64,000 nt of DNA from an uncultured Roseobacter sp. (lineage in GTDB: Bacteria > Pseudomonadota > Alphaproteobacteria > Rhodobacterales > Rhodobacteraceae). Both the position numbers and the translations under genes were made by a program. Within the stretch, counting starts at the first letter, position 1. Each line of letters starts with the position of its first letter. Below, piece by piece: positions 1 through 64,000 of the stretch. The DNA lies in assembly GCF_947495275.1 (NCBI RefSeq), contig NZ_CANLYL010000001.1, forward strand, positions 496,001 to 560,000. Reading direction: 5' to 3'. The notes below the pieces were generated by a model. The model ran no database searches, had not been told where the DNA came from, and saw nothing but the letters and a program-made list of their open reading frames with translations.

Positions 1-677
1 ATGGCGCGATCATGCATTACCGGGTGACCGAAGAGACCGACAGCCTGCTGGAAGACGGACAATTGATCGTGCTCGACAGTGGTGGGCAATACCTTGATGG
101 CACCACGGATATCACGCGGACCATCGCCATTGGCATCCCGCCGCAAGAGGCGGCAGAGGCTTTCACCCGCGTTTTGCAGGGCATGATCGCCATGAGCCGC
201 CTGCGCTGGCCCGAGGGGCTGGCGGGGCGCGACATCGAAGCCGTGGGGCGCATGCCGCTGTGGTTGGCCGGTCAGGACTTTGATCACGGGCTGGGCCACG
301 GGGTGGGCGCGTATCTGAGCGTGCATGAGGGTCCGCAGAGGCTCAGCCGCATCAGCCACGTGCCGATTGAGGCCGGTATGATCCTGTCCAACGAACCGGG
401 ATATTACCGCGAAGGGGCCTTTGGCATCCGCATTGAAAACCTGATTGTTGCACAACAGGCCACCCATCTGCCCGGTGCTGATGCGCATCGCAAGATGCTG
501 AGCTGGCGCACCCTAACCTTCGCGCCCATCGACCGCCGCCTGATTGTGACCGCTTTGCTGACGGATGCCGAACGCGCCTGGCTCAATGCCTATCACGCTG
601 AGGTTGTAGAAAAGATTGCCCCCCGGCTATCCCCTGCCGCAAAAACATGGTTGGATGCTGCGACTGCGCCAATCTGA
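1..677 (+). CDS. pepP: Xaa-Pro aminopeptidase (aminopeptidase P), C-terminal part
   Basis: This is the C-terminal catalytic part of an M24-family metallopeptidase; the 5' end lies outside the window, and the reading frame is open from base 3. The pita-bread fold ligands are visible in order: Asp in VLDSGGQY, Asp in GTTDITRT, His in GLGHGVGAYLSVHEGP, Glu in LSNEPGYY and Glu in FGIRIEN. In this family they hold two metal ions that hydrolyse the X-Pro bond of peptides in the cytoplasm. All ligands are intact, so there is no sign of decay in the visible part. An internal ATG at 12 would start inside the catalytic domain and is not a credible start. Confidence 0.9.
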   Translation, partial: GAIMHYRVTEETDSLLEDGQLIVLDSGGQYLDGTTDITRTIAIGIPPQEAAEAFTRVLQGMIAMSRLRWPEGLAGRDIEAVGRMPLWLAGQDFDHGLGHGVGAYLSVHEGPQRLSRISHVPIEAGMILSNEPGYYREGAFGIRIENLIVAQQATHLPGADAHRKMLSWRTLTFAPIDRRLIVTALLTDAERAWLNAYHAEVVEKIAPRLSPAAKTWLDAATAPI

Positions 678-754
678 CATGCGATGATGATGTCACCGCT
701 TTGTTACGAAATGCGCGCATGAGCATTTGAGAGACCCAGGGGAGACGTTCAAAA

Positions 755-1099
755 ATGGCCGACCATATTACGATCCGAAAAGCCGACGGCACCTGGAGCG
801 TGCGCGCAGGCGGTGCTGTGCTGGGCGAAACGACGGAGGCGTTGGAACTGGTCGAAGGGGACTATCCCGCTGTCATCTATTTTCCCCGCGATGACATTGC
901 CATGGCCTTCCTCGACCAGACCGAGAAAACCTCGCATTGCCCGCACAAGGGTGACGCAACATATTTTTCCGTGGTTACCAAAAGCACCACGCTCGCAGAT
1001 GTCGCATGGTCCTATGAAAATCCGAAAGACGGCGTCGCAAGGATAAAGGATCACCTTGCCTTTTATACCAATGGCGATGTGACGGTGGAAGAAATCTAG
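755..1099 (+). CDS. DUF427 domain protein
   Basis: A 114-residue cytoplasmic protein that matches the small DUF427 family from end to end. The family signature is visible as TSHCPHKGDATYFSV followed by AWSYENPKDG. A GGGGAG Shine-Dalgarno sequence lies about 10 bases upstream of the ATG. The biochemical role of DUF427 is not established to my knowledge, so none is assigned. It stands 77 bases after the aminopeptidase gene on the same strand and its stop codon overlaps the end of the convergent ClC gene by 4 bp. Confidence 0.82.
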   Translation: MADHITIRKADGTWSVRAGGAVLGETTEALELVEGDYPAVIYFPRDDIAMAFLDQTEKTSHCPHKGDATYFSVVTKSTTLADVAWSYENPKDGVARIKDHLAFYTNGDVTVEEI

Positions 1100-2775
1100 G
1101 AATGTTCTTCAGCCGCGGTCGCCGCAAGCGCGCGATTGTAAACCTTGAGAGCATCCACATGAAAAAGCGCGCCCAGCAATTCCGGCGGCGACGCAGCGGC
1201 ACTTAGCGTGACAACGGGGATGAAATTCACACCTGTTTCGAACATCGGCAGCGCCGCTTCCAGCGTGGCGTTTGCATCGATGTACGTACCCTCGCCAATC
1301 ATTTCCCAACATCGGTCTTCATTTGCCGCATGGGGGTCGTCCTTCGTGCGCATCACACCGCTGATCCGCAGCATGGCCGGCAGATATGCCTGGGGGCCTG
1401 CCGCAAGATGTATATCCCGTCGCTCCAGTTGCGTGAGAAAGAAGCTGCGATCCACCAAGCGCGACGCCAGAGCCGTGGACATGGACACGGCCACCATCAC
1501 CGCCAGTCCGGTTTGCCAGTCACCCGTCAACTCAAAGACAATGAGGGTGGTGGAAATCGGTGCACCCAGAACGGCCGCAGCGACGGCCCCCATACCGGTG
1601 AGCGCGTAAAGGGTAAGCGAGCTGGAAACATCCGGAAAAACCCCGGTGGCAATCAGCCCGAAACTCAACCCCGTGAGGGCACCAACCATGAGCGAGGGCG
1701 AGAAAATGCCCCCGCCCATGCGGCCCGCCATGGTGATGGCAAGGGCGACCGTTTTCAAAACCGCAAAAACGATGGCATTCCACAAGGTCAGTTGTCCGGT
1801 CAAGGCCAGAGAGGTCGTCTCATATCCCACGCCGATGATGTGCGGATAAAAAATGGCGATGCCGCCCAGCATGGCCCCGGCAATTGCCGGGCGCAGCCAT
1901 CGCGGCAGGCGCGTTTTTTCCTGCACAAGATTACCGAAATCATCCGCCCAGAAAATCGCCTTCATCAGGGCCACGGCGATCAAGCCGGACATCAGTCCGA
2001 GGAGCAGATAGGCGGGCATTTCCTGGTAGAATTGAACGGCGCCGGTTGTGGCGAGCGTAAACTCCGTGACATCGCCAAATTCCAGACGGTTGATGACGGT
2101 ACCGGCGGCACTGGCGATAACGATCGGCGCAAAGGCGTGCACCGCGAAGTGACGCAAAACAACTTCCAGCGCAAAGAGAGCACCTGCAATGGGGGCGTTG
2201 AAACTGGCGGAAACCGCCGCTGCCACCGCACAACCCAGAAGATCGCGCCCGGTCACACCATCGGCCAGGATACGTCGGTTGACCCAGGTTGAGATGACAG
2301 CCGCAAGATGCACCACTGGCCCTTCCCGGCCTGTCGATCCCCCCGTACTCAACGTGATCATGGAGGCTAAAGCAGAGGCCAACCCTGCGCGCGTCTCCAC
2401 CCGTCCATCGTTCATCGCCGCACCATGGATCACATCCGCCACCGACCGCGCGCGCCCGTCTTTGGTGAAAACATGCAGGATGATACCGACCGCCAGACCG
2501 CCCAGAATCGGAATGATCAGGATCATGTACCAGGGCAACATCTCCGCGAAACTGTGCAGCAGACGCACATCTTCGGTGCCATAGAAATAGGTCTGTAACG
2601 CATTCACGCCTTTACGAAAGAATAGGGCGGCGAAACCAGCTGCGATGCCGATCGCAAGAGCAATGAACCAGAACTGTATCTGGTTAGGGCCACGATGCCG
2701 CAACAGGCGCAATCCATCCCGGCATGTGGTCAAGGCGTAATCGAGTTGCTGGGATACTAAGGATCGCTTGGACAT
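1096..2775 (-). CDS. ClC-family chloride channel or H+/Cl- antiporter
   Basis: A membrane protein of 559 residues with many hydrophobic helices and the ClC signature GSTGREGPVVHLAA near residue 150. The Glu of GREGP is the gating or proton-coupling glutamate of the family. A second conserved stretch, GAPISTTLIVFELTGDW, lies around residue 400. The usual GSGIP anion-pore motif is not seen in its normal place (the equivalent region reads SVADVIHG), as in some distant ClC subfamilies, so transport against channel function cannot be decided. After the last helix there are about 100 residues that could be a degenerate CBS region. The ATG at 2775 is preferred over an in-frame TTG one codon upstream. 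Confidence 0.85.
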   Translation of the reverse strand: MSKRSLVSQQLDYALTTCRDGLRLLRHRGPNQIQFWFIALAIGIAAGFAALFFRKGVNALQTYFYGTEDVRLLHSFAEMLPWYMILIIPILGGLAVGIILHVFTKDGRARSVADVIHGAAMNDGRVETRAGLASALASMITLSTGGSTGREGPVVHLAAVISTWVNRRILADGVTGRDLLGCAVAAAVSASFNAPIAGALFALEVVLRHFAVHAFAPIVIASAAGTVINRLEFGDVTEFTLATTGAVQFYQEMPAYLLLGLMSGLIAVALMKAIFWADDFGNLVQEKTRLPRWLRPAIAGAMLGGIAIFYPHIIGVGYETTSLALTGQLTLWNAIVFAVLKTVALAITMAGRMGGGIFSPSLMVGALTGLSFGLIATGVFPDVSSSLTLYALTGMGAVAAAVLGAPISTTLIVFELTGDWQTGLAVMVAVSMSTALASRLVDRSFFLTQLERRDIHLAAGPQAYLPAMLRISGVMRTKDDPHAANEDRCWEMIGEGTYIDANATLEAALPMFETGVNFIPVVTLSAAASPPELLGALFHVDALKVYNRALAATAAEEHS

Positions 2776-2841
2776 CAATTCGTACTCTGGCTGATCTCTG
2801 TCTAGGCCAAGCGGACCAGTGGGGAAAGCCTTTTGGAGGTT

Positions 2842-4491
2842 TTATCCCGCCAGCAATGCACGTGCGGCCCCGCGTGCCTCTTCCGTGATCGTATCACCCG
2901 ACAACATTCGTGCGATTTCATCCACCCGTTCTGGGTCCGGAAGGGCCGTTACCGTTGACGTCGTCATGCCTGACGTCACATGTTTTTCAACACGCCAATG
3001 ATGCGCGCCCAAGGCGGCCACCTGCGGTGAATGGGTGACCACGAGGATCTGGCCGTTCGATGCAAGGGCTGCAAGCCTGCGCCCAACCGCGTCTGCGGTG
3101 GCTCCGCCGACCCCGCGATCAATTTCGTCAAAGATCATGGTCAGCCCGGATTGCCCTCTGGTCAGGCAAACCTTGAGGGCCAAAAGGAAGCGGCTAAGCT
3201 CCCCGCCCGAGGCAATCTTGTTGAGAGGACCAGCAGGCGCGCCGGGGTTGGTGGCCACGGTAAAGGCCACGGCATCCGCTCCGTCAGGTCCGGGGGTATC
3301 GGGGCTGATCTTGGTTTTAAATACTGCACGCTCCATTTTCAGCGGCGCCAGTTCCGCGCTAACAGCCTTGTCGAGCGCTTTGGCCGCTTTGCGGCGTGCC
3401 TTGGTCAACGCGTCGGCTGCCCTTGTGTAAACCTCCTCTGCGGCACCCATCTCCTTGCGCAGCCGAGACAAACCCGCGTCACCGGCATCAAGGGCCGCCA
3501 GCTTGTTTCGCAATATGTCCGCGAACCCAGCCAGATCATCCGCCAGGACTTCATGTTTGCGCGCCAGCGCCCGGATGGCAAACAATCGCTCTTCGGTGTC
3601 CTCCAATTCGGTTGGATTAAAGGACAGCCCCTCAATCGCAGCCGCGATACCTTCGGCGGCTTCGTCGAGTTCAACCATCGCGCGGGACAGCGATGCCATG
3701 GGCGCTTCCAGTGCCCCCTCCGCCTTCTCTGCCGCGCCGTCAAGCCATCTCAATGCGTCCGCCAGCGCGGCTTCTGCCCCTTGCGAGCCAAGGATTTCAT
3801 GCGCGCGAATGACGTCGGCGCGGATTTTCTCTGCCCCTTGCATGGCGCGGCGATGTGTATCCAACGCGGCTTCCTCGCCTGGTTCCGGCGCAAGCGCATC
3901 CAGTTCAGCAACCGCATGTCTGAGGAATTCCTCCTCGTCGCGGATGGCAACCATTGCCGCCTCCGCAGTTGCAAGCTTCTTGGCTGCGGCACGTTTCGCA
4001 GCCCACGCAGACCGGCATTTTGATTTCGCGGCCGCGAGACCGGCAAAGTCATCCAGAATGACCCGGTGTCCTTTGGGGTTCAGCAAACCACGGTCATCGT
4101 GCTGACCGTGAAGCTCCACCAGTGTCTCAGAAAGCTGCCTGAGAACCTCGCCTGAGCAGCGCCGGTCATTTACCCACGCTGTCTTGCGGCCATCTGCGGC
4201 ATTGATACGCCTGAGGATCAACTCTTCTCCTCCGGGCAATCCGGCCTCATCAAGAACGGCATGCGCGGGGTGATCAGAGGCCAGGTCGAACCACGCGGTA
4301 ACCTCGCCCTGCGTCGCGCCCTGACGCACCAGATCGGCCCGACCGCGCCACCCCAGAACGAAGCCCAGCGAATCCAGCAGAATGGACTTTCCGGCCCCGG
4401 TTTCACCGGTGAGAACGTTCAAACCCGGCTGGAAACTCAATTCCAACCGGTCAATGATCAGCATGTCGGAAATATCAAGCCCGCGCAGCAT
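2842..4491 (-). CDS. recN: DNA repair protein RecN
   Basis: An SMC-like ATPase of 549 residues, the usual RecN length, that acts on DNA ends during recombinational double-strand-break repair. The Walker A motif GETGAGKS lies at residues 29-36, a coiled-coil-rich middle region follows (about 150-370), and the C-terminal half carries the ABC signature KIASGGELSRF and the Walker B region LTMIFDEIDRGVGG. It is the last gene of the long leftward run lpxC-bamD-recN that follows the dcw cluster in many alphaproteobacteria. The gap to bamD is 26 bases, so the two are probably co-transcribed. I saw no LexA box directly upstream. Confidence 0.95.
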   Translation of the reverse strand: MLRGLDISDMLIIDRLELSFQPGLNVLTGETGAGKSILLDSLGFVLGWRGRADLVRQGATQGEVTAWFDLASDHPAHAVLDEAGLPGGEELILRRINAADGRKTAWVNDRRCSGEVLRQLSETLVELHGQHDDRGLLNPKGHRVILDDFAGLAAAKSKCRSAWAAKRAAAKKLATAEAAMVAIRDEEEFLRHAVAELDALAPEPGEEAALDTHRRAMQGAEKIRADVIRAHEILGSQGAEAALADALRWLDGAAEKAEGALEAPMASLSRAMVELDEAAEGIAAAIEGLSFNPTELEDTEERLFAIRALARKHEVLADDLAGFADILRNKLAALDAGDAGLSRLRKEMGAAEEVYTRAADALTKARRKAAKALDKAVSAELAPLKMERAVFKTKISPDTPGPDGADAVAFTVATNPGAPAGPLNKIASGGELSRFLLALKVCLTRGQSGLTMIFDEIDRGVGGATADAVGRRLAALASNGQILVVTHSPQVAALGAHHWRVEKHVTSGMTTSTVTALPDPERVDEIARMLSGDTITEEARGAARALLAG

Positions 4492-4517
4492 CGGCCCTAC
4501 CCGTCAAATGTGCCGGA

Positions 4518-5387
4518 TCAGAGCCATTCGCCCTTGATCATCTGGCGATAGACCTGCCGCAGCCAGCCATCGCCCGCAGCCTCCAGCGTCAGCCCCTGAC
4601 CGGTCAGCAACGCGTAGCTGTCCTCGTACCAATCGGTGGATTGGTAGTTATAGCCAAGGATGGCCCCAGCCGTTTGCGCCTCATTGGTCAGACCCAGAGA
4701 CAAATAGGCCTCAACCAGACGGTGCAGTGCCTCGGCAGTATGTGTTGTGGTCTGGAAATCCTCGACAACCACCCGGAACCGATTGATCGCGGCTGTATAG
4801 TGGTCGCGGCGCAGGTAATAGCGCCCGATCTCCATCTCCTTGCCTGCCAGATGGTCAAAGGCCAGATCAAACTTCAGCACCGAAGACCGGGCATATTCGC
4901 TATCGGGGTAACGCTCGATCACCTCCCGGAGTGACTGAAGGGCCTGGAATGTCAGGCCCTGATCGCGGCCCACCTCGTCGATCTGGTCATAGTAGCTGAG
5001 GGCCAGAAGGTATTGCGCATAGGCGGCGTCGTCATCATCGGGATAGAAATCGATGAAGCGCTGAGCAGCGGAACGGCTGTTGGGATAATCCTGATCCCGA
5101 TGATAGGAGAATGCCTGCATGATCAACGCCCGGCGCGCCCAATCCGAATAAGGATACAGGCGTTCGATCTCGGAAAAGAAAAAGGCGGCATCATCGGGCT
5201 GACTGCGGGTCAGCTCATATTCACCGCGCTCAAATATCTGCTCCGCCGAGTAGGTCTCCAGCGGAATTTCCTCGGGGTTGAAGAAGTTTCCGCCACGGCG
5301 CCCCGCATCCCGGTTACCACAGGCAGCGACCACACCCACAATCAGTACGGCTGCTACAATCCGCTTCCGCGACCCAAGCTTACTCAT
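4518..5387 (-). CDS. bamD: Outer membrane protein assembly factor BamD
   Basis: A 289-residue lipoprotein of the BAM complex that folds beta-barrel proteins into the outer membrane. The N-terminus has a basic start, a hydrophobic stretch and a lipobox ending VVAAC, so Cys 23 should be lipidated. The rest is made of TPR-like helical repeats (for example SRSAAQRFIDFYPDDDDA and SLREVIERYPDSEYARS), as in BamD/ComL. It sits between lpxC and recN, so outer-membrane lipid A synthesis and barrel assembly genes are adjacent to the division cluster. The ATG start gives a standard signal peptide. Confidence 0.93.
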   Translation of the reverse strand: MSKLGSRKRIVAAVLIVGVVAACGNRDAGRRGGNFFNPEEIPLETYSAEQIFERGEYELTRSQPDDAAFFFSEIERLYPYSDWARRALIMQAFSYHRDQDYPNSRSAAQRFIDFYPDDDDAAYAQYLLALSYYDQIDEVGRDQGLTFQALQSLREVIERYPDSEYARSSVLKFDLAFDHLAGKEMEIGRYYLRRDHYTAAINRFRVVVEDFQTTTHTAEALHRLVEAYLSLGLTNEAQTAGAILGYNYQSTDWYEDSYALLTGQGLTLEAAGDGWLRQVYRQMIKGEWL

Positions 5388-5558
5388 GCCGTGTCACCTT
5401 CATTCTGCACCACTTCCCGCCTTGATCCACGCGGCCCCTCTGAGGTCGTAGCACAGAATTTTCCGATGCAAAACGCCCATTGCGCCCTTTGTGAAGGCAG
5501 TTGTCGTTTAGCACGTAAAGGTGATTTTGCCACAACACGCAAGTTGTCGCCGCAACCG

Positions 5559-6482
5559 TTAGGCAACGGCGGGGATTTCATCCCAGATCAGACCATAGCC
5601 CGGCAGGCGCTGCGCCAGTTCTTCGTCACACACCACCATGCGAACAGCACCGGGCGTTGCGAAAAGATTACGCAGCAGGGTGTTGGTCATCGAATGGCCC
5701 GCACGAACGCCCGTGTAGTGCCCGATCAATGGCGCACCCGCTAAAGCAAGATCGCCCAGAGCGTCGAGCATCTTGTGGCGCACTGGCTCATCGCTGTGGC
5801 GCAAGCCGCCGGGGCTCAAAACCCGGTCACCATCAAAAACGACCGCGTTCTCGCCGGGCTCCCCGCCCAAGGCCAAACCGTTTGCGCGCATCGCGTCCAC
5901 ATCCGCCTGACGGCAGAAGGTGCGACTGTCACAAAGTTCGCGGGCAAAGCTGCCGTTATTCATGACCAGAGATTTCTGTTGATGACCGATTGCCGCATCC
6001 GCAAAGTCGATCTCAAAATCGATCCGCAGCGTGTCAGCCGGTGCCAGGGTGGCAGACGCCTGACCATCGGTCACGGTCACGGTTTTCAAAACCTCGAAGG
6101 CGCGAACCGGTGCTGCCAGTTCCCGCAAACCACGCTGCATGATGCCGCGCACGAAGGGCACGGCTGATCCGTCCAGAATTGGCACTTCCGGACCGTCAAT
6201 TTCCACCAAAGCGTTGTGAACGCCACAACCGGCTAAGGCCGCCATGATATGCTCAACGGTAGAAACCTGCAGACCAGCCGCATTTTCAATCTTTGTACAA
6301 AGCGGAGACCGCAACACCGCATCCCAGCGCGCCGGGATCAGGCGATCCCCAACCGCAACGTCAGTGCGAGAAAACCAAATGCCATGCTCAGCAGTGGCAG
6401 GGCGAATCGTGACCGTCGCCTTGTGGCCTGTATGTAGACCACAGCCGGAAAAGCTGATCGGTGATTTGATCGTTGTCTGCAC
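5559..6482 (-). CDS. lpxC: UDP-3-O-acyl-N-acetylglucosamine deacetylase LpxC
   Basis: The zinc enzyme that commits UDP-GlcNAc derivatives to lipid A synthesis, 307 residues as usual. Visible signatures are FSGCGLHTG near the N-terminus, VEHIMAALAGCGVHN carrying the first zinc His, PILDGSAVPFV, and RHKMLDALGDLALAG carrying the second zinc His and the Asp ligand. The start is GTG (MQTTIKSP). It lies 206 bases downstream of ftsZ beyond a strong terminator, so it probably has its own promoter in that gap, although I could not pick one with confidence. Its presence indicates a lipopolysaccharide-bearing Gram-negative cell. Confidence 0.95.
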   Translation of the reverse strand: MQTTIKSPISFSGCGLHTGHKATVTIRPATAEHGIWFSRTDVAVGDRLIPARWDAVLRSPLCTKIENAAGLQVSTVEHIMAALAGCGVHNALVEIDGPEVPILDGSAVPFVRGIMQRGLRELAAPVRAFEVLKTVTVTDGQASATLAPADTLRIDFEIDFADAAIGHQQKSLVMNNGSFARELCDSRTFCRQADVDAMRANGLALGGEPGENAVVFDGDRVLSPGGLRHSDEPVRHKMLDALGDLALAGAPLIGHYTGVRAGHSMTNTLLRNLFATPGAVRMVVCDEELAQRLPGYGLIWDEIPAVA

Positions 6483-6635
6483 AATAGCCCCACAATACTC
6501 TCGAGCCTGTGGCCCGGTTGGATCAGTAGTTAAGGATTGGGCCGGGAAGCCTCAACTCAATCTTTGCAACGGACTGAAACACATCTGTTACATTTGAGCG
6601 CAAAGGCGCTTGCGCGGGGGTAAGTCATTAAAATC

Positions 6636-6666
6636 AAAATAAAAAGGGCCGCAAAAATGCGGCCCC
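6636..6666 (-). terminator. Rho-independent terminator after ftsZ
   Basis: On the minus strand a GC-rich stem (GGGCCGC pairing with GCGGCCC, 6646-6665) with a short T-rich loop is followed by TTTTTATTTT. It lies about 20 bases after the ftsZ stop codon and should end the division-gene transcript before lpxC. Confidence 0.85.
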
Positions 6667-6688
6667 AATTCGGTATATCGTGATCAAA

Positions 6689-8305
6689 TCAATTCGCTTG
6701 TCGCCGCAAAAATGCGGGAATTTCGATACGCTCCTGATCCGGATCTGCTTGCTCCTGCGGCATCGGCGCGGGTTCCGCAACACGGTGTTGTACAGGAGGT
6801 TGCTGGCGTGGCGCAGGCTGGGTGACACCTTCGCCCTGCCCGGTCATCCGGTTGATCAGCGAGTTGATCCCGAAGCGTGGGCGATCTGCGGCCGCGTCGC
6901 CCTCAGGTGTGACACGCTGCTCTCTTGGGTCCCGCGGCGCCGCCTTTTGCGCAGCAGCCCGCAGACGCGCCATTGCTTCTGGTGAGGGCGTGCCGGGCGT
7001 TGGTGCCTGAGGTGCCACAAAGCTCTCCGCTTCAACGTGTTTCACGTCACGGTTTGGTTCAAAAGCAGCCACCTGAGGCCGGTAGGCAGGCGGTGGCAGA
7101 TCATCATCAGAAGAATGTTGTTCCGCACCTGCGAAAATATCATCAGCCATTTCGGACGGCGCAGATTGCTGAGCATCCAACGACTCGAACAGCGACGGTT
7201 CCTCGGCAGCTTCTGCCATAACCGCTTCTTGTGGTTCGGGAATGACTTCCGCAGCCACAGGGGCCTCTTCGATTGCCACGGTCGACTTCAAAGGCTCAGA
7301 CAGGGACCGGCGCGGCACTGGCATTTCCGTATTCACATCCGTGGCGTCGATACCGGTCGCCACCACGCTCACACGCATCAAACCACCCATATCGGTGTCG
7401 AGCGTCGATCCAACGATGATGTTGGCCTCCGGGTCCACTTCTTCGCGAATGCGGTTGGCCGCCTCATCAAGCTCAAAGAGCGTCAGATCATGGCCGCCGG
7501 TGATGTTGATCAGCACGCCTTTGGCACCACGCAGGCTGATTTCATCCAGCAGCGGGTTGGCGATGGCTTTTTCGGCCGCCTGAATGGCGCGATCTTCGCC
7601 GTCGGATTCGCCGGTGCCCATCATCGCCTTACCCATTTCGTCCATCACGGCGCGGACATCGGCAAAGTCGAGGTTGATCAGGCCCGGACGCACCATCAGG
7701 TCAGTCACGCCCTTCACACCCTGATAAAGCACATCATCCGCCATGGAGAAGGCTTCGGTGAAGGTGGTTTTTTCATTGGCCAGACGGAACAGGTTCTGGT
7801 TGGGAATGATGATCAGCGTATCGACAACCTTTTGCAGCGCCTCAACGCCATCTTCGGCCTGACGCATCCGTTTGGCGCCTTCGAACTGGAAGGGTTTGGT
7901 CACAACACCCACGGTCAGCACACCCAGCTCGCGCGCGGCCTGTGCGATGATCGGTGCAGCGCCTGTGCCCGTACCACCGCCCATTCCCGCAGTGATAAAA
8001 CACATATGCGCGCCAGCAAGGTGATCAACGATCTGTTCGATGCTTTCTTCGGCCGCTGCTGCACCAACCGTGGCCCGCGCCCCTGCGCCCAAGCCTTCTG
8101 TCACTTTGATGCCGAGCTGAACCCGATTGTCCGATTTGGCCTGCTGGAGCGCTTGCGCGTCGGTGTTGGCCACCACGAACTCGACCCCGTCAAGCTCTTT
8201 CTCGATCATGTTGTTGACCGCATTTCCCCCTGCGCCTCCGACACCAAATACGGTGATACGTGGTCTGAGGTCCGCCTGTCCTGGCATCGAAAGAGTAAGG
8301 GTCAT
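6689..8305 (-). CDS. ftsZ: Cell division protein FtsZ
   Basis: The tubulin-like GTPase that forms the division ring, 538 residues. Near the N-terminus is [13 protein letters not shown], and the tubulin signature [10 protein letters not shown] follows. After about residue 320 comes a long, low-complexity, Pro/Ala/Glu-rich linker, then the conserved C-terminal peptide [14 protein letters not shown], which binds FtsA and other partners in this family. Long linkers are typical of alphaproteobacterial FtsZ. I place the start at the ATG at 8305, which has AGGCGG about 6 bases upstream, rather than the in-frame TTG at 8311. A 360-base gap separates it from ftsA and contains a plausible promoter. Confidence 0.97.
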
Positions 8306-8665
8306 GATCAAATCCGCCTGTGCTGGTTCCCCGCATTCACGGGTGTTTTTGGTGCCTATTCCGCCCTGACACTATCCGTTGAGAGCCGTAGGGTCACGCA
8401 AAAAACGCAAATTTGCCACAAAATATAGGTTAATTCGGCCACTTACCCCCTGCTTACAGCGGGCCTCGGCAAGATGTTGCGCAAATTCCGTGTTCCACCG
8501 CTAGAGCGGCCGCAAAAGATTCGGTCGGATGCAGCGCACCCGGCACTTGCCGAAGCAAAAGTTAACACTTTCAGGACGCCTGCTCGGTCGCCGCTTGGCC
8601 TCTGTCGGGCCCTGGTCAAATTCTATCACATTCACCGTCTAACGTCACGGTGATTCGATCTTGGT
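8306..8665. other. ftsA-ftsZ intergenic region
   Basis: A 360-base region without a credible gene. It contains a candidate ftsZ promoter at 8620-8648 with an overlapping palindrome, and two GANTC sites (8518-8522 and 8652-8656), the target of the cell-cycle methylase CcrM in alphaproteobacteria. I see nothing else I can name here. Confidence 0.6.
8620..8648 (-). promoter_or_regulatory. Candidate ftsZ promoter
   Basis: On the minus strand GTGACG (-35, 8643-8648) and TAGAAT (-10, 8620-8625) are 17 bases apart, a good vegetative match, just after the ftsA stop codon. The inverted repeat CACCGT/ACGGTG overlaps the -35 region and a GANTC site lies 4 bases upstream of it. Not experimentally supported. 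Confidence 0.45.
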
Positions 8666-9997
8666 TTACCAGTTGTCTCGGAACCATCGCACTGCGCGTT
8701 TGAGCGAACGATGCGGGTATCTTTCCGCGGGGATGTCAAAATCCCACCACTCGTCCTGCGGATGTGCGGCAAAGAGCGACAACCCGACAACGGAAGCAAA
8801 CGCCGGCCCGGTCGCGGCCTGCGGCAGACCATGTACGCGCAAAGGTCTTCCCAGGCGCACTTGCTGGCCTAGGATGCGACTTGCCAGCCCATCCATCCCA
8901 GGGATCTGGCTGCCGCCCCCTGTCAGGACAATCTGCTGGCTTGGCAAGTGATCGAACCCCGCCGCATCGAGCCGGACACGGACTTCCTCCAGAATCTCTT
9001 CGACCCTTGGACGCATGATGCCGATCACTTCGGCCCGGCTGGCGGTGCGGCGATCATGTTCGAAATCGCCCGTATCCCCGCCGATCTCGATCATCTCCCG
9101 GTCATCCATGCCCGTCGCATGTACCCCGCCGTGCATGGTTTTGATCCGCTCGGCCATCGCCATCGGCACTTGCAGCCCCATTGAGATATCGCCCGTCACG
9201 TGGTCCCCGCCCATGCGGACGGTATCGGCGTAGATCATGTGTTTCTTAATGAAGATCGACACGCCCGTAGACCCGCCGCCCAGATCAATGCAGGCGGCAC
9301 CCAGCTCCTGCTCATCCTCCACCAAAGCCGCGATCCCGCTGACGTAGGCAGAGGAGGCAATCCCGGCAAGTTCCAGATCACACCGTTTGATGCAATGCGC
9401 CAGATGCTGCACGGCAGAGCCATCAACCGTGAGCATATGCATATCCACGGAAAGAGCGTTGCCCAATTGTCCGCGCGGATCACCCAATCCGGAACGATGA
9501 TCAATTGCGAAATTCACAGGCTGAGCATGCAACACCTCGCGACCGGGCCCATAATCGGGCACGTCACAGGCCGCCAGAACCCGCGCGACATCCTGTTCAT
9601 CAACGGCCTCGCCTTCAAGCGCGATCTGGGCATCCAGCCCGTAAGAACGCGGCTCGGCCCCAGCAAAACAGGCAATCACGTGATCAACGCGGATGCCCGC
9701 CATTTTCTGCGCGCCCTGCAAGGCGGTGCGAATGGCGCGTTCCGTCTCCTGCATCGCGCAAATTTCACCAAACCGAACTCCACGCGAACGCGTTGTGGCC
9801 GCCCCGATGACGCGGAAACCGGACTGCCCCGCAAGTGAGCCGATCTCGCCCTCATCGCCAAGATCGCCGGTGCTGTCGAGCCGCAGCACAAGACAGGATA
9901 TCTTTGAACTGCCCACATCCAGAATGGCCACTACGCCGCGTTGCATGGCCGCTTTGCGCATGTTCCGCATCTGGCGTTGGCTATCGTATAAATCCAT
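8666..9997 (-). CDS. ftsA: Cell division protein FtsA
   Basis: An actin-like ATPase of 443 residues that ties FtsZ filaments to the inner membrane. Actin-fold phosphate motifs are visible as VVAILDVGSSKISC near residue 20 and IDLGGGSTGVSIF in the middle, and the adenosine motif as IVLTGGGSQIPGM. The extreme C-terminus (SLKRAVRWFRDNW) is an amphipathic helix, the usual membrane-targeting sequence. I start it at the ATG at 9997, five bases after the ftsQ stop, because a longer frame would run into ftsQ without need. It should be co-transcribed with ftsQ. Confidence 0.95.
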   Translation of the reverse strand: MDLYDSQRQMRNMRKAAMQRGVVAILDVGSSKISCLVLRLDSTGDLGDEGEIGSLAGQSGFRVIGAATTRSRGVRFGEICAMQETERAIRTALQGAQKMAGIRVDHVIACFAGAEPRSYGLDAQIALEGEAVDEQDVARVLAACDVPDYGPGREVLHAQPVNFAIDHRSGLGDPRGQLGNALSVDMHMLTVDGSAVQHLAHCIKRCDLELAGIASSAYVSGIAALVEDEQELGAACIDLGGGSTGVSIFIKKHMIYADTVRMGGDHVTGDISMGLQVPMAMAERIKTMHGGVHATGMDDREMIEIGGDTGDFEHDRRTASRAEVIGIMRPRVEEILEEVRVRLDAAGFDHLPSQQIVLTGGGSQIPGMDGLASRILGQQVRLGRPLRVHGLPQAATGPAFASVVGLSLFAAHPQDEWWDFDIPAERYPHRSLKRAVRWFRDNW

Positions 9998-10002
9998 TGA
10001 AA

Positions 10003-10878
10003 CTACTGCCCTGAAATCTGTTTTATTTCCCACCACAGAGCGGTGGCCTGTTCACTCATCTGCACAGTGGGTCTTGCGCCAAGACGCATGTCGACCCGAA
10101 CAACATCGCGCGCCAGAATGTCCTGGGCCCCATCCAGCGCGATCACCCGCTCCAGCGCCTCCACGGCACCTATTTCCGGCAAAAGGATGCGCTGGTTTCT
10201 GTCGAGTACGATGTCCCAGCGACGCTCCCCCATGCGCACAACGCCGCGCAACCGCCCACCAAGAGGTGCTGCCGCGCGGTAAAGATCGAGTGCTTCTTTC
10301 ACATGCGGTTGCGCACCTTCGCCAGCGATCAGCATCAGGTCAGGTCGTTCCATGCGCTTGTTCAGCGTGCCGACATGGGTCCCCGTGATATCAACAAGGG
10401 ACAACCCGTCTTTGCTGCGCCATATGGCGATGGGTGTTCGGGGCGTGACGTCCACTTGCAAAACGCCCCCCGGACGGATGCGCACCGAGGCCGAATGCAC
10501 CGGGTCAAGTGCCGCGACCGTGCGGCGAATGTCCTGGAGGTCAAGATCGAAAGAACTGATCGGGAAATCGAGCGGAACGACCTCGCGAATATCGTCGGCC
10601 AAAGCGGTATCCACGCCGTCGATCGCCATCAGCTGGACCATGAACTCCGGGCGTGTTTCAAAGCTGGCGCGCGCTTCGGCAACGGTTTCGTGGATGGCCT
10701 GCCGACGCCCCTCATCGGACAGGTACCAGCCTGCGGCGGTAAAGGTGAGCATCATCGGGACACCGGCGCGCAACATGAACAGGAAGGTAGGCGTCAGCAT
10801 CAACCGTTGCATACGCCAGGCCCACCGCGAGGGTGCCGGGTCACAGGCCGTCGGTCTCTGCCGCCTCAGCGATCGCAT
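10003..10878 (-). CDS. ftsQ: Cell division protein FtsQ
   Basis: A bitopic membrane protein of the divisome, 291 residues. A basic N-terminal tail is followed by one membrane helix (TPTFLFMLRAGVPMMLTFTA), then a POTRA-type domain and the beta domain in the periplasm. The start at 10878 is set by a strong GGAGGA seven bases upstream; the frame is open further but that part lies inside ddlB. The start overlaps the last codons of ddlB by 13 bases, which suggests translational coupling. It recruits FtsL and FtsI, whose genes are at the other end of the same cluster. Confidence 0.93.
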   Translation of the reverse strand: MRSLRRQRPTACDPAPSRWAWRMQRLMLTPTFLFMLRAGVPMMLTFTAAGWYLSDEGRRQAIHETVAEARASFETRPEFMVQLMAIDGVDTALADDIREVVPLDFPISSFDLDLQDIRRTVAALDPVHSASVRIRPGGVLQVDVTPRTPIAIWRSKDGLSLVDITGTHVGTLNKRMERPDLMLIAGEGAQPHVKEALDLYRAAAPLGGRLRGVVRMGERRWDIVLDRNQRILLPEIGAVEALERVIALDGAQDILARDVVRVDMRLGARPTVQMSEQATALWWEIKQISGQ

Positions 10879-11786
10879 GAAGCGTCCTCCACCATCCATG
10901 CGCAAAGCTGGCCAAAGCTCATTCCACAAGCCTGCGCCTGCTCCGGTGTCAAGGAGGTGGCCGTCATGCCCGGTTGCGTGTTGGTTTCCAGCAGGATCAG
11001 CCCCGCAGCCCCTTTGTTTTCGTCCCAGCGAAAATCCGTCCGGCTGACCCCGCGACATCCCAATGCAACATGGGCGCGCAGGGCGTAATCCATGCAGAGA
11101 TCAAAAATCTCAGAAGGGATATCCGCCGGGATCACATGCCGCGACCCGCCGGGTTTGTACTTGGCGTCATAATCGTACCAGCCGTCTGTGAGAATATCGG
11201 TCACGGTCAGGGCACGGTCACCGATCACGGTAGTAGTCAGTTCGCGCCCAGGTGCGAAGGCTTCAACCATGACCTCCTCCGGCATGTCATCCGAGAGCTG
11301 AGGGGGGCCGTTGCTGGCTTCATGCACCAGATAGACACCAACCGAGGATCCTTCGTTGTTGGGCTTGACCACATAGGGCGGCGTCATCACGTGGCGCACG
11401 CGCACCTCTTCCGCAGGGGCCAGAATACTGTCGACGATGGGCAGGCCAGCTGCCACAAAAGCTTCCTTGCTGCGTTGTTTGTCCATGGCCAGCGCGGAGG
11501 ACAGCACACCGGAATGCGAATAGGGCATGCCCAGCCATTCCAGCAGCCCCTGCACGCAGCCATCCTCGCCCCAGCGACCATGCAGACAATTCAAAACCGC
11601 ATCCGGGGATATGTCCTGAAGCACTGCGCAGAGGTCGCGGCCCGCATCGACCTCGATCACTTCAAATCCCTCTCCAAGCAACGCGGCAGCACAGGCTTGT
11701 CCCGTCGACAAGGAGACTTCGCGCTCCGCCGAAGGGCCTCCCATCAATACTGCCACACGCTGGGGTGTCCTGCTCGACTGACCCAC
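10866..11786 (-). CDS. ddlB: D-alanine-D-alanine ligase
   Basis: An ATP-grasp enzyme of 306 residues that makes the D-Ala-D-Ala dipeptide used by MurF. Family landmarks are VAVLMGGPSAEREVSL at the N-terminus, NCLHGRWGEDG, YVVKPNNEGSSVGV for ATP binding, and LLETNTQPGMTATSL with metal ligands near the C-terminus. The start is GTG, preceded by AGAGGC. It lies in the standard place between murB and ftsQ. The gap of about 120 bases to murB may carry a secondary promoter, but I could not identify one. Confidence 0.95.
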   Translation of the reverse strand: MGQSSRTPQRVAVLMGGPSAEREVSLSTGQACAAALLGEGFEVIEVDAGRDLCAVLQDISPDAVLNCLHGRWGEDGCVQGLLEWLGMPYSHSGVLSSALAMDKQRSKEAFVAAGLPIVDSILAPAEEVRVRHVMTPPYVVKPNNEGSSVGVYLVHEASNGPPQLSDDMPEEVMVEAFAPGRELTTTVIGDRALTVTDILTDGWYDYDAKYKPGGSRHVIPADIPSEIFDLCMDYALRAHVALGCRGVSRTDFRWDENKGAAGLILLETNTQPGMTATSLTPEQAQACGMSFGQLCAWMVEDASCDR

Positions 11787-11905
11787 TTTGGTGCCTCTGA
11801 ATCGGGCCGTTTTGGCCCATTTTTAGTTGTCGTGTCCGGCTTTTGCGCCGGTTCACCGTCTTTTAGTATTCCATGCACAGTGGTGCGTTCTTGGTTAAGG
11901 AACCC

Positions 11906-12823
11906 TTAATTTTCACCAACGCGCATGATTTCCCATTCTAGCGTGATACCGCTTTGGGCGTAAACCTTTTTTCGCACCTCTTCGCCGAGCCCTTCAAGGT
12001 CAGCCGCCGTGGCGTCGCCTGTGTTGATCAGAAAATTGGAGTGCTTCTCGCTCATCTGGGCGCCGCCGAGGCACGCCCCGCGCATACCCGCGTCATCTAT
12101 CACCTTCCAGGCTTTGAGATCGTGTACGTCATCTGCGCGCCCGGTCGAAGAATACCCGGCAGGATTTCGGAAGGTTGACCCTGCGCTGCGATCCTTTGTG
12201 GGCTGGGTGGCGTCCCTTTTAGCGATCTGCTCGGCCATGCGAGCGTGCAAGTCTTCCGCGCGACCTTCAGGTGCATTGAAGGTGGCACCTGTAAGGACCC
12301 ATCCGTCGGGTAACCGGCTGTGACGATAGGAGAAATCCAGATCTTCTGGGGTGAGGGTCACAACATCACCAGCGCGGGTGACAGCCTGCGCCTCTACCAG
12401 AACATCCGCGATGTAGCTGCCGTAGCAGCCTGCGTTCATGCGAATGGCACCGCCAATACTCCCCGGGATCGTGCGCAGAAACGTCAAATCGCGCCCGGCA
12501 TCCGCCGCCTTTTTCGCAACATGTGCATCGAGCACAGCAGCCCCGGCAACAACCCGCGTGCCGTCGATGCTGATGGTGTTGAACCCGCGCCCCAGCCTGA
12601 TAACCACAGCGCGCAACCCACCATCGCGCACGATGAGGTTCGATCCCACACCCATCGGAAAAACGACAACATCCTCTGGCAAAGCCGCCAGAAATGCGCA
12701 GAGGTCCTCCAGATCAGCCGGCTGAAAAAACCAGTCCGCAGGGCCGCCGACACGTAGCCATGTCAGGTCATTGAGAGATCGGTTGGGCGTCAGGCGTCCC
12801 CGCACGGGCGGCATCGGCATCAT
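11906..12823 (-). CDS. murB: UDP-N-acetylenolpyruvoylglucosamine reductase MurB
   Basis: The FAD enzyme that reduces UDP-GlcNAc-enolpyruvate to UDP-MurNAc in peptidoglycan precursor synthesis, 305 residues. FAD-binding stretches are visible as [15 protein letters not shown] and [21 protein letters not shown], with the catalytic Ser region in [12 protein letters not shown] and the C-terminal Glu in ITLEWEI. This pattern is that of type II MurB. AAGGATC lies 6 bases before the ATG. It follows the two small DUF2484 genes, and its start is only 10 bases after the stop of the second one. Confidence 0.95.
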
Positions 12824-12833
12824 GACGTGATCC

Positions 12834-13082
12834 TTATCGCACGGTCAGCCGTTTCAGCCATCGACCGAGATAGATCACCGGCCAGCGCAGGACGGACACC
12901 CCGGCGGCCAGAACCAGCAGTCCAACCCAGGGGCCGTGTTGCATGGTGACATATCCCACAATCGGAATGCCAATCGTAATCAGGATATATGCGTTGCGCC
13001 AATGATGGTCCTTGCTGGGCGTCATGGCCAAAACATTGGCGATCAGCGCCCAGACGGCCGCAAGCGTGAGAGACAGGCTCAT
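12834..13082 (-). CDS. DUF2484-like membrane protein, second copy
   Basis: An 82-residue hydrophobic protein with two or three membrane helices. Its first codon overlaps the stop of the upstream DUF2484 gene as ATGA, which fixes the start and implies translational coupling. It has the same length as its neighbour and a similar layout: AM.P near residue 20, a hydrophobic core, VS..R.P..Y, and a basic tail. From this I infer a diverged tandem duplicate. DUF2484 proteins are known to me from rhodobacterial dcw clusters, but their function is unknown. A role linked to envelope growth is only suggested by position. Confidence 0.72.
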
Positions 13083-13327
13083 TTCGGGATCTCCGGGGTT
13101 TGCCCGCGTGCTCGCGCCAGAAAATAGCGTAGCGGATTGCGAAACATGGAAACAAAAGCAAAAAGCGCGAGGGCCGCAGCCCACCACGCGACATCAATAC
13201 CCACCCAAAGGATCAGGAGCGGTGCAAGGCCCAGTAAAACGATGCCCGGCGCATATTGCAGGCGCATGGGCAGCATCGCAACAATTGCTGAGGCAAAGAC
13301 CCATCCGATACAGGCCCACAGCAGCAT
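13079..13327 (-). CDS. DUF2484 family membrane protein, first copy
   Basis: An 82-residue protein made almost entirely of hydrophobic segments, with the family features VAMLPMRLQYAPG near the start and SMFRNPLRY near the end. Its ATG shares one base with the murC stop codon (TGATG), so it is almost certainly translated by reinitiation after murC. It occupies the usual place of DUF2484 genes between murC and murB in Rhodobacterales. No catalytic residues can be seen, and the function is unknown. Confidence 0.8.
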   Translation of the reverse strand: MLLWACIGWVFASAIVAMLPMRLQYAPGIVLLGLAPLLILWVGIDVAWWAAALALFAFVSMFRNPLRYFLARARGQTPEIPK

Positions 13328-14733
13328 CAGGCGGCTCCTTTTTGCAGGCGGGCCGGCAATGCGTTGGCCCAGGCACTGATGGTCCCTGCCCCAAGGCAGA
13401 CCACCATGTCACCGGGACGCGCCTGCTCTCTTACCAGGCGTTCCAGATCGTCCTCACCCATCACACTGCGCGCATGTCTGTGCCCATGGCGGATCAGGCC
13501 AGCAACCAGATCATCCCGGCTGGCACCTTCAATCGGGTCCTCGCCAGCGGCATAGACATCCGCAATGCCAACAACATCCGCATCGTTGAAACAGGCGCAG
13601 AAGTCATCAAAAAGACCCGACAAGCGGGTGTACCTGTGCGGCTGATGCACGGCGATCACACGCCCTTCAGTTGCTTGCCGGGCGGCTTTCAACACAGCGG
13701 CAATCTCAACCGGATGGTGGCCATAATCATCAATAATCGTCACGCCCTCAATCTCGCCGACCCGGGTGAAGCGCCGGTTAACGCCGCCAAAACTTGCCAG
13801 GGCGTCTCTGATCTGGTCGCCCTTCATACCCAGATGGCGCGCCACGGCCACCGCTGAAAGCGCGTTGGAGACGTTGTGGTCGCCCGGCATCGGCAAGGTG
13901 CAGCCTTCAATCACGATGCCTTCGGCCTGAAGCGCTACGTCAAAATGGGCAATGCCACCTTTGTAGCTCAAATTGACCGCACGCACGTCTGCCTGCGCGT
14001 TAAACCCATAGGTCACGATGCGCCGGTCGGTGATTTTGCCCACCAGTGACTGCACCTCCGCGTGATCCGTACAGCAGACCGCCACGCCGTAGAACGGGAT
14101 GTTGGACACGAAATCCAGAAACCCCTGCCGCAAGGTGTCGAAATCACCCCAATGCTCCATATGTTCGGGGTCGATGTTGGTGACGATGGCAATAGTGGCA
14201 GGCAGCCTGTTGAAGGTGCCATCACTCTCGTCGGCCTCCACCACCATCCATTCGCCTTCGCCCTTGCGCGCATTAGAGCCGTAGGCGTGAATGATGCCCC
14301 CGTTCACAACCGTGGGATCAAAATCGCCTGCATCCAGCAACGTCGCCACCATCGTGGTGGTGGTCGTTTTGCCATGTGTCCCAGCCACGGCGATGTTGGA
14401 TTTCAGACGCATCAGTTCCGCCAGCATCTCCGCGCGGCGTACAATGGGCAGACCCTGACTGCGGGCGGCATCCAGTTCGGCGTTACCGGGTTTGATCGCG
14501 CTGGAAATCACGACCACTTCGGCATTGGCGATATTGTCGGCGCTCTGGCCTTCGAAAATATGCGCTCCGAGATTTTCGAGGCGCTTGGTGATCGGCGTGG
14601 CCTTCAGATCAGACCCCTGAACGGTATAGCCATGGTTCAACAAGACCTCAGCAATGCCCGACATGCCGATACCCCCGATGCCGACAAAATGGATCGGTCC
14701 GACATCACCCGGCAGTTTTGTTGCAGCATTCAT
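13327..14733 (-). CDS. murC: UDP-N-acetylmuramate-L-alanine ligase MurC
   Basis: The cytoplasmic ATP-dependent ligase that adds L-Ala to UDP-MurNAc, 468 residues. Visible are the N-terminal UDP-binding loop [16 protein letters not shown], the ATP-binding loop [13 protein letters not shown], the [11 protein letters not shown] region and the C-terminal substrate-binding [10 protein letters not shown]. The start ATG overlaps the murG stop as ATGA. It belongs to the Mur ligase family together with murD, murE and murF in this cluster. Confidence 0.97.
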
Positions 14734-15833
14734 ATCTCTTGCCCTTTGCCTGCAAGCTTCTCGACCATCTCTACCAGAAGTTCGGTTGCTTCGGGTTTGC
14801 CGAACTTCCCGGCTGAGCGGGCCATTTGCATGGCGCCATCGGGATTGTCCAGCACCGATGCGATCTGTTCCGCCAGGGCATCCACGCTGGCCTGACTTTC
14901 CGGCACCATGATCGCGCCGCCCGCCGCGACCAGCCCGCGTGCATTGGCCGTTTGGTGATCGCCCGCCGCCGCCGCAAAGGGGATCAGGATCGAGGGTCGG
15001 CCGATCACCGACAAATCCGCTACCGACGAGGCACCTGAACGACTGATCACCAATTGAGCTTCTGTCATCCGCCGGGGCACATCGTGGAAAAACGGCTGAA
15101 CATCCGCCTTGATCCCATGTTCGGTGTAGAAAGAGGCGACCCGTTCCTGATCTTCTTCGCGCGCCTGATGACTGACGCGAATATTGGAGAGGATTTTCAT
15201 GGGCAGCGCGGCAATGGCCGGGGGCACCACATCACTCAGAATACGCGCGCCCTGCGAGCCGCCGATCACCAGCATTTCCATCGGATAATCGCCGGGGGAG
15301 ATGTAGCCTGCCTCGACCCGTTCAAGGATCGCACTGCGCACCGGGTTGCCTGTGTGCACGCCCTCGACGCCGTCAGGCAAATCCGTGGGCCAGGTGCCGC
15401 AAGCCACCGCATCAACACGTGGCGCAAAGAAGGTATTTACCTTGCCCAGAATACCATTTTGTTCATGTATCATGCGCGGCAGTTTCAATACATTGGCCGC
15501 CGCCAAAGCGGGAATGGTCGGGTAGCCGCCAAAGCCAACCACAACATCCGGCTTATTGCGCCAAAGACCGATCAATGCGCCGAGAACCCCAAGGCCGATC
15601 TGAAAAGGTGCCGCAATCTTGTCGAGCATGCCACCGCGCGCCAGAGTTGCGCTACGGATCTGTTCAATCTCAACCGAATGCGGGAAGCCGGAGGTATAAC
15701 GCGCGCCCCGGGCATCAGTCGACAGTTTGACACGCCATCCACGCGCCAACATCGCCTCGGCCAACGCCTGTGCGGGAAACATGTGGCCACCCGTGCCGCC
15801 TGCGGCAATCAACAAGAGAGGCTGTGTGCTCAA
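14730..15833 (-). CDS. murG: UDP-GlcNAc:lipid I N-acetylglucosaminyltransferase MurG
   Basis: The GT28 transferase that turns lipid I into lipid II at the inner face of the cytoplasmic membrane, 367 residues. The N-terminal glycine loop [18 protein letters not shown], the [14 protein letters not shown] motif and the C-terminal UDP-GlcNAc-binding region [15 protein letters not shown] are all present. The start is a TTG that overlaps the ftsW stop as TTGA. It has a good GGGAGG about six bases upstream, so the unusual start codon is well supported. Confidence 0.96.
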
Positions 15834-16999
15834 CGGGACCTCCCACGTGACAACAGATCGCTGATTTCACCCTGGGGCCGCGTGCGCGTGAAGGCCAGCA
15901 ACATACCCACCGCGATGCCGCTGGCAATGACCGAAGATCCGCCATAGCTGACAAAGGGCAGCGTCATGCCTTTCGCGGGCAGCAGCCTCACGGCCACACC
16001 CATATTGATCATTGCCTGAACACCCAGAGTGCAGGCCAGACCGGTTCCGGCAAGGCGGATGAAGGGATCGCGCTCCCGCACCAACCGCAAGAGCGACCGC
16101 ACCACCACCGTGGCATAAAGCGCAATGATCACCAGAACCAGAACCAGCCCGTATTCTTCTGCCGCGACGGCAATGATGAAATCCGTATGTGCATCCGGCA
16201 GCGACCATTTCACCTGTCCTTCGCCCACACCGACGCCAAAAAAACCACCCTCCTGAATGGCGTTTGTGGCGTATCCAAGCTGGGTTCTGGGGTCTACATC
16301 CGGGTTGAGAAATCCGTCGATACGCCGCGCGAAGTGCTCCGAGTTGGAATAGGCCAGCGTACCGCCAAAAATGACCAGCAGCGCCATTCCGACCAGTAGG
16401 GCCATGGGCGCACCGGCCACAAAATACATCACACCCCAGGAGAACAGCACCAGACAGCCCTGCCCGAAATCCGGTTGCATGATCAGCATCGAAACAATCG
16501 CGATGCACAACACGAAAGACCATGTCTTGCCCGGAGGGCCATTCAGATCGGAGGCCGCGGCCATCATCCAGGCGGCAACGACGACAAATCCGGGTTTGAG
16601 GAACTCAGAGGGCTGGATCGCGGCAAACCCAAGCCCATACCAGCGCACCGCCCCTTTGCCGAAATCGGTGCCAAAGAAGGGCAAAAGCGCCAGAGCGACA
16701 AAAGAGACCAGAAACCCCAGAACGGCCAGTCGCCGCACAAGCACGGGCGACATCATCGAGGTGATCATCATCGCGATCAGCGCCAATGTGCCAAAAGCGG
16801 CCTGCCGCTGCACGTAGTGAAAGGGTTCAAAACCGTTTTTGGCAGCCAGAGGGGGTGATGCAGCCAGACCAAGCAGCAAACCGACCGCAAAGAGCATCAG
16901 GATGCAGGACATCGCCCATTTGTCGATGGTGCGCCACCATTTGGGAAGGATCGGTTCACCATCGCGAACCGGAACTGCGCCATAGACCATTTCTGTCAT
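15830..16999 (-). CDS. ftsW: SEDS-family peptidoglycan polymerase FtsW
   Basis: A polytopic membrane protein of 389 residues from the SEDS family, which polymerises lipid II into septal glycan together with FtsI. About ten helices can be seen, and family signatures include [33 protein letters not shown] and [17 protein letters not shown] near the C-terminus. It overlaps murG by 4 bp. Upstream of it the cluster is broken by a gene on the opposite strand, so ftsW probably has its own promoter in the 139 bases between the two. Confidence 0.96.
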
Positions 17000-17138
17000 G
17001 GGTGCCTGCCTTGGATATCGTTACACTGCCTCGATGCGCCCCTTTTTCGGGGTCTGCTGCGGGCATAGTAGCCTGAATTTATCCACAGCGCTAGCCTGAA
17101 GGCTTGCCATTCGCCTTATTTCACGCCACTTGGCGCGA

Positions 17139-18308
17139 ATGCAGGTCGATACAGCGATCATAGGTGCCGGTGCCGCCGGAATGATGTGTGCCGCACATGC
17201 AAATGGCCGGATACTACTGGTCGATCACGCCCGTGCACCGGGTGAGAAGATCCGCATCTCGGGCGGCGGACGCTGCAATTTCACCAACCTTCACACGCAA
17301 GCCGGCGCGTTCCTGTCAGAAAACCCGCATTTCGCAAAATCGGCGCTGGCGCGGTATACCCAGTGGGATTTCATAGACCTGGTGGATCACCACGGCATCG
17401 CCTGGCACGAAAAGACACTGGGCCAGCTCTTTTGCGACACCTCTGCCAAGGAAATCATCACCATGCTGCGCGGGTTGATGCAGCAAAACGGCGTTGGTCT
17501 GCGGTTGCAGACCGCAGCACACAGCATTGCCAAAACCGCCGATGGATTCACCCTGATGCTGTCGCAGGAGGGCATTGAAACGCAGGTCTACGCCAAGCGG
17601 CTGGTGATCTCGACCGGCGGCAAATCCATTCCCAAGATGGGTGCCACCGGCATGGCCTATGATGTGGCGGCGCAATTCGGGATATCAGTGACCCCCACAC
17701 GCCCCGCTTTGGTTCCGTTCACCTTTGCCAAAGACCGGTTCGCCGCTCTTGCCGGCGTCGCGACGAACGCGCGTGTCACGGCGAATGGCCAGAGTTTTGA
17801 CGAAGCGCTGCTTTTTACTCATCGCGGATTGTCCGGGCCGGCCATTCTGCAGGCCTCCTCCTACTGGCGCGACGGGGATGACGTCACGGTCAATCTGTTG
17901 CCCAACGGTCGCTTGGTGGAGGATTTGAGAGCGCGGCGCACGCAGGCCGGGCGAAAGAACCTGACCACGGAACTGGCGCAATACCTGCCCGCGCGTCTGG
18001 TCGAGCATTTCGCAACGCAGATGGATCTGACCGGTAATCTTGCCGATCAGTCCGACGCCCGTTTGCGGCAGATTGCGACGGCACTATCGCACTGGTCCCT
18101 GACGCCCACCGGCACCGAAGGGTATCGCACCGCAGAGGTCACTTTGGGTGGGATAAACACCGATGAGCTATCGGCAAAAACGATGGAAACGCACAAGGTA
18201 CCGGGGCTTTTCTTCATTGGCGAGGCCGTCGATGTGACCGGCTGGCTAGGCGGGTATAATTTCCAGTGGGCGTGGTCGTCGGCGATGGCTGCGGCTCAAG
18301 CGCTGTAG
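17139..18308 (+). CDS. HI0933/YhiN-type FAD-dependent oxidoreductase
   Basis: A flavoprotein of 389 residues in the HI0933-like family. The Rossmann motif VDTAIIGAGAAGMMCA is at the N-terminus. ISGGGRCNFTN, characteristic of this family, follows. The C-terminal FAD-binding part reads FFIGEAVDVTGWLGGYNFQWAW. The physiological substrate is not known for the family as far as I am aware. The ATG at 17139 is chosen over an in-frame TTG at 17130. It is the only gene on the plus strand inside the dcw cluster, between ftsW and murD, and so separates the cluster into two leftward blocks. Confidence 0.88.
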   Translation: MQVDTAIIGAGAAGMMCAAHANGRILLVDHARAPGEKIRISGGGRCNFTNLHTQAGAFLSENPHFAKSALARYTQWDFIDLVDHHGIAWHEKTLGQLFCDTSAKEIITMLRGLMQQNGVGLRLQTAAHSIAKTADGFTLMLSQEGIETQVYAKRLVISTGGKSIPKMGATGMAYDVAAQFGISVTPTRPALVPFTFAKDRFAALAGVATNARVTANGQSFDEALLFTHRGLSGPAILQASSYWRDGDDVTVNLLPNGRLVEDLRARRTQAGRKNLTTELAQYLPARLVEHFATQMDLTGNLADQSDARLRQIATALSHWSLTPTGTEGYRTAEVTLGGINTDELSAKTMETHKVPGLFFIGEAVDVTGWLGGYNFQWAWSSAMAAAQAL

Positions 18309-18332
18309 ACGGCTTCCATCGAAACCTCTGGA

Positions 18333-19724
18333 TCAGAGGAATTTTTCAACCTCTGCCATAAAGGCGTCTCCGCGTTTTTCGAAATTGTCGTATTGATCGA
18401 AGCTCGCCGCCGCCGGGGCCAGCAGCACAACATCGCCGGGGTCCGCATCCGCTACGGCCATGGCCACGGCCTTCTGCATCGTGGTGCAGACTTCCGCCTC
18501 CACCGGCAGTTGCATCGCGAATTGCGCCGCTTCACGCCCGATGACATAGGCCTTTTTGACCGATGACGCCGCACCAAGGCTGGCGAGCCCGCCTTCTTTC
18601 TCCAACCCGCCGCAAATCCAGCGCACCGCCTCAAAAGCGGCAAGCGCCTTGGCGGCGGCATCGACGTTTGTGGCCTTGCTGTCATTGACAAAGCGCACGC
18701 CATTTTTCTCCCCGACGATCTGACTGCGATGGGGCAGGCCTGCAAAACTGTGAAACGCCTTTTCAATGACCTTGGGCGCCAGACCGAGAGACCGACAAGC
18801 CGCATAGGCTGCGCAGGCGTTTTGATGATTGTGCGCGCCCGGCAGACCGGGCACGGCGCGCAGATCAATGGACGCGGCCTGTTTGCCCTTTCGGTATTCG
18901 GACAAAAACCCCTTCCGGGCGAAGACATGCCATCCCGGACCACTGAGTTTCGCAGCGACAGAAACGCGAATAACACGGTCATCGCCCGGGCTTTCGGAAA
19001 GCTGCCCGGCCAAATATTGTCCCTCGGGCTCATCAACACCGATCACCGCCCGATCCGGCCCGCCTTCGGCAAAGAGCCGTCTCTTGGCCGCGAAATACCC
19101 TCCCATGCCGCCATGTCGGTCCAGATGATCGGGGCTGAGATTGGTGAAAACCGCAATATCGGGCGTCAGGCTGCGCGCCAGTTCGGTCTGATAACTCGAC
19201 AGTTCCAGCACCACCACTTCACCATCATGCGGCGGCTCCATGTCCAGAACACCACGCCCGATGTTGCCGGCAAGCTGACAAGGCCGGCCTGCTTCCTGCA
19301 GGATGTGATGGATCAATGCGGAAGTGGTCGATTTACCATTGGAACCGGTAACAGCGATCACGCGCGGCAAGACGTCAAAACCGTTCCAGGCAGCCGTGGC
19401 GAAGGACTGGAAAAACAAGCCGATGTCATTGTCCACCGGGACACCCGCAGCCAAAGCGGCAGCAACAACCGGGTTGGCCGCGGGGTACAGATGCGGAATG
19501 CCGGGGCTGACGATCAGGCAGGAGATATCGTCGAAATCACGCGCATCGCGAAATGCAAGGCATTCGAACCCTTCTGCTTCGGCATGTTCCCGTGCGGTTG
19601 TAGTGTCGTCCCAGCAAAGCGGCACCGCACCACCAGCAACCAAGGCGCGTGCTGCACTCATTCCCGAGCGTCCCAAACCCAGAACGGCCACCTGCTGCCC
19701 CTGCATCCCCTGAACCGGAATCAC
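18333..19724 (-). CDS. murD: UDP-N-acetylmuramoylalanine-D-glutamate ligase MurD
   Basis: The ligase that adds D-Glu to UDP-MurNAc-L-Ala, 463 residues. The N-terminal loop [17 protein letters not shown], the ATP loop [35 protein letters not shown] and the C-terminal [12 protein letters not shown] are typical. It starts with GTG at 19724, supported by AAGGAGAT at ideal distance; the later ATG at 19706 lacks such a site. Its 3' end is 24 bases from the end of the convergent flavoprotein gene. Confidence 0.96.
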
Positions 19725-19844
19725 CTGCTATCTCCTTTTGGAAACCTTGTGCGACACTGGCGTTCCATCGCGAAGAGAACAAGCAGCATCCGTTGATCGT
19801 GAGCCAGTTGCATGAGAGTCCAACGAAGGGCGCTTCACGCCTTT

Positions 19845-20927
19845 CTACCGTACTTTCAGGGTGGCCAGACCAATCATCGCAAGGATCAGCGAGATGATCC
19901 AGAAACGGATCACAATCGTCGATTCCGCCCAGCCCTTTTTCTCGTAGTGGTGATGGATCGGTGCCATCAGGAACACCCGTTTGCCAGTGCGCTTGAAATA
20001 AAGCACCTGAATGATCACGCTCATGGCCTCGACCACAAAAAGCCCACCCACAATCGCCAAAACGATCTCGTGTTTGGTTGAGACGGCTATGGCGCCGAGC
20101 GCGCCGCCCAAGGCGAGGCTGCCAGTGTCACCCATGAAAACCGCAGCGGGCGGGGCGTTATACCACAAAAAACCCAGCCCCCCGCCGAAGATACCAGCTG
20201 TGAAGATCAGGATTTCCCCGGTACCCGCCACGTAGTGCACGTCCAGATATTCGGTGAAATCGACCCGGCCGACGGCGTAGGAAATCACCCCCAACGTTCC
20301 TGCCGCGATCATCACCGGCATGATGGCCAATCCGTCCAGACCGTCCGTCAGGTTGACCGCATTCGCTGCCCCTACGATGACGATGATGGAAAACGGCACA
20401 AAGAAATACCCCAGATTGAGCAGCGTGTCTTTGAACACCGGCAGTGCGAGGCGGTTCTGCAGCGGGTCAGGGTGATATTGCGCCGCCCAATATGCGGCCA
20501 CGGCTGCGATGGCGAACCCCAAAAGCAGGCGCACACGTCCCGGCACGCCGGCGCTGCTTTGCTTGGAAACCTTGGCATAGTCATCCATGAAACCGATGGC
20601 GGCAAAGGACATGGTAACGAACAAAACAATCCAGATGAATGGATTGTCGAGCCGCGCCCAGAGCAATGTGGAGGTCAACAGTGCCCCGACGATCAGCAAC
20701 CCCCCCATGGTCGGCGTGCCCGCTTTGACAAAATGCCCCTCGGGCCCATCGTCGCGAATGGGCTGTCCCTTGCCCTGCCGCTTGCGCAGCACAGCGATCA
20801 AGGGCCTGCCGAAGAGAAAGCCGAACACAAGCGCTGTCAGAAATGCGCCCCCAGCGCGGAAAGTGATATAGCGAAAGAGGTTGAAAAAATCGCCCCCGTC
20901 CGACAGCAGCGTAAGCCAATAAAGCAT
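19845..20927 (-). CDS. mraY: Phospho-N-acetylmuramoyl-pentapeptide transferase MraY
   Basis: The integral membrane transferase that makes lipid I from UDP-MurNAc-pentapeptide and undecaprenyl phosphate, 360 residues with about ten helices. Signature regions seen are [13 protein letters not shown], the Asp pair in [39 protein letters not shown] and the cytoplasmic [12 protein letters not shown]. All of the usual Asp and His residues are there. It follows murF with a gap of 3 bases. Confidence 0.97.
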
Positions 20928-20930
20928 CCG

Positions 20931-22367
20931 TTATCCTTCTTCGACGTCGAGCGGGGCATGTCCCATTTTACGTATGGCGTCAACGATAAGCGCCAGTTTT
21001 GTGCTGAGTGACCCCTTGGCGAGCACGACATCACCGCTGTCGAGATGCCGCTTCAGGTGCGGTGCAGCCTCTTGCGCGGTCGCATACCAGTCACCCCGCT
21101 GCGCATCCGGCAGCAATTCATAAAGCGACCGCATCAATGGCCCGATGCAATGGATCACGTCGAGTTTTTGAGTGGCAGGCAGATGCGCGAGCCCTGCATG
21201 CAGGGCGATCTCATCGGTCCCCAGCTCTTTCATATCGCCCAGATAGGCTATCCGGCGTCCCTTGGAGACACGTCCAATGTCATTTGTCACAGGTGCCGCC
21301 GCCAGAACCTCGATCGCTGCGGCCATGGACGTCGGATTGGCATTGTAGCTGTCATCAATCAGATCGAGCGACAGACGTGTGTCCACGGCGTCCAGATATA
21401 TGCGCTCCCTCTGCCCCCGCCCCTTGTAGGGCTTCCAGCGGCCCAGGGCACCGACGGCCAGCGCCATATCACCCTTCAGTGCGGCCACAACGGCGAGGGC
21501 TCCGAGCGCATTCATCGCAAAATGCCGCCCCGGCGAGGCGATTTTGAACAGGAGCGGCGCGTCGCCCATCTGCGCCTGAACGACCGTGGTCTCATCGCGC
21601 AAATCCGCGCGGATCAGTTTGAAATCATAACCTTCCGTGCCAAAACTGATGTCTCGCAACTTGCAGTCCAGCGCCTTGGCCATGACGATGGCAGCCGTGT
21701 CCATATCGGCGTTGAGCACTGCCACGCCACCCGACTCGACCCCCTCAAAAATCGACGCTTTTTCAACCGCGATCCCGGTGATGTCGTCAAATGCTTCCAG
21801 ATGCGCCGCCGCCACAATTGTCACAAGCGCGACATGGGGCCGCGCCATTTTGGCCAGCGGTGCAATTTCACCGGGATGGTTCATGCCGATCTCGATGACC
21901 GCAAATTCAGTGTCTTCCGGCATCCGCGCCAAGGTCAGCGGCACACCCCAATGGTTGTTGTAACTGGCCACGGAAGCATGGGTGCGCCCCTGGGCTGAAA
22001 GCATTTCAAGCAGCATTTCCTTGGTGGAGGTCTTGCCCACACTGCCGGTCACGGCTGCAACCTTGCCCGACATGCGCGCGCGCGCCGCCCGGCCCAAAGC
22101 TTCCAACCCCGCCAGAACATTCTCGACAATCAGCAGGGGTGCATCTGCGGCCAGCCCCTCAGGTAAATGATCGACAAGGGCAGCTGCGGCACCCTTTTCC
22201 AACGCCTGAGCGACAAATTCATGACCGTCGCGCTGGTCTTTCAGGGCGACAAATAGATCGCCGGGTTGCAAGCTGCGGGTGTCGATGGACACGCCCGTTG
22301 CCGCCCAATCGCCTTGCAGACGCCCGCCGGTCGCCTCGGCAGCAGCGCTGGCTGTCCACAAACTCAT
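20931..22367 (-). CDS. murF: UDP-MurNAc-tripeptide D-alanyl-D-alanine ligase MurF
   Basis: The last of the cytoplasmic Mur ligases, joining D-Ala-D-Ala to the tripeptide nucleotide, 478 residues. The ATP loop AVTGSVGKTSTKEMLLEML, the NNHWGVPLTLARMP stretch, the region EIGMNHPGEI and DSYNANPTSMAAAIEVL are diagnostic. The ATG overlaps the murE stop as ATGA. The dipeptide substrate comes from the ddlB product in the same cluster. Confidence 0.97.
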   Translation of the reverse strand: MSLWTASAAAEATGGRLQGDWAATGVSIDTRSLQPGDLFVALKDQRDGHEFVAQALEKGAAAALVDHLPEGLAADAPLLIVENVLAGLEALGRAARARMSGKVAAVTGSVGKTSTKEMLLEMLSAQGRTHASVASYNNHWGVPLTLARMPEDTEFAVIEIGMNHPGEIAPLAKMARPHVALVTIVAAAHLEAFDDITGIAVEKASIFEGVESGGVAVLNADMDTAAIVMAKALDCKLRDISFGTEGYDFKLIRADLRDETTVVQAQMGDAPLLFKIASPGRHFAMNALGALAVVAALKGDMALAVGALGRWKPYKGRGQRERIYLDAVDTRLSLDLIDDSYNANPTSMAAAIEVLAAAPVTNDIGRVSKGRRIAYLGDMKELGTDEIALHAGLAHLPATQKLDVIHCIGPLMRSLYELLPDAQRGDWYATAQEAAPHLKRHLDSGDVVLAKGSLSTKLALIVDAIRKMGHAPLDVEEG

Positions 22368-23845
22368 GGCATCCTCCCGTCAAGAGCCGCGACCGCAACG
22401 CTGGCCTGTTCGGCATCATCGAACGGCAGAATATCACTGCCGACGGTCTGCCCGGTTTCATGGCCTTTGCCGGCAATCAACAGCGCGTCGCCCGGCCCCA
22501 ACGCGTCGACACCGCGCAGGATCGCCTCCGCCCGGTCGCCCACTTCCAGCGCGTCAGGCGCGCCCAGCAATACCGCCGCGCGGATGGTTTCGGGGTCTTC
22601 GGTGCGCGGATTATCATCCGTCACAATCACCATATCCGCGTTTTCATCAGCCGCCTGCCCCATCAACGGGCGTTTGGTGGCATCGCGGTCACCACCGGCA
22701 CCGACAATCGCAATCAGCCGGCCCAGCACATGCGGTCTGAGTGCCTTGAGCGCAGTCGCAATCGCATCCGGCGTATGCGCGTAATCGACGAAAACCGTCG
22801 CGCCATTGTCGCGCTTGGCGACCAGTTGCATGCGTCCCCGCACGGTTCTGAGATCCTGAAAAGTGTCAAAGACGTGATTGGGTTTTTCGCCGCAGGCAAT
22901 CACCAGTGCCGCCGCGAGCATCACGTTTTCGGCCTGAAAATCGCCAATCAGGTTCAGGCGGCGCACATAGGATTTTCCCAGATGCAGGAACCGAACGGTC
23001 TGGCCGGTAGCATCCACCTGAATATTGCCCAGATGAAAATCACCGATCTGACGCCCCACACTGACCACCGGACATCCACGCGCCGTGGCAATCGCGGCCA
23101 AATCGACGCCGCGTTCTTCTTCGATATTGATGACGGCTTTGGCGTCTTCGGGCAGAACCCGTGCAAAAAGCCCCGCTTTGGCATCGAAATAAGCCTCGAA
23201 ACTGTCGTGGTAATCCAGGTGATCCTGCGTGAAATTCGTGAAACCGGCGGCCTTGAGCGTCACCCCGTCGAGCCTGCGCTGATCCAGCCCGTGGCTGGAA
23301 GCTTCCATCGCCGCATGGGTCACACCGTGGTCTGCCGCCTGCGCCAAAGCCCGGTGCAGGGTTATCGGTTCCGGCGTGGTATGCATCAGCGGCGCGGTCC
23401 AGGCACCTTCCACCCCGGTTGTGCCCAGATTGATCGCGTTATGCCCCAGCAAGGTCCAGATCTGACGCACGAAGGTGCTGACGGAAGTTTTGCCATTGGT
23501 GCCCGTGACGGCGATCATGACAGGCGGCTGACGCCCGAACCAGAGCGAAGCCGCGCGCGCCAGAGCCTCGCGTGGTGCGGTGGTGACAATCAGGGCAGCA
23601 TCACTTTCAGCCAGCACGTCCGCCGCGATCCGGGCACCTTCCGCGTCCGTCAGGATCGCTGCCGCCCCCATCCGTAGTGCATATTGAATGAACTCGGCCC
23701 CGTGCATTTTCACGCCCGGCATCGCCGCGAAAAGAAACCCCTCCTCCACGTCGCGGCTGTCCACGGCAAGACCGGTGATGTCGGGGTTCCGGCCCCCGAT
23801 CGCGGTGAGCCCCAAGGATGAAACTGTCTTTACCTGATCGCTCAT
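22364..23845 (-). CDS. murE: UDP-MurNAc-dipeptide:meso-diaminopimelate ligase MurE
   Basis: A Mur ligase of 493 residues that adds the third amino acid of the stem peptide. The ATP loop is VTGTNGKTSVSTFVRQIW. The substrate motif is DDNPRTEDP. The DNPR form is the one found in enzymes that use meso-diaminopimelate rather than lysine, which fits a Gram-negative cell wall. FTNFTQDHLDYH lies between them. It starts 19 bases after the ftsI stop and overlaps murF at its end. Confidence 0.96.
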   Translation of the reverse strand: MSDQVKTVSSLGLTAIGGRNPDITGLAVDSRDVEEGFLFAAMPGVKMHGAEFIQYALRMGAAAILTDAEGARIAADVLAESDAALIVTTAPREALARAASLWFGRQPPVMIAVTGTNGKTSVSTFVRQIWTLLGHNAINLGTTGVEGAWTAPLMHTTPEPITLHRALAQAADHGVTHAAMEASSHGLDQRRLDGVTLKAAGFTNFTQDHLDYHDSFEAYFDAKAGLFARVLPEDAKAVINIEEERGVDLAAIATARGCPVVSVGRQIGDFHLGNIQVDATGQTVRFLHLGKSYVRRLNLIGDFQAENVMLAAALVIACGEKPNHVFDTFQDLRTVRGRMQLVAKRDNGATVFVDYAHTPDAIATALKALRPHVLGRLIAIVGAGGDRDATKRPLMGQAADENADMVIVTDDNPRTEDPETIRAAVLLGAPDALEVGDRAEAILRGVDALGPGDALLIAGKGHETGQTVGSDILPFDDAEQASVAVAALDGRMP

Positions 23846-23864
23846 TGCCCCCGCCTTTGTCGGC

Positions 23865-25646
23865 TTAGTTCTTGGTGAGCTTTATATCGGTCAATTCCTG
23901 AGGTTCAACGGTTGGTCGCAACCCCAGAAGGGGTGCCACACGCTTGATCATCTCTGCCGCCACGGGCACGGCGGTCCAGCCTGCCGTGCGGCGCGGCTTG
24001 TCGCCGATGGTATCCACCGGCTCATCAAGCGTGACAATCAGGACGTATCGCGGATCATGCGCGGGGAAGATCGAGGCAAACGTCGCGATAACCTTGTCGT
24101 CATAATACCCCCCCTGCGGGCGCGGTTTGTCCGCCGTGCCGGTCTTGCCGCCCACCGCATAACCCGCCACATCGCCAAAGCTGGCGGTGCCATCCGTCAC
24201 CACGCGCCGCAACATCTTGCGCGCGGCTTTGGAGGAAGCTTCGGAGAACACGCGCTGCCCAAGCTGTGGGCCATCCTGTCTCAGGATTGTCGGCTGGACC
24301 TTCAGCCCGCCATTTGCAATCGCCGCATAACCTGCCGCCAGATGCATCGGCGAGGTCGACAGCCCATGACCGTAGGAGATGGTCATGGTGCTCAACTCGG
24401 ACCAGTTGCGCGGCAAAAGCGGTTTTCCTGTCGCCGCCTCGACGATTTCGAAACCCGTCGCCTCCAGCATGCCCAACTCTTTGAGAAAACCGCGCTGCCT
24501 TTCGGCACCGATCTGCATGGCCAGACGCGCCGTGCCGATATTTGACGATTTTTCTATGATCTTCGAGACGGTGAGCGTATCGCCGTAGTTGCGGAAATCA
24601 CGAATGCGGAATTTGCCCCAACGCAGCGGGCCTTTGGTGTCGATCACCGTTTGCGGGTTCACCAACCCCAGATCCATCGCCTGTGCGACCGTGAATATCT
24701 TGAAGGTCGAACCCAGTTCATAGACGCCCTGAACCGAACGGTTGAAAAGCGGGCTGTCGGATTGATCCCCTTTGGTCGCCGGGCGGGGCCGGTCGTTGGG
24801 ATCGAACGTCGGCAAGGAGACGACGCTGATCACCTCACCGGTGTGGACATCCATCAGAATTGATGTGGCCCCTTTGGCGTTCATCAGTCTCATACCGCCA
24901 TAAAGCACACGCTCAGCAGCTGCCTGCACCGTCAGGTCAAGTGATAACGCCAAAGGTCTGTTACCATTGGCCGGATCGCGCAGATGATCGTCGAAATATT
25001 TCTCGACCCCCGCCACGCCGATGACTTCGGCGGCATGCACGCCTTCGCGACCGTAGCTGGCGCCGCCCAGCACATGCGCCGCCAGACGCCCGTTCGGATA
25101 TAGCCGCATGTCACGTGACCCAAAGAGCAGACCGGGATCGCCAATTTCATGTACAGCCTGCATCTGTTCCGGGCTGATCTTGCGCTTGATCCAGATGAAT
25201 TTGCGCGCACCTGTGAAATCTTCGAGCAGTTCCTTTTCTTCCAAATCGGGGAAAATTGCTGCGAGTTCGCGCGCCGAATGGGCCGGATCAATCATATGGG
25301 GCGGTTGCGCATAAAGCGAATGGGTTTCGAAGTTCGTGGCCAAAAGGCGGCCCTGCCTGTCCACGATGTCGGCGCGCGAGGCGTGTATGCGACTGCCAGG
25401 CGCTTCGACCTGCGGCTCTACCGGTTCCGCCGTTGCCAGCATGCCCATACGCGTGCCAACCACACTGAAGGCAACCACGAAAAACAGCCCCAGGACCAGC
25501 AAGCGGCCTTCGGCGCGCTGACGGGCTTGATCGCGCATCTGCTCATGGCGGATGCGAATGTTTTCGCGCTCGATAGCGTCGGGGTTTTCCCCCTTTGCGC
25601 GGGCCTCCAGAATGCGGGCCAGCGGACGAAGCGGTGTGCGGATCAT
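23865..25646 (-). CDS. ftsI: Septal peptidoglycan transpeptidase FtsI (PBP3)
   Basis: A class B penicillin-binding protein of 593 residues. A cytoplasmic tail and one membrane anchor (LLVLGLFFVVAFSVVG) come first, then the PBP dimerisation domain, then the transpeptidase domain with all three active-site motifs: STFK with the acylated Ser, SSN, and KTGT in AVGGKTGTADK. It cross-links septal glycan together with FtsW. The start overlaps the ftsL stop as ATGA. Confidence 0.97.
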   Translation of the reverse strand: MIRTPLRPLARILEARAKGENPDAIERENIRIRHEQMRDQARQRAEGRLLVLGLFFVVAFSVVGTRMGMLATAEPVEPQVEAPGSRIHASRADIVDRQGRLLATNFETHSLYAQPPHMIDPAHSARELAAIFPDLEEKELLEDFTGARKFIWIKRKISPEQMQAVHEIGDPGLLFGSRDMRLYPNGRLAAHVLGGASYGREGVHAAEVIGVAGVEKYFDDHLRDPANGNRPLALSLDLTVQAAAERVLYGGMRLMNAKGATSILMDVHTGEVISVVSLPTFDPNDRPRPATKGDQSDSPLFNRSVQGVYELGSTFKIFTVAQAMDLGLVNPQTVIDTKGPLRWGKFRIRDFRNYGDTLTVSKIIEKSSNIGTARLAMQIGAERQRGFLKELGMLEATGFEIVEAATGKPLLPRNWSELSTMTISYGHGLSTSPMHLAAGYAAIANGGLKVQPTILRQDGPQLGQRVFSEASSKAARKMLRRVVTDGTASFGDVAGYAVGGKTGTADKPRPQGGYYDDKVIATFASIFPAHDPRYVLIVTLDEPVDTIGDKPRRTAGWTAVPVAAEMIKRVAPLLGLRPTVEPQELTDIKLTKN

Positions 25647-25993
25647 GGGCGGGCCTCCCCGGTCAGGTTGATCACATCTACCGGATTTGTGATCGGCAGC
25701 AGAGGATCAGGCGGATACGCCACCTGATCGACATATCCAAATTGTTCCGGATGCAATTCCAGCAAACCGAGCCGGTCGTAGTTGATTTCCGCCAGATCAC
25801 GCAGCCGATCAGGACGGTTCAGATAAGCCCATTCAGCACGCAGCACCGCAAGGCGTTCATGCGCCGCGCGAATTTCCTGCCGCAGGTCTCTGGTCTCGGA
25901 AAGAGCTGCCTGCGTGGCGTAGTTTTCACGGTAGGCCCAAAATGCCAGGCTGATCACGCTCAGCGTCGTGAGAATATATAATAACGTGCGCAT
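25643..25993 (-). CDS. ftsL: Cell division protein FtsL
   Basis: A small bitopic protein of 116 residues that links FtsQ, FtsB and the FtsWI pair. One N-terminal membrane helix (LLYILTTLSVISLAFWAY) is followed by a coiled coil rich in Leu, Arg and Glu (SETRDLRQEIRAAHERLAVL), the standard FtsL build. The ATG shares a base with the rsmH stop codon (TGATG). An in-frame TTG one codon upstream is less likely. Sequence conservation in this family is low, so the call rests on structure and on the place between rsmH and ftsI. Confidence 0.88.
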   Translation of the reverse strand: MRTLLYILTTLSVISLAFWAYRENYATQAALSETRDLRQEIRAAHERLAVLRAEWAYLNRPDRLRDLAEINYDRLGLLELHPEQFGYVDQVAYPPDPLLPITNPVDVINLTGEARP

Positions 25994-26985
25994 CAAATAA
26001 CCTCTTTCACCATCGGCATGCCAATGGCTTTCGCTTCTATATCTTTCGCCGGTGCGTCCGTGCGGATCGCCACGCGCAGCTTGGCAGACCGCGCGCGCGG
26101 ATTGGCGGCAATTTCTTCTGCATCCGCCACAATCGCCTTGCGCGATTTCAGGGCAAATGCCGCCGGTTCCTGCTTGGCCTGCGGCGCGTACCGATTTGCG
26201 TTTCCGCCTGCACCGGCCCGTTGGGTCAGAAACCTTTTCACCATCCGGTCCTCAACAGAATGAAACGTGACAACGGCGAGATAACCACTCGGTTTCAGAG
26301 CGCGCTCCGCCGCCATAAGCCCTTGGAAAAGCTCACCATATTCGTCATTCACAGCGATTCTCAACGCCTGAAAACTGCGCGTGGCCGGATGCGACTGACC
26401 GGGTTTGACGCGTGGCAAACAGCTCTCGATGATACCCGCCAACCGCAAGGTGGTGGTGATTTTTTCGGATGCCCGTTCCCGCAAAATCGCTTTGGCGATG
26501 CGACGGCTTGCGCGCTCTTCCCCGAACTGAAAAAGGATATTTGCGATCACCTCTTCGGAGGCTTCATTCACGATATCCGCCGCCGAAATGCCCTCCTGAC
26601 TCATGCGCATGTCCAGCGGACCGTCGCGCATGAAGGAAAACCCGCGCTCTGCCAAATCGAGCTGCATGGAAGAAACGCCAAGATCAAGCACCACACCATC
26701 CAGAGCGCTGGCATAGCTGTCCATTTGGGAAAACACCCCAGGCTGCTGAACCAGACGCGCACCGTAGTCGGCCGACCAATCCGCCGCCATTTCAAAAGCC
26801 AGAGGATCACGATCAACAGCAATGACAGTCTGAGCCCCCGCATCCAGCAGTCCCCGCGTGTAACCACCGGCGCCGAAAGTGCCGTCCAGCCATGTGCCTG
26901 CTACCGGACCAACCGCTTTCAGGATCGCGGACAACAGGACGGGAATGTGGGGGGCAGAAGGGTCGGAGGAGGCCGCAGCAGCCAT
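25993..26985 (-). CDS. rsmH: 16S rRNA (cytosine(1402)-N4)-methyltransferase RsmH
   Basis: An S-adenosylmethionine-dependent enzyme of 330 residues that methylates C1402 in the decoding centre of 16S rRNA; formerly MraW. Motifs seen are [13 protein letters not shown], the SAM loop [45 protein letters not shown] and the late [14 protein letters not shown]. It follows mraZ after 3 bases and overlaps ftsL by one base, so it is the second gene of the dcw operon, as usual. Confidence 0.96.
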
Positions 26986-26988
26986 GGT

Positions 26989-27492
26989 TTACGCCCCCTG
27001 TTTGCCGTCCAAAAACGCCATGGGATCAAAATCTTCCGGCAGATCATCGAGCCAGGCTTCGGTCTTGGAAGCCTCTTCCGCTTCATAGGTTTCCGGCCGC
27101 CATATCTGGAACGTGTCGCCTGCGGCGATGAAAAACGCTTCCTTGTCGAGGTCGATCTTCTGGCGCAGTTTTGCAGGCAGAACGAGCCGACCGGTTTCAT
27201 CCACCGACGTCGGAAAGGACTGTCCGTGAAACAGCCTCTGGAGCATCTTGCGCTCCATTGATCCCCGCGGCAGGGCGTCGATCTTGTCGTCCACCTCGTT
27301 GATGGCTTCCATGGTGTAGCATTCAAGGTAGTTGCGACGGTGGTCCCCATAGACGATGACCAGTTCCGGTGCATCTCCAGAGGTCCAATTTGGATCAGCA
27401 GCCTCGATCACACGCCGAAAAGAGGCCGGGATAGAGACCCGCCCCTTTGTGTCGACCTTATGATGGCTTTCGCCTCTGAACCTGCGGTTCAC
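26989..27492 (-). CDS. mraZ: Transcriptional regulator MraZ
   Basis: The first gene of the dcw cluster, 167 residues. It carries two copies of the AbrB-like MraZ fold, each with the diagnostic DxxGR and PxxLR or PxxFR elements: DTKGRVSIPASFR in the first half and DETGRLVLPAKLR in the second. MraZ proteins bind repeats upstream of their own gene and control the dcw operon. The start is GTG with AAGG 4 bases upstream. Immediately upstream GGGATAAG occurs twice, 36 bases apart, which could be part of the operator. Confidence 0.94.
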   Translation of the reverse strand: MNRRFRGESHHKVDTKGRVSIPASFRRVIEAADPNWTSGDAPELVIVYGDHRRNYLECYTMEAINEVDDKIDALPRGSMERKMLQRLFHGQSFPTSVDETGRLVLPAKLRQKIDLDKEAFFIAAGDTFQIWRPETYEAEEASKTEAWLDDLPEDFDPMAFLDGKQGA

Positions 27493-27495
27493 TGC

Positions 27496-27539
27496 CTTAT
27501 CCCAATCTTTCGCGCCACATTAGGTTTGACGCTTATCCC
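27496..27539 (-). promoter_or_regulatory. Possible MraZ operator (direct repeat GGGATAAG)
   Basis: On the minus strand GGGATAAG occurs at 27532-27539 and again at 27496-27503, next to the mraZ start. Known MraZ operators contain tandem GGG-containing repeats before mraZ; the spacing here (36 bases) is longer than in the classical sites, so this is only a candidate. Confidence 0.3.
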
Positions 27540-27546
27540 CCTGCCG

Positions 27547-27593
27547 TGAAATGGAAACGGCGGGTTGATCTGCTGCCACTGATCAACCCGCCG
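27547..27593 (-). terminator. Leader terminator-like hairpin before mraZ
   Basis: A perfect 13-bp inverted repeat (CGGCGGGTTGATC and its complement) with a 10-base loop, followed on the minus strand by GTTTCCATTTC. The U-tract is weak, which suits partial termination that lets some transcripts run into mraZ. Confidence 0.6.
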
Positions 27594-27768
27594 CCCTCGT
27601 CCCGCACTTGCGGGGAAGTCCAGCTGCGCGCGCCACCTGGGGGGATGTCTGCTCGCTCGCGCGCCGGATCTCTTGGTCTGATGAAAGCGAGGTGCCTGTA
27701 TGAAACCTGCTAGAGTTTTTTGTCTTGCCTGGGGTCGTTTGGTGCCCCTGTCTCGTTCTCATCTGATG
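27558..27768 (-). ncRNA. Candidate UpsM-like small RNA in the mraZ leader
   Basis: In Rhodobacter sphaeroides the dcw leader gives rise to an sRNA, UpsM (upstream of mraZ), by early termination and processing. Here the same place shows the needed parts. A promoter-like TTGCTG-17-CTATAC at 27776-27804 predicts a start near 27768. About 200 bases downstream there is a perfect 13-bp hairpin (27558-27570 with 27581-27593). The implied length of about 210 nt agrees with what I remember of UpsM (roughly 200 nt). I compared position and architecture only, not sequence. A frame on the minus strand at 27583-27933 has no protein-like features. Confidence 0.6.
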
Positions 27769-27775
27769 CCATAAG

Positions 27776-27804
27776 GTATAGCGTGGGAATTCATGGTACA
27801 GCAA
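27776..27804 (-). promoter_or_regulatory. Candidate dcw/UpsM promoter, RpoH-like
   Basis: On the minus strand TTGCTG (27799-27804) and CTATAC (27776-27781) are 17 bases apart. CTATNN at -10 resembles sites used by heat-shock sigma factors RpoHI/RpoHII in Rhodobacter. A similar pair, TTGCTG-18-CTATCT, precedes the DUF1127 gene at 30213-30242. Confidence 0.45.
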
Positions 27805-28163
27805 GGGATTTTTAGTTACCAAACCTCTAACTCTCAATTCATGCGTTAAGAAATGCTGTGTTTTCTGCAAGAAATCGCCGAATATCGAGAACAAGTTGTA
27901 TAAACTGCAGCCAGAACTACTAAATATAGACAACGCCTTAGAGGCATTGGTTTCCCCCGATTTCCCAAATTATTTCCATATTCTTTGCAAGCCAAGCATA
28001 TGTTCTCTCTACGTTCCAAAAGCCAAGCGGCTATTCAAACGCATTACTTGCCAAAAATTCGGAGTTTGATTCGTTTTGAACCTTTGTTCATGGCATCTCG
28101 CCGCACATAAAGCCGGTGCGTCCCATCATTTCCCATGACCGGTAGCCGAAAGAGAATCTTCAT

Positions 28164-29003
28164 ATGGGTGTGTCACCCACAGGGATTACGCGATACAGCA
28201 GTCGGCAAATCAAATCGGAAAGTTACGAATCTGTGAGTAAACCCATCGATATCCTCGGCCGATCCTTCAGGCTCATCTTCGCTGAACCCGGTCGGACGCT
28301 GAAAGTCATCGCGCCGGGCGTGGCCCTTGTTGCCGTCGCCACAGCCTTTTTGTTCGGCAGCCTTGCCAATATGTCAGACAATGATTTGACGCCTCCTGAA
28401 CCGGTCAGCTGGCCCCTCGTTGTTGTGGCCATCATAGTGGGGCTTCTGGGCGCGATGGTCTTCGCAATTTTCTGGCACCGCCACGCTCTTTTGGAAGGTG
28501 ACCAACGTGAAGACGTCATGCGACCGACCTCCGCGATCTATGGTGCGTATTTCAAATGCGCCTTGATTGTCGGTTTCGTGTTCTTCGTCGTGGCCTTGCT
28601 GGGATCAATCGCGACCGGCTTTGTCGTGGCAATCCTCGCCGCCGCAACGGGCCCCGTCGGCGCCGTGATCTCTATCATCCTGTTCCTCGTTCTGGCGATC
28701 GTCTTGTCCTGGGTTTTGCTGAGGATCAGCCTGATCCTTCCGGCTGCCGCGACAGGGCACATCATGACGTACTCAGAAAGTTGGGAAGCAACCCGAGCAT
28801 CGTCGCGGGATATTTTCTGGACGGCCGTTCTGCTTGGCGTGATCAATGTGGTTCTGGAGCAACTGGCCCAGGGATTGATACTCGCCGTTCCCAACCTCGC
28901 GATCTTCTTCGCCGTCTTGCAGGGGTTACTTCAATCCCTGATCTACGTCAGCGTATTGAGCACGTTATACGGTCATTTGGTTCAAGGTCGCCCTTTGACG
29001 TGA
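28164..29003 (+). CDS. Polytopic membrane protein of unknown function
   Basis: A protein of 279 residues with about six hydrophobic helices, beginning after a 45-residue cytoplasmic head that contains SKPIDILGRSFRLIF. The layout resembles the YciC or glycerophosphodiester-phosphodiesterase membrane-domain type of proteins, but I cannot name a family with confidence. There are no visible catalytic motifs. The Shine-Dalgarno sequence is weak (AGAGA), and a GTG at 28233 is an alternative start that would remove most of the head. It converges with the mrp gene, with only 16 bases between them. Confidence 0.7.
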   Translation: MGVSPTGITRYSSRQIKSESYESVSKPIDILGRSFRLIFAEPGRTLKVIAPGVALVAVATAFLFGSLANMSDNDLTPPEPVSWPLVVVAIIVGLLGAMVFAIFWHRHALLEGDQREDVMRPTSAIYGAYFKCALIVGFVFFVVALLGSIATGFVVAILAAATGPVGAVISIILFLVLAIVLSWVLLRISLILPAAATGHIMTYSESWEATRASSRDIFWTAVLLGVINVVLEQLAQGLILAVPNLAIFFAVLQGLLQSLIYVSVLSTLYGHLVQGRPLT

Positions 29004-29011
29004 CAACGCTT

Positions 29012-29035
29012 GGGCGGCACTAGGCCATGCCGCCC
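29012..29035. terminator. Possible shared hairpin between convergent genes
   Basis: GGGCGGCA and its complement TGCCGCCC with an 8-base loop lie between the membrane-protein gene and mrp, overlapping the last mrp codons. No clear T-tract follows on either strand, so its action as a terminator is doubtful. Confidence 0.35.
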
Positions 29036-30090
29036 TTGATCAACCGATCAGCAATACGGGCATAGGCTTCGGCCATGGGACCTTCACCCACCGCAATGGG
29101 CGTACCGCCATCCCCGGCAAGGCGCGTTTCGAGGTCAATCGGTAGCGCCCCCAGAAGCGGCACACCCATTTTCGCGGCCTCGGCAGCGACCCCACCCTGA
29201 CCAAATATCTGATGCTCTGAGCCGCAATCGGGGCAGATAAACAAGGACATGTTTTCGATCAGCCCCAAGACAGGCGTCTTGAGCGTGGCAAACATATCAA
29301 GAGCCTTGCGCGCATCAATCAGAGCCACATCCTGAGGGGTCGAGACGACAATAGCACCGGTGAGTTCTGATTTGGTGCACAGGGTCAGTTGCACATCACC
29401 CGTGCCGGGGGGCAGGTCGACGATCAGCACGTCAAGCTCGCCCCATTCCACCTGCCCCAGCATCTGCTGCAGCGCGCCCATCAGCATCGGCCCGCGCCAG
29501 ACGACGGCCTTACCCTCCTCCAGCATGAACCCGATCGACATCAGCGTCACACCATGTGCGTGCAGCGGGATAATCGTTTTGCCATCCGGCGAAGCCGGAC
29601 GTTTGTTGACCCCCATCATGCGCGGTTGCGACGGGCCATAGATATCCGCATCCAGCAACCCTACTTTTCGGCCAGCCTTCGCCAAGGCGACGGCAAGGTT
29701 GGAGGAGACAGTGGATTTGCCCACACCGCCCTTACCTGACCCGATGGCCAGAATGCGCTTCACACCACTGGGCTTGCTGGGCCCGTCCTGCGGTTTAGGA
29801 TGACCGCCGATTTTCAGACTGGGCGGGGCTGGTTTTTCGGCGGGGCCGTGCGCCGTCAACGCAACCGACGCCTGCCCAACACCTGGCAGTTCCGATACCA
29901 ACTTCTCTGCGGCATCCCGTATCGGGCCCATTTGGCGCGCCACTTCAGGTGTCGGGGCCTCTATCACAAAGCGCACCTTATCGCCGTCAACGGTCAGCGC
30001 CCGAATCAAATCATGCGCCAGCAGGCTTTTACCGTCCGGCAACGAGATCCGTTCCAGCACGGCTTCAATTTCGGCCTTTGTCACAGACAT
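29020..30090 (-). CDS. Mrp/NBP35-family iron-sulfur carrier ATPase (ApbC type)
   Basis: A P-loop protein of 356 residues. An N-terminal MIP18-like domain (about residues 1-75) precedes the ATPase domain with a deviant Walker A loop, GSGKGGVGKSTVSSNLA, then RGPMLMGALQQ and the Walker B-like DVLIVDLPPGTGD. CPDCG near residue 265 supplies the CxxC pair that binds a bridging iron-sulfur cluster in this family. It is expected to deliver clusters to target proteins in the cytoplasm. The start at 30090 is supported by GAGGAG 9 bases upstream; the longer in-frame reading adds an unconserved head. Confidence 0.92.
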   Translation of the reverse strand: MSVTKAEIEAVLERISLPDGKSLLAHDLIRALTVDGDKVRFVIEAPTPEVARQMGPIRDAAEKLVSELPGVGQASVALTAHGPAEKPAPPSLKIGGHPKPQDGPSKPSGVKRILAIGSGKGGVGKSTVSSNLAVALAKAGRKVGLLDADIYGPSQPRMMGVNKRPASPDGKTIIPLHAHGVTLMSIGFMLEEGKAVVWRGPMLMGALQQMLGQVEWGELDVLIVDLPPGTGDVQLTLCTKSELTGAIVVSTPQDVALIDARKALDMFATLKTPVLGLIENMSLFICPDCGSEHQIFGQGGVAAEAAKMGVPLLGALPIDLETRLAGDGGTPIAVGEGPMAEAYARIADRLIKGGMA

Positions 30091-30212
30091 GCTCAATTTC
30101 TCCTCATGCGCGCCGATTTTTCCGGCATGCGCTTCCGCTAACACTAGTTAGTGCGTCCAACTGCCTAACCCTATAGCGACACGCATAAATTTACGCTAGG
30201 TCGCCCATGCAA

Positions 30213-30242
30213 TTGCTGCATAGCAGCATTGACGAGCTATCT
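30213..30242 (+). promoter_or_regulatory. Candidate RpoH-like promoter for the DUF1127 and sRNA transcript
   Basis: TTGCTG (30213-30218) and CTATCT (30237-30242) are 18 bases apart and predict a start near 30249, about 65 bases before the DUF1127 ATG. The orthologous Rhodobacter operon is known to be transcribed by RpoHI/RpoHII in stress. Similar to the candidate at 27776-27804. Confidence 0.4.
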
Positions 30243-30313
30243 ATTGTGCAGATGCAGCATAAACCTACATAACGATCACAACACGGTAACGAACGAAAGT
30301 ACGAGGCACCAAG

Positions 30314-30550
30314 ATGGCCTATTACACACAGACAAACACAGCATCCGCCAGCCTGTTCGAACGGGCTCTGGCTTTCACCGCATCGCTGCTGAACGCAGCG
30401 GCCCAACGCTACGCAACCCATCGCGTCTATCGCCAGACATATGATGAACTGGCCGGTTTGAGCGAGCGCGAACTGAATGATCTGGGCCTCAGCCGCTCGA
30501 TGATCAAAGGTTTGGCCTGGGAAACTGCGCAATCCTATACGGGCAAATAA
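30314..30550 (+). CDS. DUF1127 small RNA-binding-type protein (CcaF1-like)
   Basis: A protein of 78 residues with the DUF1127 (YjiS-like) domain in its C-terminal half: YRQTYDELAGLSERELNDLGLSRSMI. DUF1127 proteins are small, Arg-rich and stress-induced. In Rhodobacter sphaeroides one of them (CcaF1, gene RSP_6037) is co-transcribed with the CcsR small RNAs and acts in RNA maturation and turnover. The present gene has the same neighbour: an array of CCTCCTCCC hairpins begins 14 bases after its stop codon. GAGG stands about 8 bases before the ATG. Orthology with CcaF1 is inferred from this arrangement. Confidence 0.85.
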   Translation: MAYYTQTNTASASLFERALAFTASLLNAAAQRYATHRVYRQTYDELAGLSERELNDLGLSRSMIKGLAWETAQSYTGK

Positions 30551-30555
30551 GCCCG

Positions 30556-30890
30556 TCAAAGATCACACGCCCACCTCCTCCCTAGGGCGTGTGTGACCCC
30601 GCGGCGGCATCTTCTCCTCCCCTGATGTCGTCGCAAGAATTCCAGCCCGCCGAAAATTACGGGCACCTGACCGAAACTGGCCAGGGAAACGAAATCAGAC
30701 GCGCCTTTCCTCCTCCCTGGGGCGTCTGTGGTAAGGCGGTGGCATCTATCCTCCTCCCGGATGTCACCGTCCCTTTTTATTCGAGCCGCAGGCTCAATGT
30801 CATACGTCCAAGGGCCTCCTCCTCCCTGACCCGGCAGACGAACGCGAAAGGCGGCTTCCTCCTCCCGGAAGCCGCCTTTTTCTCTTTTCG
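30556..30890 (+). ncRNA. Array of six CcsR/cuckoo-type small RNA units
   Basis: A non-coding stretch with six CUCCUCCC-containing segments, most of them in the loop of a stem. Motifs are at 30574-30582, 30614-30621, 30709-30717, 30750-30758, 30815-30826 and 30858-30866. Stems: CACACGCCC/GGGCGTGTG (30564-30593); a 10-bp stem with two G-U pairs (30601-30634); CAGACGC/GCGTCTG (30696-30728); a 10-bp stem with two G-U pairs (30736-30770); a weaker two-part stem (30805-30840); and a perfect 13-bp stem (30847-30879). Rhodobacter CcsR1-4 have this motif and this place after a DUF1127 gene. The motif resembles the anti-Shine-Dalgarno sequence of 16S rRNA, so the units may bind GGAGG-like sites or proteins. 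Confidence 0.82.
30847..30888 (+). terminator. Rho-independent terminator of the sRNA array
   Basis: AAAGGCGGCTTCC and its perfect complement flank the loop TCCTCCC, followed by TTCTCTTTT. The stem-loop ends the transcript and at the same time displays the sixth copy of the CCTCCTCCC motif. Confidence 0.88.
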
Positions 30891-31140
30891 TGATCCAGAA
30901 ACAGTTTTTGAAATCGGATGACGGATCAAAATTCTCTGCTTCAATTCGATGCATTTTGATCAATTCTATGGCCCATCAACCCTGCGCTGGCGCATTCTGG
31001 GCTAAAAGCGGCTCAAATTGTCAGGGTCCATATGACCTTGGGTCAGATCATGTTATGAAATCATCAGACGGCGCGGGCTCGAAACAAACCGATTGTGGAA
31101 CCCGCTTTCCCACGTCAATCGAAAAAGACGAGCGTGTGGC

Positions 31141-32409
31141 ATGCCAGTATTCATCAGATTAACAAACGCAAACATTACCGATCCATCTTTCTGGGCAGGC
31201 CTTGATATAGGGCCCAACAGCACGATTGATGCCCGTGGCATCAATGATCGCTTCCAAATCACTCTGAACGCCAATTCAATTACGTTCACGGATACCGAAA
31301 ATGGCGGGGTCACGACATATCTGGACACTGACATCGCAGGTGGTTCATTCAGCGAATTTGTTGAATTCAGAGGCAATGATGCGAACAACAATGTCAGCGG
31401 CTCCGTCGGCCTGAACGCACGTGGCTACAGAGGTGGCTCTGGCGATGACACGTTCACTGATGATGGCTCGTTGGGCGGCACGATCCGCGGGGGACGTGGC
31501 GATGATGTCCTGATCGGGGGCACAGGTAATAACAACATCAGGGGCGGCGCAGGCGATGACATTCTGCGCGGCGGATCGGGAAACAACAATCTCAGAGGGG
31601 GTTCAGGCGATGACATTCTCTTTGCAGAAGACGGCAGTGGCAATCTGGAAGGAGAAGGCGGCGACGACACCATTTTTGCCGGACTGAACACGACATTCGT
31701 GCGTGGCGGGTCCGGCGACAATTCGTTGACGGTTCCCGCCGGCTCCACCGTCACACCGTTTTTCCCCGGATCAGACGGCGGGGAAGTGCTTCTGCCAAAT
31801 GGCAATCAGTTTACCTATCTCGACATATCGAACGTTACAGTCGCCTGTTTCGCGGCAGGCACAATGATTGATGTGCCTGGCGGAGCCACGGCCATTGAAA
31901 ACCTCGCCGTGGGTGATCTGGTTGAAACACTGGATCATGGCCCCCGCGCCATCCGTTGGATCGGGTGCCGAACCGTGCCGGGATTGGGCGGATGCACGCC
32001 CATCACCTTCATGCCCGGCAGTATTGGCAACCGGCAAAAGATCAGACTGTCGCCACAGCACCGTGTGCTATTGTCAGGCTGGCGGTGTGAGCTGATGCTT
32101 CAGACACCAGAAGTTCTGTGCAGCGCAAAGCACCTCTGTGACGGAGATCAGATTTTTGCCGCACCCTGCCAAATGGTCACGTATTTTCATTTGATGTTCG
32201 ACAAGCACGAGATCGTCTTCTCTCAAGGCGCGCGACTAGAGAGCTTTTTTGTCGGCGAATACATCTCGCGTGAGGATCGGGCGACATTCAACGAATTGGT
32301 CGCAATTTTCCCTGAGCTTGGCGCGGGCAGCGGTCGCGGGCATCGCCCAGCACGTCCCATCGTCAAGAGCTTCGAAGCAACCGCCCTTTTAGGCAATGAA
32401 ACTTACTAA
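31141..32409 (+). CDS. RTX-repeat calcium-binding protein with C-terminal Hint domain
   Basis: A protein of 422 residues. After an N-terminal part of about 110 residues comes a block of Gly/Asp/Asn-rich nonapeptide repeats of the RTX type (GGSGDD, GGRGDD, GGAGDD, GGSGDD, GEGGDD), expected to bind calcium outside the cell. From VACFAAGTMIDVPGG onward follows a Hint_2 (hedgehog/intein-type) domain with AIENLAVGDLVETLDHG and the later LSPQHRVLLSG; the Cys and His are those expected of Hint self-processing enzymes. No Sec signal is seen, in line with type I secretion by an unlinked ABC exporter. Hint domains at the end of secreted proteins are frequent in roseobacters. The start at 31141 is preferred because the upstream extension looks non-coding. 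Confidence 0.85.
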   Translation: MPVFIRLTNANITDPSFWAGLDIGPNSTIDARGINDRFQITLNANSITFTDTENGGVTTYLDTDIAGGSFSEFVEFRGNDANNNVSGSVGLNARGYRGGSGDDTFTDDGSLGGTIRGGRGDDVLIGGTGNNNIRGGAGDDILRGGSGNNNLRGGSGDDILFAEDGSGNLEGEGGDDTIFAGLNTTFVRGGSGDNSLTVPAGSTVTPFFPGSDGGEVLLPNGNQFTYLDISNVTVACFAAGTMIDVPGGATAIENLAVGDLVETLDHGPRAIRWIGCRTVPGLGGCTPITFMPGSIGNRQKIRLSPQHRVLLSGWRCELMLQTPEVLCSAKHLCDGDQIFAAPCQMVTYFHLMFDKHEIVFSQGARLESFFVGEYISREDRATFNELVAIFPELGAGSGRGHRPARPIVKSFEATALLGNETY

Positions 32410-34748
32410 AAGGGTATATCGTCACACCCGGTCACGAACTTCGCGACCACCTTTTTCACGCCAGCTTTCTCAAAAGCAATCTCCAGCTTGTCACCCTCGA
32501 TACCCTGGATGGCCCCGTAGCCGAATTTCTGGTGAAAGACCCGCTCCCCCATAACAAAGCTCGACACGGCGGACATGTCGATAACCGTATTTTTATGCTC
32601 ACGCGGCTGACTGACCGGGCGGTCCTGGCTGCGGGCCTGCAAGCGCCGCCAGCCGGGGGAGTTGTAGACATTCGCCTCTGCCGCAGCCTCGTGCAGGTTT
32701 GAACTTGGCGCAGCCGCCCCATAGCTGCCACCGTAAAGGCCGGGCGGGGTCAGAACTTCGACGTGCTCTTCGGGCAGCTCATCAATAAACCGGGATGGCA
32801 TGGCGCTTTGCCACTGGCCATGTATCTGGCGGTTGCCCACAAACGAGATCGTACAAACCTGTTCGGCGCGGGTGATCCCCACATAAGCCAACCGGCGCTC
32901 CTCTTCGAGCCCCTTCATGCCGCTTTCATCCATAGAGCGCTGCGAGGGAAACAAGCCATCCTCCCACCCCGGCAGGAAAACAATCGGAAATTCCAGACCT
33001 TTGGCGCCGTGCAGCGTCATGATGCTGACTTTCTGTTCCTCGGCCGCGCTTTCATTGTCCATGTTCAGGCTGACTTCTTCTAGGAATCCCTGAAGGTTGG
33101 TGTAATCTTCAAGACCACCAACCAGTTCTTTCAGGTTTTCGAGCCGTCCTGGGGCTTCGGGCGTCTTCTCGTTCTGCCAGAAAGCGGTATAACCACTTTC
33201 ATCAAGAATGCTTTCGGCGACTTCGATATGGCTGATGGTGTCGTCCTTGAGCATACGGTGCCAGCGCGCAATATCAGTGACAAATTGCTTGAGCTCCGCG
33301 CCGCCTTTTCCTTTGATCAATCCGCCATCAACCGCCAGCCGCGCCCCTTCAATCAAACTGACACCGTTGGCACGGGCAGTTAACTGAATGGTCTGTTGCG
33401 CTTTCGGGCCAAGCCCCCGTTTGGGCACATTGACGACCCGTTCAAAGGCCAGATCGTCTTCGGCGCTGACAACCAGACGGAAATAAGCGATCGCATCGCG
33501 ACACTCCAGCCGCTCGAAGAAACGCGGCCCGCCGATCACCCGATAGGGCAAGCCAATCTTGAGAAACCGGTTTTCAAGAACCCGCATCTGATGCGACGCG
33601 CGCACCAGAACGGCCATCTGATCCAGGCCAAAGGCAGGCATTCCACGGGTCCCACGTTGCGCAGCCTCGATCTCTTCGCCGATCCAGCGGGCTTCCTCTT
33701 CGCCGTCCCAATGGCCGATCAGGCGCACCTTCTCGCCGTCATTGACCTCCGTAAAGAGGGTCTTTCCAAGACGGTTTTCATTGCCTGCTATCACGCCGGA
33801 GGCCGCGGCCAGAATATGCGGCGTCGAGCGGTAATTCTGTTCCAGCCGCACCACATGCGCGCCCGGGAAATCCTTTTCAAATCGCAGGATATTGCCCACT
33901 TCTGCCCCGCGCCAGCCATAGATCGACTGATCATCGTCACCCACGCAACAGATGTTCTTGTGCCCCCCGGCCAACAGGCGCAGCCACAGGTATTGCGCCA
34001 CGTTGGTGTCCTGATATTCGTCCACAAGGATATAGGCAAACCAGCGCTGGTACTGCGCCAGAACATCCGGATGGGCCTGAAAGATCGTGACCATATGCAA
34101 GAGCAGATCGCCGAAATCTGTTGCGTTGAGTTCTTTCAGGCGCTGCTGGTATTGCGCGTAAAGCTCAGTGCCACGATGATTATAGGCCCCGCCGTCGCTG
34201 GCGGGCACTTTATCGGGTGTAAGAGCGCGGTTTTTCCAACCATCGATGATGCCCGCAAGCTGCCGGGCGGGCCAGCGCTTGTCGTCGATCCCGTCCGCCG
34301 CAACAAGCTGCTTGAGCAGCCGCAACTGATCATCCGTGTCCAGAATGGTGAAATTGGATTTCAACCCGACAAGTTCCGCATGGCGGCGCAAGAGCTTCAC
34401 ACAGATCGCATGAAACGTGCCCAGCCACGGCATCCCTTCGATCTGATGACCCAGCATCTGACCAACCCGGTTTTTCATCTCCCGCGCGGCTTTGTTGGTA
34501 AAAGTCACCGCAAGGACTTCATTCGGACGGGCGCGACCAGTATTGAGCAGATGCACTATTCTTGCCGTCAACGCGCGGGTTTTGCCAGTGCCCGCCCCTG
34601 CCAGCATCAGCACGGGGCCATCCAGTTGTTCCACCGCCGCCCGCTGCGCCGGGTTCAACCCGTCCAGATAGGGTTGGGGCCGCGCCGCCATCGCGCGCGC
34701 GCTCAGCGATGCTCCCTCGAAAGCGTCCATTTCATCAAAGCTGCTCAT
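32406..34748 (-). CDS. uvrD: UvrD/PcrA-type superfamily 1 DNA helicase
   Basis: A 3'-5' helicase of 780 residues used in nucleotide excision and mismatch repair. Motif Ia/Walker A is AGAGTGKTRALTARI, motif II is LVDEYQDTN, motif III is VGDDDQSIYGWRGA, motif IV is RLEQNYRSTPHIL, motif V is MTLHGAKGLEFPIVF and motif VI is EERRLAYVGITRAE. The C-terminus (GYGAIQGIEGDKLEIAFEKAG) is the Tudor-like RNA polymerase-interacting domain of UvrD and PcrA. I place the start at 34748 (MSSFDEMDAFEG), since upstream in-frame codons lack family similarity. It overlaps the end of the RTX gene by 4 bases. Confidence 0.93.
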   Translation of the reverse strand: MSSFDEMDAFEGASLSARAMAARPQPYLDGLNPAQRAAVEQLDGPVLMLAGAGTGKTRALTARIVHLLNTGRARPNEVLAVTFTNKAAREMKNRVGQMLGHQIEGMPWLGTFHAICVKLLRRHAELVGLKSNFTILDTDDQLRLLKQLVAADGIDDKRWPARQLAGIIDGWKNRALTPDKVPASDGGAYNHRGTELYAQYQQRLKELNATDFGDLLLHMVTIFQAHPDVLAQYQRWFAYILVDEYQDTNVAQYLWLRLLAGGHKNICCVGDDDQSIYGWRGAEVGNILRFEKDFPGAHVVRLEQNYRSTPHILAAASGVIAGNENRLGKTLFTEVNDGEKVRLIGHWDGEEEARWIGEEIEAAQRGTRGMPAFGLDQMAVLVRASHQMRVLENRFLKIGLPYRVIGGPRFFERLECRDAIAYFRLVVSAEDDLAFERVVNVPKRGLGPKAQQTIQLTARANGVSLIEGARLAVDGGLIKGKGGAELKQFVTDIARWHRMLKDDTISHIEVAESILDESGYTAFWQNEKTPEAPGRLENLKELVGGLEDYTNLQGFLEEVSLNMDNESAAEEQKVSIMTLHGAKGLEFPIVFLPGWEDGLFPSQRSMDESGMKGLEEERRLAYVGITRAEQVCTISFVGNRQIHGQWQSAMPSRFIDELPEEHVEVLTPPGLYGGSYGAAAPSSNLHEAAAEANVYNSPGWRRLQARSQDRPVSQPREHKNTVIDMSAVSSFVMGERVFHQKFGYGAIQGIEGDKLEIAFEKAGVKKVVAKFVTGCDDIPF

Positions 34749-34963
34749 TTTCGAGAGCATAGCTCTGGCAAGCGCGAAAGAAAAGATATGTTCGACTTCT
34801 GTTCTATCATGAAACGCCTGTGACATTTGATCAGTGGCGCCTTTGCTGTCTCAACGATCGCGGTCGTCGATCCTGAGCGGCATTGGACCTTCTGCGCAAC
34901 CAGCTTGCACCACACAGACCACGCTTCTAGGGTGCCGTGGATCATCGCACAAAAACGGCTGAA

Positions 34964-36106
34964 ATGACCGATCTTCACTCGAAATACCCTGCGATCAGCG
35001 ATTTGAGAGACGCAGCGTATCGGCGCATTCCCCGTTTCGCCTGGGAATATCTCGATTCCGCTACCGGCACCGAAGCCACAAAGCAGCGTAACCGCGCCGC
35101 CTTGGATCGAATCGGACTGGTGCCATCGATCCTTCATGGGGAAATCGAAGTCGACTTGAGTGTCAATCTGCTCGGACGCGAAGTACCGCTTCCATTCGGT
35201 GTCGCGCCCGTGGGCATGTCCGGTCTGATGTGGCCGGACGCGGAAGGCCATATTGCGCGGGCAGCGGCCAAGGCTGGCATTCCCTACACGCTCTCCACCG
35301 TCGCCAGTCAGTCGCCCGAAGACCTCGCCCCGCATCTGGGTGCCGAGGCATGGTTTCAGATGTACCCGCCGCGCGATGAAGATGTCCGTCGGGACATGCT
35401 GGCGCGCGCGCGCTCGGCAGGATTTCACACGCTGGTGTTAACCGTTGATGTCCCCGTGGCGTCGCGCCGTGAACGGCAGACGCGTTCGGGGTTGACGCAA
35501 CCGCCGCGCCTGACACCGCGCCTGCTGGCGCAGGTTGCCGCCTGCCCCGCATGGGCCCTGGGGATGGCGCGGCGCGGGATGCCGCGCATGCGGGGGCTGG
35601 ACAAATACACTGCCAAGACCGCCACCGCGCTGTCATCGACACAGCACGCCGGTTACCTGCTGCGCACCTCGCCGGATTGGGATTACGTCAAATGGCTGCG
35701 CGACGCCTGGGAAGGCTCTTTTGTGATCAAGGGGGTGTTACGTATTGAGGATGCCGCAAAACTGGAAAACCTGGGCGTTGATGCGCTGTGGGTTTCCAAT
35801 CACGCCGGACGGCAATTTGATGCAGCCCCTGCAGCCATTGACGTCTTGCCCGGCATGCGCAAGGCGAGCAAACTCCCGTTGATCTTCGATTCCGGTATCG
35901 AAGGCGGGTTGGACATTCTGCGCGCCATCGCATCGGGCGCCGATTTCGTGATGCTGGGGCGGGCATTTCACTTTGCGCTGGCCGCACTTGGACCAACGGG
36001 CCTCGACCATCTCATTGACCTGCTGAAGAAAGACCTGGAGGCAAATATGGGCCAACTGGGAGCCAGATCACTGGCGAATCTGCCCCCAACCCTGCGGTTC
36101 GACTGA
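34964..36106 (+). CDS. FMN-dependent alpha-hydroxy-acid dehydrogenase (LldD-like)
   Basis: A TIM-barrel flavoenzyme of 380 residues of the lactate dehydrogenase/glycolate oxidase family. Signature parts are FAWEYLDSATGTEATKQRNR, PLPFGVAPVGMSGLMWPDAEG, LTVDVPVASRRERQTRSG and the active-site stretch VSNHAGRQFDAAPA with the catalytic His and the substrate-binding Arg. SGIEGGLDILRAIASGADFVMLGR binds the FMN phosphate. In LldD the motif is usually SNHGGRQLD; the Gly to Ala change is a common variant. Whether L-lactate or another 2-hydroxy acid is the substrate cannot be told. The next gene is pyruvate carboxylase, so the pair could feed lactate carbon to oxaloacetate. Confidence 0.88.
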   Translation: MTDLHSKYPAISDLRDAAYRRIPRFAWEYLDSATGTEATKQRNRAALDRIGLVPSILHGEIEVDLSVNLLGREVPLPFGVAPVGMSGLMWPDAEGHIARAAAKAGIPYTLSTVASQSPEDLAPHLGAEAWFQMYPPRDEDVRRDMLARARSAGFHTLVLTVDVPVASRRERQTRSGLTQPPRLTPRLLAQVAACPAWALGMARRGMPRMRGLDKYTAKTATALSSTQHAGYLLRTSPDWDYVKWLRDAWEGSFVIKGVLRIEDAAKLENLGVDALWVSNHAGRQFDAAPAAIDVLPGMRKASKLPLIFDSGIEGGLDILRAIASGADFVMLGRAFHFALAALGPTGLDHLIDLLKKDLEANMGQLGARSLANLPPTLRFD

Positions 36107-36298
36107 CAAAATACAAGGCTGACACGCGCATAATCGCCCGAAAAATCTCGGCGTCCTTGCCGCAAGGTCACTTTACATTTCCGCCTCAAAATGCTGCGGT
36201 GCGGCGGAAAGCTCGGGTTCCTACCCAATACTACGCGTTTACGTGGCGCAATAATGTTTCTACACAGGCGCAACTGCCCAACAGCGACGAGGCCCTTC

Positions 36299-39200
36299 AT
36301 GACCGAATTCCGCAAAATCCTGATCGCCAACCGTGGCGAGATTGCCATCCGCATCATGCGCGCCGCAAATGAGATGGGCAAGAAAACGGTCGCGGTCTAT
36401 GCGGAGGAAGACAAGCTTGGCCTGCACCGTTTCAAGGCGGATGAGGCCTACCGGATCGGCGAAGGTCTGGGGCCGGTAGCGGCTTATCTGTCGATTGACG
36501 AAATGATCCGGGTCGCCAAAGCCTCCGGCGCGGATGCCATCCACCCCGGCTATGGTCTGCTCTCCGAAAACCCCGATTTCGTGGATGCCTGCGATCAGAA
36601 TGGCATCACTTTCATCGGGCCGCGCGCGGAGACGATGCGCGCGCTGGGTGACAAGGCAAGTGCGCGACGCGTCGCCATGGAGGCGGGTGTGCCGGTGATC
36701 CCGGCTACCGAAGTGCTGGGCGATGACATGAAAGCCATCCGCGCTGACGCCAAGGAGATCGGCTATCCGCTGATGCTCAAAGCCTCCTGGGGTGGCGGCG
36801 GACGCGGCATGCGCCCCATTGAGGCCGAAGCGGAGTTGGAGGAAAAAGTGCTTGAAGGCCGCCGCGAGGCTGAGGCCGCTTTTGGCAATGGCGAGGGCTA
36901 TCTGGAAAAGATGATCCTCCGCGCGCGTCACGTCGAAGTGCAGATATTGGGCGACAAACACGGCGGGATGTACCATCTCTATGAACGTGATTGTTCGGTT
37001 CAGCGCCGCAATCAGAAGGTCGTCGAACGCGCGCCCGCGCCCTATCTGACCGACACACAGCGCACCGAAATTTGCGATCTGGGCTACAAGATCTGCAAAC
37101 ACGTGAATTACGAGTGCGCCGGCACCGTCGAATTCCTGATGGATATGGAGACAGAGAAATTCTACTTCATCGAAGTCAATCCGCGCGTTCAGGTCGAACA
37201 TACTGTCACCGAAGAAGTGACCGGCATCGACATCGTACAGGCGCAAATCCTGATCGCTGAAGGCAAAACCATCGCCGAGGCCACGGGCAAGCCGACGCAA
37301 GCGGATGTGCATCTGACCGGGCACGCCCTGCAAACGCGGATCACCACCGAAGACCCCCAGAACAATTTCATCCCCGATTATGGTCGTATCACCGCGTTTC
37401 GCGAAGCAACCGGTATGGGCATCCGTCTGGACGGCGGCACCGCCTATTCAGGCGGGGTCATCACCCGCTATTACGACAGCCTGCTGGTCAAGGTCACGGC
37501 CAAGGCGCAAACCCCTCAAGCCGCGATTGCGCGGATGGACCGGGCCTTGCGTGAATTCCGCATCCGGGGGGTCAGCACCAACATCGCTTTCGTCGAGAAC
37601 CTGCTGAAACACCCGACGTTCCTCGACAATACCTACCACACCAAATTCATCGACCAGACACCGGATCTGTTCCAGTTCACACGCCGCCGTGACCGGGGCA
37701 CCAAGGTGTTGACTTATATCGCGGACATCACCGTTAACGGACACCCGGAAACCAAGGATCACCCGCGCCCCGGCGCGCATGTCAAAGACCCCAAACCACC
37801 AGCCCTCAAGGCGGAACCCATGATGGGCACGCGCAATCTGCTGGAGCAGAAAGGTCCGCAGGCGGTTGCCGACTGGATGAAAGGGCAGCGCCAGTTGCTG
37901 ATCACCGACACGACAATGCGCGACGGGCATCAATCCTTGCTGGCCACGCGGATGCGCAGCCACGACATGATTAAAGTGGCCCCCGCCTATTCCGCCAATC
38001 TGCCGCAACTCTTTTCGGTCGAATGCTGGGGCGGTGCGACCTTTGACGTGGCTTACCGTTTCTTACAGGAATGCCCCTGGCAACGCCTGCGCGATCTGCG
38101 CGCGGCCATGCCTAACCTGATGACACAGATGCTGCTGCGCGCCTCTAACGGCGTGGGCTACACCAACTATCCTGACAACGTTGTGCAGGAATTCGTGCGC
38201 GTGGCCGCGAACACCGGCGTCGACGTCTTCCGCGTGTTCGACAGTCTGAACTGGGTTGAAAACATGCGCGTGGCAATGGATGCGGTCATTGAGAGCGGCA
38301 AGGTCTGTGAAGGCTCGATCTGCTACACCGGCGACATCAATGACCCTGATCGCGCCAAATACGATCTGAAATATTATGTCGATATGGGCAAGGAGCTGCG
38401 CGACGCAGGCGCGCATGTGCTGGGCCTCAAGGACATGGCGGGACTGCTGAAACCGGCGGCGGCCCGGCAGTTGATCAAGGCGCTGAAAACCGAGGTCGGC
38501 CTGCCGATCCACTTTCACACGCATGATACCGCTGGGGTTGCCTGCGCCACGATCCTCGCGGCGGCTGAGGCTGGAGTAGATGCCGTCGATTGCGCCATGG
38601 ATGCGCTCTCGGGCAATACCTCTCAGGCGACGCTTGGCACCGTTGTCGCGGCACTTAAAAACTCCGACCGCGATACCGGGCTGGACATGGCGGCAGTGCG
38701 CGAAATCTCCGATTACTGGGAAGAAGTACGCGGCCATTATGCTGCATTCGAGACCGGCATGCAGGCCCCATCATCGGAAGTTTATCTGCATGAAATGCCG
38801 GGCGGCCAGTTCACCAATCTCAAGGCGCAGGCGGCCTCTCTGGGCCTCGAAGACCGCTGGCCGGAAGTGGCCCGCACCTATGCGGATGTGAACCAGATGT
38901 TTGGCGATATCGTCAAGGTAACGCCCTCTTCCAAGGTGGTGGGCGACATGGCCCTGATGATGGTAGCGCAGGGCCTCACCCGTGATGAGGTGGAAAACCC
39001 CGAGACCGAAGTGTCTTTCCCCGACAGTGTCGTCGACATGATGCGCGGCAATCTCGGCCAACCCCCGGGCGGGTTTCCGGAAAGCATCGTGAAAAAAGTT
39101 CTCAAGGATGAGAAACCCAACACCGCGCGCCCCGGCAAACATCTGGCCCCGGCCGATCTGGAGGCACTGCGTAGCGAAGCATCCGACGCCATGGAGGGGC

Positions 39201-39739
39201 GTGTCGTGGATGACGAGGACCTCTCCGGCTATCTGATGTATCCCAAGGTCTTTCTGGACTATATGGGCCGGCATCGCATTTATGGTCCGGTGCGAACGTT
39301 GCCGACGCGCACGTTTTTCTACGGCATGGAACCCGGTGAAGAGATCGCCGCCGAAATAGACCCGGGCAAGACGCTCGAAATTCGCCTGCAGGCTGTGGGC
39401 GACACAAATGAAGATGGCGAAGTGAAGGTATTCTTTGAACTCAATGGCCAACCGCGCGTGATCCGGGTGCCGAACCGTCTGGTCAAAGCCACCACCGCAC
39501 AACGCCCCAAGGCTGAGGTGGGCAATGCCAACCATATCGGCGCGCCAATGCCAGGCGTCGTGGCCTCTGTTGCCGCAACGCCAGGTGCCAAGGTGAATGC
39601 GGGCGATCTGTTGCTGACCATCGAAGCCATGAAGATGGAAACCGGCCTGCACGCGGAACGGGACGCCATCGTTAAAGCTGTGCACGTGGCACCCGGCGGC
39701 CAAATCGATGCAAAAGATTTGCTGGTCGAATTGGAATAG
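36299..39739 (+). CDS. pyc: Pyruvate carboxylase
   Basis: A biotin enzyme of 1146 residues that carboxylates pyruvate to oxaloacetate. The order is biotin carboxylase (about 1-450; FRKILIANRGEIAIR, GGGGRGMRPIEAE, YFIEVNPRVQVEHTVTEE), carboxyltransferase (about 525-800; TTMRDGHQSLLATRM with metal-binding Asp, GLKDMAGLLKP, HFHTHDTAG), the tetramerisation region, and the biotinyl domain at the end with EAMKMET, biotinylated on Lys 1112. All parts are intact and the length is standard. The ATG at 36299 has GAGG seven bases upstream; an earlier in-frame ATG at 36191 would add 36 residues without similarity. It is anaplerotic and important for growth on C3 compounds. Confidence 0.97.
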   Translation: MTEFRKILIANRGEIAIRIMRAANEMGKKTVAVYAEEDKLGLHRFKADEAYRIGEGLGPVAAYLSIDEMIRVAKASGADAIHPGYGLLSENPDFVDACDQNGITFIGPRAETMRALGDKASARRVAMEAGVPVIPATEVLGDDMKAIRADAKEIGYPLMLKASWGGGGRGMRPIEAEAELEEKVLEGRREAEAAFGNGEGYLEKMILRARHVEVQILGDKHGGMYHLYERDCSVQRRNQKVVERAPAPYLTDTQRTEICDLGYKICKHVNYECAGTVEFLMDMETEKFYFIEVNPRVQVEHTVTEEVTGIDIVQAQILIAEGKTIAEATGKPTQADVHLTGHALQTRITTEDPQNNFIPDYGRITAFREATGMGIRLDGGTAYSGGVITRYYDSLLVKVTAKAQTPQAAIARMDRALREFRIRGVSTNIAFVENLLKHPTFLDNTYHTKFIDQTPDLFQFTRRRDRGTKVLTYIADITVNGHPETKDHPRPGAHVKDPKPPALKAEPMMGTRNLLEQKGPQAVADWMKGQRQLLITDTTMRDGHQSLLATRMRSHDMIKVAPAYSANLPQLFSVECWGGATFDVAYRFLQECPWQRLRDLRAAMPNLMTQMLLRASNGVGYTNYPDNVVQEFVRVAANTGVDVFRVFDSLNWVENMRVAMDAVIESGKVCEGSICYTGDINDPDRAKYDLKYYVDMGKELRDAGAHVLGLKDMAGLLKPAAARQLIKALKTEVGLPIHFHTHDTAGVACATILAAAEAGVDAVDCAMDALSGNTSQATLGTVVAALKNSDRDTGLDMAAVREISDYWEEVRGHYAAFETGMQAPSSEVYLHEMPGGQFTNLKAQAASLGLEDRWPEVARTYADVNQMFGDIVKVTPSSKVVGDMALMMVAQGLTRDEVENPETEVSFPDSVVDMMRGNLGQPPGGFPESIVKKVLKDEKPNTARPGKHLAPADLEALRSEASDAMEGRVVDDEDLSGYLMYPKVFLDYMGRHRIYGPVRTLPTRTFFYGMEPGEEIAAEIDPGKTLEIRLQAVGDTNEDGEVKVFFELNGQPRVIRVPNRLVKATTAQRPKAEVGNANHIGAPMPGVVASVAATPGAKVNAGDLLLTIEAMKMETGLHAERDAIVKAVHVAPGGQIDAKDLLVELE

Positions 39740-39854
39740 CAATTCGTTCGCGCCGGGAAGTTGCGTTGACGGGCGAACCGGTGGTGATGATGACGCATCT
39801 AACAATGAACCGGGCGGGGCCTGTGCGCCCCACCGACCATGAGGAGCCGGAGTT

Positions 39855-40235
39855 ATGAAAATCGCTTCATTCTCCTTCATCGTGCCGGAATATGATCCTG
39901 CAATCCGGTTCTTTTGTGACGTGCTCGGATTTGAGTTGATTGCCGATATTCCTCAAGGCCACAAACGTTGGGTTGAAGTCCAAGCGCCGGGGGCCGAAAC
40001 TTCCGTCATACTCGCCCGCGCCGACGGCAAGCGCCAGGAAACGATGATCGGGAACCAGGGCGCCGGCCGGGTCTGGCTCTTCCTTGAGACACATGATTTT
40101 GATCGAGATCATGCACGATTGCAGGACAAGGGCATCGTATTTGAAGAAGAGCCCCGCGCCGAAACTTACGGCAAAGTGGCGGTTTTCCGCGACCCATTTG
40201 GCAATCGTTGGGATTTGATCGAGAAATACATGTGA
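39855..40235 (+). CDS. VOC (glyoxalase/bleomycin-resistance) family protein
   Basis: A single-domain protein of 126 residues of the vicinal oxygen chelate superfamily, with two beta-alpha-beta-beta-beta units: SFIVPEYDPAIRFFCDVLGFELI at the start and VWLFLETHDFDRDHARLQDKGI in the middle, ending with FRDPFGNRWDLIEKY. The usual first metal His is replaced (Ser/Phe/Ile-Val), while the final Glu region is kept, so metal binding is doubtful. A GAGGAGCCGGAG site precedes the ATG. The substrate is not known. Confidence 0.85.
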   Translation: MKIASFSFIVPEYDPAIRFFCDVLGFELIADIPQGHKRWVEVQAPGAETSVILARADGKRQETMIGNQGAGRVWLFLETHDFDRDHARLQDKGIVFEEEPRAETYGKVAVFRDPFGNRWDLIEKYM

Positions 40236-40349
40236 CCCGGCCAAGCCGCCGATGAAACGGGAACAATCCGTGAGAAGTTTTTTACCTAATTGCGGTTTTT
40301 CCTCTTGCAGGGCGGAGACCGCAACGCTATCTCACAGCCACCGAAGGAA

Positions 40350-40424
40350 GCGGGCGTAGCTCAGGGGTAGAGCATAACCTTGCCAAGGTTAGGGTCGGGC
40401 GTTCGAATCGCCTCGCCCGCTCCA
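40350..40424 (+). tRNA. tRNA-Gly (GCC)
   Basis: A full cloverleaf with the 3' CCA encoded. The acceptor stem is GCGGGCG (40350-40356) with CGCCCGC (40414-40420), the D arm GCTC...GAGC, the anticodon loop TTGCCAA between TAACC and GGTTA, and the T arm GGGCG-TTCGAAT-CGCCT. The anticodon GCC reads glycine codons GGC and GGU. It stands at the left border of the glycan cassette that follows. Confidence 0.96.
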
Positions 40425-40894
40425 ATCGGTTTCCTGCAAAATCAACTATGCAGACAGATGCTGCCATTCTTGTCAGCCTCAAAAACAATAACCCAATTAT
40501 CCCCAACAGCTTGGCAAGTGAGCTCCGAAAGGCGGGGCCGCTGGCGGGTATGATGTGCGTGAATGACTTTCAGTCGTCGGCATGAGATCAAGTGTCGCTT
40601 GGCCAGCCATGGGCATCAATGTCAAATCATCAGCAGTCAAGATATCTTTGCTCTCCTAGGTCACGCCGCAAACCTCTGCTTGTCGTTAAGGAAACGGAAG
40701 TAATCTGCTGTTTAGACTGCGGAATGCGTGAAATTGAAAACGCGTCCGATCATTGTCTGATAACGGCCCCGAATTTGCCACTATACCGGTTCATACGATC
40801 ATCAACCAGTCCTGTGGGCCCCAAGTACCGATCTCCGTTGGGTTACCCACAATAGAAACTGGCGCAGCAACGGTTAAGGGATGAGGTGCCGCGA
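40425..40894. other. Region between tRNA-Gly and the glycan cassette
   Basis: A 470-base region of lower GC than its surroundings. A small plus-strand frame (40592-40855) has no recognisable domain and no convincing ribosome-binding site. I see no copy of the tRNA 3' end here, and nothing else that can be named. Confidence 0.5.
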
Positions 40895-41767
40895 ATGAAA
40901 GATATGGATGTAAATTCGGAGTGGTTGATCGAAGACGCCGCCTGCCCGATGTGCGGCGGTACGGAGGCTGGGGAGACGCCTTATTCTCAACCCCCGTTCA
41001 AAGTTAAACGTTGCAAATCCTGCACGCTCAACTTTCTCAGCCCCCGTCTCGCGGCCGAAGAAGCCAACAGGTTTTACCAGAGTGACACCTATTTTTCAGG
41101 CGGCGACGGCGTATCCGGCTATGATGACTACGCAGTTCAGGAGCAGAGTTTGCGGGCAACTTTTCGCAAACTGCTCGATACAATTGAGGCTCAATGCGCG
41201 ACAGGCGGCTCGCTTTTGGAGGTCGGCTGCGGACCTGGATATCTGCTGGACGAGGCACGCGACCAGTTCGACACCCTGTCAGGTGTTGAGCTTTCCGCCA
41301 GCGCTGCGAAAAGCGCGCGCCAAAGGACGTCTGCCCGGATTTACCTGAGTATCGACGAGATCGAAGACGCCCCGGCTTTCGATTGTATCGTAGCCACACA
41401 TGTCATTGAGCACATTTATGAGCCCGTAGCGTTTGTCGAAAGCCTCGCCAAACGTTTGAAACCGGGTGGCAGCGTTATCCTTGCGGCCCCCCATATGGGA
41501 AGCATTTTCCGACGCATCATGGGGCGACACTGGCCGTCGTTCAAATACCCGGAACATGTCTCCTTCTTTGACGAAAAAACCCTACCGGATCTCTTTCGTC
41601 GCGCCGGGCTCGACGTGGTGGAACGCGTCCCTTACCCCCATGTTTTCCCCTTGTCGCTCGTGCTCGCGAAGTTTGGCCTTCGCGGTCCACGCTGGACAGA
41701 CAGGATTAATGTCACCCTACCAGCAACAACCATCAGCTTCCGGGCACAGCATCGGAGCAATGGATGA
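40895..41767 (+). CDS. Class I SAM-dependent methyltransferase with N-terminal zinc ribbon
   Basis: A protein of 290 residues. A CxxC...CxxC ribbon (CPMCGG and RCKSCTLNFLSPRL) occupies about residues 15-50 and is followed by a class I methyltransferase fold: LLEVGCGPGYLLDEA as SAM loop, FDCIVATHVIEHIYEPVAFVE as motif II, and LKPGGSVILAAPH as motif III. The combination of ribbon plus methyltransferase 11/23 is frequent in sugar-modification clusters. GAGG is 7 bases before the ATG at 40895. The stop overlaps the next gene as ATGA, so the two are coupled, which suggests that it methylates a sugar or a lipid-linked glycan. Confidence 0.85.
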   Translation: MKDMDVNSEWLIEDAACPMCGGTEAGETPYSQPPFKVKRCKSCTLNFLSPRLAAEEANRFYQSDTYFSGGDGVSGYDDYAVQEQSLRATFRKLLDTIEAQCATGGSLLEVGCGPGYLLDEARDQFDTLSGVELSASAAKSARQRTSARIYLSIDEIEDAPAFDCIVATHVIEHIYEPVAFVESLAKRLKPGGSVILAAPHMGSIFRRIMGRHWPSFKYPEHVSFFDEKTLPDLFRRAGLDVVERVPYPHVFPLSLVLAKFGLRGPRWTDRINVTLPATTISFRAQHRSNG

Positions 41768-42783
41768 CAGATACGCCGCTGCTATCTGTCGTTATTCCTG
41801 CTTATCATGAGCAAGAAGGGTTGGTTGAAGCGCTTAATACCATCCGCCGTTTTGCGGATTCGCTGGGCTCGGTTGAATATATCATTATCGATGACGGCTC
41901 TACGGATGCGACCTGGCAGGTAATCCAGCAGATTTCATCTGGGCAAAGCAGTGTAACGGGCCTGCGCCTGTCCAGGAATTTTGGCAAGGAAGCTGCGATT
42001 TCAGCCGGTCTGAAAGCCGCCACTGGTGCCGCAGTCATCACGATTGATGCCGACCTTCAGCATCCGCCCGATATGATCCCGGAAATGTTCAGATGTTGGC
42101 AAGCCGGCGCCAAGGTCATTAACACAGTCAAACGCACGCGCGAAAACGAAGGGCCCCTGAAGGCCTGGATGACCCGGCGCTACTTCGACCTGTTCCACCG
42201 GCTCGCTGGCATTGACGTAGGCAATGCCTCAGACTTCAAGATGCTGGATCGCGAAGTGGTGGATTGTCTGAACGCCCTGCCGGAGAGAGAGCGATTCTAT
42301 CGCGGCCTCGTCGGATGGCTTGGATTTGAACAGCGCACCTTGCTGTTTGATGTCGCCCCACGCGTCGCGGGTAGTGGCAAGTGGTCATCGACCAAGCTCA
42401 TCCGTCTCGCACTGGATTCCATCGTCTCCTTCAGCACAACGCCCATGCATCTGATGACGTTGTTGGGGGCGGGCTTTGCGATCCTGGCAGCGGGCCTGAG
42501 TTTGCGCACTTTCTGGCTCTGGATGGCCGGGACCGCTGTCCCCGGGTTTTCCACGGTCATCCTGCTTCTAATTGTGGTTGGGTCGATCCTGATGATCGGC
42601 CTTGGCATCATTGGTATCTACATCGCGAAAATCTACGAAGAGGTCAAACAGCGCCCGGGCTTCATCGTTCAGCAGAGAGCGCAGTTTCCGGCGGCGCTGC
42701 CTCATAGCGATAAAGATCAAACGGACCAAGCCGAACCGGTTCCGCCGAGCGGGCCTGTACTTGTTCGAGAAGTGTCGCGCTGA
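41764..42783 (+). CDS. Polyprenyl-phosphate glycosyltransferase, GT2 family (GtrB/DPM1-like)
   Basis: A protein of 339 residues with a GT-A glycosyltransferase domain (LLSVVIPAYHEQEGL, IIDDGSTDATW, ITIDADLQHPPDMIPEM, ERERFYRGLVGWLGFEQ) and two C-terminal membrane helices from about residue 230. This is the structure of enzymes such as GtrB or DPM1 that load a sugar on undecaprenyl or dolichyl phosphate. The product would be a donor for a membrane transferase such as the one encoded on the opposite strand. Its 3' end overlaps the end of that convergent gene by 122 bases, an unusually long overlap. Confidence 0.88.
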   Translation: MTDTPLLSVVIPAYHEQEGLVEALNTIRRFADSLGSVEYIIIDDGSTDATWQVIQQISSGQSSVTGLRLSRNFGKEAAISAGLKAATGAAVITIDADLQHPPDMIPEMFRCWQAGAKVINTVKRTRENEGPLKAWMTRRYFDLFHRLAGIDVGNASDFKMLDREVVDCLNALPERERFYRGLVGWLGFEQRTLLFDVAPRVAGSGKWSSTKLIRLALDSIVSFSTTPMHLMTLLGAGFAILAAGLSLRTFWLWMAGTAVPGFSTVILLLIVVGSILMIGLGIIGIYIAKIYEEVKQRPGFIVQQRAQFPAALPHSDKDQTDQAEPVPPSGPVLVREVSR

Positions 42784-44362
42784 GCGGCGTGAGATATTTA
42801 TCCTTTCGCCTATGGACGACGTAAATTGGTGCAGCATCATCGAGTGCGCCCAACGTAGCGTGAACGTCCTCGTCCGAGCGTAGCCCCAACGGTGTGCCGT
42901 AGTACCGAACAGGGCTTGCACGCCCGGTCATAAAATTCAGCTCTGGATTCATCGGCAGTGTCATCAACAGCTCGTCAGGCTGTGCGTTGGTTTGGATAAA
43001 GTCGATGACCTGGCGATAGAGCGCTGCGTCATCGGGTTGAATGCGAAGACTGACGCCGGGTAGATCCGCCGCGACGTTCGATCTGCTTCGATACCCGTTC
43101 ACAGTACCCGCCACGCCGCGTTCGAGCGGTTGCCCGGCTTGAAATATGAGCGCCCAGCCTGAAATGGCACCCAGGAAAATCAGGACAACCGGCGTTGGCC
43201 GTATCAAAAGCACGGCAAACAAAATCGCCGGAAGCACGAAGAAGAGATAGATCGGGATCTGGTAGTGCAAGGCCCCGAGGCCCCAGAAGATAGCCAGCAT
43301 CACACTGGGCGCTACGGGCCGTCTGAGATAGAGGTTCAAACTCGCGACAATACCAAGGGATGGCACGCACAACACCAGAGCCAGCCATGCCGCGCCTGAC
43401 AGGATCGGTACAAGATTCCCCGGCTCCGCTATGTTCTGCCAGGCCAGTTGTAGTATCGCCAGGAAACTCGCCTGTTCGATGAACGCCTGACCATTGATCA
43501 GCAGCGCGGTGAACAAGATATCATTCACCCAATGAGAAAACGCATCCTGAGACAGCGCGACAAGCGCAAGCGGTGCCCCGGCGGCCAGAAACCCCGCGAC
43601 AACAAGCGAGACCGTCCGCCCGGTAAAAGACCAAGAGAACTGTGCACGCATCATGCCGATCATGAGAAGCAAGATTGGCCAGATACCAGCCCAGAGCACA
43701 CCGAACAACTGCTGCTTGGAGATCAGGTAAACGGAGAGGCCCGCAACCGAGATGCACCCGATAACGAATGCAGGCAGCCGGGATTGGCCGGTCTCTCTCG
43801 AGGCTTCGCTTAGCAATACGGCAATCAACCCAAGGGCCAGGAAAACACCGCTCAGCTGCCTGGTAAAAAAGCAAACCCCAACGATGGCACCTGCCATTAG
43901 CAATCGCTTGGCCGACGCTTTCGGCATTTTTTCCAAGCATAGACACAGGCAGAAAAAGGCTCCGAGAGCGTGCCAATTGGCACTGGGGTTCGGGAATTGC
44001 ACAAAGGAAAATGCCGCTACTGTGACGGTCCCGACAAGCGCAACCCAATTGCCGTGAGAACGGAGCAAAATGTAAACGATCATGCATTGCACGAAGCTGA
44101 TGAACACCAGCGGGTATCGCAGGCTCAGCAAATCCTCGCCAAACATGCGAAATGCCCAGGCATTCAAAAGGTTGCCGTAGCCACCATGCAGATCAATGAT
44201 GTCACGATGAATGATTGCGCCTGCATTGGCGCGTTGGGCGACATAGGCATAAACCCCCTCATCCACAGGCCACCAGAATTGGTCATGAAAATTGATCAGG
44301 ATCGCAGAAACACCCGTCAAGGCAACCGCAAACGCAGCTAAATCGAGACGCGATTCACCCAT
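42662..44362 (-). CDS. Polytopic membrane protein, GT-C-like glycosyltransferase candidate
   Basis: A protein of 566 residues with about ten to twelve membrane helices and a soluble C-terminal domain of roughly 130 residues. The first periplasmic loop reads HDQFWWPVDEGVYAYVAQRANAG, with the acidic residues expected in GT-C transferases such as ArnT and the PMT family, which take sugars from polyprenyl phosphates. I cannot name a closer family. The start at 44362 overlaps the flippase-like gene by 8 bases; the longer frame up to 44482 lies entirely within that gene. The function as transferase is inferred from fold and from the GT2 neighbour. Confidence 0.7.
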   Translation of the reverse strand: MGESRLDLAAFAVALTGVSAILINFHDQFWWPVDEGVYAYVAQRANAGAIIHRDIIDLHGGYGNLLNAWAFRMFGEDLLSLRYPLVFISFVQCMIVYILLRSHGNWVALVGTVTVAAFSFVQFPNPSANWHALGAFFCLCLCLEKMPKASAKRLLMAGAIVGVCFFTRQLSGVFLALGLIAVLLSEASRETGQSRLPAFVIGCISVAGLSVYLISKQQLFGVLWAGIWPILLLMIGMMRAQFSWSFTGRTVSLVVAGFLAAGAPLALVALSQDAFSHWVNDILFTALLINGQAFIEQASFLAILQLAWQNIAEPGNLVPILSGAAWLALVLCVPSLGIVASLNLYLRRPVAPSVMLAIFWGLGALHYQIPIYLFFVLPAILFAVLLIRPTPVVLIFLGAISGWALIFQAGQPLERGVAGTVNGYRSRSNVAADLPGVSLRIQPDDAALYRQVIDFIQTNAQPDELLMTLPMNPELNFMTGRASPVRYYGTPLGLRSDEDVHATLGALDDAAPIYVVHRRKDKYLTPLSATLLEQVQARSAEPVRLGPFDLYRYEAAPPETALSAER

Positions 44363-45365
44363 TCTCGCCAGCTTGCGTAGCACCAAAAAGGCTGAGAGTG
44401 GCTGTTCCCAGTCCCGCCGCGATAACCTGGGTGAGCCCGAACAATAACGCCATCGCAATCGCCATTGATGCTGGAAGACCAATCATCGAGAAAGCTGCGA
44501 CAGCGGCGATCTCCCGTGTGCCCCATCCGCCTACCGACACCGGAATCGACGCTGCCAGCAACACTGCCGGAAACAGGGCTAACAACTGAGCAACCGTCAC
44601 CGCTAGGTCTTGATCTAAAATGAACGACCAGACAATTGCGATGGAAACAAGATGAGCGGCCACGGAAAGAGCCATGGAAGCGAAGAAAATGGGGCCATTG
44701 GTGGATGGCGCTACTGCATCTCGCATGTTGTCGCGCGGGGGGGCGAGACCACTTCGAGGGTAGGCCAACACGGCGACGCCAGATAGTAGCAAGCATGTTG
44801 TTACCACGATCCATAATGGAAGTATGCTTGGTTCGAGCAAGGCCCCAATCAACACGATAACGCCGAGAGATATCAGCCCGATTATCCGATCAAAAACTCC
44901 CACACGCATGGCAGATTTCAGCGTCAGGCCAAATCTGCGTACGAGCCAGATACGCCCTGCATCTCCCATCAGCGAGGTCGGCAATAGCATATTCGCCAAC
45001 GTGGAGGCGAATGTGAGACGCGTTGCGTCCATGCCGCCAATTTTAGCACCCGAAGCACGGGCAATGATAATGAACCGCCATGATGCCAGCAAAATGATCA
45101 CGACATGCAGTATGATCATCACAGCAAAGGTGGACCATGAGACAGCAATAATATGCGCCCGGACTTGTTTGAGATCGACCAAACCTGCGGCCAGAAACGC
45201 CAAGCAGGCGAGGCTGGCCAGTCGCAGACCGACACCAAATCGTTTGCTCTTTATGTCGGTGTCAGCGCGCGGCTGAAGTCTTTGCGCAAAGTTTGGAAGC
45301 GGCAATTCGTCTTGCCGCGATCCACCGCCTGCTGCGCCTTCAGACATAAGCCGCGCCTGTGTCAT
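44355..45365 (-). CDS. Lysylphosphatidylglycerol synthase TM-domain (flippase-like) protein
   Basis: A membrane protein of 336 residues with about eight helices, resembling the LPG_synthase_TM family (PF03706, which includes the flippase part of MprF and the AglD-like proteins). Typical elements are the SWSTFAVMIILHVVIILLASWRF helix, TLANMLLPTSLMGDAGRIWLVRR and PVSVGGWGTREIAA. There is no aminoacyl-transferase domain. In such clusters these proteins are thought to take part in moving lipid-linked material across the membrane. It stands between the histidine-rich membrane protein (gap 4 bases) and the GT-C-like gene (overlap 8 bases), so the three form one leftward operon. Confidence 0.82.
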   Translation of the reverse strand: MTQARLMSEGAAGGGSRQDELPLPNFAQRLQPRADTDIKSKRFGVGLRLASLACLAFLAAGLVDLKQVRAHIIAVSWSTFAVMIILHVVIILLASWRFIIIARASGAKIGGMDATRLTFASTLANMLLPTSLMGDAGRIWLVRRFGLTLKSAMRVGVFDRIIGLISLGVIVLIGALLEPSILPLWIVVTTCLLLSGVAVLAYPRSGLAPPRDNMRDAVAPSTNGPIFFASMALSVAAHLVSIAIVWSFILDQDLAVTVAQLLALFPAVLLAASIPVSVGGWGTREIAAVAAFSMIGLPASMAIAMALLFGLTQVIAAGLGTATLSLFGATQAGENG

Positions 45366-45369
45366 TCGA

Positions 45370-46422
45370 TCAGCCTTCTAGATCGAGTGTCTTTTGCATC
45401 TTGGGTTTGCGCAGCTTCCAGATTTTGCTGTCGACCATATAGTGATGGAAATTGACAATCTGATAGAGCACGATCGTTGCCGACAGCCCTGCAAAAAACA
45501 ACCAGTCGATGGTCCTTAAAACACCCCAATAGACAACACCGGTGATCGCCACGCAGGTCAGAAGGTAGAGCCACAGGCGCCCGGATTGGGAAATGTAGGA
45601 CAAGAACTTGGCATCTGGATCAACGCCGCCGCTAAAACGTTTGTTGTTATACATCCAGACGAAGAGAATGTATTGCGCGTTGTGCCAGATATTGATCATC
45701 AACCAACCCAGGGTGATGTCGCTTGTCGCGATATAGGCGAGATAGAAGATCGCAAAATGCGTCATCATGTACATGGTGTGCACAATCGCCAGACGTCCTT
45801 CCGCGGTCGCTCTGACTCGCGCGATGAGCCAATAGATCAATAGCCCCATCGCGACATATCCGGAAAGATTCGCCAGAAGGGGAGGAACCGGAAACGACCA
45901 AAGCTCCATGCCAATGAATGTTGGATGCTGCTCCGCAGATCGGCTCAGAATACCAAATACCGGCACCGCGTAAAAAATGGCCTGATCCAGCCAACCGTCC
46001 TCATAGCTGGCCTCTCTATCCTTGCCGCGGTAAGCTCTTGAAATTCCCCAGCTTTGCCGAGTGTAGTGATACCACTGCCAATAGAAATAGATGGTCACGA
46101 CGACCCAAAGCCCCGCAATCCAGACAACCCCCAGCGTGGCGACAATCACAATCGGCAACAACCCGACCATCAAGAACCGGTGTTCCTGGAAACTCTCTTT
46201 GTCGAAACAAATCCGCGTAAAGGTGGAGATGACATGGTGATACCCCAAAAACCACAGATCGATCACGAGGATGGGATAGAAAAGGCTTGGTTCAACCAGA
46301 ATGACGAGGGCCGTTATACAGGATAAAGCCAGAAGCCCGAAGATGAATCCGGTATCAAATCGGGCGTTACGTATCCACGGTAATTCCGCGTATGATTGGG
46401 TGGGGACTGCCGTATCGGTCAC
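45370..46422 (-). CDS. Histidine-rich polytopic membrane protein of unknown function
   Basis: A protein of 350 residues with about eight to nine membrane helices. Conserved-looking His clusters lie at the helix ends: GYHHVISTFTR, WQWYHYTRQSWG, NIWHNAQYI and NFHHYMVDSKIWK. Such a pattern is reminiscent of membrane di-iron hydroxylases or desaturases, but I cannot assign it to that or any other family. The start is taken as GTG at 46422, with GAGG 9 bases upstream; a TTG at 46437 is also in frame. It heads the three-gene leftward membrane operon of the glycan cassette and may modify a lipid carrier or glycan. Confidence 0.7.
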   Translation of the reverse strand: MTDTAVPTQSYAELPWIRNARFDTGFIFGLLALSCITALVILVEPSLFYPILVIDLWFLGYHHVISTFTRICFDKESFQEHRFLMVGLLPIVIVATLGVVWIAGLWVVVTIYFYWQWYHYTRQSWGISRAYRGKDREASYEDGWLDQAIFYAVPVFGILSRSAEQHPTFIGMELWSFPVPPLLANLSGYVAMGLLIYWLIARVRATAEGRLAIVHTMYMMTHFAIFYLAYIATSDITLGWLMINIWHNAQYILFVWMYNNKRFSGGVDPDAKFLSYISQSGRLWLYLLTCVAITGVVYWGVLRTIDWLFFAGLSATIVLYQIVNFHHYMVDSKIWKLRKPKMQKTLDLEG

Positions 46423-46767
46423 TGCTGCTTTCCTCAAAATTTATTATTGTTAGCCTGACAAAGGTTTCGTTTTCGTATCCAAGGAAAATGGCAAGTTTCA
46501 GGCATTTAAACGGCAATTGTCATGTATTGTTCAGTCGTGTTGCGCGGCCCCGAGAGAGGCCGGTCGATAGAGCGATGCAGGAGTATATGCGAGCCCGAAA
46601 ACCGCCCTGCGCCGCGTTTGGGAGGGTATTTCCGGCAGCGACAGTTTGTCCGACGACGGCCTTTGAAAGACCCTATCCACGAACGAACAAAGCACCGAAA
46701 ATCAACCTTAACTTGATTTTTATGCGGAAAATTGGCAATATCTGGCTTTTTTTAAGGAGGATTTTTC
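46423..46767. other. Intergenic region between divergent cassette and amidase
   Basis: 345 bases between two divergent genes, which should hold promoters for both. The last part is A/T-rich and ends in a perfect AAGGAGG ribosome-binding site for the amidase gene. I see no other assignable element. Confidence 0.5.
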
Positions 46768-47394
46768 ATGGCCAGGTTTGAAATTGTACCGCATTTAAAT
46801 TTTTTCAGCAGAAAGGAATGGGTCACGAATAACGTGTTACCCAGACTGGGTGGCAAAGTTGACCGCAATGATCGCACACATGTGTTCATCCACCACACGG
46901 TAACGCCGGATTCAGATAGCACACCCAACATCTGGGAAACGGAAGACGAAATTTTTGATCGGATGCGCAAATTGCAAGTCATCCGACCCACGCTTGGTCT
47001 GGATATTCCCTACAATTTCGTGGCCTTCATCATGGATAACGGTGATCTGAACATTTGCGAGGGTCGTGGCGAAGATCGCACCGGCGCTCATACAAAGGGT
47101 CACAACACACAGGCGATTGCGGTGTCTTTCGCAGGGAATTTTGAGGATCTCTCCGTCGATGGTGCTGATCTCAAAGGTAAGATGAGGCTTCTGTCTTTCT
47201 TCCTCGGTTGGCTTAAGTTCGACCCCAGTCACCCGGATTACGGACAGTTCAAGGAAATGAAAAACCTCGGCTCTCTTGCACCCAGCGGCAGAAAAGTATT
47301 TGCTCACGGCGATGTAAAGGCGACGGCATGCCCTGGTAGGAAAATCGTGCGCCACTTGGACGAGGTAGATTTTCTTGATCCCAAAAACGCGTAA
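46768..47394 (+). CDS. PGRP/amidase_2-type N-acetylmuramoyl-L-alanine amidase
   Basis: A protein of 208 residues with a peptidoglycan-recognition-type amidase fold. The zinc ligands seem to be present: His in VFIHHTVTP near residue 42, His in FAHGDVKATACPGRK near residue 175 and Cys in the same motif (the family has His or Cys here). The tyrosine in IPYNFVAF is also in the usual position. It should cut the bond between MurNAc and the stem peptide. No signal peptide is visible, so export must be by another way (lysis, type VI secretion) or the target is cytoplasmic. The ribosome-binding site AAGGAGG is very strong. The next gene, for an exported protein, overlaps it by 20 bases. Confidence 0.82.
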   Translation: MARFEIVPHLNFFSRKEWVTNNVLPRLGGKVDRNDRTHVFIHHTVTPDSDSTPNIWETEDEIFDRMRKLQVIRPTLGLDIPYNFVAFIMDNGDLNICEGRGEDRTGAHTKGHNTQAIAVSFAGNFEDLSVDGADLKGKMRLLSFFLGWLKFDPSHPDYGQFKEMKNLGSLAPSGRKVFAHGDVKATACPGRKIVRHLDEVDFLDPKNA

Positions 47395-47785
47395 ATTTTT
47401 CGGCTGGGTCGTGTGCAGCGTCGTCCTGGGCACCGGTAGCATTCTCGCCGCAGACACCGACGTACTTGACGGTTACCGGGTTGTGGCCTTGCCGCAGATT
47501 GATCTTTCCAGCCAAACACCGCTGGCACTGGCGGATGATTTCCTAAGCTTTGTTGGCGTCGATATCGCCGAAACAGAAATGTCGTTGAGCGTTGAGAAGA
47601 CGCCCAAAGGCTATCTCTTCGACTTCCATCTCAGAGGCTATCTTGACGACAGTCTTGCCGGCGAGAACTACCGGATGCTGGTGAAAAAACACGCATCACG
47701 TTACTTCGTCTCCCACGCCGGAGTTCAATATATCTGCGCGCGTGGCGCAAATACGACGGAACCGCAGGTGGCATACTGCCCCTAG
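47375..47785 (+). CDS. Small exported protein overlapping the amidase gene
   Basis: A protein of 136 residues with a Sec signal peptide (basic head PKTRK, hydrophobic FGWVVCSVVLGTGSILA, cleavage after AA). The mature part is unlike anything I can name; it has two Cys, ICARG and YCP, at the C-terminus that could form a disulfide. The start is taken as TTG at 47375 inside the amidase gene, with GAGG about 10 bases upstream. Overlap by 20 bases suggests translational coupling. A periplasmic inhibitor of the amidase is an attractive but untested idea. Confidence 0.6.
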   Translation: MIPKTRKFFGWVVCSVVLGTGSILAADTDVLDGYRVVALPQIDLSSQTPLALADDFLSFVGVDIAETEMSLSVEKTPKGYLFDFHLRGYLDDSLAGENYRMLVKKHASRYFVSHAGVQYICARGANTTEPQVAYCP

Positions 47786-47798
47786 ACTCCCAATCCGA

Positions 47799-48566
47799 TC
47801 AGCGCAGGCCCCGCAACGCGTCCGCCAAACGGTCCGCTGGTTCCACGACCGTGTTGAATTGAAGACGCGGATTGCCCTCAACATATTGCGGATCAAATAT
47901 CGCAACATTGAAGAAGCAGGCGGGCAATGGGCCCTCGCCTGACGCCCCGGCGCTTGCACAGGAGGTGCTGCTGCCTGCGCGCACATTGAATGACGCACCA
48001 GACCCGATTTCGACCGCTACAACGCTGTTGGGGTCGGAGGCGTTTGCCCCGCCGATGCGCAGCTCAGAATCCTCGGCCCGAATGACCGATCTGACCAGAA
48101 CCAATCGGAACGCCTGGTCCCGCGGGCGCAACAAGACATCCGGATCGGTGCCTTCTGTGACCATTTCAGTGACGTAGTTTGCCAGGGCGGTGACGAGGTT
48201 CTTGTAATCTTCACGTACCGCCGATTGCGCGGTGAACGCTGCCTGCGCTCCGACCTGCGCGCGAACCAGATCCTGATTGCTGCCAACCGGAATACCGCTG
48301 AGTTCGATTGCGGAAACATTTGAAGATGAGATATTGGCAGGTGCCGGGCTGCCGCCAACCGGCGTAAGGTTCAGCACGTCGAGAAAGCTTAACTCGTTGG
48401 TCGCCGTATTCCATAAAAAGAGCGAACCCGGCTCGAACAATCCAGCATTTTGCGTCCCCAAACTGCCAGCGTTCGAATACTGGAAATTGGCTGTGACGCG
48501 TTCTGCGGTCGTGCCGCACGCCCCCAGAGCCGCAAGAAGAGTAAGAAATCGCAAACTTTTGATCAT
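47799..48566 (-). CDS. Putative lipoprotein of unknown function
   Basis: A protein of 255 residues starting MIKSLRFLTLLAALGAC, a lipoprotein signal with Cys 17 as the lipidation site. The mature part is rich in Ser, Asn and Ala and contains no motif I recognise. A second pair of Cys (STSCASAG and LPACFF) lies near residues 205-220. GGGGGAA stands before the ATG. It converges with the small exported protein gene, with 13 bases between the stops. Confidence 0.68.
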   Translation of the reverse strand: MIKSLRFLTLLAALGACGTTAERVTANFQYSNAGSLGTQNAGLFEPGSLFLWNTATNELSFLDVLNLTPVGGSPAPANISSSNVSAIELSGIPVGSNQDLVRAQVGAQAAFTAQSAVREDYKNLVTALANYVTEMVTEGTDPDVLLRPRDQAFRLVLVRSVIRAEDSELRIGGANASDPNSVVAVEIGSGASFNVRAGSSTSCASAGASGEGPLPACFFNVAIFDPQYVEGNPRLQFNTVVEPADRLADALRGLR

Positions 48567-48676
48567 GGAAAATTCCCCCTAAAATAGAACAACCTTAGGG
48601 TACATCTCCCGCGTCTGTCTAGAAAAACCGCGTTTGGGGCCCGTGTCGAAGCGACCGATTGCCCCCTACCCGCCAA

Positions 48677-49021
48677 TCAATTGATTGGAAACTGCACAAG
48701 ACACTGGTTGGCATAGCGTTCGAAATCCTCGAAAGTCTCAATAACATCGCGCCGGTCCCGCACGATCCGCAGCGCTTCCTTTTTCTGCCGCCACGTCCCG
48801 CTGACGTGACGATCCAGAATGCGGACCGTAATATCGAGCATGATCTCTTTTTCCGTTTCACCCAGACGACCCGACGATTCCAGCGCCACGGCCGTGAAGG
48901 CCAGCGTATTGGCACAGCGCAAAGCCGCGGCTTCCTGACCGCTGTAGGTTCGCTGCTCGGCGCTAACCGCACCGGCCCCGACCAACAATACCGTCAGGCC
49001 TGAAAGGAGGGCGCGTCTCAA
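48677..49021 (-). CDS. Small exported protein of unknown function
   Basis: A protein of 114 residues with a signal peptide (RRALLSGLTVLLVGAGAVSA) and a short helical mature part containing two Cys (ALRCAN and ANQCLV). It starts with TTG, overlapping the stop of the Lrp-type gene upstream as TTGA, so it is likely read by coupling. No family recognised. Confidence 0.62.
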   Translation of the reverse strand: MRRALLSGLTVLLVGAGAVSAEQRTYSGQEAAALRCANTLAFTAVALESSGRLGETEKEIMLDITVRILDRHVSGTWRQKKEALRIVRDRRDVIETFEDFERYANQCLVQFPIN

Positions 49022-49257
49022 AAGACTTTGAACGTCATGGTCGTCAAGGACCGTTCGATTCCTGTGATATCAAGCAATTTGTCGTTGATGTACTTGCCCA
49101 CATCCTCCTCCTTGGGGATGTAGAGTTTCATAAGCAAATCGAAATCTCCACTCGTTGAATATAGTTCGGAGTGGATTTCGCGCAGCGCGATTTCTTCGGC
49201 CACACGGTAGGTTTTGCCGGGCGTGCAACGGATTTGAATAAAGACGCAGGTGGCCAT
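49018..49257 (-). CDS. Stand-alone Lrp/AsnC ligand-binding (RAM) domain protein
   Basis: A protein of 79 residues equal to the C-terminal effector domain of Lrp/AsnC regulators, without a DNA-binding domain: VFIQIRCTPGKTYRVAEEI, STSGDFDLLMKLYI, then LLDITGIERSLTTMTFKVF. Such stand-alone domains oligomerise and bind amino acids. GAGGAG precedes the ATG. It is divergent from hisB, 140 bases away, so an amino-acid-sensing role near the histidine genes is possible but not shown. Confidence 0.85.
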   Translation of the reverse strand: MATCVFIQIRCTPGKTYRVAEEIALREIHSELYSTSGDFDLLMKLYIPKEEDVGKYINDKLLDITGIERSLTTMTFKVF

Positions 49258-49338
49258 GAATGCTCCTCGAACGGGCCTTGCGCCCTGCCCTTAAGCTGAC
49301 ATATCCGGCACAGGGGCTGCAATCCCGAATGTCGCGTC

Positions 49339-49366
49339 TTGGCCTGCTGTGACAGCCTGCTATAAG
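49339..49366 (+). promoter_or_regulatory. Candidate hisB promoter
   Basis: TTGGCC (49339-49344) and TATAAG (49361-49366) are 16 bases apart, 31 bases before the hisB ATG. I see no his leader peptide or attenuator in this short region. Confidence 0.45.
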
Positions 49367-49397
49367 AGCGCGCGACAGCACTTGCCCGGAGGCTTAC

Positions 49398-49985
49398 ATG
49401 CGTAGCCACAAACTGACCCGCTCGACCGCCGAGACAGAGATCACCGTTGCGATCAATCTTGACGGGACGGGCACCTATGACAACCAGACAGGTGTTGGGT
49501 TCTTTGATCACATGCTGGACCAGCTGGCGCGCCATTCCCTGATCGACATGACCATTCGTGCAACCGGGGATCTGCACATCGACGACCACCACACTGTCGA
49601 AGATACGGGCATCGCATTAGGACAGGCGCTGAGTGCCGCTCTCGGCGACAAACGCGGTATCCGCCGGTACGGATCCTGCCTGTTGCCGATGGACGATGCG
49701 CTGGTGCGCACGGCGCTGGATTTGTCCGCGCGTCCCTTCCTGATCTGGAATGTGGATTTGCCGACACAGAAAATCGGCAGCTTTGATTGTGAGCTGATAC
49801 GAGAATTCTTTCAGGCATTGAGCACCCATGGCGGCATCACGCTACATGTCGACCTGCTGCACGGGCTAAACAGTCACCACATCGCCGAGGCCGCGTTCAA
49901 ATCCGTTGCGCGGGCATTGCGGGACGCGGTTGAAGTTGACCCGCGCAAAGCAGATGACATCCCCTCCACCAAGGGCGCTCTCTGA
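49398..49985 (+). CDS. hisB: Imidazoleglycerol-phosphate dehydratase
   Basis: The manganese enzyme of step six of histidine biosynthesis, 195 residues, without the phosphatase domain found in enterobacterial HisB. Metal-binding motifs are visible as [30 protein letters not shown] and [17 protein letters not shown]. The ATG is preceded by GGAGG. The first gene of the his cluster here; hisH starts one base after its stop codon. Confidence 0.96.
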
Positions 49986-49986
49986 C

Positions 49987-50625
49987 GTGCTTACCGCCAT
50001 TATCGACTACGAAAGTGGTAACCTTCATTCCGCACATAAAGCCTTTGAACGGATGGCGCGTGAAACCGGAGCCGGAGAGGTTATCGTAACCGGAGACGCG
50101 GATGTCGTTGCCCGCGCCGACCGGATCGTTCTGCCCGGCGATGGCGCTTTTCCGGCCTGTATGGCGACGCTCAAGGGACACTCCGGCCTCTATGCGGCCA
50201 TGATCGAGGCTATTGAAAACAAGGGCCGCCCGTTCATGGGTATCTGTGTGGGCATGCAATTGATGGCCACGTGGGGTCGCGAATATCGCGACACACGAGG
50301 GCTCGACTGGGTCGCGGGCGAGGTGATCAGAATAACACCGGATGACCCCAGCCTCAAAGTGCCGCATATGGGATGGAATGATCTGATCCTCGATACCGAT
50401 CACCCTGTATTTGAAGGTATCAGCACTGGGGATCATGCCTATTTCGTCCATAGCTTTCACATGGCCGTCACGTATGCATCACAAAGGCTCGCGCATGTCG
50501 ACTTCGGCACCGAGGTCACGGCGGTTGTCGGCACAGGAACCATGATCGGCTTACAGTTTCACCCCGAAAAAAGCCAGGCGACCGGCTTGCGCATGATCTC
50601 AAACTTTCTGAATTGGAAGCCGTGA
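49987..50625 (+). CDS. hisH: Imidazole glycerol phosphate synthase, glutaminase subunit
   Basis: The class I glutamine amidotransferase subunit that gives ammonia to HisF, 212 residues. The catalytic Cys lies in FMGICVGMQLMA and the His and Glu in LQFHPEKSQATG. The start is a GTG at 49987 (VLTAIIDYESGNLHS), one base after the hisB stop; the frame is open further upstream, but that part lies within hisB. It works with the hisF product encoded about 2.4 kb downstream. Confidence 0.95.
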   Translation: MLTAIIDYESGNLHSAHKAFERMARETGAGEVIVTGDADVVARADRIVLPGDGAFPACMATLKGHSGLYAAMIEAIENKGRPFMGICVGMQLMATWGREYRDTRGLDWVAGEVIRITPDDPSLKVPHMGWNDLILDTDHPVFEGISTGDHAYFVHSFHMAVTYASQRLAHVDFGTEVTAVVGTGTMIGLQFHPEKSQATGLRMISNFLNWKP

Positions 50626-50646
50626 TCGCGTTCTTTGCAGCTCGAG

Positions 50647-51120
50647 CTAATCCACCGCCCGGGTGGGTGTCACCACCGGCGGGGCACCATAGGCCACGGA
50701 ATTGCCATGCTCGTCCCGCAATGACCATCGCGCGGCGAAGAGGTAATAGCTGCGCGTTTCCCAACCGGCCTGATCACGTTGGAACCGTGGCCGCCAGGCC
50801 CCTTCGATCATCACCGGCAGGCGCACAGCATCGATGTCTGGTTTCTCTTCACCCATTTTTGCCGCAACACTAACGGCATGAGTGCGCAGGGCGCGCAATT
50901 GTCCCTCAAGCGGTCCGATCTCTTTCGTACGGCGACCGGCAAAACAAACTTCTATCTCGATATTGCCCTGAACGAATCCGCGCACGACAAGATCGTTGCG
51001 CGAGTTCCGCGTGGTCTGTGGGACGAGTTCCACAGCAATCTGACCGACCTTGTTCTTGAACAGGCCCGCGTCTTCATACTCTGGCGTCACTTCAGAGGCT
51101 GGTTTGCGTCGATGCGGCAT
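50647..51120 (-). CDS. Conserved-looking protein of unknown function
   Basis: A protein of 157 residues on the opposite strand inside the his cluster. It has an even mix of beta-type stretches (VGQIAVELVP, LVVRGFVQGNIEIEVCF, ETRSYYLFAARWSLRD) and no signal peptide or known motif. The ribosome-binding site is weak, and the true start could lie downstream. I do not recognise the family; the reading frame is supported by codon pattern and by lack of a better frame in the 660 bases between hisH and the DUF2147 gene. Confidence 0.55.
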   Translation of the reverse strand: MPHRRKPASEVTPEYEDAGLFKNKVGQIAVELVPQTTRNSRNDLVVRGFVQGNIEIEVCFAGRRTKEIGPLEGQLRALRTHAVSVAAKMGEEKPDIDAVRLPVMIEGAWRPRFQRDQAGWETRSYYLFAARWSLRDEHGNSVAYGAPPVVTPTRAVD

Positions 51121-51270
51121 TTATTGGCCCGGTAAGAGTTTGGACAATTGACCCCAGCAACCGCAAACGGCCGATGAGGCTTCGCCAATGTCTTAATGCA
51201 TGACCTCTTAATGAAGCGTTGAACGCCGCATCATCATCATCGCCAACCGGACCCTCCCCAAAGCGGTCGG

Positions 51271-51657
51271 CTACTTCACCCGCGCCCAAGTCTGTTTGGA
51301 ACAAAGCAGACCGCCGGCAATACAGCCTGACAGCTTCATCTGATCACCGTTCAAAGCAATCTTGCCGATATAGATCTTGTCGTTCGACGGGCGCCAGACC
51401 TTGCCGGTGTATTTGCCATTGCCCTGTGCTGCCATATCAATCACCAGGGTCTTGCCAATGTTGGGGGACGCATATTCGCCCGCCTCATTGAATGTACGGT
51501 CAATCTTGCCGCAGAAATTCGGGCCGCAGGGCGCGATCTCGACCAGCGCGAAAGCCCCTTCGTCTGCCTGGGTCTGCCAAGTGCCCTCAATGGGGTCCGC
51601 GAAGACGGCACCTCCCAGTGTCGCGAAAAGCGTCGCCATTATGATGTTTTTATTCAT
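51271..51657 (-). CDS. DUF2147 family exported protein
   Basis: A protein of 128 residues with a signal peptide (NIIMATLFATLGGAVFA) and a DUF2147 domain: DPIEGTWQTQADEGAFALVEI, CGPNFCGKID and YTGKVWRPSNDKIYIGKIAL, ending CIAGGLLCSKQTWARV. The function of the family is not established. The ATG at 51657 has GGAGG 8 bases upstream. It lies opposite to the his genes on both sides. Confidence 0.82.
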   Translation of the reverse strand: MNKNIIMATLFATLGGAVFADPIEGTWQTQADEGAFALVEIAPCGPNFCGKIDRTFNEAGEYASPNIGKTLVIDMAAQGNGKYTGKVWRPSNDKIYIGKIALNGDQMKLSGCIAGGLLCSKQTWARVK

Positions 51658-51796
51658 GATACATCCTCCTGTTGCGCGCAGCTTTGGAGATACTGTTTCC
51701 CGGCGCAAGTATGACCCTGCGTCGCGTTGCACTTTGGCATTTTAGCGTGCATGAAGCAGCCCATGTTCCGAGACCCTGCTATCGACTGGAAGCCCG

Positions 51797-52519
51797 ATGA
51801 TCCTCTACCCCGCCATTGATCTCAAAGACGGACAGGCCGTGCGGCTTGTGCATGGCGACATGAACAAGGCAACCGTTTTCAATGATAACCCGGCGGCGCA
51901 AGCAAAAGCATTTGTCGATGCCGGATGCGAATGGCTGCATCTCGTTGACCTCAATGGGGCTTTTGCCGGTACGCCGGTCAATGCCGCGCCCGTCGAGGCC
52001 ATTTTGAAGGCCTGCCCGGTCCCGACGCAGCTCGGCGGTGGCATCCGCGATCTTGCAACCATCGAAGGCTGGCTCGACAAAGGATTGGCTCGTGTCATCC
52101 TTGGCACAGTAGCGGTCGAAAACCCCGATCTGGTTCGGGCTGCCGCCAAAGCCTTCCCAGATCAAGTGGCCGTGGGAATTGACGCGCGCAATGGCTTTGT
52201 AGCGACCAAGGGCTGGGCGGAAGAGACAGATGTTCAGGTCACCGATCTCGCCAAGTCCTTCGAGGATGCCGGCGTCGCCGCCATCATCTACACCGACATC
52301 CTGCGCGACGGGGCGATGGGCGGGCCCAATATCCAGTCGACAGCAGATCTGGCGCGGGCCGTAACGATCCCCGTCATTGCCTCTGGCGGCGTGTCGTCGC
52401 TGAAAGATCTCATCGCCCTGCGCGATTGTGGCGCAGATTTGAATGGCGCAATTTCCGGCAGAGCGCTTTATGATGGGGCGATCGAACTCGAAGAGGCGCT
52501 TGCCGCCCTGAAAGCGTGA
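51797..52519 (+). CDS. hisA: Phosphoribosylformimino-5-aminoimidazole carboxamide ribotide isomerase
   Basis: A TIM-barrel enzyme of 240 residues performing an Amadori rearrangement in histidine biosynthesis. The two catalytic Asp are visible in [15 protein letters not shown] and [15 protein letters not shown], and phosphate-binding loops in [11 protein letters not shown] and [12 protein letters not shown]. It comes after two opposite-strand genes and probably has a separate promoter from hisBH. Confidence 0.95.
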
Positions 52520-52525
52520 CCCAAA

Positions 52526-53014
52526 ATGGCACCACAGGTTAACAAAACAAATCTGCCGACGGAAAGCCCGCTGCACAGACGGGTTGCTCCGGGCGATTTT
52601 CTGGATTGCTACAAAGTCGTCAGCAATCTGACGGCACCAGAAGCCGCTGAGATCATTGTTAACTTCCCAAGTTGGGCAAAAGCCCTTGTTTTGCTGCGCA
52701 ATATCGTCGTCGCCCCTTTCGGCCTTCTGAACGATGGCCCCGGCGCCGTTCAGAAGTTCGGCCCCTTCCCGGTCGAAAGCATGTCCGAGAGCTCGGTGGT
52801 TGCGGGATTTGACGACAAGCACCTCGATTTTCGGGTCAATATTCTGAGTGTGAAGGGCGACGTTTACCTGGCCACCTGGGTTCATCCGCACAACATCGGC
52901 GGCCGCCTTTATCTGAAAGCGATCATGCCATTCCACATCCTGATCGCACGAAACGCTTTGATGCGTGTTGCGACCGTCGACAATCGAGACCAATATGATC
53001 CCTTGCCCGAATGA
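52526..53014 (+). CDS. DUF2867 family protein within the his operon
   Basis: A protein of 162 residues that looks like the DUF2867 family, with DFLDCYKVVSNLTAPEA, RNIVVAPFGLL, VKGDVYLATWVHPHN and FHILIARNALMRV. It lies 6 bases after hisA and 6 bases before hisF, so it must be in the same transcript. It has no motif of histidine enzymes, and the biochemical role is unknown. Its tight place between hisA and hisF is noteworthy. Confidence 0.75.
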   Translation: MAPQVNKTNLPTESPLHRRVAPGDFLDCYKVVSNLTAPEAAEIIVNFPSWAKALVLLRNIVVAPFGLLNDGPGAVQKFGPFPVESMSESSVVAGFDDKHLDFRVNILSVKGDVYLATWVHPHNIGGRLYLKAIMPFHILIARNALMRVATVDNRDQYDPLPE

Positions 53015-53020
53015 TCTGAC

Positions 53021-53782
53021 ATGCTGAAAACCCGCATTATTCCCTGTCTCGACGTCGCTGACGGACGTGTGGTCAAAGGCGTGAATTTCGTCGATCTGCG
53101 TGACGCCGGCGACCCAGTGGATGCCGCCATCGCCTATGATGCGGCAGGCGCAGACGAGCTGTGTTTTCTCGACATCACCGCCACCCATGAAAACCGCGCC
53201 ACGATGTTCGATGTGGTCACCCGCACCGCTGAGCATTGTTATATCCCCTTGACCGTGGGCGGTGGCGTGCGCACGCCCGCCGACGTCCGTGCCCTGCTTT
53301 TGGCGGGCGCTGACAAGGTTTCTTTTAACTCTGCGGCCGTGGCCAACCCGGATGTGGTGGCGCAGGCCGCGGATCAGTTTGGCAGCCAGTGCATTGTGGT
53401 CGCCATTGATGCCAAAACGGTCGCCCCTGGAAAATGGGAAATCTTTACCCACGGCGGCCGCAAGCCAACCGGCATTGATGCCGTGGCCTTTGCCCGAACG
53501 GTTACAGAAAAGGGGGCAGGCGAAATCCTCCTGACGTCGATGGACCGGGACGGCACCCGTGCGGGTTTCAACCTGCCCCTGACGCGCGCGATCGCGGATG
53601 CGGTGCCCGTTCCGGTGATCGCGTCAGGTGGCGTCGGCACCCTGGATCATCTTGTCGAGGGCGTGACCGAAGGCGGTGCTTCGGCGGTGCTTGCCGCTTC
53701 GATCTTTCACTTCGGCGACTACACAATCGCGCAGGCCAAAGAACATATGGCCGCCGCGGGTATTCCCATGAGGCTGACATGA
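53021..53782 (+). CDS. hisF: Imidazole glycerol phosphate synthase, cyclase subunit
   Basis: The TIM-barrel partner of HisH, 253 residues, which joins ammonia to PRFAR to give imidazole glycerol phosphate and AICAR. Catalytic Asp residues are in [19 protein letters not shown] and [15 protein letters not shown]. Phosphate loops are [13 protein letters not shown] and [13 protein letters not shown]. The stop overlaps the hisE start as ATGA. Confidence 0.97.
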
Positions 53783-54087
53783 CCCTTGAAGATCTGTTCC
53801 AGACCATTCAGGCGCGCAAATCTGCCGATGCCACAAGCAGTTGGACCGCGCAGCTTTTGGCCAAGGGACCAGAAAAATGCGCGGAAAAGTTTGGAGAGGA
53901 AGCTATCGAGGCGATCATTGAGGCGACCAAGGGTGACAGGCAGGCACTGACATCGGAAGCCGCCGACGTTCTCTACCATTTGCTGGTCATGCTGGCATCG
54001 CGAAATGTCCCCCTGGCAGATGTCATGACCGAACTTGGACGCCGACAAAACCAGTCCGGGCTTGCCGAGAAAGCCGCCCGGGATTGA
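53779..54087 (+). CDS. hisE: Phosphoribosyl-ATP pyrophosphatase
   Basis: A small all-alpha hydrolase of 102 residues that removes pyrophosphate from phosphoribosyl-ATP, here as a separate HisE protein without the HisI cyclohydrolase domain. The metal-binding Glu/Asp motif is visible as [17 protein letters not shown] with [13 protein letters not shown]. It is the last gene of the his group and its stop codon is 4 bases from the end of the convergent CoA-binding protein gene. Confidence 0.94.
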
Positions 54088-54091
54088 GCCC

Positions 54092-54559
54092 TTACAACTT
54101 GGACGAAATGATCCCAGTCGCAAATCCGCCCATGCGCAACTCCCCAAAGAGCCGCTGATACTCGATCTTTGGGCACCGGTCCTGAATGACCGTCACGCCA
54201 CGTGCCTGCGCTTTTGAGGCGGCGTCGGCATGGGCCACCCCGATCTGCATCCAGATCGTTTGCAAGGACGGAAACATCTCCAGAGCCTCATCAACAATCG
54301 GAGGAACGGCCTCGGAGCGTCGGAAGATGTCAACCATATCAATCTCTTGATCGACCTCTGACAAGCTGGCATTCACCGTACGCCCGAAGAGTTTCTTACC
54401 GGCATGACCCGGGTTGATGGGAAAAACCTCGAAGCCCTTCAAAGTAAGATAGCGGGCCACGTAGTAACTTGGCCGCACGGGATTCATGGACACCCCGACC
54501 ACGGCAATCCGCCGGGTTTTTGTGAGCACGTTTTTTAACAGATCGTCAGGATATTGCAT
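54092..54559 (-). CDS. CoA-binding domain protein (YccU-like)
   Basis: A protein of 155 residues with one Rossmann-type CoA-binding domain: IAVVGVSMNPVRPSYYVARYLTLKGFEVFPINPG, EIDMVDIFRRSEAVPPIVDEAL and IWMQIGVAHADAASKAQARG. It corresponds to the N-terminal domain of succinyl-CoA synthetase-like proteins and lacks any ligase part. Its role is unclear. It begins 30 bases after the terminator of the zinc-ribbon gene. Confidence 0.87.
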   Translation of the reverse strand: MQYPDDLLKNVLTKTRRIAVVGVSMNPVRPSYYVARYLTLKGFEVFPINPGHAGKKLFGRTVNASLSEVDQEIDMVDIFRRSEAVPPIVDEALEMFPSLQTIWMQIGVAHADAASKAQARGVTVIQDRCPKIEYQRLFGELRMGGFATGIISSKL

Positions 54560-54589
54560 GGGGTCGACCCTATCACTGTCACTCTATGG

Positions 54590-54626
54590 AAAAAAAGAGC
54601 GCCCGATGCTTTGAGGCAAGGGGCGC
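54590..54626 (-). terminator. Rho-independent terminator after the zinc-ribbon gene
   Basis: On the minus strand GCGCCC and GGGCGC enclose a 16-base loop and are followed by TCTTTTTTT (54590-54598). It lies about 160 bases after the stop of the gene at 54783-55097. Confidence 0.7.
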
Positions 54627-54782
54627 GAAGAGGTACGGAACGAGGGACAGTCTTGAAAATCAACGAGCGTTCCGGGCTCATTGATGTATCTCGTAAGTAA
54701 GCGCTCTGGAGCGCATATCCAGACTGTCTCGCAAATCTGTGAACGAAGCGTTAATTGAAGCGGGCGAATTGCCCAAACATCG

Positions 54783-55097
54783 TCAGTCAAAGATGTCCTC
54801 GATGACGTCAAAAGCCTCTTCCATCAGGTGCTGCATAAAACCCTTGCGTCGTTTCCGGTATTTTTTGTGGGATTTGTGTTTTTTGTATTTTTTCCGGGTG
54901 TCGCGCAGCTCAGTATTGCGCACGGCCGAGGGTTTCACCAATTCCTGCTTGCCGGGATGTGATTGCGGCAGGCGTTTGAGTTCATGCAAAGGGGCGCCAC
55001 AACTAGAACAGGTCAGTTCATGGCGATTCCTGCCCAGCACCAGAGCAGCGCGTGTTCCGCAATAGCAGCAAGTGGCGATCTTAGTGGAATAACCCAT
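54783..55097 (-). CDS. Small zinc-ribbon protein with basic tail
   Basis: A protein of 104 residues. Two CxxC pairs (CCYCGTRA and CSSCGAPL) in the first 40 residues form a zinc ribbon. From about 70 to 90 there is a very basic stretch of Lys, His, Arg and Tyr, then an acidic end (EEAFDVIEDIFD). This charge split suggests binding to nucleic acid or ribosome, but this is a guess. It is followed by a terminator and preceded by rlmB. Confidence 0.72.
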   Translation of the reverse strand: MGYSTKIATCCYCGTRAALVLGRNRHELTCSSCGAPLHELKRLPQSHPGKQELVKPSAVRNTELRDTRKKYKKHKSHKKYRKRRKGFMQHLMEEAFDVIEDIFD

Positions 55098-55119
55098 TCA
55101 ATGTCCTTCGTCCCAGCAC

Positions 55120-55896
55120 TTACAAAGATGCTCTACTAGCATATAGGGCAATTGCTGCGGCATTTGAGACGTTGAGCGATCCGAATTGCCCTGCCGCGTC
55201 AATCCGCACCAGGGCATCGACCGTTTCCTTGGTTTTTTCACGCAAACCTGGCCCTTCTGCGCCAAGAACAAGTGCCACGGGGTGGTCGCGTTTGCCGTCA
55301 ACCGCCGCCTCGATCGACTGGGTGGCCTCCCCATCCAGGCCCAGCACCAGATAGCCCATGCCCTGCAAAGACTTGATCGCATCCGCAAGATTACGAACCC
55401 TCAAATAGGGCTGTCGTTCCAGCGCGCCGCTTGCCGTTTTCGCCAGTGCACCCGTCTCCGGAGCAGAATGATGGCGCGTTCCGATGACAGCTGACGCACC
55501 GAGGACTTCTGCGGATCGCAAAATCGCACCGACATTATGCGGGTCCGTGACCCGGTCCAGCAATATCACGCGCGGCGAACGCGCGCCGATGCAAACATCC
55601 TCCAGACTGCCCCAGTCAAGCGGCTTCACTTCAAGGGCGGCACCCTGATGTACCGAACCGGGATCAAGAGGCGCATTGAACTTTCTGGGATCAACCACCT
55701 CGGGCGTCACGGCGGCCGTCTCGATGGCATCCAACAGCTTATTTTGGGCGTTCAGCGTGACGATCAGGCGTAGCTTTTCGCGGGTTGGATTGACCAGAGC
55801 ATCCCGTACCGCGTGCAATCCGAACAGCCAGACCGTCTCACGGGTCTGGGCTTTCTTGCCCTGCTCTTTTTGAACAACCCACTTTGGTTTTTTCAT
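55120..55896 (-). CDS. rlmB: 23S rRNA (guanosine-2'-O)-methyltransferase RlmB
   Basis: A SPOUT (TrmH-family) methyltransferase of 258 residues. An N-terminal L30e-like substrate-binding domain (LFGLHAVRDALVNPTREKLRL) precedes the knotted domain with motifs LLDRVTDPHNVGAILRSAEVLGA, LVLGAEGPGLREKTKETVD and LNVSNAAAIALYASRA. It is expected to methylate the ribose of G2251 in 23S rRNA; other TrmH-type specificities cannot be excluded. It is divergent from tRNA-Tyr. Confidence 0.92.
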   Translation of the reverse strand: MKKPKWVVQKEQGKKAQTRETVWLFGLHAVRDALVNPTREKLRLIVTLNAQNKLLDAIETAAVTPEVVDPRKFNAPLDPGSVHQGAALEVKPLDWGSLEDVCIGARSPRVILLDRVTDPHNVGAILRSAEVLGASAVIGTRHHSAPETGALAKTASGALERQPYLRVRNLADAIKSLQGMGYLVLGLDGEATQSIEAAVDGKRDHPVALVLGAEGPGLREKTKETVDALVRIDAAGQFGSLNVSNAAAIALYASRASL

Positions 55897-56005
55897 CTTT
55901 CAGGTCCCAATGCTGCCCGCGTCAAAAAGGTGGTGATTTCGCCTTGACGCCTCTTGGCACCGCTTGTAATCACGCCACCACCGCTGATGCAATGCAAAGC
56001 GGCGT

Positions 56006-56089
56006 GGGCGACAGGCCGCAAGGTGTGGCAGGGGACTGTAACTCCCTCGCGGAGACGCACGCCTGGTTCGATTCCAGGGTCGCCCACCA
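56006..56089 (+). tRNA. tRNA-Tyr (GTA)
   Basis: A class II tRNA with a long variable arm and encoded CCA. The acceptor stem is GGGCGAC (56006-56012) with GTCGCCC. The anticodon loop CTGTAAC has GTA at 56038-56040. The variable arm is CGCGGAGACGCACG, and the T arm CCTGG-TTCGATT-CCAGG. A degraded mobile-element region begins immediately downstream. Confidence 0.95.
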
Positions 56090-56109
56090 TTTCTTCAAAA
56101 CCAATGACT

Positions 56110-56615
56110 TAGGCTGCATGGACCGCCGGTGGTCCACAATGGTGGGACACATAATGCGCCTTTCATCCTATACCTATGCCTCTCGCCACAGAATTTTTAC
56201 TTCCGTTTTCCGCAACCAAGTGGAACTACACCCAGCCAGACAGCGATCCCACTTGAAGGTTTCGATGGGTACTCGCAGCCCAGTTGCGGCAAGGTTTGTC
56301 GCTGCACGTGCCGTATCATCGGTAAGACGCTTCTTGCCGGCTTCGAGGAACTCCTTGGAGCAGCTGTAATACAAGCTCTGGGCAATAGCCTCACGACGGC
56401 ACAGCTCGGCAATGCAATACTCACCCTTTAGGCCACCCAACACGATCCTCATCTTCTCTTCGGCAGAATACTGTTTGCGCGTCACAGGGCGAATATCTTT
56501 GACCACTTTCTCGCTGTGGCTCTTTCGTGTCCCGGGCTTCTGTCTCATCTCCACTCATTGGTCGTTACGATGTGCCAGAAACCTTCTCTTATCAAATCGC
56601 CCTAAACTGTCCCAT
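56110..56615 (-). mobile_element. IS3-family element remnant
   Basis: The remains of an IS3-type insertion sequence 20-30 bases downstream of tRNA-Tyr. An OrfA-like coding sequence lies inside, but no OrfB integrase can be found. The ends carry weakly similar inward-reading sequences (CAATGGTGGGACACA on the left; CAATGGGACAGTTTA from the right on the other strand), which may be the old terminal repeats. Limits are approximate. Confidence 0.45.
56174..56554 (-). pseudogene. IS3-family transposase OrfA, C-terminally broken
   Basis: The first 75 or so residues are a typical OrfA helix-turn-helix: RKQYSAEEKMRIVLGGLKG, IAELCRREAIAQSLYY and SKEFLEAGKKRLTDDTARAA. After that the sequence (LRVPIETFKWDRCLAGCSS) is unrelated to the leucine zipper that should follow. 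No OrfB frame with a DDE motif exists nearby. The product therefore cannot be an active transposase. Confidence 0.75.
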
Positions 56616-56911
56616 TGGTGCTGAGGTCAGACAAGGCGCCGATTTCTTCTGCGAGCACGATGACCATTGATACATCTGTGCACCAACCGGGCGAAGCAGC
56701 AAAAAAAATAGAAGAACACACGGGCCTTTAGCATCGATTACTGCATATCATGAACAAGTTTCAGTGCCAGCTCTTCGAAGAGCGCTTCATACTTTTGAAA
56801 CCGAGGCAAGTTTTCGTGCCAGAGTGCTTAAGGACAGCTACAGGCACACAAATGGATTTGTCAAAATCCCGTTGGGAAGCTCGTCGGATACTGAGATCGA
56901 ATTAAGGCTTC
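56555..56911. other. Degraded intergenic stretch
   Basis: 357 bases between the IS3 remnant and the truncated SDR gene. Apart from the possible cupin-like fragment annotated separately at 56764-56931, I find no gene, RNA or clear repeat. Confidence 0.5.
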
Positions 56912-56931
56912 ATGTCTGGCTACGGGCAGTC
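56764..56931 (+). pseudogene. Possible fragment of a cysteine-dioxygenase/cupin-like gene
   Basis: A short reading frame whose residues SYRHTNGFVKIPLGS and ELRLHVW resemble, to my eye, the start of small cupin-fold dioxygenase-like proteins. It breaks off where the truncated SDR gene begins in another frame. If correct, two broken genes have been joined by a deletion. Weak evidence. Confidence 0.25.
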
Positions 56932-57310
56932 CAAGCTTGCCTGCCTCCTGTTCGGTGACGAATTGGACCGCCGTCTTCGGGCGTCCAGGAAGGTGATGAA
57001 GTCGCTGACGGTACATCCCGGCGGGTCCGATTCCGGTTTGTTCCAGGATCTGGACGACGCCTCGAGCGAGGCGATGAAGGCGCGAGTCGAGCAACTGCTG
57101 CATTCCAACGAAGACGCTGCCAAGCCGTCTCTGATCGCCGCCCTGTCTGATGAAGTCGGAGGCGGGGATTACTTTGGCCCGACAGGTCCCGAAGAGAAGA
57201 GTGGCAAGGTCGGCGTCGCAATCCGTAATCCAATCTGCGACGATCATGATGTGGCCAAGCGTCTCTGGTTGCTCTCGGAAGAGATGACCGGTCAGGCATT
57301 TCCTGTCTGA
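56912..57310 (+). pseudogene. SDR-family oxidoreductase, N-terminally truncated
   Basis: 132 codons covering the C-terminal half of a short-chain dehydrogenase/reductase. It begins at the catalytic YxxxK motif (SGYGQSKLACLLFGDEL) and continues with VKSLTVHPGG-like sequence (KSLTVHPGGSDSGLF). The NAD-binding GxxxGxG half is missing, and a TAA stop lies in frame just upstream of 56912, so the gene cannot give a working enzyme. It is followed after 10 bases by a second SDR gene on the same strand. Confidence 0.75.
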
Positions 57311-57626
57311 GGGCGAAGCCATGCATGACAATGGAAAGAGAGTTGCCCTTGTGACTGGCGCGTCCAGCGGCATCGGCAAGGCCACTGCAGAAGCGCTCGT
57401 CAAGGAAGGGTACGTCGTCAATCCGGTCGCGCGCCGGGTCGAGATCATGGACGATCTGAAAGCGCTCGGATGCACCCCGATCAAGATGGATGTCACCAAA
57501 GAGGAAGACGTCGTCGCAGTGGTCGAGCAAATCACGCGCGATCATGGCGGCGTCGACATTCTGGTCAACAACGCGGGTCTGCCGGTTTATGGATCGGTCG
57601 AGGAGATCGACATCGAAAAGGCGTGT

Positions 57627-57641
57627 GTGGATGGCTCCTGC
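57627..57641 (+). repeat. Subterminal inverted repeat, left copy
   Basis: GTGGATGGCTCCTGC; perfect inverted partner at 58939-58953. It lies 4 bases inside the inferred border of the IS110-family element. Confidence 0.85.
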
Positions 57642-57856
57642 ATTGCAAGAGATTTCTGTGGTTGCGATGGTCTGTCAGTACAGTCGTGTGTCCGGCCTGT
57701 TTGCGTGGCGGTTGCCACTGGCCCTGATGAGTTCCGCAAGTAAGGTTCCTATCGGCTAATCGACGTCGTAGGCCGCGGCCTTGGTCGGAGTGTCCTTACT
57801 CTTGGTTGACTTCGTTTCGCATCATCACATCAAACGTCTTGCATCTCTTGGCAGGA
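57640..57856 (-). ncRNA. Candidate guide-RNA region of the IS1111-like element
   Basis: The non-coding end downstream of the transposase, about 217 bases. In the IS1111 group this part encodes an RNA with loops matching donor and target DNA (seekRNA or bridge RNA). I placed it by comparison with the group; I have not folded it or matched its loops to the target. Confidence 0.35.
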
Positions 57857-58876
57857 TCAACCGATCGGCTGCCGATATTCTTCTCCCTTGGTGAGAATTG
57901 CCCAGATGATCCGGGCGGATTTGTTGGCCATTGCGACGGTGGCGAGCCTGAAGGGCTTCTGGTCGAGTAATTTCGCGGTCCAGATGTCAGCCTTCTCAGG
58001 CTTGTTCCTGGCCATGAGCGCGCGCGAGGTCATTCCGACGATCAGCAGCTTTCGGATGTACCGGTCGCCTTTCTTGGTAATGCGCCCAAGACGTTCTTTG
58101 CCGCCGCTGGATTTGTTCAGCGGCGTAAGGCCCAGCCATGCCGCCAGATCGCGCCCGGTTTCGAACTGTTTCGCATCGCCAATGGTGGCGACAATGGCCG
58201 AGGCCGTAATTGGTCCGACCCCTGGTATGCGCATCAACCGCCGTGCATCTGCATCTAGCCATGCGTGCTGCTCGATCAATTTGCTCAGCCCGTCGATACG
58301 CGCATTGAGACCATTCAGCTGATGGCACATCACACCGAGAATGCCGTCCGCGATCTCGGGCATTTCCAACTGCTCTTCAGTGCCGTGGTCCCGGGCAAAC
58401 TTGGACACAGCCTCAATGCCCGTTGGCAGGATGTGACCGAACTCACGGAGTATGCTTCGGATCATGTTCACGACCTGAGTGCGCTGTCTGACGACCAGAT
58501 CCCGCGCTCGATGGATTGCAAGAACCGCCTGCTGGTCTTCGGACTTGATCTCGACAAAGCGCATGGTTGGTCGACGCACAGCTTCACAAATCGCCTCGGC
58601 ATCTGCCGCGTCAGTCTTGCCGCGCTTCACGTACGGTTTGACATAGGCTGCTGGCATGAGCCGAACGTCATGGCCGAGTTCGCGCAGCTTGCGTCCCCAG
58701 TGGTGAGATGATCCGCAAGCCTCCATTCCCACCACACAGCGCGGCAACGTCTCGAAGAATGCGACCAGCTTCGCGCGTTTGATCTTCTTGTTGATTATCT
58801 TGCGTCAGGTGGCTGAAACACAGTGCACCTGAAAAACGTCCTTGGCCAAATCCAGGCCTACGGTCTTTACTGTCAT
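57857..58876 (-). pseudogene. IS110-family transposase with premature stop
   Basis: A frame of 340 codons for an IS110/IS1111 transposase. It starts MTVKTVGLDLAKDVFQVH (with the first catalytic Asp of the DEDD domain). It then has an in-frame TGA at codon 24 (58805-58807), where relatives read on as TGRK-like sequence. The remainder is intact: PRCVVGMEACGSSHHW, KRGKTDAADAEAICEAV, IPGVGPITASAIVATIGD (helix-hairpin-helix), and LAAWLGLTPLNKSSGGKERLGRITKKGD with the conserved Tnp_20 region. A TTG-initiated product of 296 residues is possible, but would lack the first Asp. The element is probably not autonomous. Confidence 0.85.
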
Positions 58877-58938
58877 TGGGTGGCTCCTTTCCTAGCAGTC
58901 GTTGACAACTGCACTTTGGCACGTTCGATGCCGGTGGA

Positions 58939-58953
58939 GCAGGAGCCATCCAC
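58939..58953 (-). repeat. Subterminal inverted repeat, right copy
   Basis: Reads GTGGATGGCTCCTGC on the minus strand, identical to 57627-57641. It lies 5 bases inside the inferred right border of the element. Confidence 0.85.
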
Positions 58954-59486
58954 CTCATCCGCTATCAGTTCGACGTCAATTTCTTCGGGCTTGGCCGCTT
59001 AACCCAACTGGTCCTGCACCACATGCGCGAGCAGGGGTGGGGCAAGATTATCAACGTCTCGTCCGGCGAGGGAAAGGTGCACGCACCGCCGACAGCCTGG
59101 TACGTCTCAAGCAAGCTTGCGCTCGAAGGGTTCAGCGATTGTCTGCGTGCCGAGACAGCCCAGTTCGGGATTGATGTGGCGATCGTTCGACCCGGCGCCA
59201 TCGATACTGAGATCACAGGCGGTTTCATCGATCCGCTTTTGGAAACCTCCGGTAGCGGGCCATATAGCGCCATTGCGCGGAAGATGGCGGATTAGTTCCG
59301 CAATATGGGTGCGGAGAAGGGCACAGCTTCTCCACCCAGTGTGATCGCCAATGTCATCGTTGGGGCGATCAAAGCCCGCAAACCCAGAACGCGCTACGCG
59401 GCAGGTGTCGGCGTCAGACAGGCCATTTTCTTTCGCCGCATTCTGAGCGACCGAATGTTTGACCGGTTCATGATGCGGATGTTGGG

Positions 59487-59951
59487 GTGACCGCGATGAT
59501 GACATTCATGGACCGTATCTCGCAAGGCTTCGAGTATCTGATCGTGCTGGCATCGGTTGTCATGCTCGGCTGGGGACTGCTTGGCTTTCTGGAGTATTTC
59601 ACCGGGCTCGCTCCGCTGATGCTGTTGCAAAATGCGACCTTTCCGGTGGGCATGCAGACCCTCCACTGGATCCTGATCACCGCATCTGGGGCCACATTTC
59701 TGATCGGGTACTTCCTGCGCTGGAGCTTAACGCCGATTGCCATGCTGGTCATGTTCACAGCACTTGCCACGATGTGCGCCGTGCAGACTTTCGACATGCT
59801 GGAAAGCCCGGATCGCTACCGGAACTTCGTGCAGGAGTGCATCAACTATATCGTCATCTCGATCTATCTTTTTCGATCCAATCGCATGCGGAATCGGTTC
59901 GGAAGGATCACAGTTCAAGGCAGAGATGGCCCGTCGCCAATCAGTGTCTGA
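59487..59951 (+). CDS. Small polytopic membrane protein of unknown function
   Basis: A protein of 154 residues with four hydrophobic helices (EYLIVLASVVMLGWGLLGF, LHWILITASGATFLIGYF, LTPIAMLVMFTALATMCAV, INYIVISIYLF). No family recognised. The GTG start overlaps the SDR stop codon as GTGA; an ATG at 59496 is the alternative. It appears to be the only intact gene in the decaying run 56912-61117. Confidence 0.6.
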   Translation: MTAMMTFMDRISQGFEYLIVLASVVMLGWGLLGFLEYFTGLAPLMLLQNATFPVGMQTLHWILITASGATFLIGYFLRWSLTPIAMLVMFTALATMCAVQTFDMLESPDRYRNFVQECINYIVISIYLFRSNRMRNRFGRITVQGRDGPSPISV

Positions 59952-59969
59952 GACGTAAGAAAGAAAGTC

Positions 59970-60449
59970 ATGGAAAACGGATCATCGGAAAAAGTGAGCT
60001 TCTCGCATCACAGGATTCACATCGACATTGCGATCGATGCGCCACTAGAGGTGGTCTGGTCCGTGCTGACGGACACGGCCAACTACGACAACTGGGCGGC
60101 GTTCCTAGTGGGCATCAAGGGAGAGATCAAGGACAGATCGAGGGTCACCGTCAGCTTTCAACTTGATGCATCAAAGGAGAAGCTGACCACGCTGGACCAC
60201 ACGATCACAGTCGTGGATGGGTCAGAGTTCTACTGAGCCGAGAAAGGACCAGGCGGCGTTCGCGACAATCACCACTTCCGTGTCGCGCCTCAGAAAGAAG
60301 GAAGGTCCCGTTTCGTGCAATCCGACGAGATCATGGGTGGCATCACCTTCCTGATGGGCGGTCGTTTGGCCAAGATGTACGTGGGTGGCTACCAAGCCTT
60401 CAATCGCGGTCTGAAGGCCGAGGCAGAACGACGTGCCCAATCCGACTGA
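59970..60449 (+). pseudogene. SRPBCC-family protein with in-frame TGA
   Basis: A frame of 160 codons resembling SRPBCC (START-like, polyketide cyclase/dehydrase) proteins: IHIDIAIDAPLEVVWSVLTDTANYDNWA at the start and SDEIMGGITFLMGGRLAKMY-type sequence near the end. A TGA at 60234-60236 splits it after GSEFY, and the same frame continues with AEKGPGGVRDNHHFRV. A TGG to TGA change would explain it. The truncated product of 88 residues lacks the C-terminal helix that closes the ligand cavity. Confidence 0.75.
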
Positions 60450-61117
60450 TAAGACACCTCGACCACTTGGGCGGGTTCTGCTGACCGGCGCGACTGGGAT
60501 GGTGGGGTCGTCGGTCCTCGCGGCATTGCTGACCGATGAAAACGCCCGCGAGGTCGTTTCGCTTGGGCGCAGGCCGACGGGCCGAGTTCATGGAAAACTC
60601 ACGGAAGTCTCGTTCACAGATTTCGGCGACACCCAAGCCATTGAGCCATATCTCATGGGAACAGACACACACGGTCTTCCATTGCCTTGCCACCTATTCC
60701 GCGCGTGTCAGCCGGCAGGAGTACGAGGAAATCACAGTCCACTGGCTGCGGGTTTTGCTGACAGCTTGTGAAACGGCGGTACCAAAAGCGACGTTTTGCT
60801 TGTTCTCTGCACAAGGTGCCCGGCCAGACGGCGGCGGCATGTCGTTTGCATTGAAGGTCAAGGGAGAGGCGGAGAGCGCACTGTTCGCGTCTGACCTCGA
60901 ACGGAAGTTCGCATTCCGTCCGGGTTACATTTCACCGTCCGGGCCGAGGAGCAGTTGGAAACCGGCAGACTATGTCTTCAAACCGCTCCAAAGGCTCGTG
61001 CCGACAATTGGCGTGACTTCCGACGAACTGGCTCGTGCGATGCTTGAAACAGCTATGCGCGATTCTCGTGATAGTGCGGTTCTCGAAAATGGCGACATGC
61101 GCACACTGCTTGGATGA
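60433..61117 (+). pseudogene. NAD(P)-binding protein gene with frameshift in an AC tract
   Basis: The first part (60433 to about 60672) has the Rossmann loop VLLTGATGMVGSSVLAALL and SLGRRPTGRVHGKLTEV. The second part, in another frame, continues as VFHCLATYSARVSRQEYEEIT, RVLLTACETAVPKA and SAQGARPDGGGMSFALKVKGEAE, and runs to 61117. Together they resemble NAD(P)H-binding (YbjT/HTATIP2-like) proteins. The break falls in (AC)4 at 60665-60672; two AC units instead of four would restore GTDTVFHC. The GTG start overlaps the SRPBCC stop. Confidence 0.75.
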
Positions 61118-61612
61118 CTTTGCCTTGGCGCCACCAAGCAAGCGCGTCATCATTTCCAACCGCACTTACTTTGTCTGGATCAATGTCCGCTTCGTAGAAT
61201 GCTGCGGTGCAGCAGTCTCTGGTAGACTGGATGTCCGATTGATGCCGTCCTTACGTACGCCAATGTCGGCAGTCAGCGCTTTGCGGCTACTCGTGCAAAG
61301 CGCAGCATTCGGAACTATGGGCTCTTCGCAGACCTTAGCCGCGCGACGCACCAATGACTGCGGCCAGCCCGAAGCCGACATTGGATTTGAGCGGTAATGG
61401 CCGGAGTCGCGGACCTAAGCCGCCTTTCGCTGCATTTGCACCGATGACCGCTTTCAGGAAAGGGTGCCACTTGATCGAGATTGGGGAGCCAGCGGTGTTC
61501 GCCACCTCCCTTGAAGCAAATGAAAGTGACTTGGGACTGTCAATTAGACACATAAACTGATTGCCGGACCATACCTTCCAATTCATGAAAGAGATAGCCC
61601 AGCAATTCAATG
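61118..61612. other. Gene-free stretch with one copy of a dispersed repeat
   Basis: 495 bases with several short frames on both strands but none with protein-like features. It contains the first copy of a 57-base repeat (61319-61375). Confidence 0.5.
61319..61375 (+). repeat. 57-base imperfect direct repeat, copy A
   Basis: Matches 62839-62895 with about six differences; both share GCTCTTCGC, TTAGCCGCGCGACGCACCA and GCGGCCAGCCC. The pair flanks the YceI and MarR genes. Confidence 0.75.
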
Positions 61613-62188
61613 CTACTCGGCTTTCATCTCTGTAGATATATCAAACGCCAAAGTCCCGACGGGCAGAGCAAAACCGAAAGGTGTGGTATCGATTTCAGCG
61701 GAGGCATGGAACCCCAACCAGTCCCCTTTGTAATAATCGAGAAACTGCGCAACGGGATGCTTGCCCTGGTGAATCAATTCGACTTTCAGAGTGGCAGGCA
61801 CAGTCACACCTCGCAGCGTCACATCGCCGGCAACGTCAGCGGTTGTCTCACCAGTACGTGTGATCGAGTTTGAGACGAACTGAATGTTTGGGTGCTCATC
61901 GACTTTCAAAAAATCTGCGTTTTTTATGTGATCGTCAAGCGGACCGAACCCGGTTGAGACTGACGCCGCATCAATCGTCACTTCCAGTGTTGCGGAAGTT
62001 GGATCATCAAGGTCGATGGACAAAGTGCCACCGGCACGGTCGAATTCGCCATGTTGCCGCGTGACACCTGCGTGGTCCCAGCCGAAGCGCACCTCGGTAT
62101 GGCCAGCGTCTGTCTTAAATGTGCGGGTCTCGGCGAATGCCGGAAGGGCGAGCGCTGTCACAAGCGTTGTAGCTAAGATAATACGCAT
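61613..62188 (-). CDS. YceI-family periplasmic lipid-binding-type protein
   Basis: A protein of 191 residues with a Sec signal peptide (RIILATTLVTALALPAFA) and the YceI lipocalin-like beta barrel: FKTDAGHTEVRFGWDHAG, FGPLDDHIKNADFLKVDEHPNIQFVSNSI, VTLRGVTVPATLKV and ending FGFALPVGTLAFDISTEM. YceI proteins bind polyisoprenoid-like lipids in the periplasm. The ATG at 62188 is preferred because it gives a clean signal peptide and has GGGAG 7 bases upstream. It is divergent from the MarR-family gene, which may control it. Confidence 0.9.
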   Translation of the reverse strand: MRIILATTLVTALALPAFAETRTFKTDAGHTEVRFGWDHAGVTRQHGEFDRAGGTLSIDLDDPTSATLEVTIDAASVSTGFGPLDDHIKNADFLKVDEHPNIQFVSNSITRTGETTADVAGDVTLRGVTVPATLKVELIHQGKHPVAQFLDYYKGDWLGFHASAEIDTTPFGFALPVGTLAFDISTEMKAE

Positions 62189-62210
62189 AGAGGAACTCCC
62201 AAAGTTGAGT

Positions 62211-62240
62211 AAATTATTAGTTGACGACATCATGTAATTT
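62211..62240. promoter_or_regulatory. Imperfect palindrome between YceI and MarR genes
   Basis: AAATTA and TAATTT frame a 30-base, partly symmetrical sequence in the 81-base divergent intergenic region. It is a candidate operator for the MarR-family protein. Symmetry is incomplete. Confidence 0.3.
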
Positions 62241-62269
62241 GATAGCAGCGGGTAATGCTAGGAGGAAGT

Positions 62270-62791
62270 ATGAGTGATAACGCAGACGTGAAAGCCGCAG
62301 CAGCCGAAGACGATGCCATGCCAAATCCTGACCCTGCTCATGTAGCGGTCTGGATTGCGCTAAACCGGGCAAGGTTGTCGTTGATGCGAGGGGTTGATCG
62401 GAGGCTGCGAGAGGAAGGGTTGCCGCCGCTCACCTGGTACGATGTTCTTTGGACTATCGAAAAACTGGGAGGAGCAGCGCGCCCCGCTGTGATCATGGAA
62501 GAGTTGCTATTCGAGCCATCTGCGCTTTCTCATATGGCCCGACGAATGGAAGCTGCTAGATTGCTAAAGACTTGTGTTGCCAAAGAGGATCGACGTGGGA
62601 GAATGTTGCGCATCACCTCGAAAGGTGTGGAAGCCCGCGCTGCGATTTGGCGAATTTACGGTTCTGCGCTGAAGGCGCGTCTTGCTCCACTTAATGAACT
62701 TTCGGACATCGATTCAGTTGCCAAGCTATTCGAAAACATAGCTGACGTTCGTTTCGATCAACCACCTAACGCCGCCAAGTGTAATCAATGA
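62270..62791 (+). CDS. MarR-family transcriptional regulator
   Basis: A protein of 173 residues with a MarR winged helix: VWIALNRARLSLMRGVDRRLREEGLPPLTWYDVLWTIEKLGG, then the recognition helix region EELLFEPSALSHMARRMEAARLL and the wing KEDRRGRMLRITSKGVEARAA. It is expected to bind a palindrome as a dimer and to respond to small ligands. AGGAGGA lies directly before the ATG at 62270. Divergent from the YceI gene. Confidence 0.9.
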   Translation: MSDNADVKAAAAEDDAMPNPDPAHVAVWIALNRARLSLMRGVDRRLREEGLPPLTWYDVLWTIEKLGGAARPAVIMEELLFEPSALSHMARRMEAARLLKTCVAKEDRRGRMLRITSKGVEARAAIWRIYGSALKARLAPLNELSDIDSVAKLFENIADVRFDQPPNAAKCNQ

Positions 62792-62838
62792 GTTGAGCTC
62801 AGCAGACATTCGACAAATCACAGTCTTCGGTAGATTTA

Positions 62839-62895
62839 GGGCTCTTCGCCGACATTAGCCGCGCGACGCACCATTAATTGCGGCCAGCCCAAAGC
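62839..62895 (+). repeat. 57-base imperfect direct repeat, copy B
   Basis: Partner of 61319-61375 in the same orientation. It lies in the gap between the MarR gene and the end of the EAL gene, where I see no gene. Confidence 0.75.
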
Positions 62896-63064
62896 AGGTC
62901 CTTCTGCTTTTCGCGATGATCGAGCCAAAGGTTCGTTTTGGCCGCTACAAGTGTGGCCAACGGAGTTCGTCGCAGACACCGACGACTTCATTCTGAGGTA
63001 ACCTGTTGAAACAAAGGGGACGTCAGCCCATCGTCCGCTTCTCTATGAAGAGCGCGAGGAGATT

Positions 63065-64000
63065 TTAGCCCGCGTCACGCATGTCTTTGCGCGGTTCGGT
63101 ATCCTCCCTTAGCGGATCGACTTGCCACTCGCTCCATTTGGTTTCCAACAACCAGCCAACTTGCTCGGCGGGAACCGCCTTTTCGAACAGGAAGCCCTGA
63201 CCCAGTGAACAATCGAGCGACTGAAGATATCCAAGATCGTCGCACGATTCGATACCTTCTGCGGTCACGTCAAGCTCAAGCCCGTTTGCCAACGCCATAA
63301 TACCGGTAACAATTTTCTGGTTTTGCGGTTCCATCGCGATGTTTGTTACAAAACTCCGGTCAATCTTAATCCTGTCAAAAGGCAGTTGCCGAAGGCTTGC
63401 TAGACTGGAATATCCAGTGCCAAAATCATCAAGCGCAACCGAGACACCCAGTTTCTTCAACGCATTCAGTTTTTCCCGCGCAACCTCAAAATCATGGATA
63501 ACAGAGCTTTCGGTGACTTCTATTGTCAGCCGCCTCGCATCAAAATTGCAGCTTTCCACGATATCTTTGATCTGATCGACAAGTTTGGGGTCATGAAACT
63601 GGTAGGGAGAAACATTGAAAGAAATCAGGAGACTTGGATCCCAGTTCTTCGCTGACATACAAGCCTGCTGCAATATGCTGATGCCAAGATTTCCGATCTG
63701 GCCGCTGTCTTCTGCAATCGAAATGAATACATTGGGGGGGATGTTACCGCGCGTTTTATGGGTCCATCGTGCAAGAACTTCGAATCCAACGAGTTTATTC
63801 GATTCAATTTGGATGATTGGTTGAAACCAGGGTTCGATTTCTGACCTCTGAATAGCCTCCCGAAGGTCAGCTTCGATTTCTGCCCGCTCATGAGATTGTT
63901 TGTCCAACTCCGCATCATACCAGGCAAACTGACCTCTGCCTTCGCTCTTCGCCATGTACAATGCCTTGTCAGCTCGGCGCATTGCCTCGGCATAAGGCGT
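63065..64000 (-). CDS. GGDEF-EAL cyclic di-GMP protein, C-terminal part
   Basis: The gene runs off the right edge; the frame is open through 64000. The visible start (YAEAMRRADKALYMAKSEGRG) is the end of a GGDEF domain, followed by an EAL domain from about residue 40: the EVLARW motif in place of EAL (GFEVLARW, Glu kept), then NVSPYQFHDPKLV, LTIEVTESSVI, VALDDFGTGYSSLASLRQL with the DDFGTG metal motif, and KIDRSFV. Most metal and catalytic residues of active phosphodiesterases appear present. It hydrolyses or senses cyclic di-GMP; whether the GGDEF part is active cannot be seen. Confidence 0.92.
   Translation of the reverse strand, partial: TPYAEAMRRADKALYMAKSEGRGQFAWYDAELDKQSHERAEIEADLREAIQRSEIEPWFQPIIQIESNKLVGFEVLARWTHKTRGNIPPNVFISIAEDSGQIGNLGISILQQACMSAKNWDPSLLISFNVSPYQFHDPKLVDQIKDIVESCNFDARRLTIEVTESSVIHDFEVAREKLNALKKLGVSVALDDFGTGYSSLASLRQLPFDRIKIDRSFVTNIAMEPQNQKIVTGIMALANGLELDVTAEGIESCDDLGYLQSLDCSLGQGFLFEKAVPAEQVGWLLETKWSEWQVDPLREDTEPRKDMRDAG

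Follow-up and report, generated by a model that had tools for sequence, protein, structure and literature searches.

Paired CTCCTCCC hairpins behind a DUF1127 gene in an uncultured Roseobacter: a probable ccaF1-CcsR-type small RNA array

Organization of the locus

The window, a stretch of 64,000 nucleotides from the genome of an uncultured Roseobacter sp., carries on its plus strand a gene for a DUF1127 protein and, directly 3' of it, six copies of the motif CTCCTCCC spanning 30575-30866 (Table 1). Successive motif starts are 39, 96, 41, 68 and 40 nucleotides apart, the short distances delimiting three pairs, each of which forms a two-hairpin module. The first-pass annotation had placed six motif units in 335 bases downstream of a DUF1127 gene, and both statements hold, the gene on the basis of its Pfam match and the units on the basis of motif counts and shuffling.

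Table 1. Coordinates of the features at the locus, numbered from the first letter of the window
Feature	Position	Strand	Remarks
Palindrome TGCTGCATAGCAGCA, possible operator	30214-30228		Upstream of the operon
Promoter-like region	30244-30272	+	TTGTGC at 30244-30249, CCTACATAA at 30264-30272; RpoH-type by analogy
DUF1127 gene, 78 aa, CcaF1-like	30314-30550	+	Pfam PF06568, E 2.1e-13
Module 1, two hairpins	30556-30640	+	Motifs at 30575 and 30614; genus model R1 E 5.4e-9; Rfam CcsR1 match
Module 2, two hairpins	30688-30776	+	Motifs at 30710 and 30751; Rfam CcsR1 match; covariation counted here
Module 3, two hairpins	30797-30884	+	Motifs at 30819 (weak stem) and 30859; R1 E 2.4e-4; ar14 E 6e-4
Last hairpin, motif in loop, plus T-run; predicted intrinsic terminator	30846-30888	+	14 pairs, 8 of them G-C, then TCTCTTTTCG

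Over the whole window and both strands, 7 matches to CTCCTCCC were found; dinucleotide shuffles gave 1.77 on average, and none of 100 reached 7. Base shuffles of the 335-bp region contained 0.034 motifs on average and at most 2 in 20,000 trials. The 9-mer CCTCCTCCC is not enriched genome-wide, with 19 places for it and 19 for the reversed pattern, and 14 of its places lie outside the array; the special feature of the array is the local clustering.

Predicted fold and stem conservation

The predicted fold of 30551-30888 is more stable than that of any of 100 shuffled sequences (z = -5.83). In the predicted ensemble, motifs 1-4 are unpaired with probabilities of at least 0.98, the sixth 9-mer closes the stem with its first two letters and is otherwise unpaired, and motif 5 is exposed in part, with unpaired probabilities of just 0.24-0.33 for its final three letters. 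Five motifs are thus clearly placed in hairpin loops, unit 5 being weak, and no internal fold hides the motif in these five. By a strict stem count, units 1-6 have 9, 11, 9, 13, 4 and 14 pairs, where randomised flanks attain 9 pairs in 3.6% of trials; the earlier estimate of four or five units in loops was accurate by both measures. Scoring of 13 of the 14 CCTCCTCCC sites outside the array gave 3-6 pairs for 11 of them, and 9 and 13 pairs for the other two. The 13-pair case, an orphan CCTCCTCCC in a hairpin loop between ABC-transporter-like genes (L017, G000:C15:56059-56067), was rejected as a stray cuckoo RNA unit because, at all 11 further genus loci that contain the operon, the 195 nt examined lack the motif.

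Structural counts refer to 17 other genus loci and G000, the G009 array being left out. For module 2 in these 18 genomes, 96.1% of pair cells hold standard pairs, 11 of the 23 pairs are altered on both sides, and the covariation score was reached by none of 500 shuffles. Slid structures or partners pair in 31-54% of cells, in a comparison that favours the proposed structure, as it was derived from the same 18 sequences. The alignment has one weak spot, pair 17-36, which is unpaired in 9 sequences; overall, stem covariation is strong across the 18 genus genomes. Invariance of the motif in this alignment is uninformative, since the arrays were found via the motif. Hairpins were therefore also taken by pairing alone, blind to the motif, from the 400 nt after DUF1127 at the 18 genus loci: among the 87 found, 69 carry an exact CTCCTCCC in or adjoining the loop, 4 are one letter off, 1 is two letters off, and 13 are unrelated. 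A fixed loop over a free stem is the cuckoo pattern.

Covariance model searches

The Rfam CcsR1 model (RF02791; 83 positions, two hairpins, gathering cut-off 65.3 bits), run in E-value mode, aligns end to end (positions 1-83) with all three modules, at 30561-30639 (E 3e-5, 28.9 bits), 30691-30775 (E 4e-10, 45.3 bits) and 30814-30883 (E 0.018, 19.4 bits), each score lying below that cut-off. The last of these matches is near noise, as the same search returned an archaeal snoRNA family on the opposite strand at E 0.039, and module 3 is better supported by ar14 than by CcsR1. The ar14 model (RF02344) matches the three modules with 27.1, 40.6 and 29.9 bits, none of which reaches its gathering cut-off of 58.8 bits; a search at the gathering threshold returned tRNA alone. 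A genus model, R1, was built from the middle module of 18 genus genomes, so that its match to module 2 is by construction; in a search of the 64 kb, the next match after modules 1 and 3 has an E-value of 2.5. These matches to both Rfam families, although below the curated cut-offs, together with the adjoining DUF1127 gene, uphold the CcsR/cuckoo assignment made from the letters of the sequence. On account of the scores below threshold, the array is filed under the broader cuckoo/CcsR kind and not as a member of Rfam CcsR1.

Signals flanking the operon

Upstream of the DUF1127 gene, each of the 18 genus regions compared has ATTGTGCA and GCAGCA, with an element of the CCTA/TTA type after them. 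TTGTGC is conserved and has an AT-rich element 3' of it. Among 20 further upstream sequences, one of which (L087) was empty, ATTGTGCA occurs in 12; it is absent from G207, both G025 loci, G021, G027, G031a (one letter off) and two Rhizobiales records. A sigma-70 scan gave no match on the plus strand at the promoter-like region. The RpoHI/HII consensus is given as TTG at -35 and TAT at -12 in PMC10673084, and the R. sphaeroides ccaF1-CcsR operon is described as having an RpoHI/RpoHII promoter and as being processed by RNase E (PMC10253847); by analogy, the promoter-like region may be of the RpoH type. The arms of the palindrome, TGCTGCNNNGCAGCA, are intact in 15 of the 18 genus upstream regions, the remaining 3 having a single mismatch, and a genome-wide search for TGCTGCNNNGCAGCA gave 5 places and no clear regulon.

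Besides the predicted terminator at the last hairpin, the terminator search gave a weaker site of 5 pairs at 30759-30772. As shuffled sequences yield 1.4 such sites where 2 were found, the count alone is no proof. In 11 of the 17 other genus arrays, the last hairpin with an exact motif is directly followed by at least four T (read by eye).

Distribution and copy number in relatives

The paired pattern was found in 33 of 59 genomes searched, the present one included, and among these are each of the other 18 genus genomes; a few of the matches beyond the family are plain repeats or come with matches to the control pattern (G039, G043, G050). In the family, 202 of 248 genomes have it (own included) and about 47 match the reversed control (counted by eye); where a genome has just one pair, this may be a chance match. 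On the stronger strand, the median is three paired matches per family genome, with at least three in 134 and more than three in 106 of the 248; the three pairs of the window equal the median. CcsR-like arrays are common in the family, yet the Rfam CcsR1 cut-off was reached in none of the 44 genomes searched, and in that search a weak match was also obtained in one of 14 control genomes.

The 17 other genus arrays contain 3-6 exact motifs each, and larger ones occur in relatives, with 10 motifs in L024, L028 and L068, 15 in L168 and 26 in L250, which makes array copy number a tractable variable. In L250 (G207:C1:333500-338500), the 26 copies of CTCCTCCC follow a DUF1127 gene, 23 of them are unpaired in the predicted fold, and spacings of about 47, 42 and 51 recur, corresponding to a tandem three-hairpin unit of roughly 140 bp. 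The motifs of L168 (G024:C38:279000-286000) also follow a DUF1127 gene, at 37-54-nt spacing and without the two-hairpin grouping of the window. One genome, G031, has two loci with a DUF1127 gene and an array (L171 and L172; 5 and 7 motifs).

Linkage to DUF1127 was surveyed by tblastn at 49 loci in all. At all 17 other genus array loci, the DUF1127 match ends 26-80 nt 5' of the first motif. DUF1127 was further found just upstream in 7 family loci (L022, L024-L026, L028-L030), upstream in all 5 further stretches (L168-L172), and upstream in 7 named records (L068, L077, L080, L087, L106, L118, L126). No tblastn match was obtained at L020, L021, L023, L027, L046, L057, L059, L067, L069, L110, L121 and L129, several of which represent loci at record ends, short repeats or chance occurrences of two motifs; short DUF1127 proteins could also be missed by this search.

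Duplication history of the modules

Hairpins 1 and 3 are 70% identical and hairpins 2 and 4 67%, the remaining 13 hairpin pairs ranging from 50 to 63%, in support of the duplicated two-unit block proposed in the first-pass annotation. Between species, in the nine genomes with six exact motifs, mean identity is 82% for module 2 and 74% each for modules 1 and 3. Comparison inside single genomes gives 72% for modules 1 and 2, with module 3 more distant from both (58% and 61%). Modules 2 and 3 are clearly closer to their positional counterparts in other species than to their neighbours, while the margin for module 1 is small (74% against 72%). As modules resemble positional counterparts more than neighbours, the duplication of the two-hairpin block is old and predates the split of the nine species, with module 1 contributing little to this conclusion.

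Relation to known systems

By the definition taken from PMC4504443 and PMC3927594, cuckoo RNAs have two to four hairpins with a conserved loop motif and helices without sequence conservation; an association with a short DUF1127 gene is also stated for them, in a locus (CIN1) that occurs often in alphaproteobacteria (PMC10253847). The array in the window has the same make-up, with conserved CCUCCUCCC loops on non-conserved helices (unit 5 being weak) and a short DUF1127 gene next to it; compared by description, it showed no difference from the cuckoo family (Reinkensmeier and Giegerich 2015) in the features tested. With CcsR1-4 (RSs0680a-d) and ccaF1 of R. sphaeroides it shares the two-hairpin units, the CCUCCUCCC loops, the position in a DUF1127 3' UTR and the 3' terminator structure; unlike CcsR1-4, it has three units in place of four, falls short of the Rfam threshold and is known from its sequence. 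With alpha-r14/NfeR1/SmelA075 of Rhizobiales (RF02344) it shares the loop motif, the variable stems and the match to the ar14 model. Those RNAs are described as having three hairpins each, with a sigma-70 promoter for NfeR1, whereas two-hairpin modules behind DUF1127 are present here.

The first-pass annotation had counted six units as more than the four known in R. sphaeroides, a comparison that fails since hairpins were set against whole sRNAs. The transcript RS0680a is described as having two stem loops with an anti-Shine-Dalgarno motif in each (PMC3927594), and the Rfam CcsR1 model likewise has two hairpins, so that the six hairpins correspond to three CcsR equivalents. The four CcsRs of R. 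sphaeroides would then imply eight hairpins, a number derived from the published description and the Rfam model, and the comparison in terms of sRNAs would be three here to four there.

Proposed mode of action

We consider it very probable, at about 0.9, that the array is a stress-induced operon of the ccaF1-CcsR type, the 3' UTR of which would be processed to sRNAs able to base-pair with Shine-Dalgarno sequences. Regulators of this kind are already known and are widespread in the family, and the locus is largely ordinary in this respect. Stress-directed transcription would produce a DUF1127 mRNA with a 3' UTR of three two-hairpin sRNAs, ending at the last hairpin; RNase E would cleave the linkers, possibly under the influence of the DUF1127 protein, and so free the sRNAs. 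Each hairpin would expose CCUCCUCCC, which includes the anti-Shine-Dalgarno core of the ribosome's own 16S tail, and which would bind target mRNAs at their G-rich Shine-Dalgarno sites, lowering their translation or stability. The stems would hold and shield the motif, which leaves them free to change in sequence provided that they still pair. The array most likely switches off protein production during stress.

The anatomy of the locus, the conservation of its stems, the linkage to DUF1127 and the phylogenetic spread are shown by the present data, and the terminator is a prediction from sequence; the steps of transcription, sigma factor use, processing and targeting are modelled on R. sphaeroides and Sinorhizobium. 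For the R. sphaeroides CcsRs, the sources describe co-transcription with ccaF1, an RpoHI/HII promoter, processing by RNase E, dependence on Hfq and flhR as a target; for NfeR1, a review states that the silencing of some targets and the redundancy of its three motifs are genetically confirmed. Sources on these systems include PMC7866481, PMC8307010, PMC7074977, PMC10746234, PMC7143759 and PMC8625941.

Highly unlikely, in our estimate, is that the hairpins act mainly in cis, either as a structured 3' UTR that stabilises and terminates the DUF1127 mRNA or as an autoregulatory sponge for the DUF1127 protein, without targets in trans. The tight linkage to DUF1127 and the terminator-like last hairpin would fit such a role, as would the properties of R. 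sphaeroides CcaF1, which is described as an RNA-binding protein that influences CcsR maturation. Stabilisation in cis, however, needs no constant CTCCTCCC loop of the kind found in the 69 motif-blind hairpins, the stems of which change in pairs; this constancy counts against stabilisation and is compatible with a loop bound by protein. Arrays with the same loop also occur where no DUF1127 neighbour was detected, for example at L059 and L110, with the sensitivity of tblastn for short proteins to be kept in mind. Mechanical open reading frames do exist at 30589-30921 (plus) and 30556-30963 (minus), but a short protein encoded there is a negligible prospect, because the spacing of the units differs by non-multiples of three among close relatives and substitutions track base pairing. 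Equally negligible is a chance or low-complexity origin of the CT-rich repeats, for although the 9-mer is no more frequent in the genome than its reversed control and one outside site also lies in a 13-pair hairpin, local clustering, folding and covariation are far beyond shuffles, that outside motif is absent from the related loci, and the paired pattern recurs in all 18 sister species.

Candidate targets

A point in favour of the ccaF1-CcsR reading is that GGGAGGA-N3-9-ATG has 117 sites in the genome and the reversed pattern 7; at least 2 of the 117 lie antisense to the array itself. GGGAGGA is, however, a frequent form of Shine-Dalgarno sequence here, so a complement at a start codon is not by itself evidence of targeting. 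Across 19 genus genomes, GGGAGGAGG followed by ATG was found at 113 places, of which 34 are antisense in arrays (our own count), against 32 for the reversed pattern. In this genome, AAAAGGAGG precedes ATG at 5 places, and the full 9-mer shows no clear enrichment before ATG, with 4 places (one antisense in the array) against 2 reversed. Three of these four sites precede real-looking genes, for a TRAP transporter dctQ, a response regulator of 127 aa and an ABM-domain protein of 105 aa.

The perfect 9-nt complement at the dctQ start is kept in 16 of the 17 genus genomes that have the gene, no close orthologue being present in G001 and G008, and the response regulator keeps the 9-mer in 14 of 20 genus gene copies, corresponding to 13 of 19 genomes. 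The most shared upstream 9-mer reaches 17/17 at the dctQ site, compared with 7/17 at the next TRAP gene, 11/17 at the upstream ORF and 12/18 at mrp, a small baseline taken from the same loci, with stretches inside coding sequence also reaching 16/17 and 17/17. Within the leaders to which they belong, the three candidate sites are predicted to be in part base-paired, with mean unpaired values of 0.40, 0.32 and 0.44. Duplex energies of whole modules with target leaders were discarded, as they involved implausibly long duplexes, and no paper linking CcsR sRNAs to a TRAP transporter turned up in the literature library searched. The dctQ mRNA is the best candidate target in the genus, a lead with modest support. 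That dctQ is a dedicated and conserved CcsR target there, through which stress would shut down a nutrient importer by way of a 9-nt loop complement, possibly with the receiver-only response regulator as a second target, is a tentative proposal that we hold to be rather unlikely; it goes beyond known work and offers a concrete target.

Neighbouring genes

Downstream of the array, 31093-32409 on the plus strand encodes a protein that combines a Hint domain with RTX calcium-binding repeats. The gene divergent from the operon (29020-30144, minus strand) encodes an ATPase of the Mrp/NUBPL type. Its listed GTG start is probably too early, given a Shine-Dalgarno site shared by 12 of 18 genus loci that points to a better start 18 codons in.
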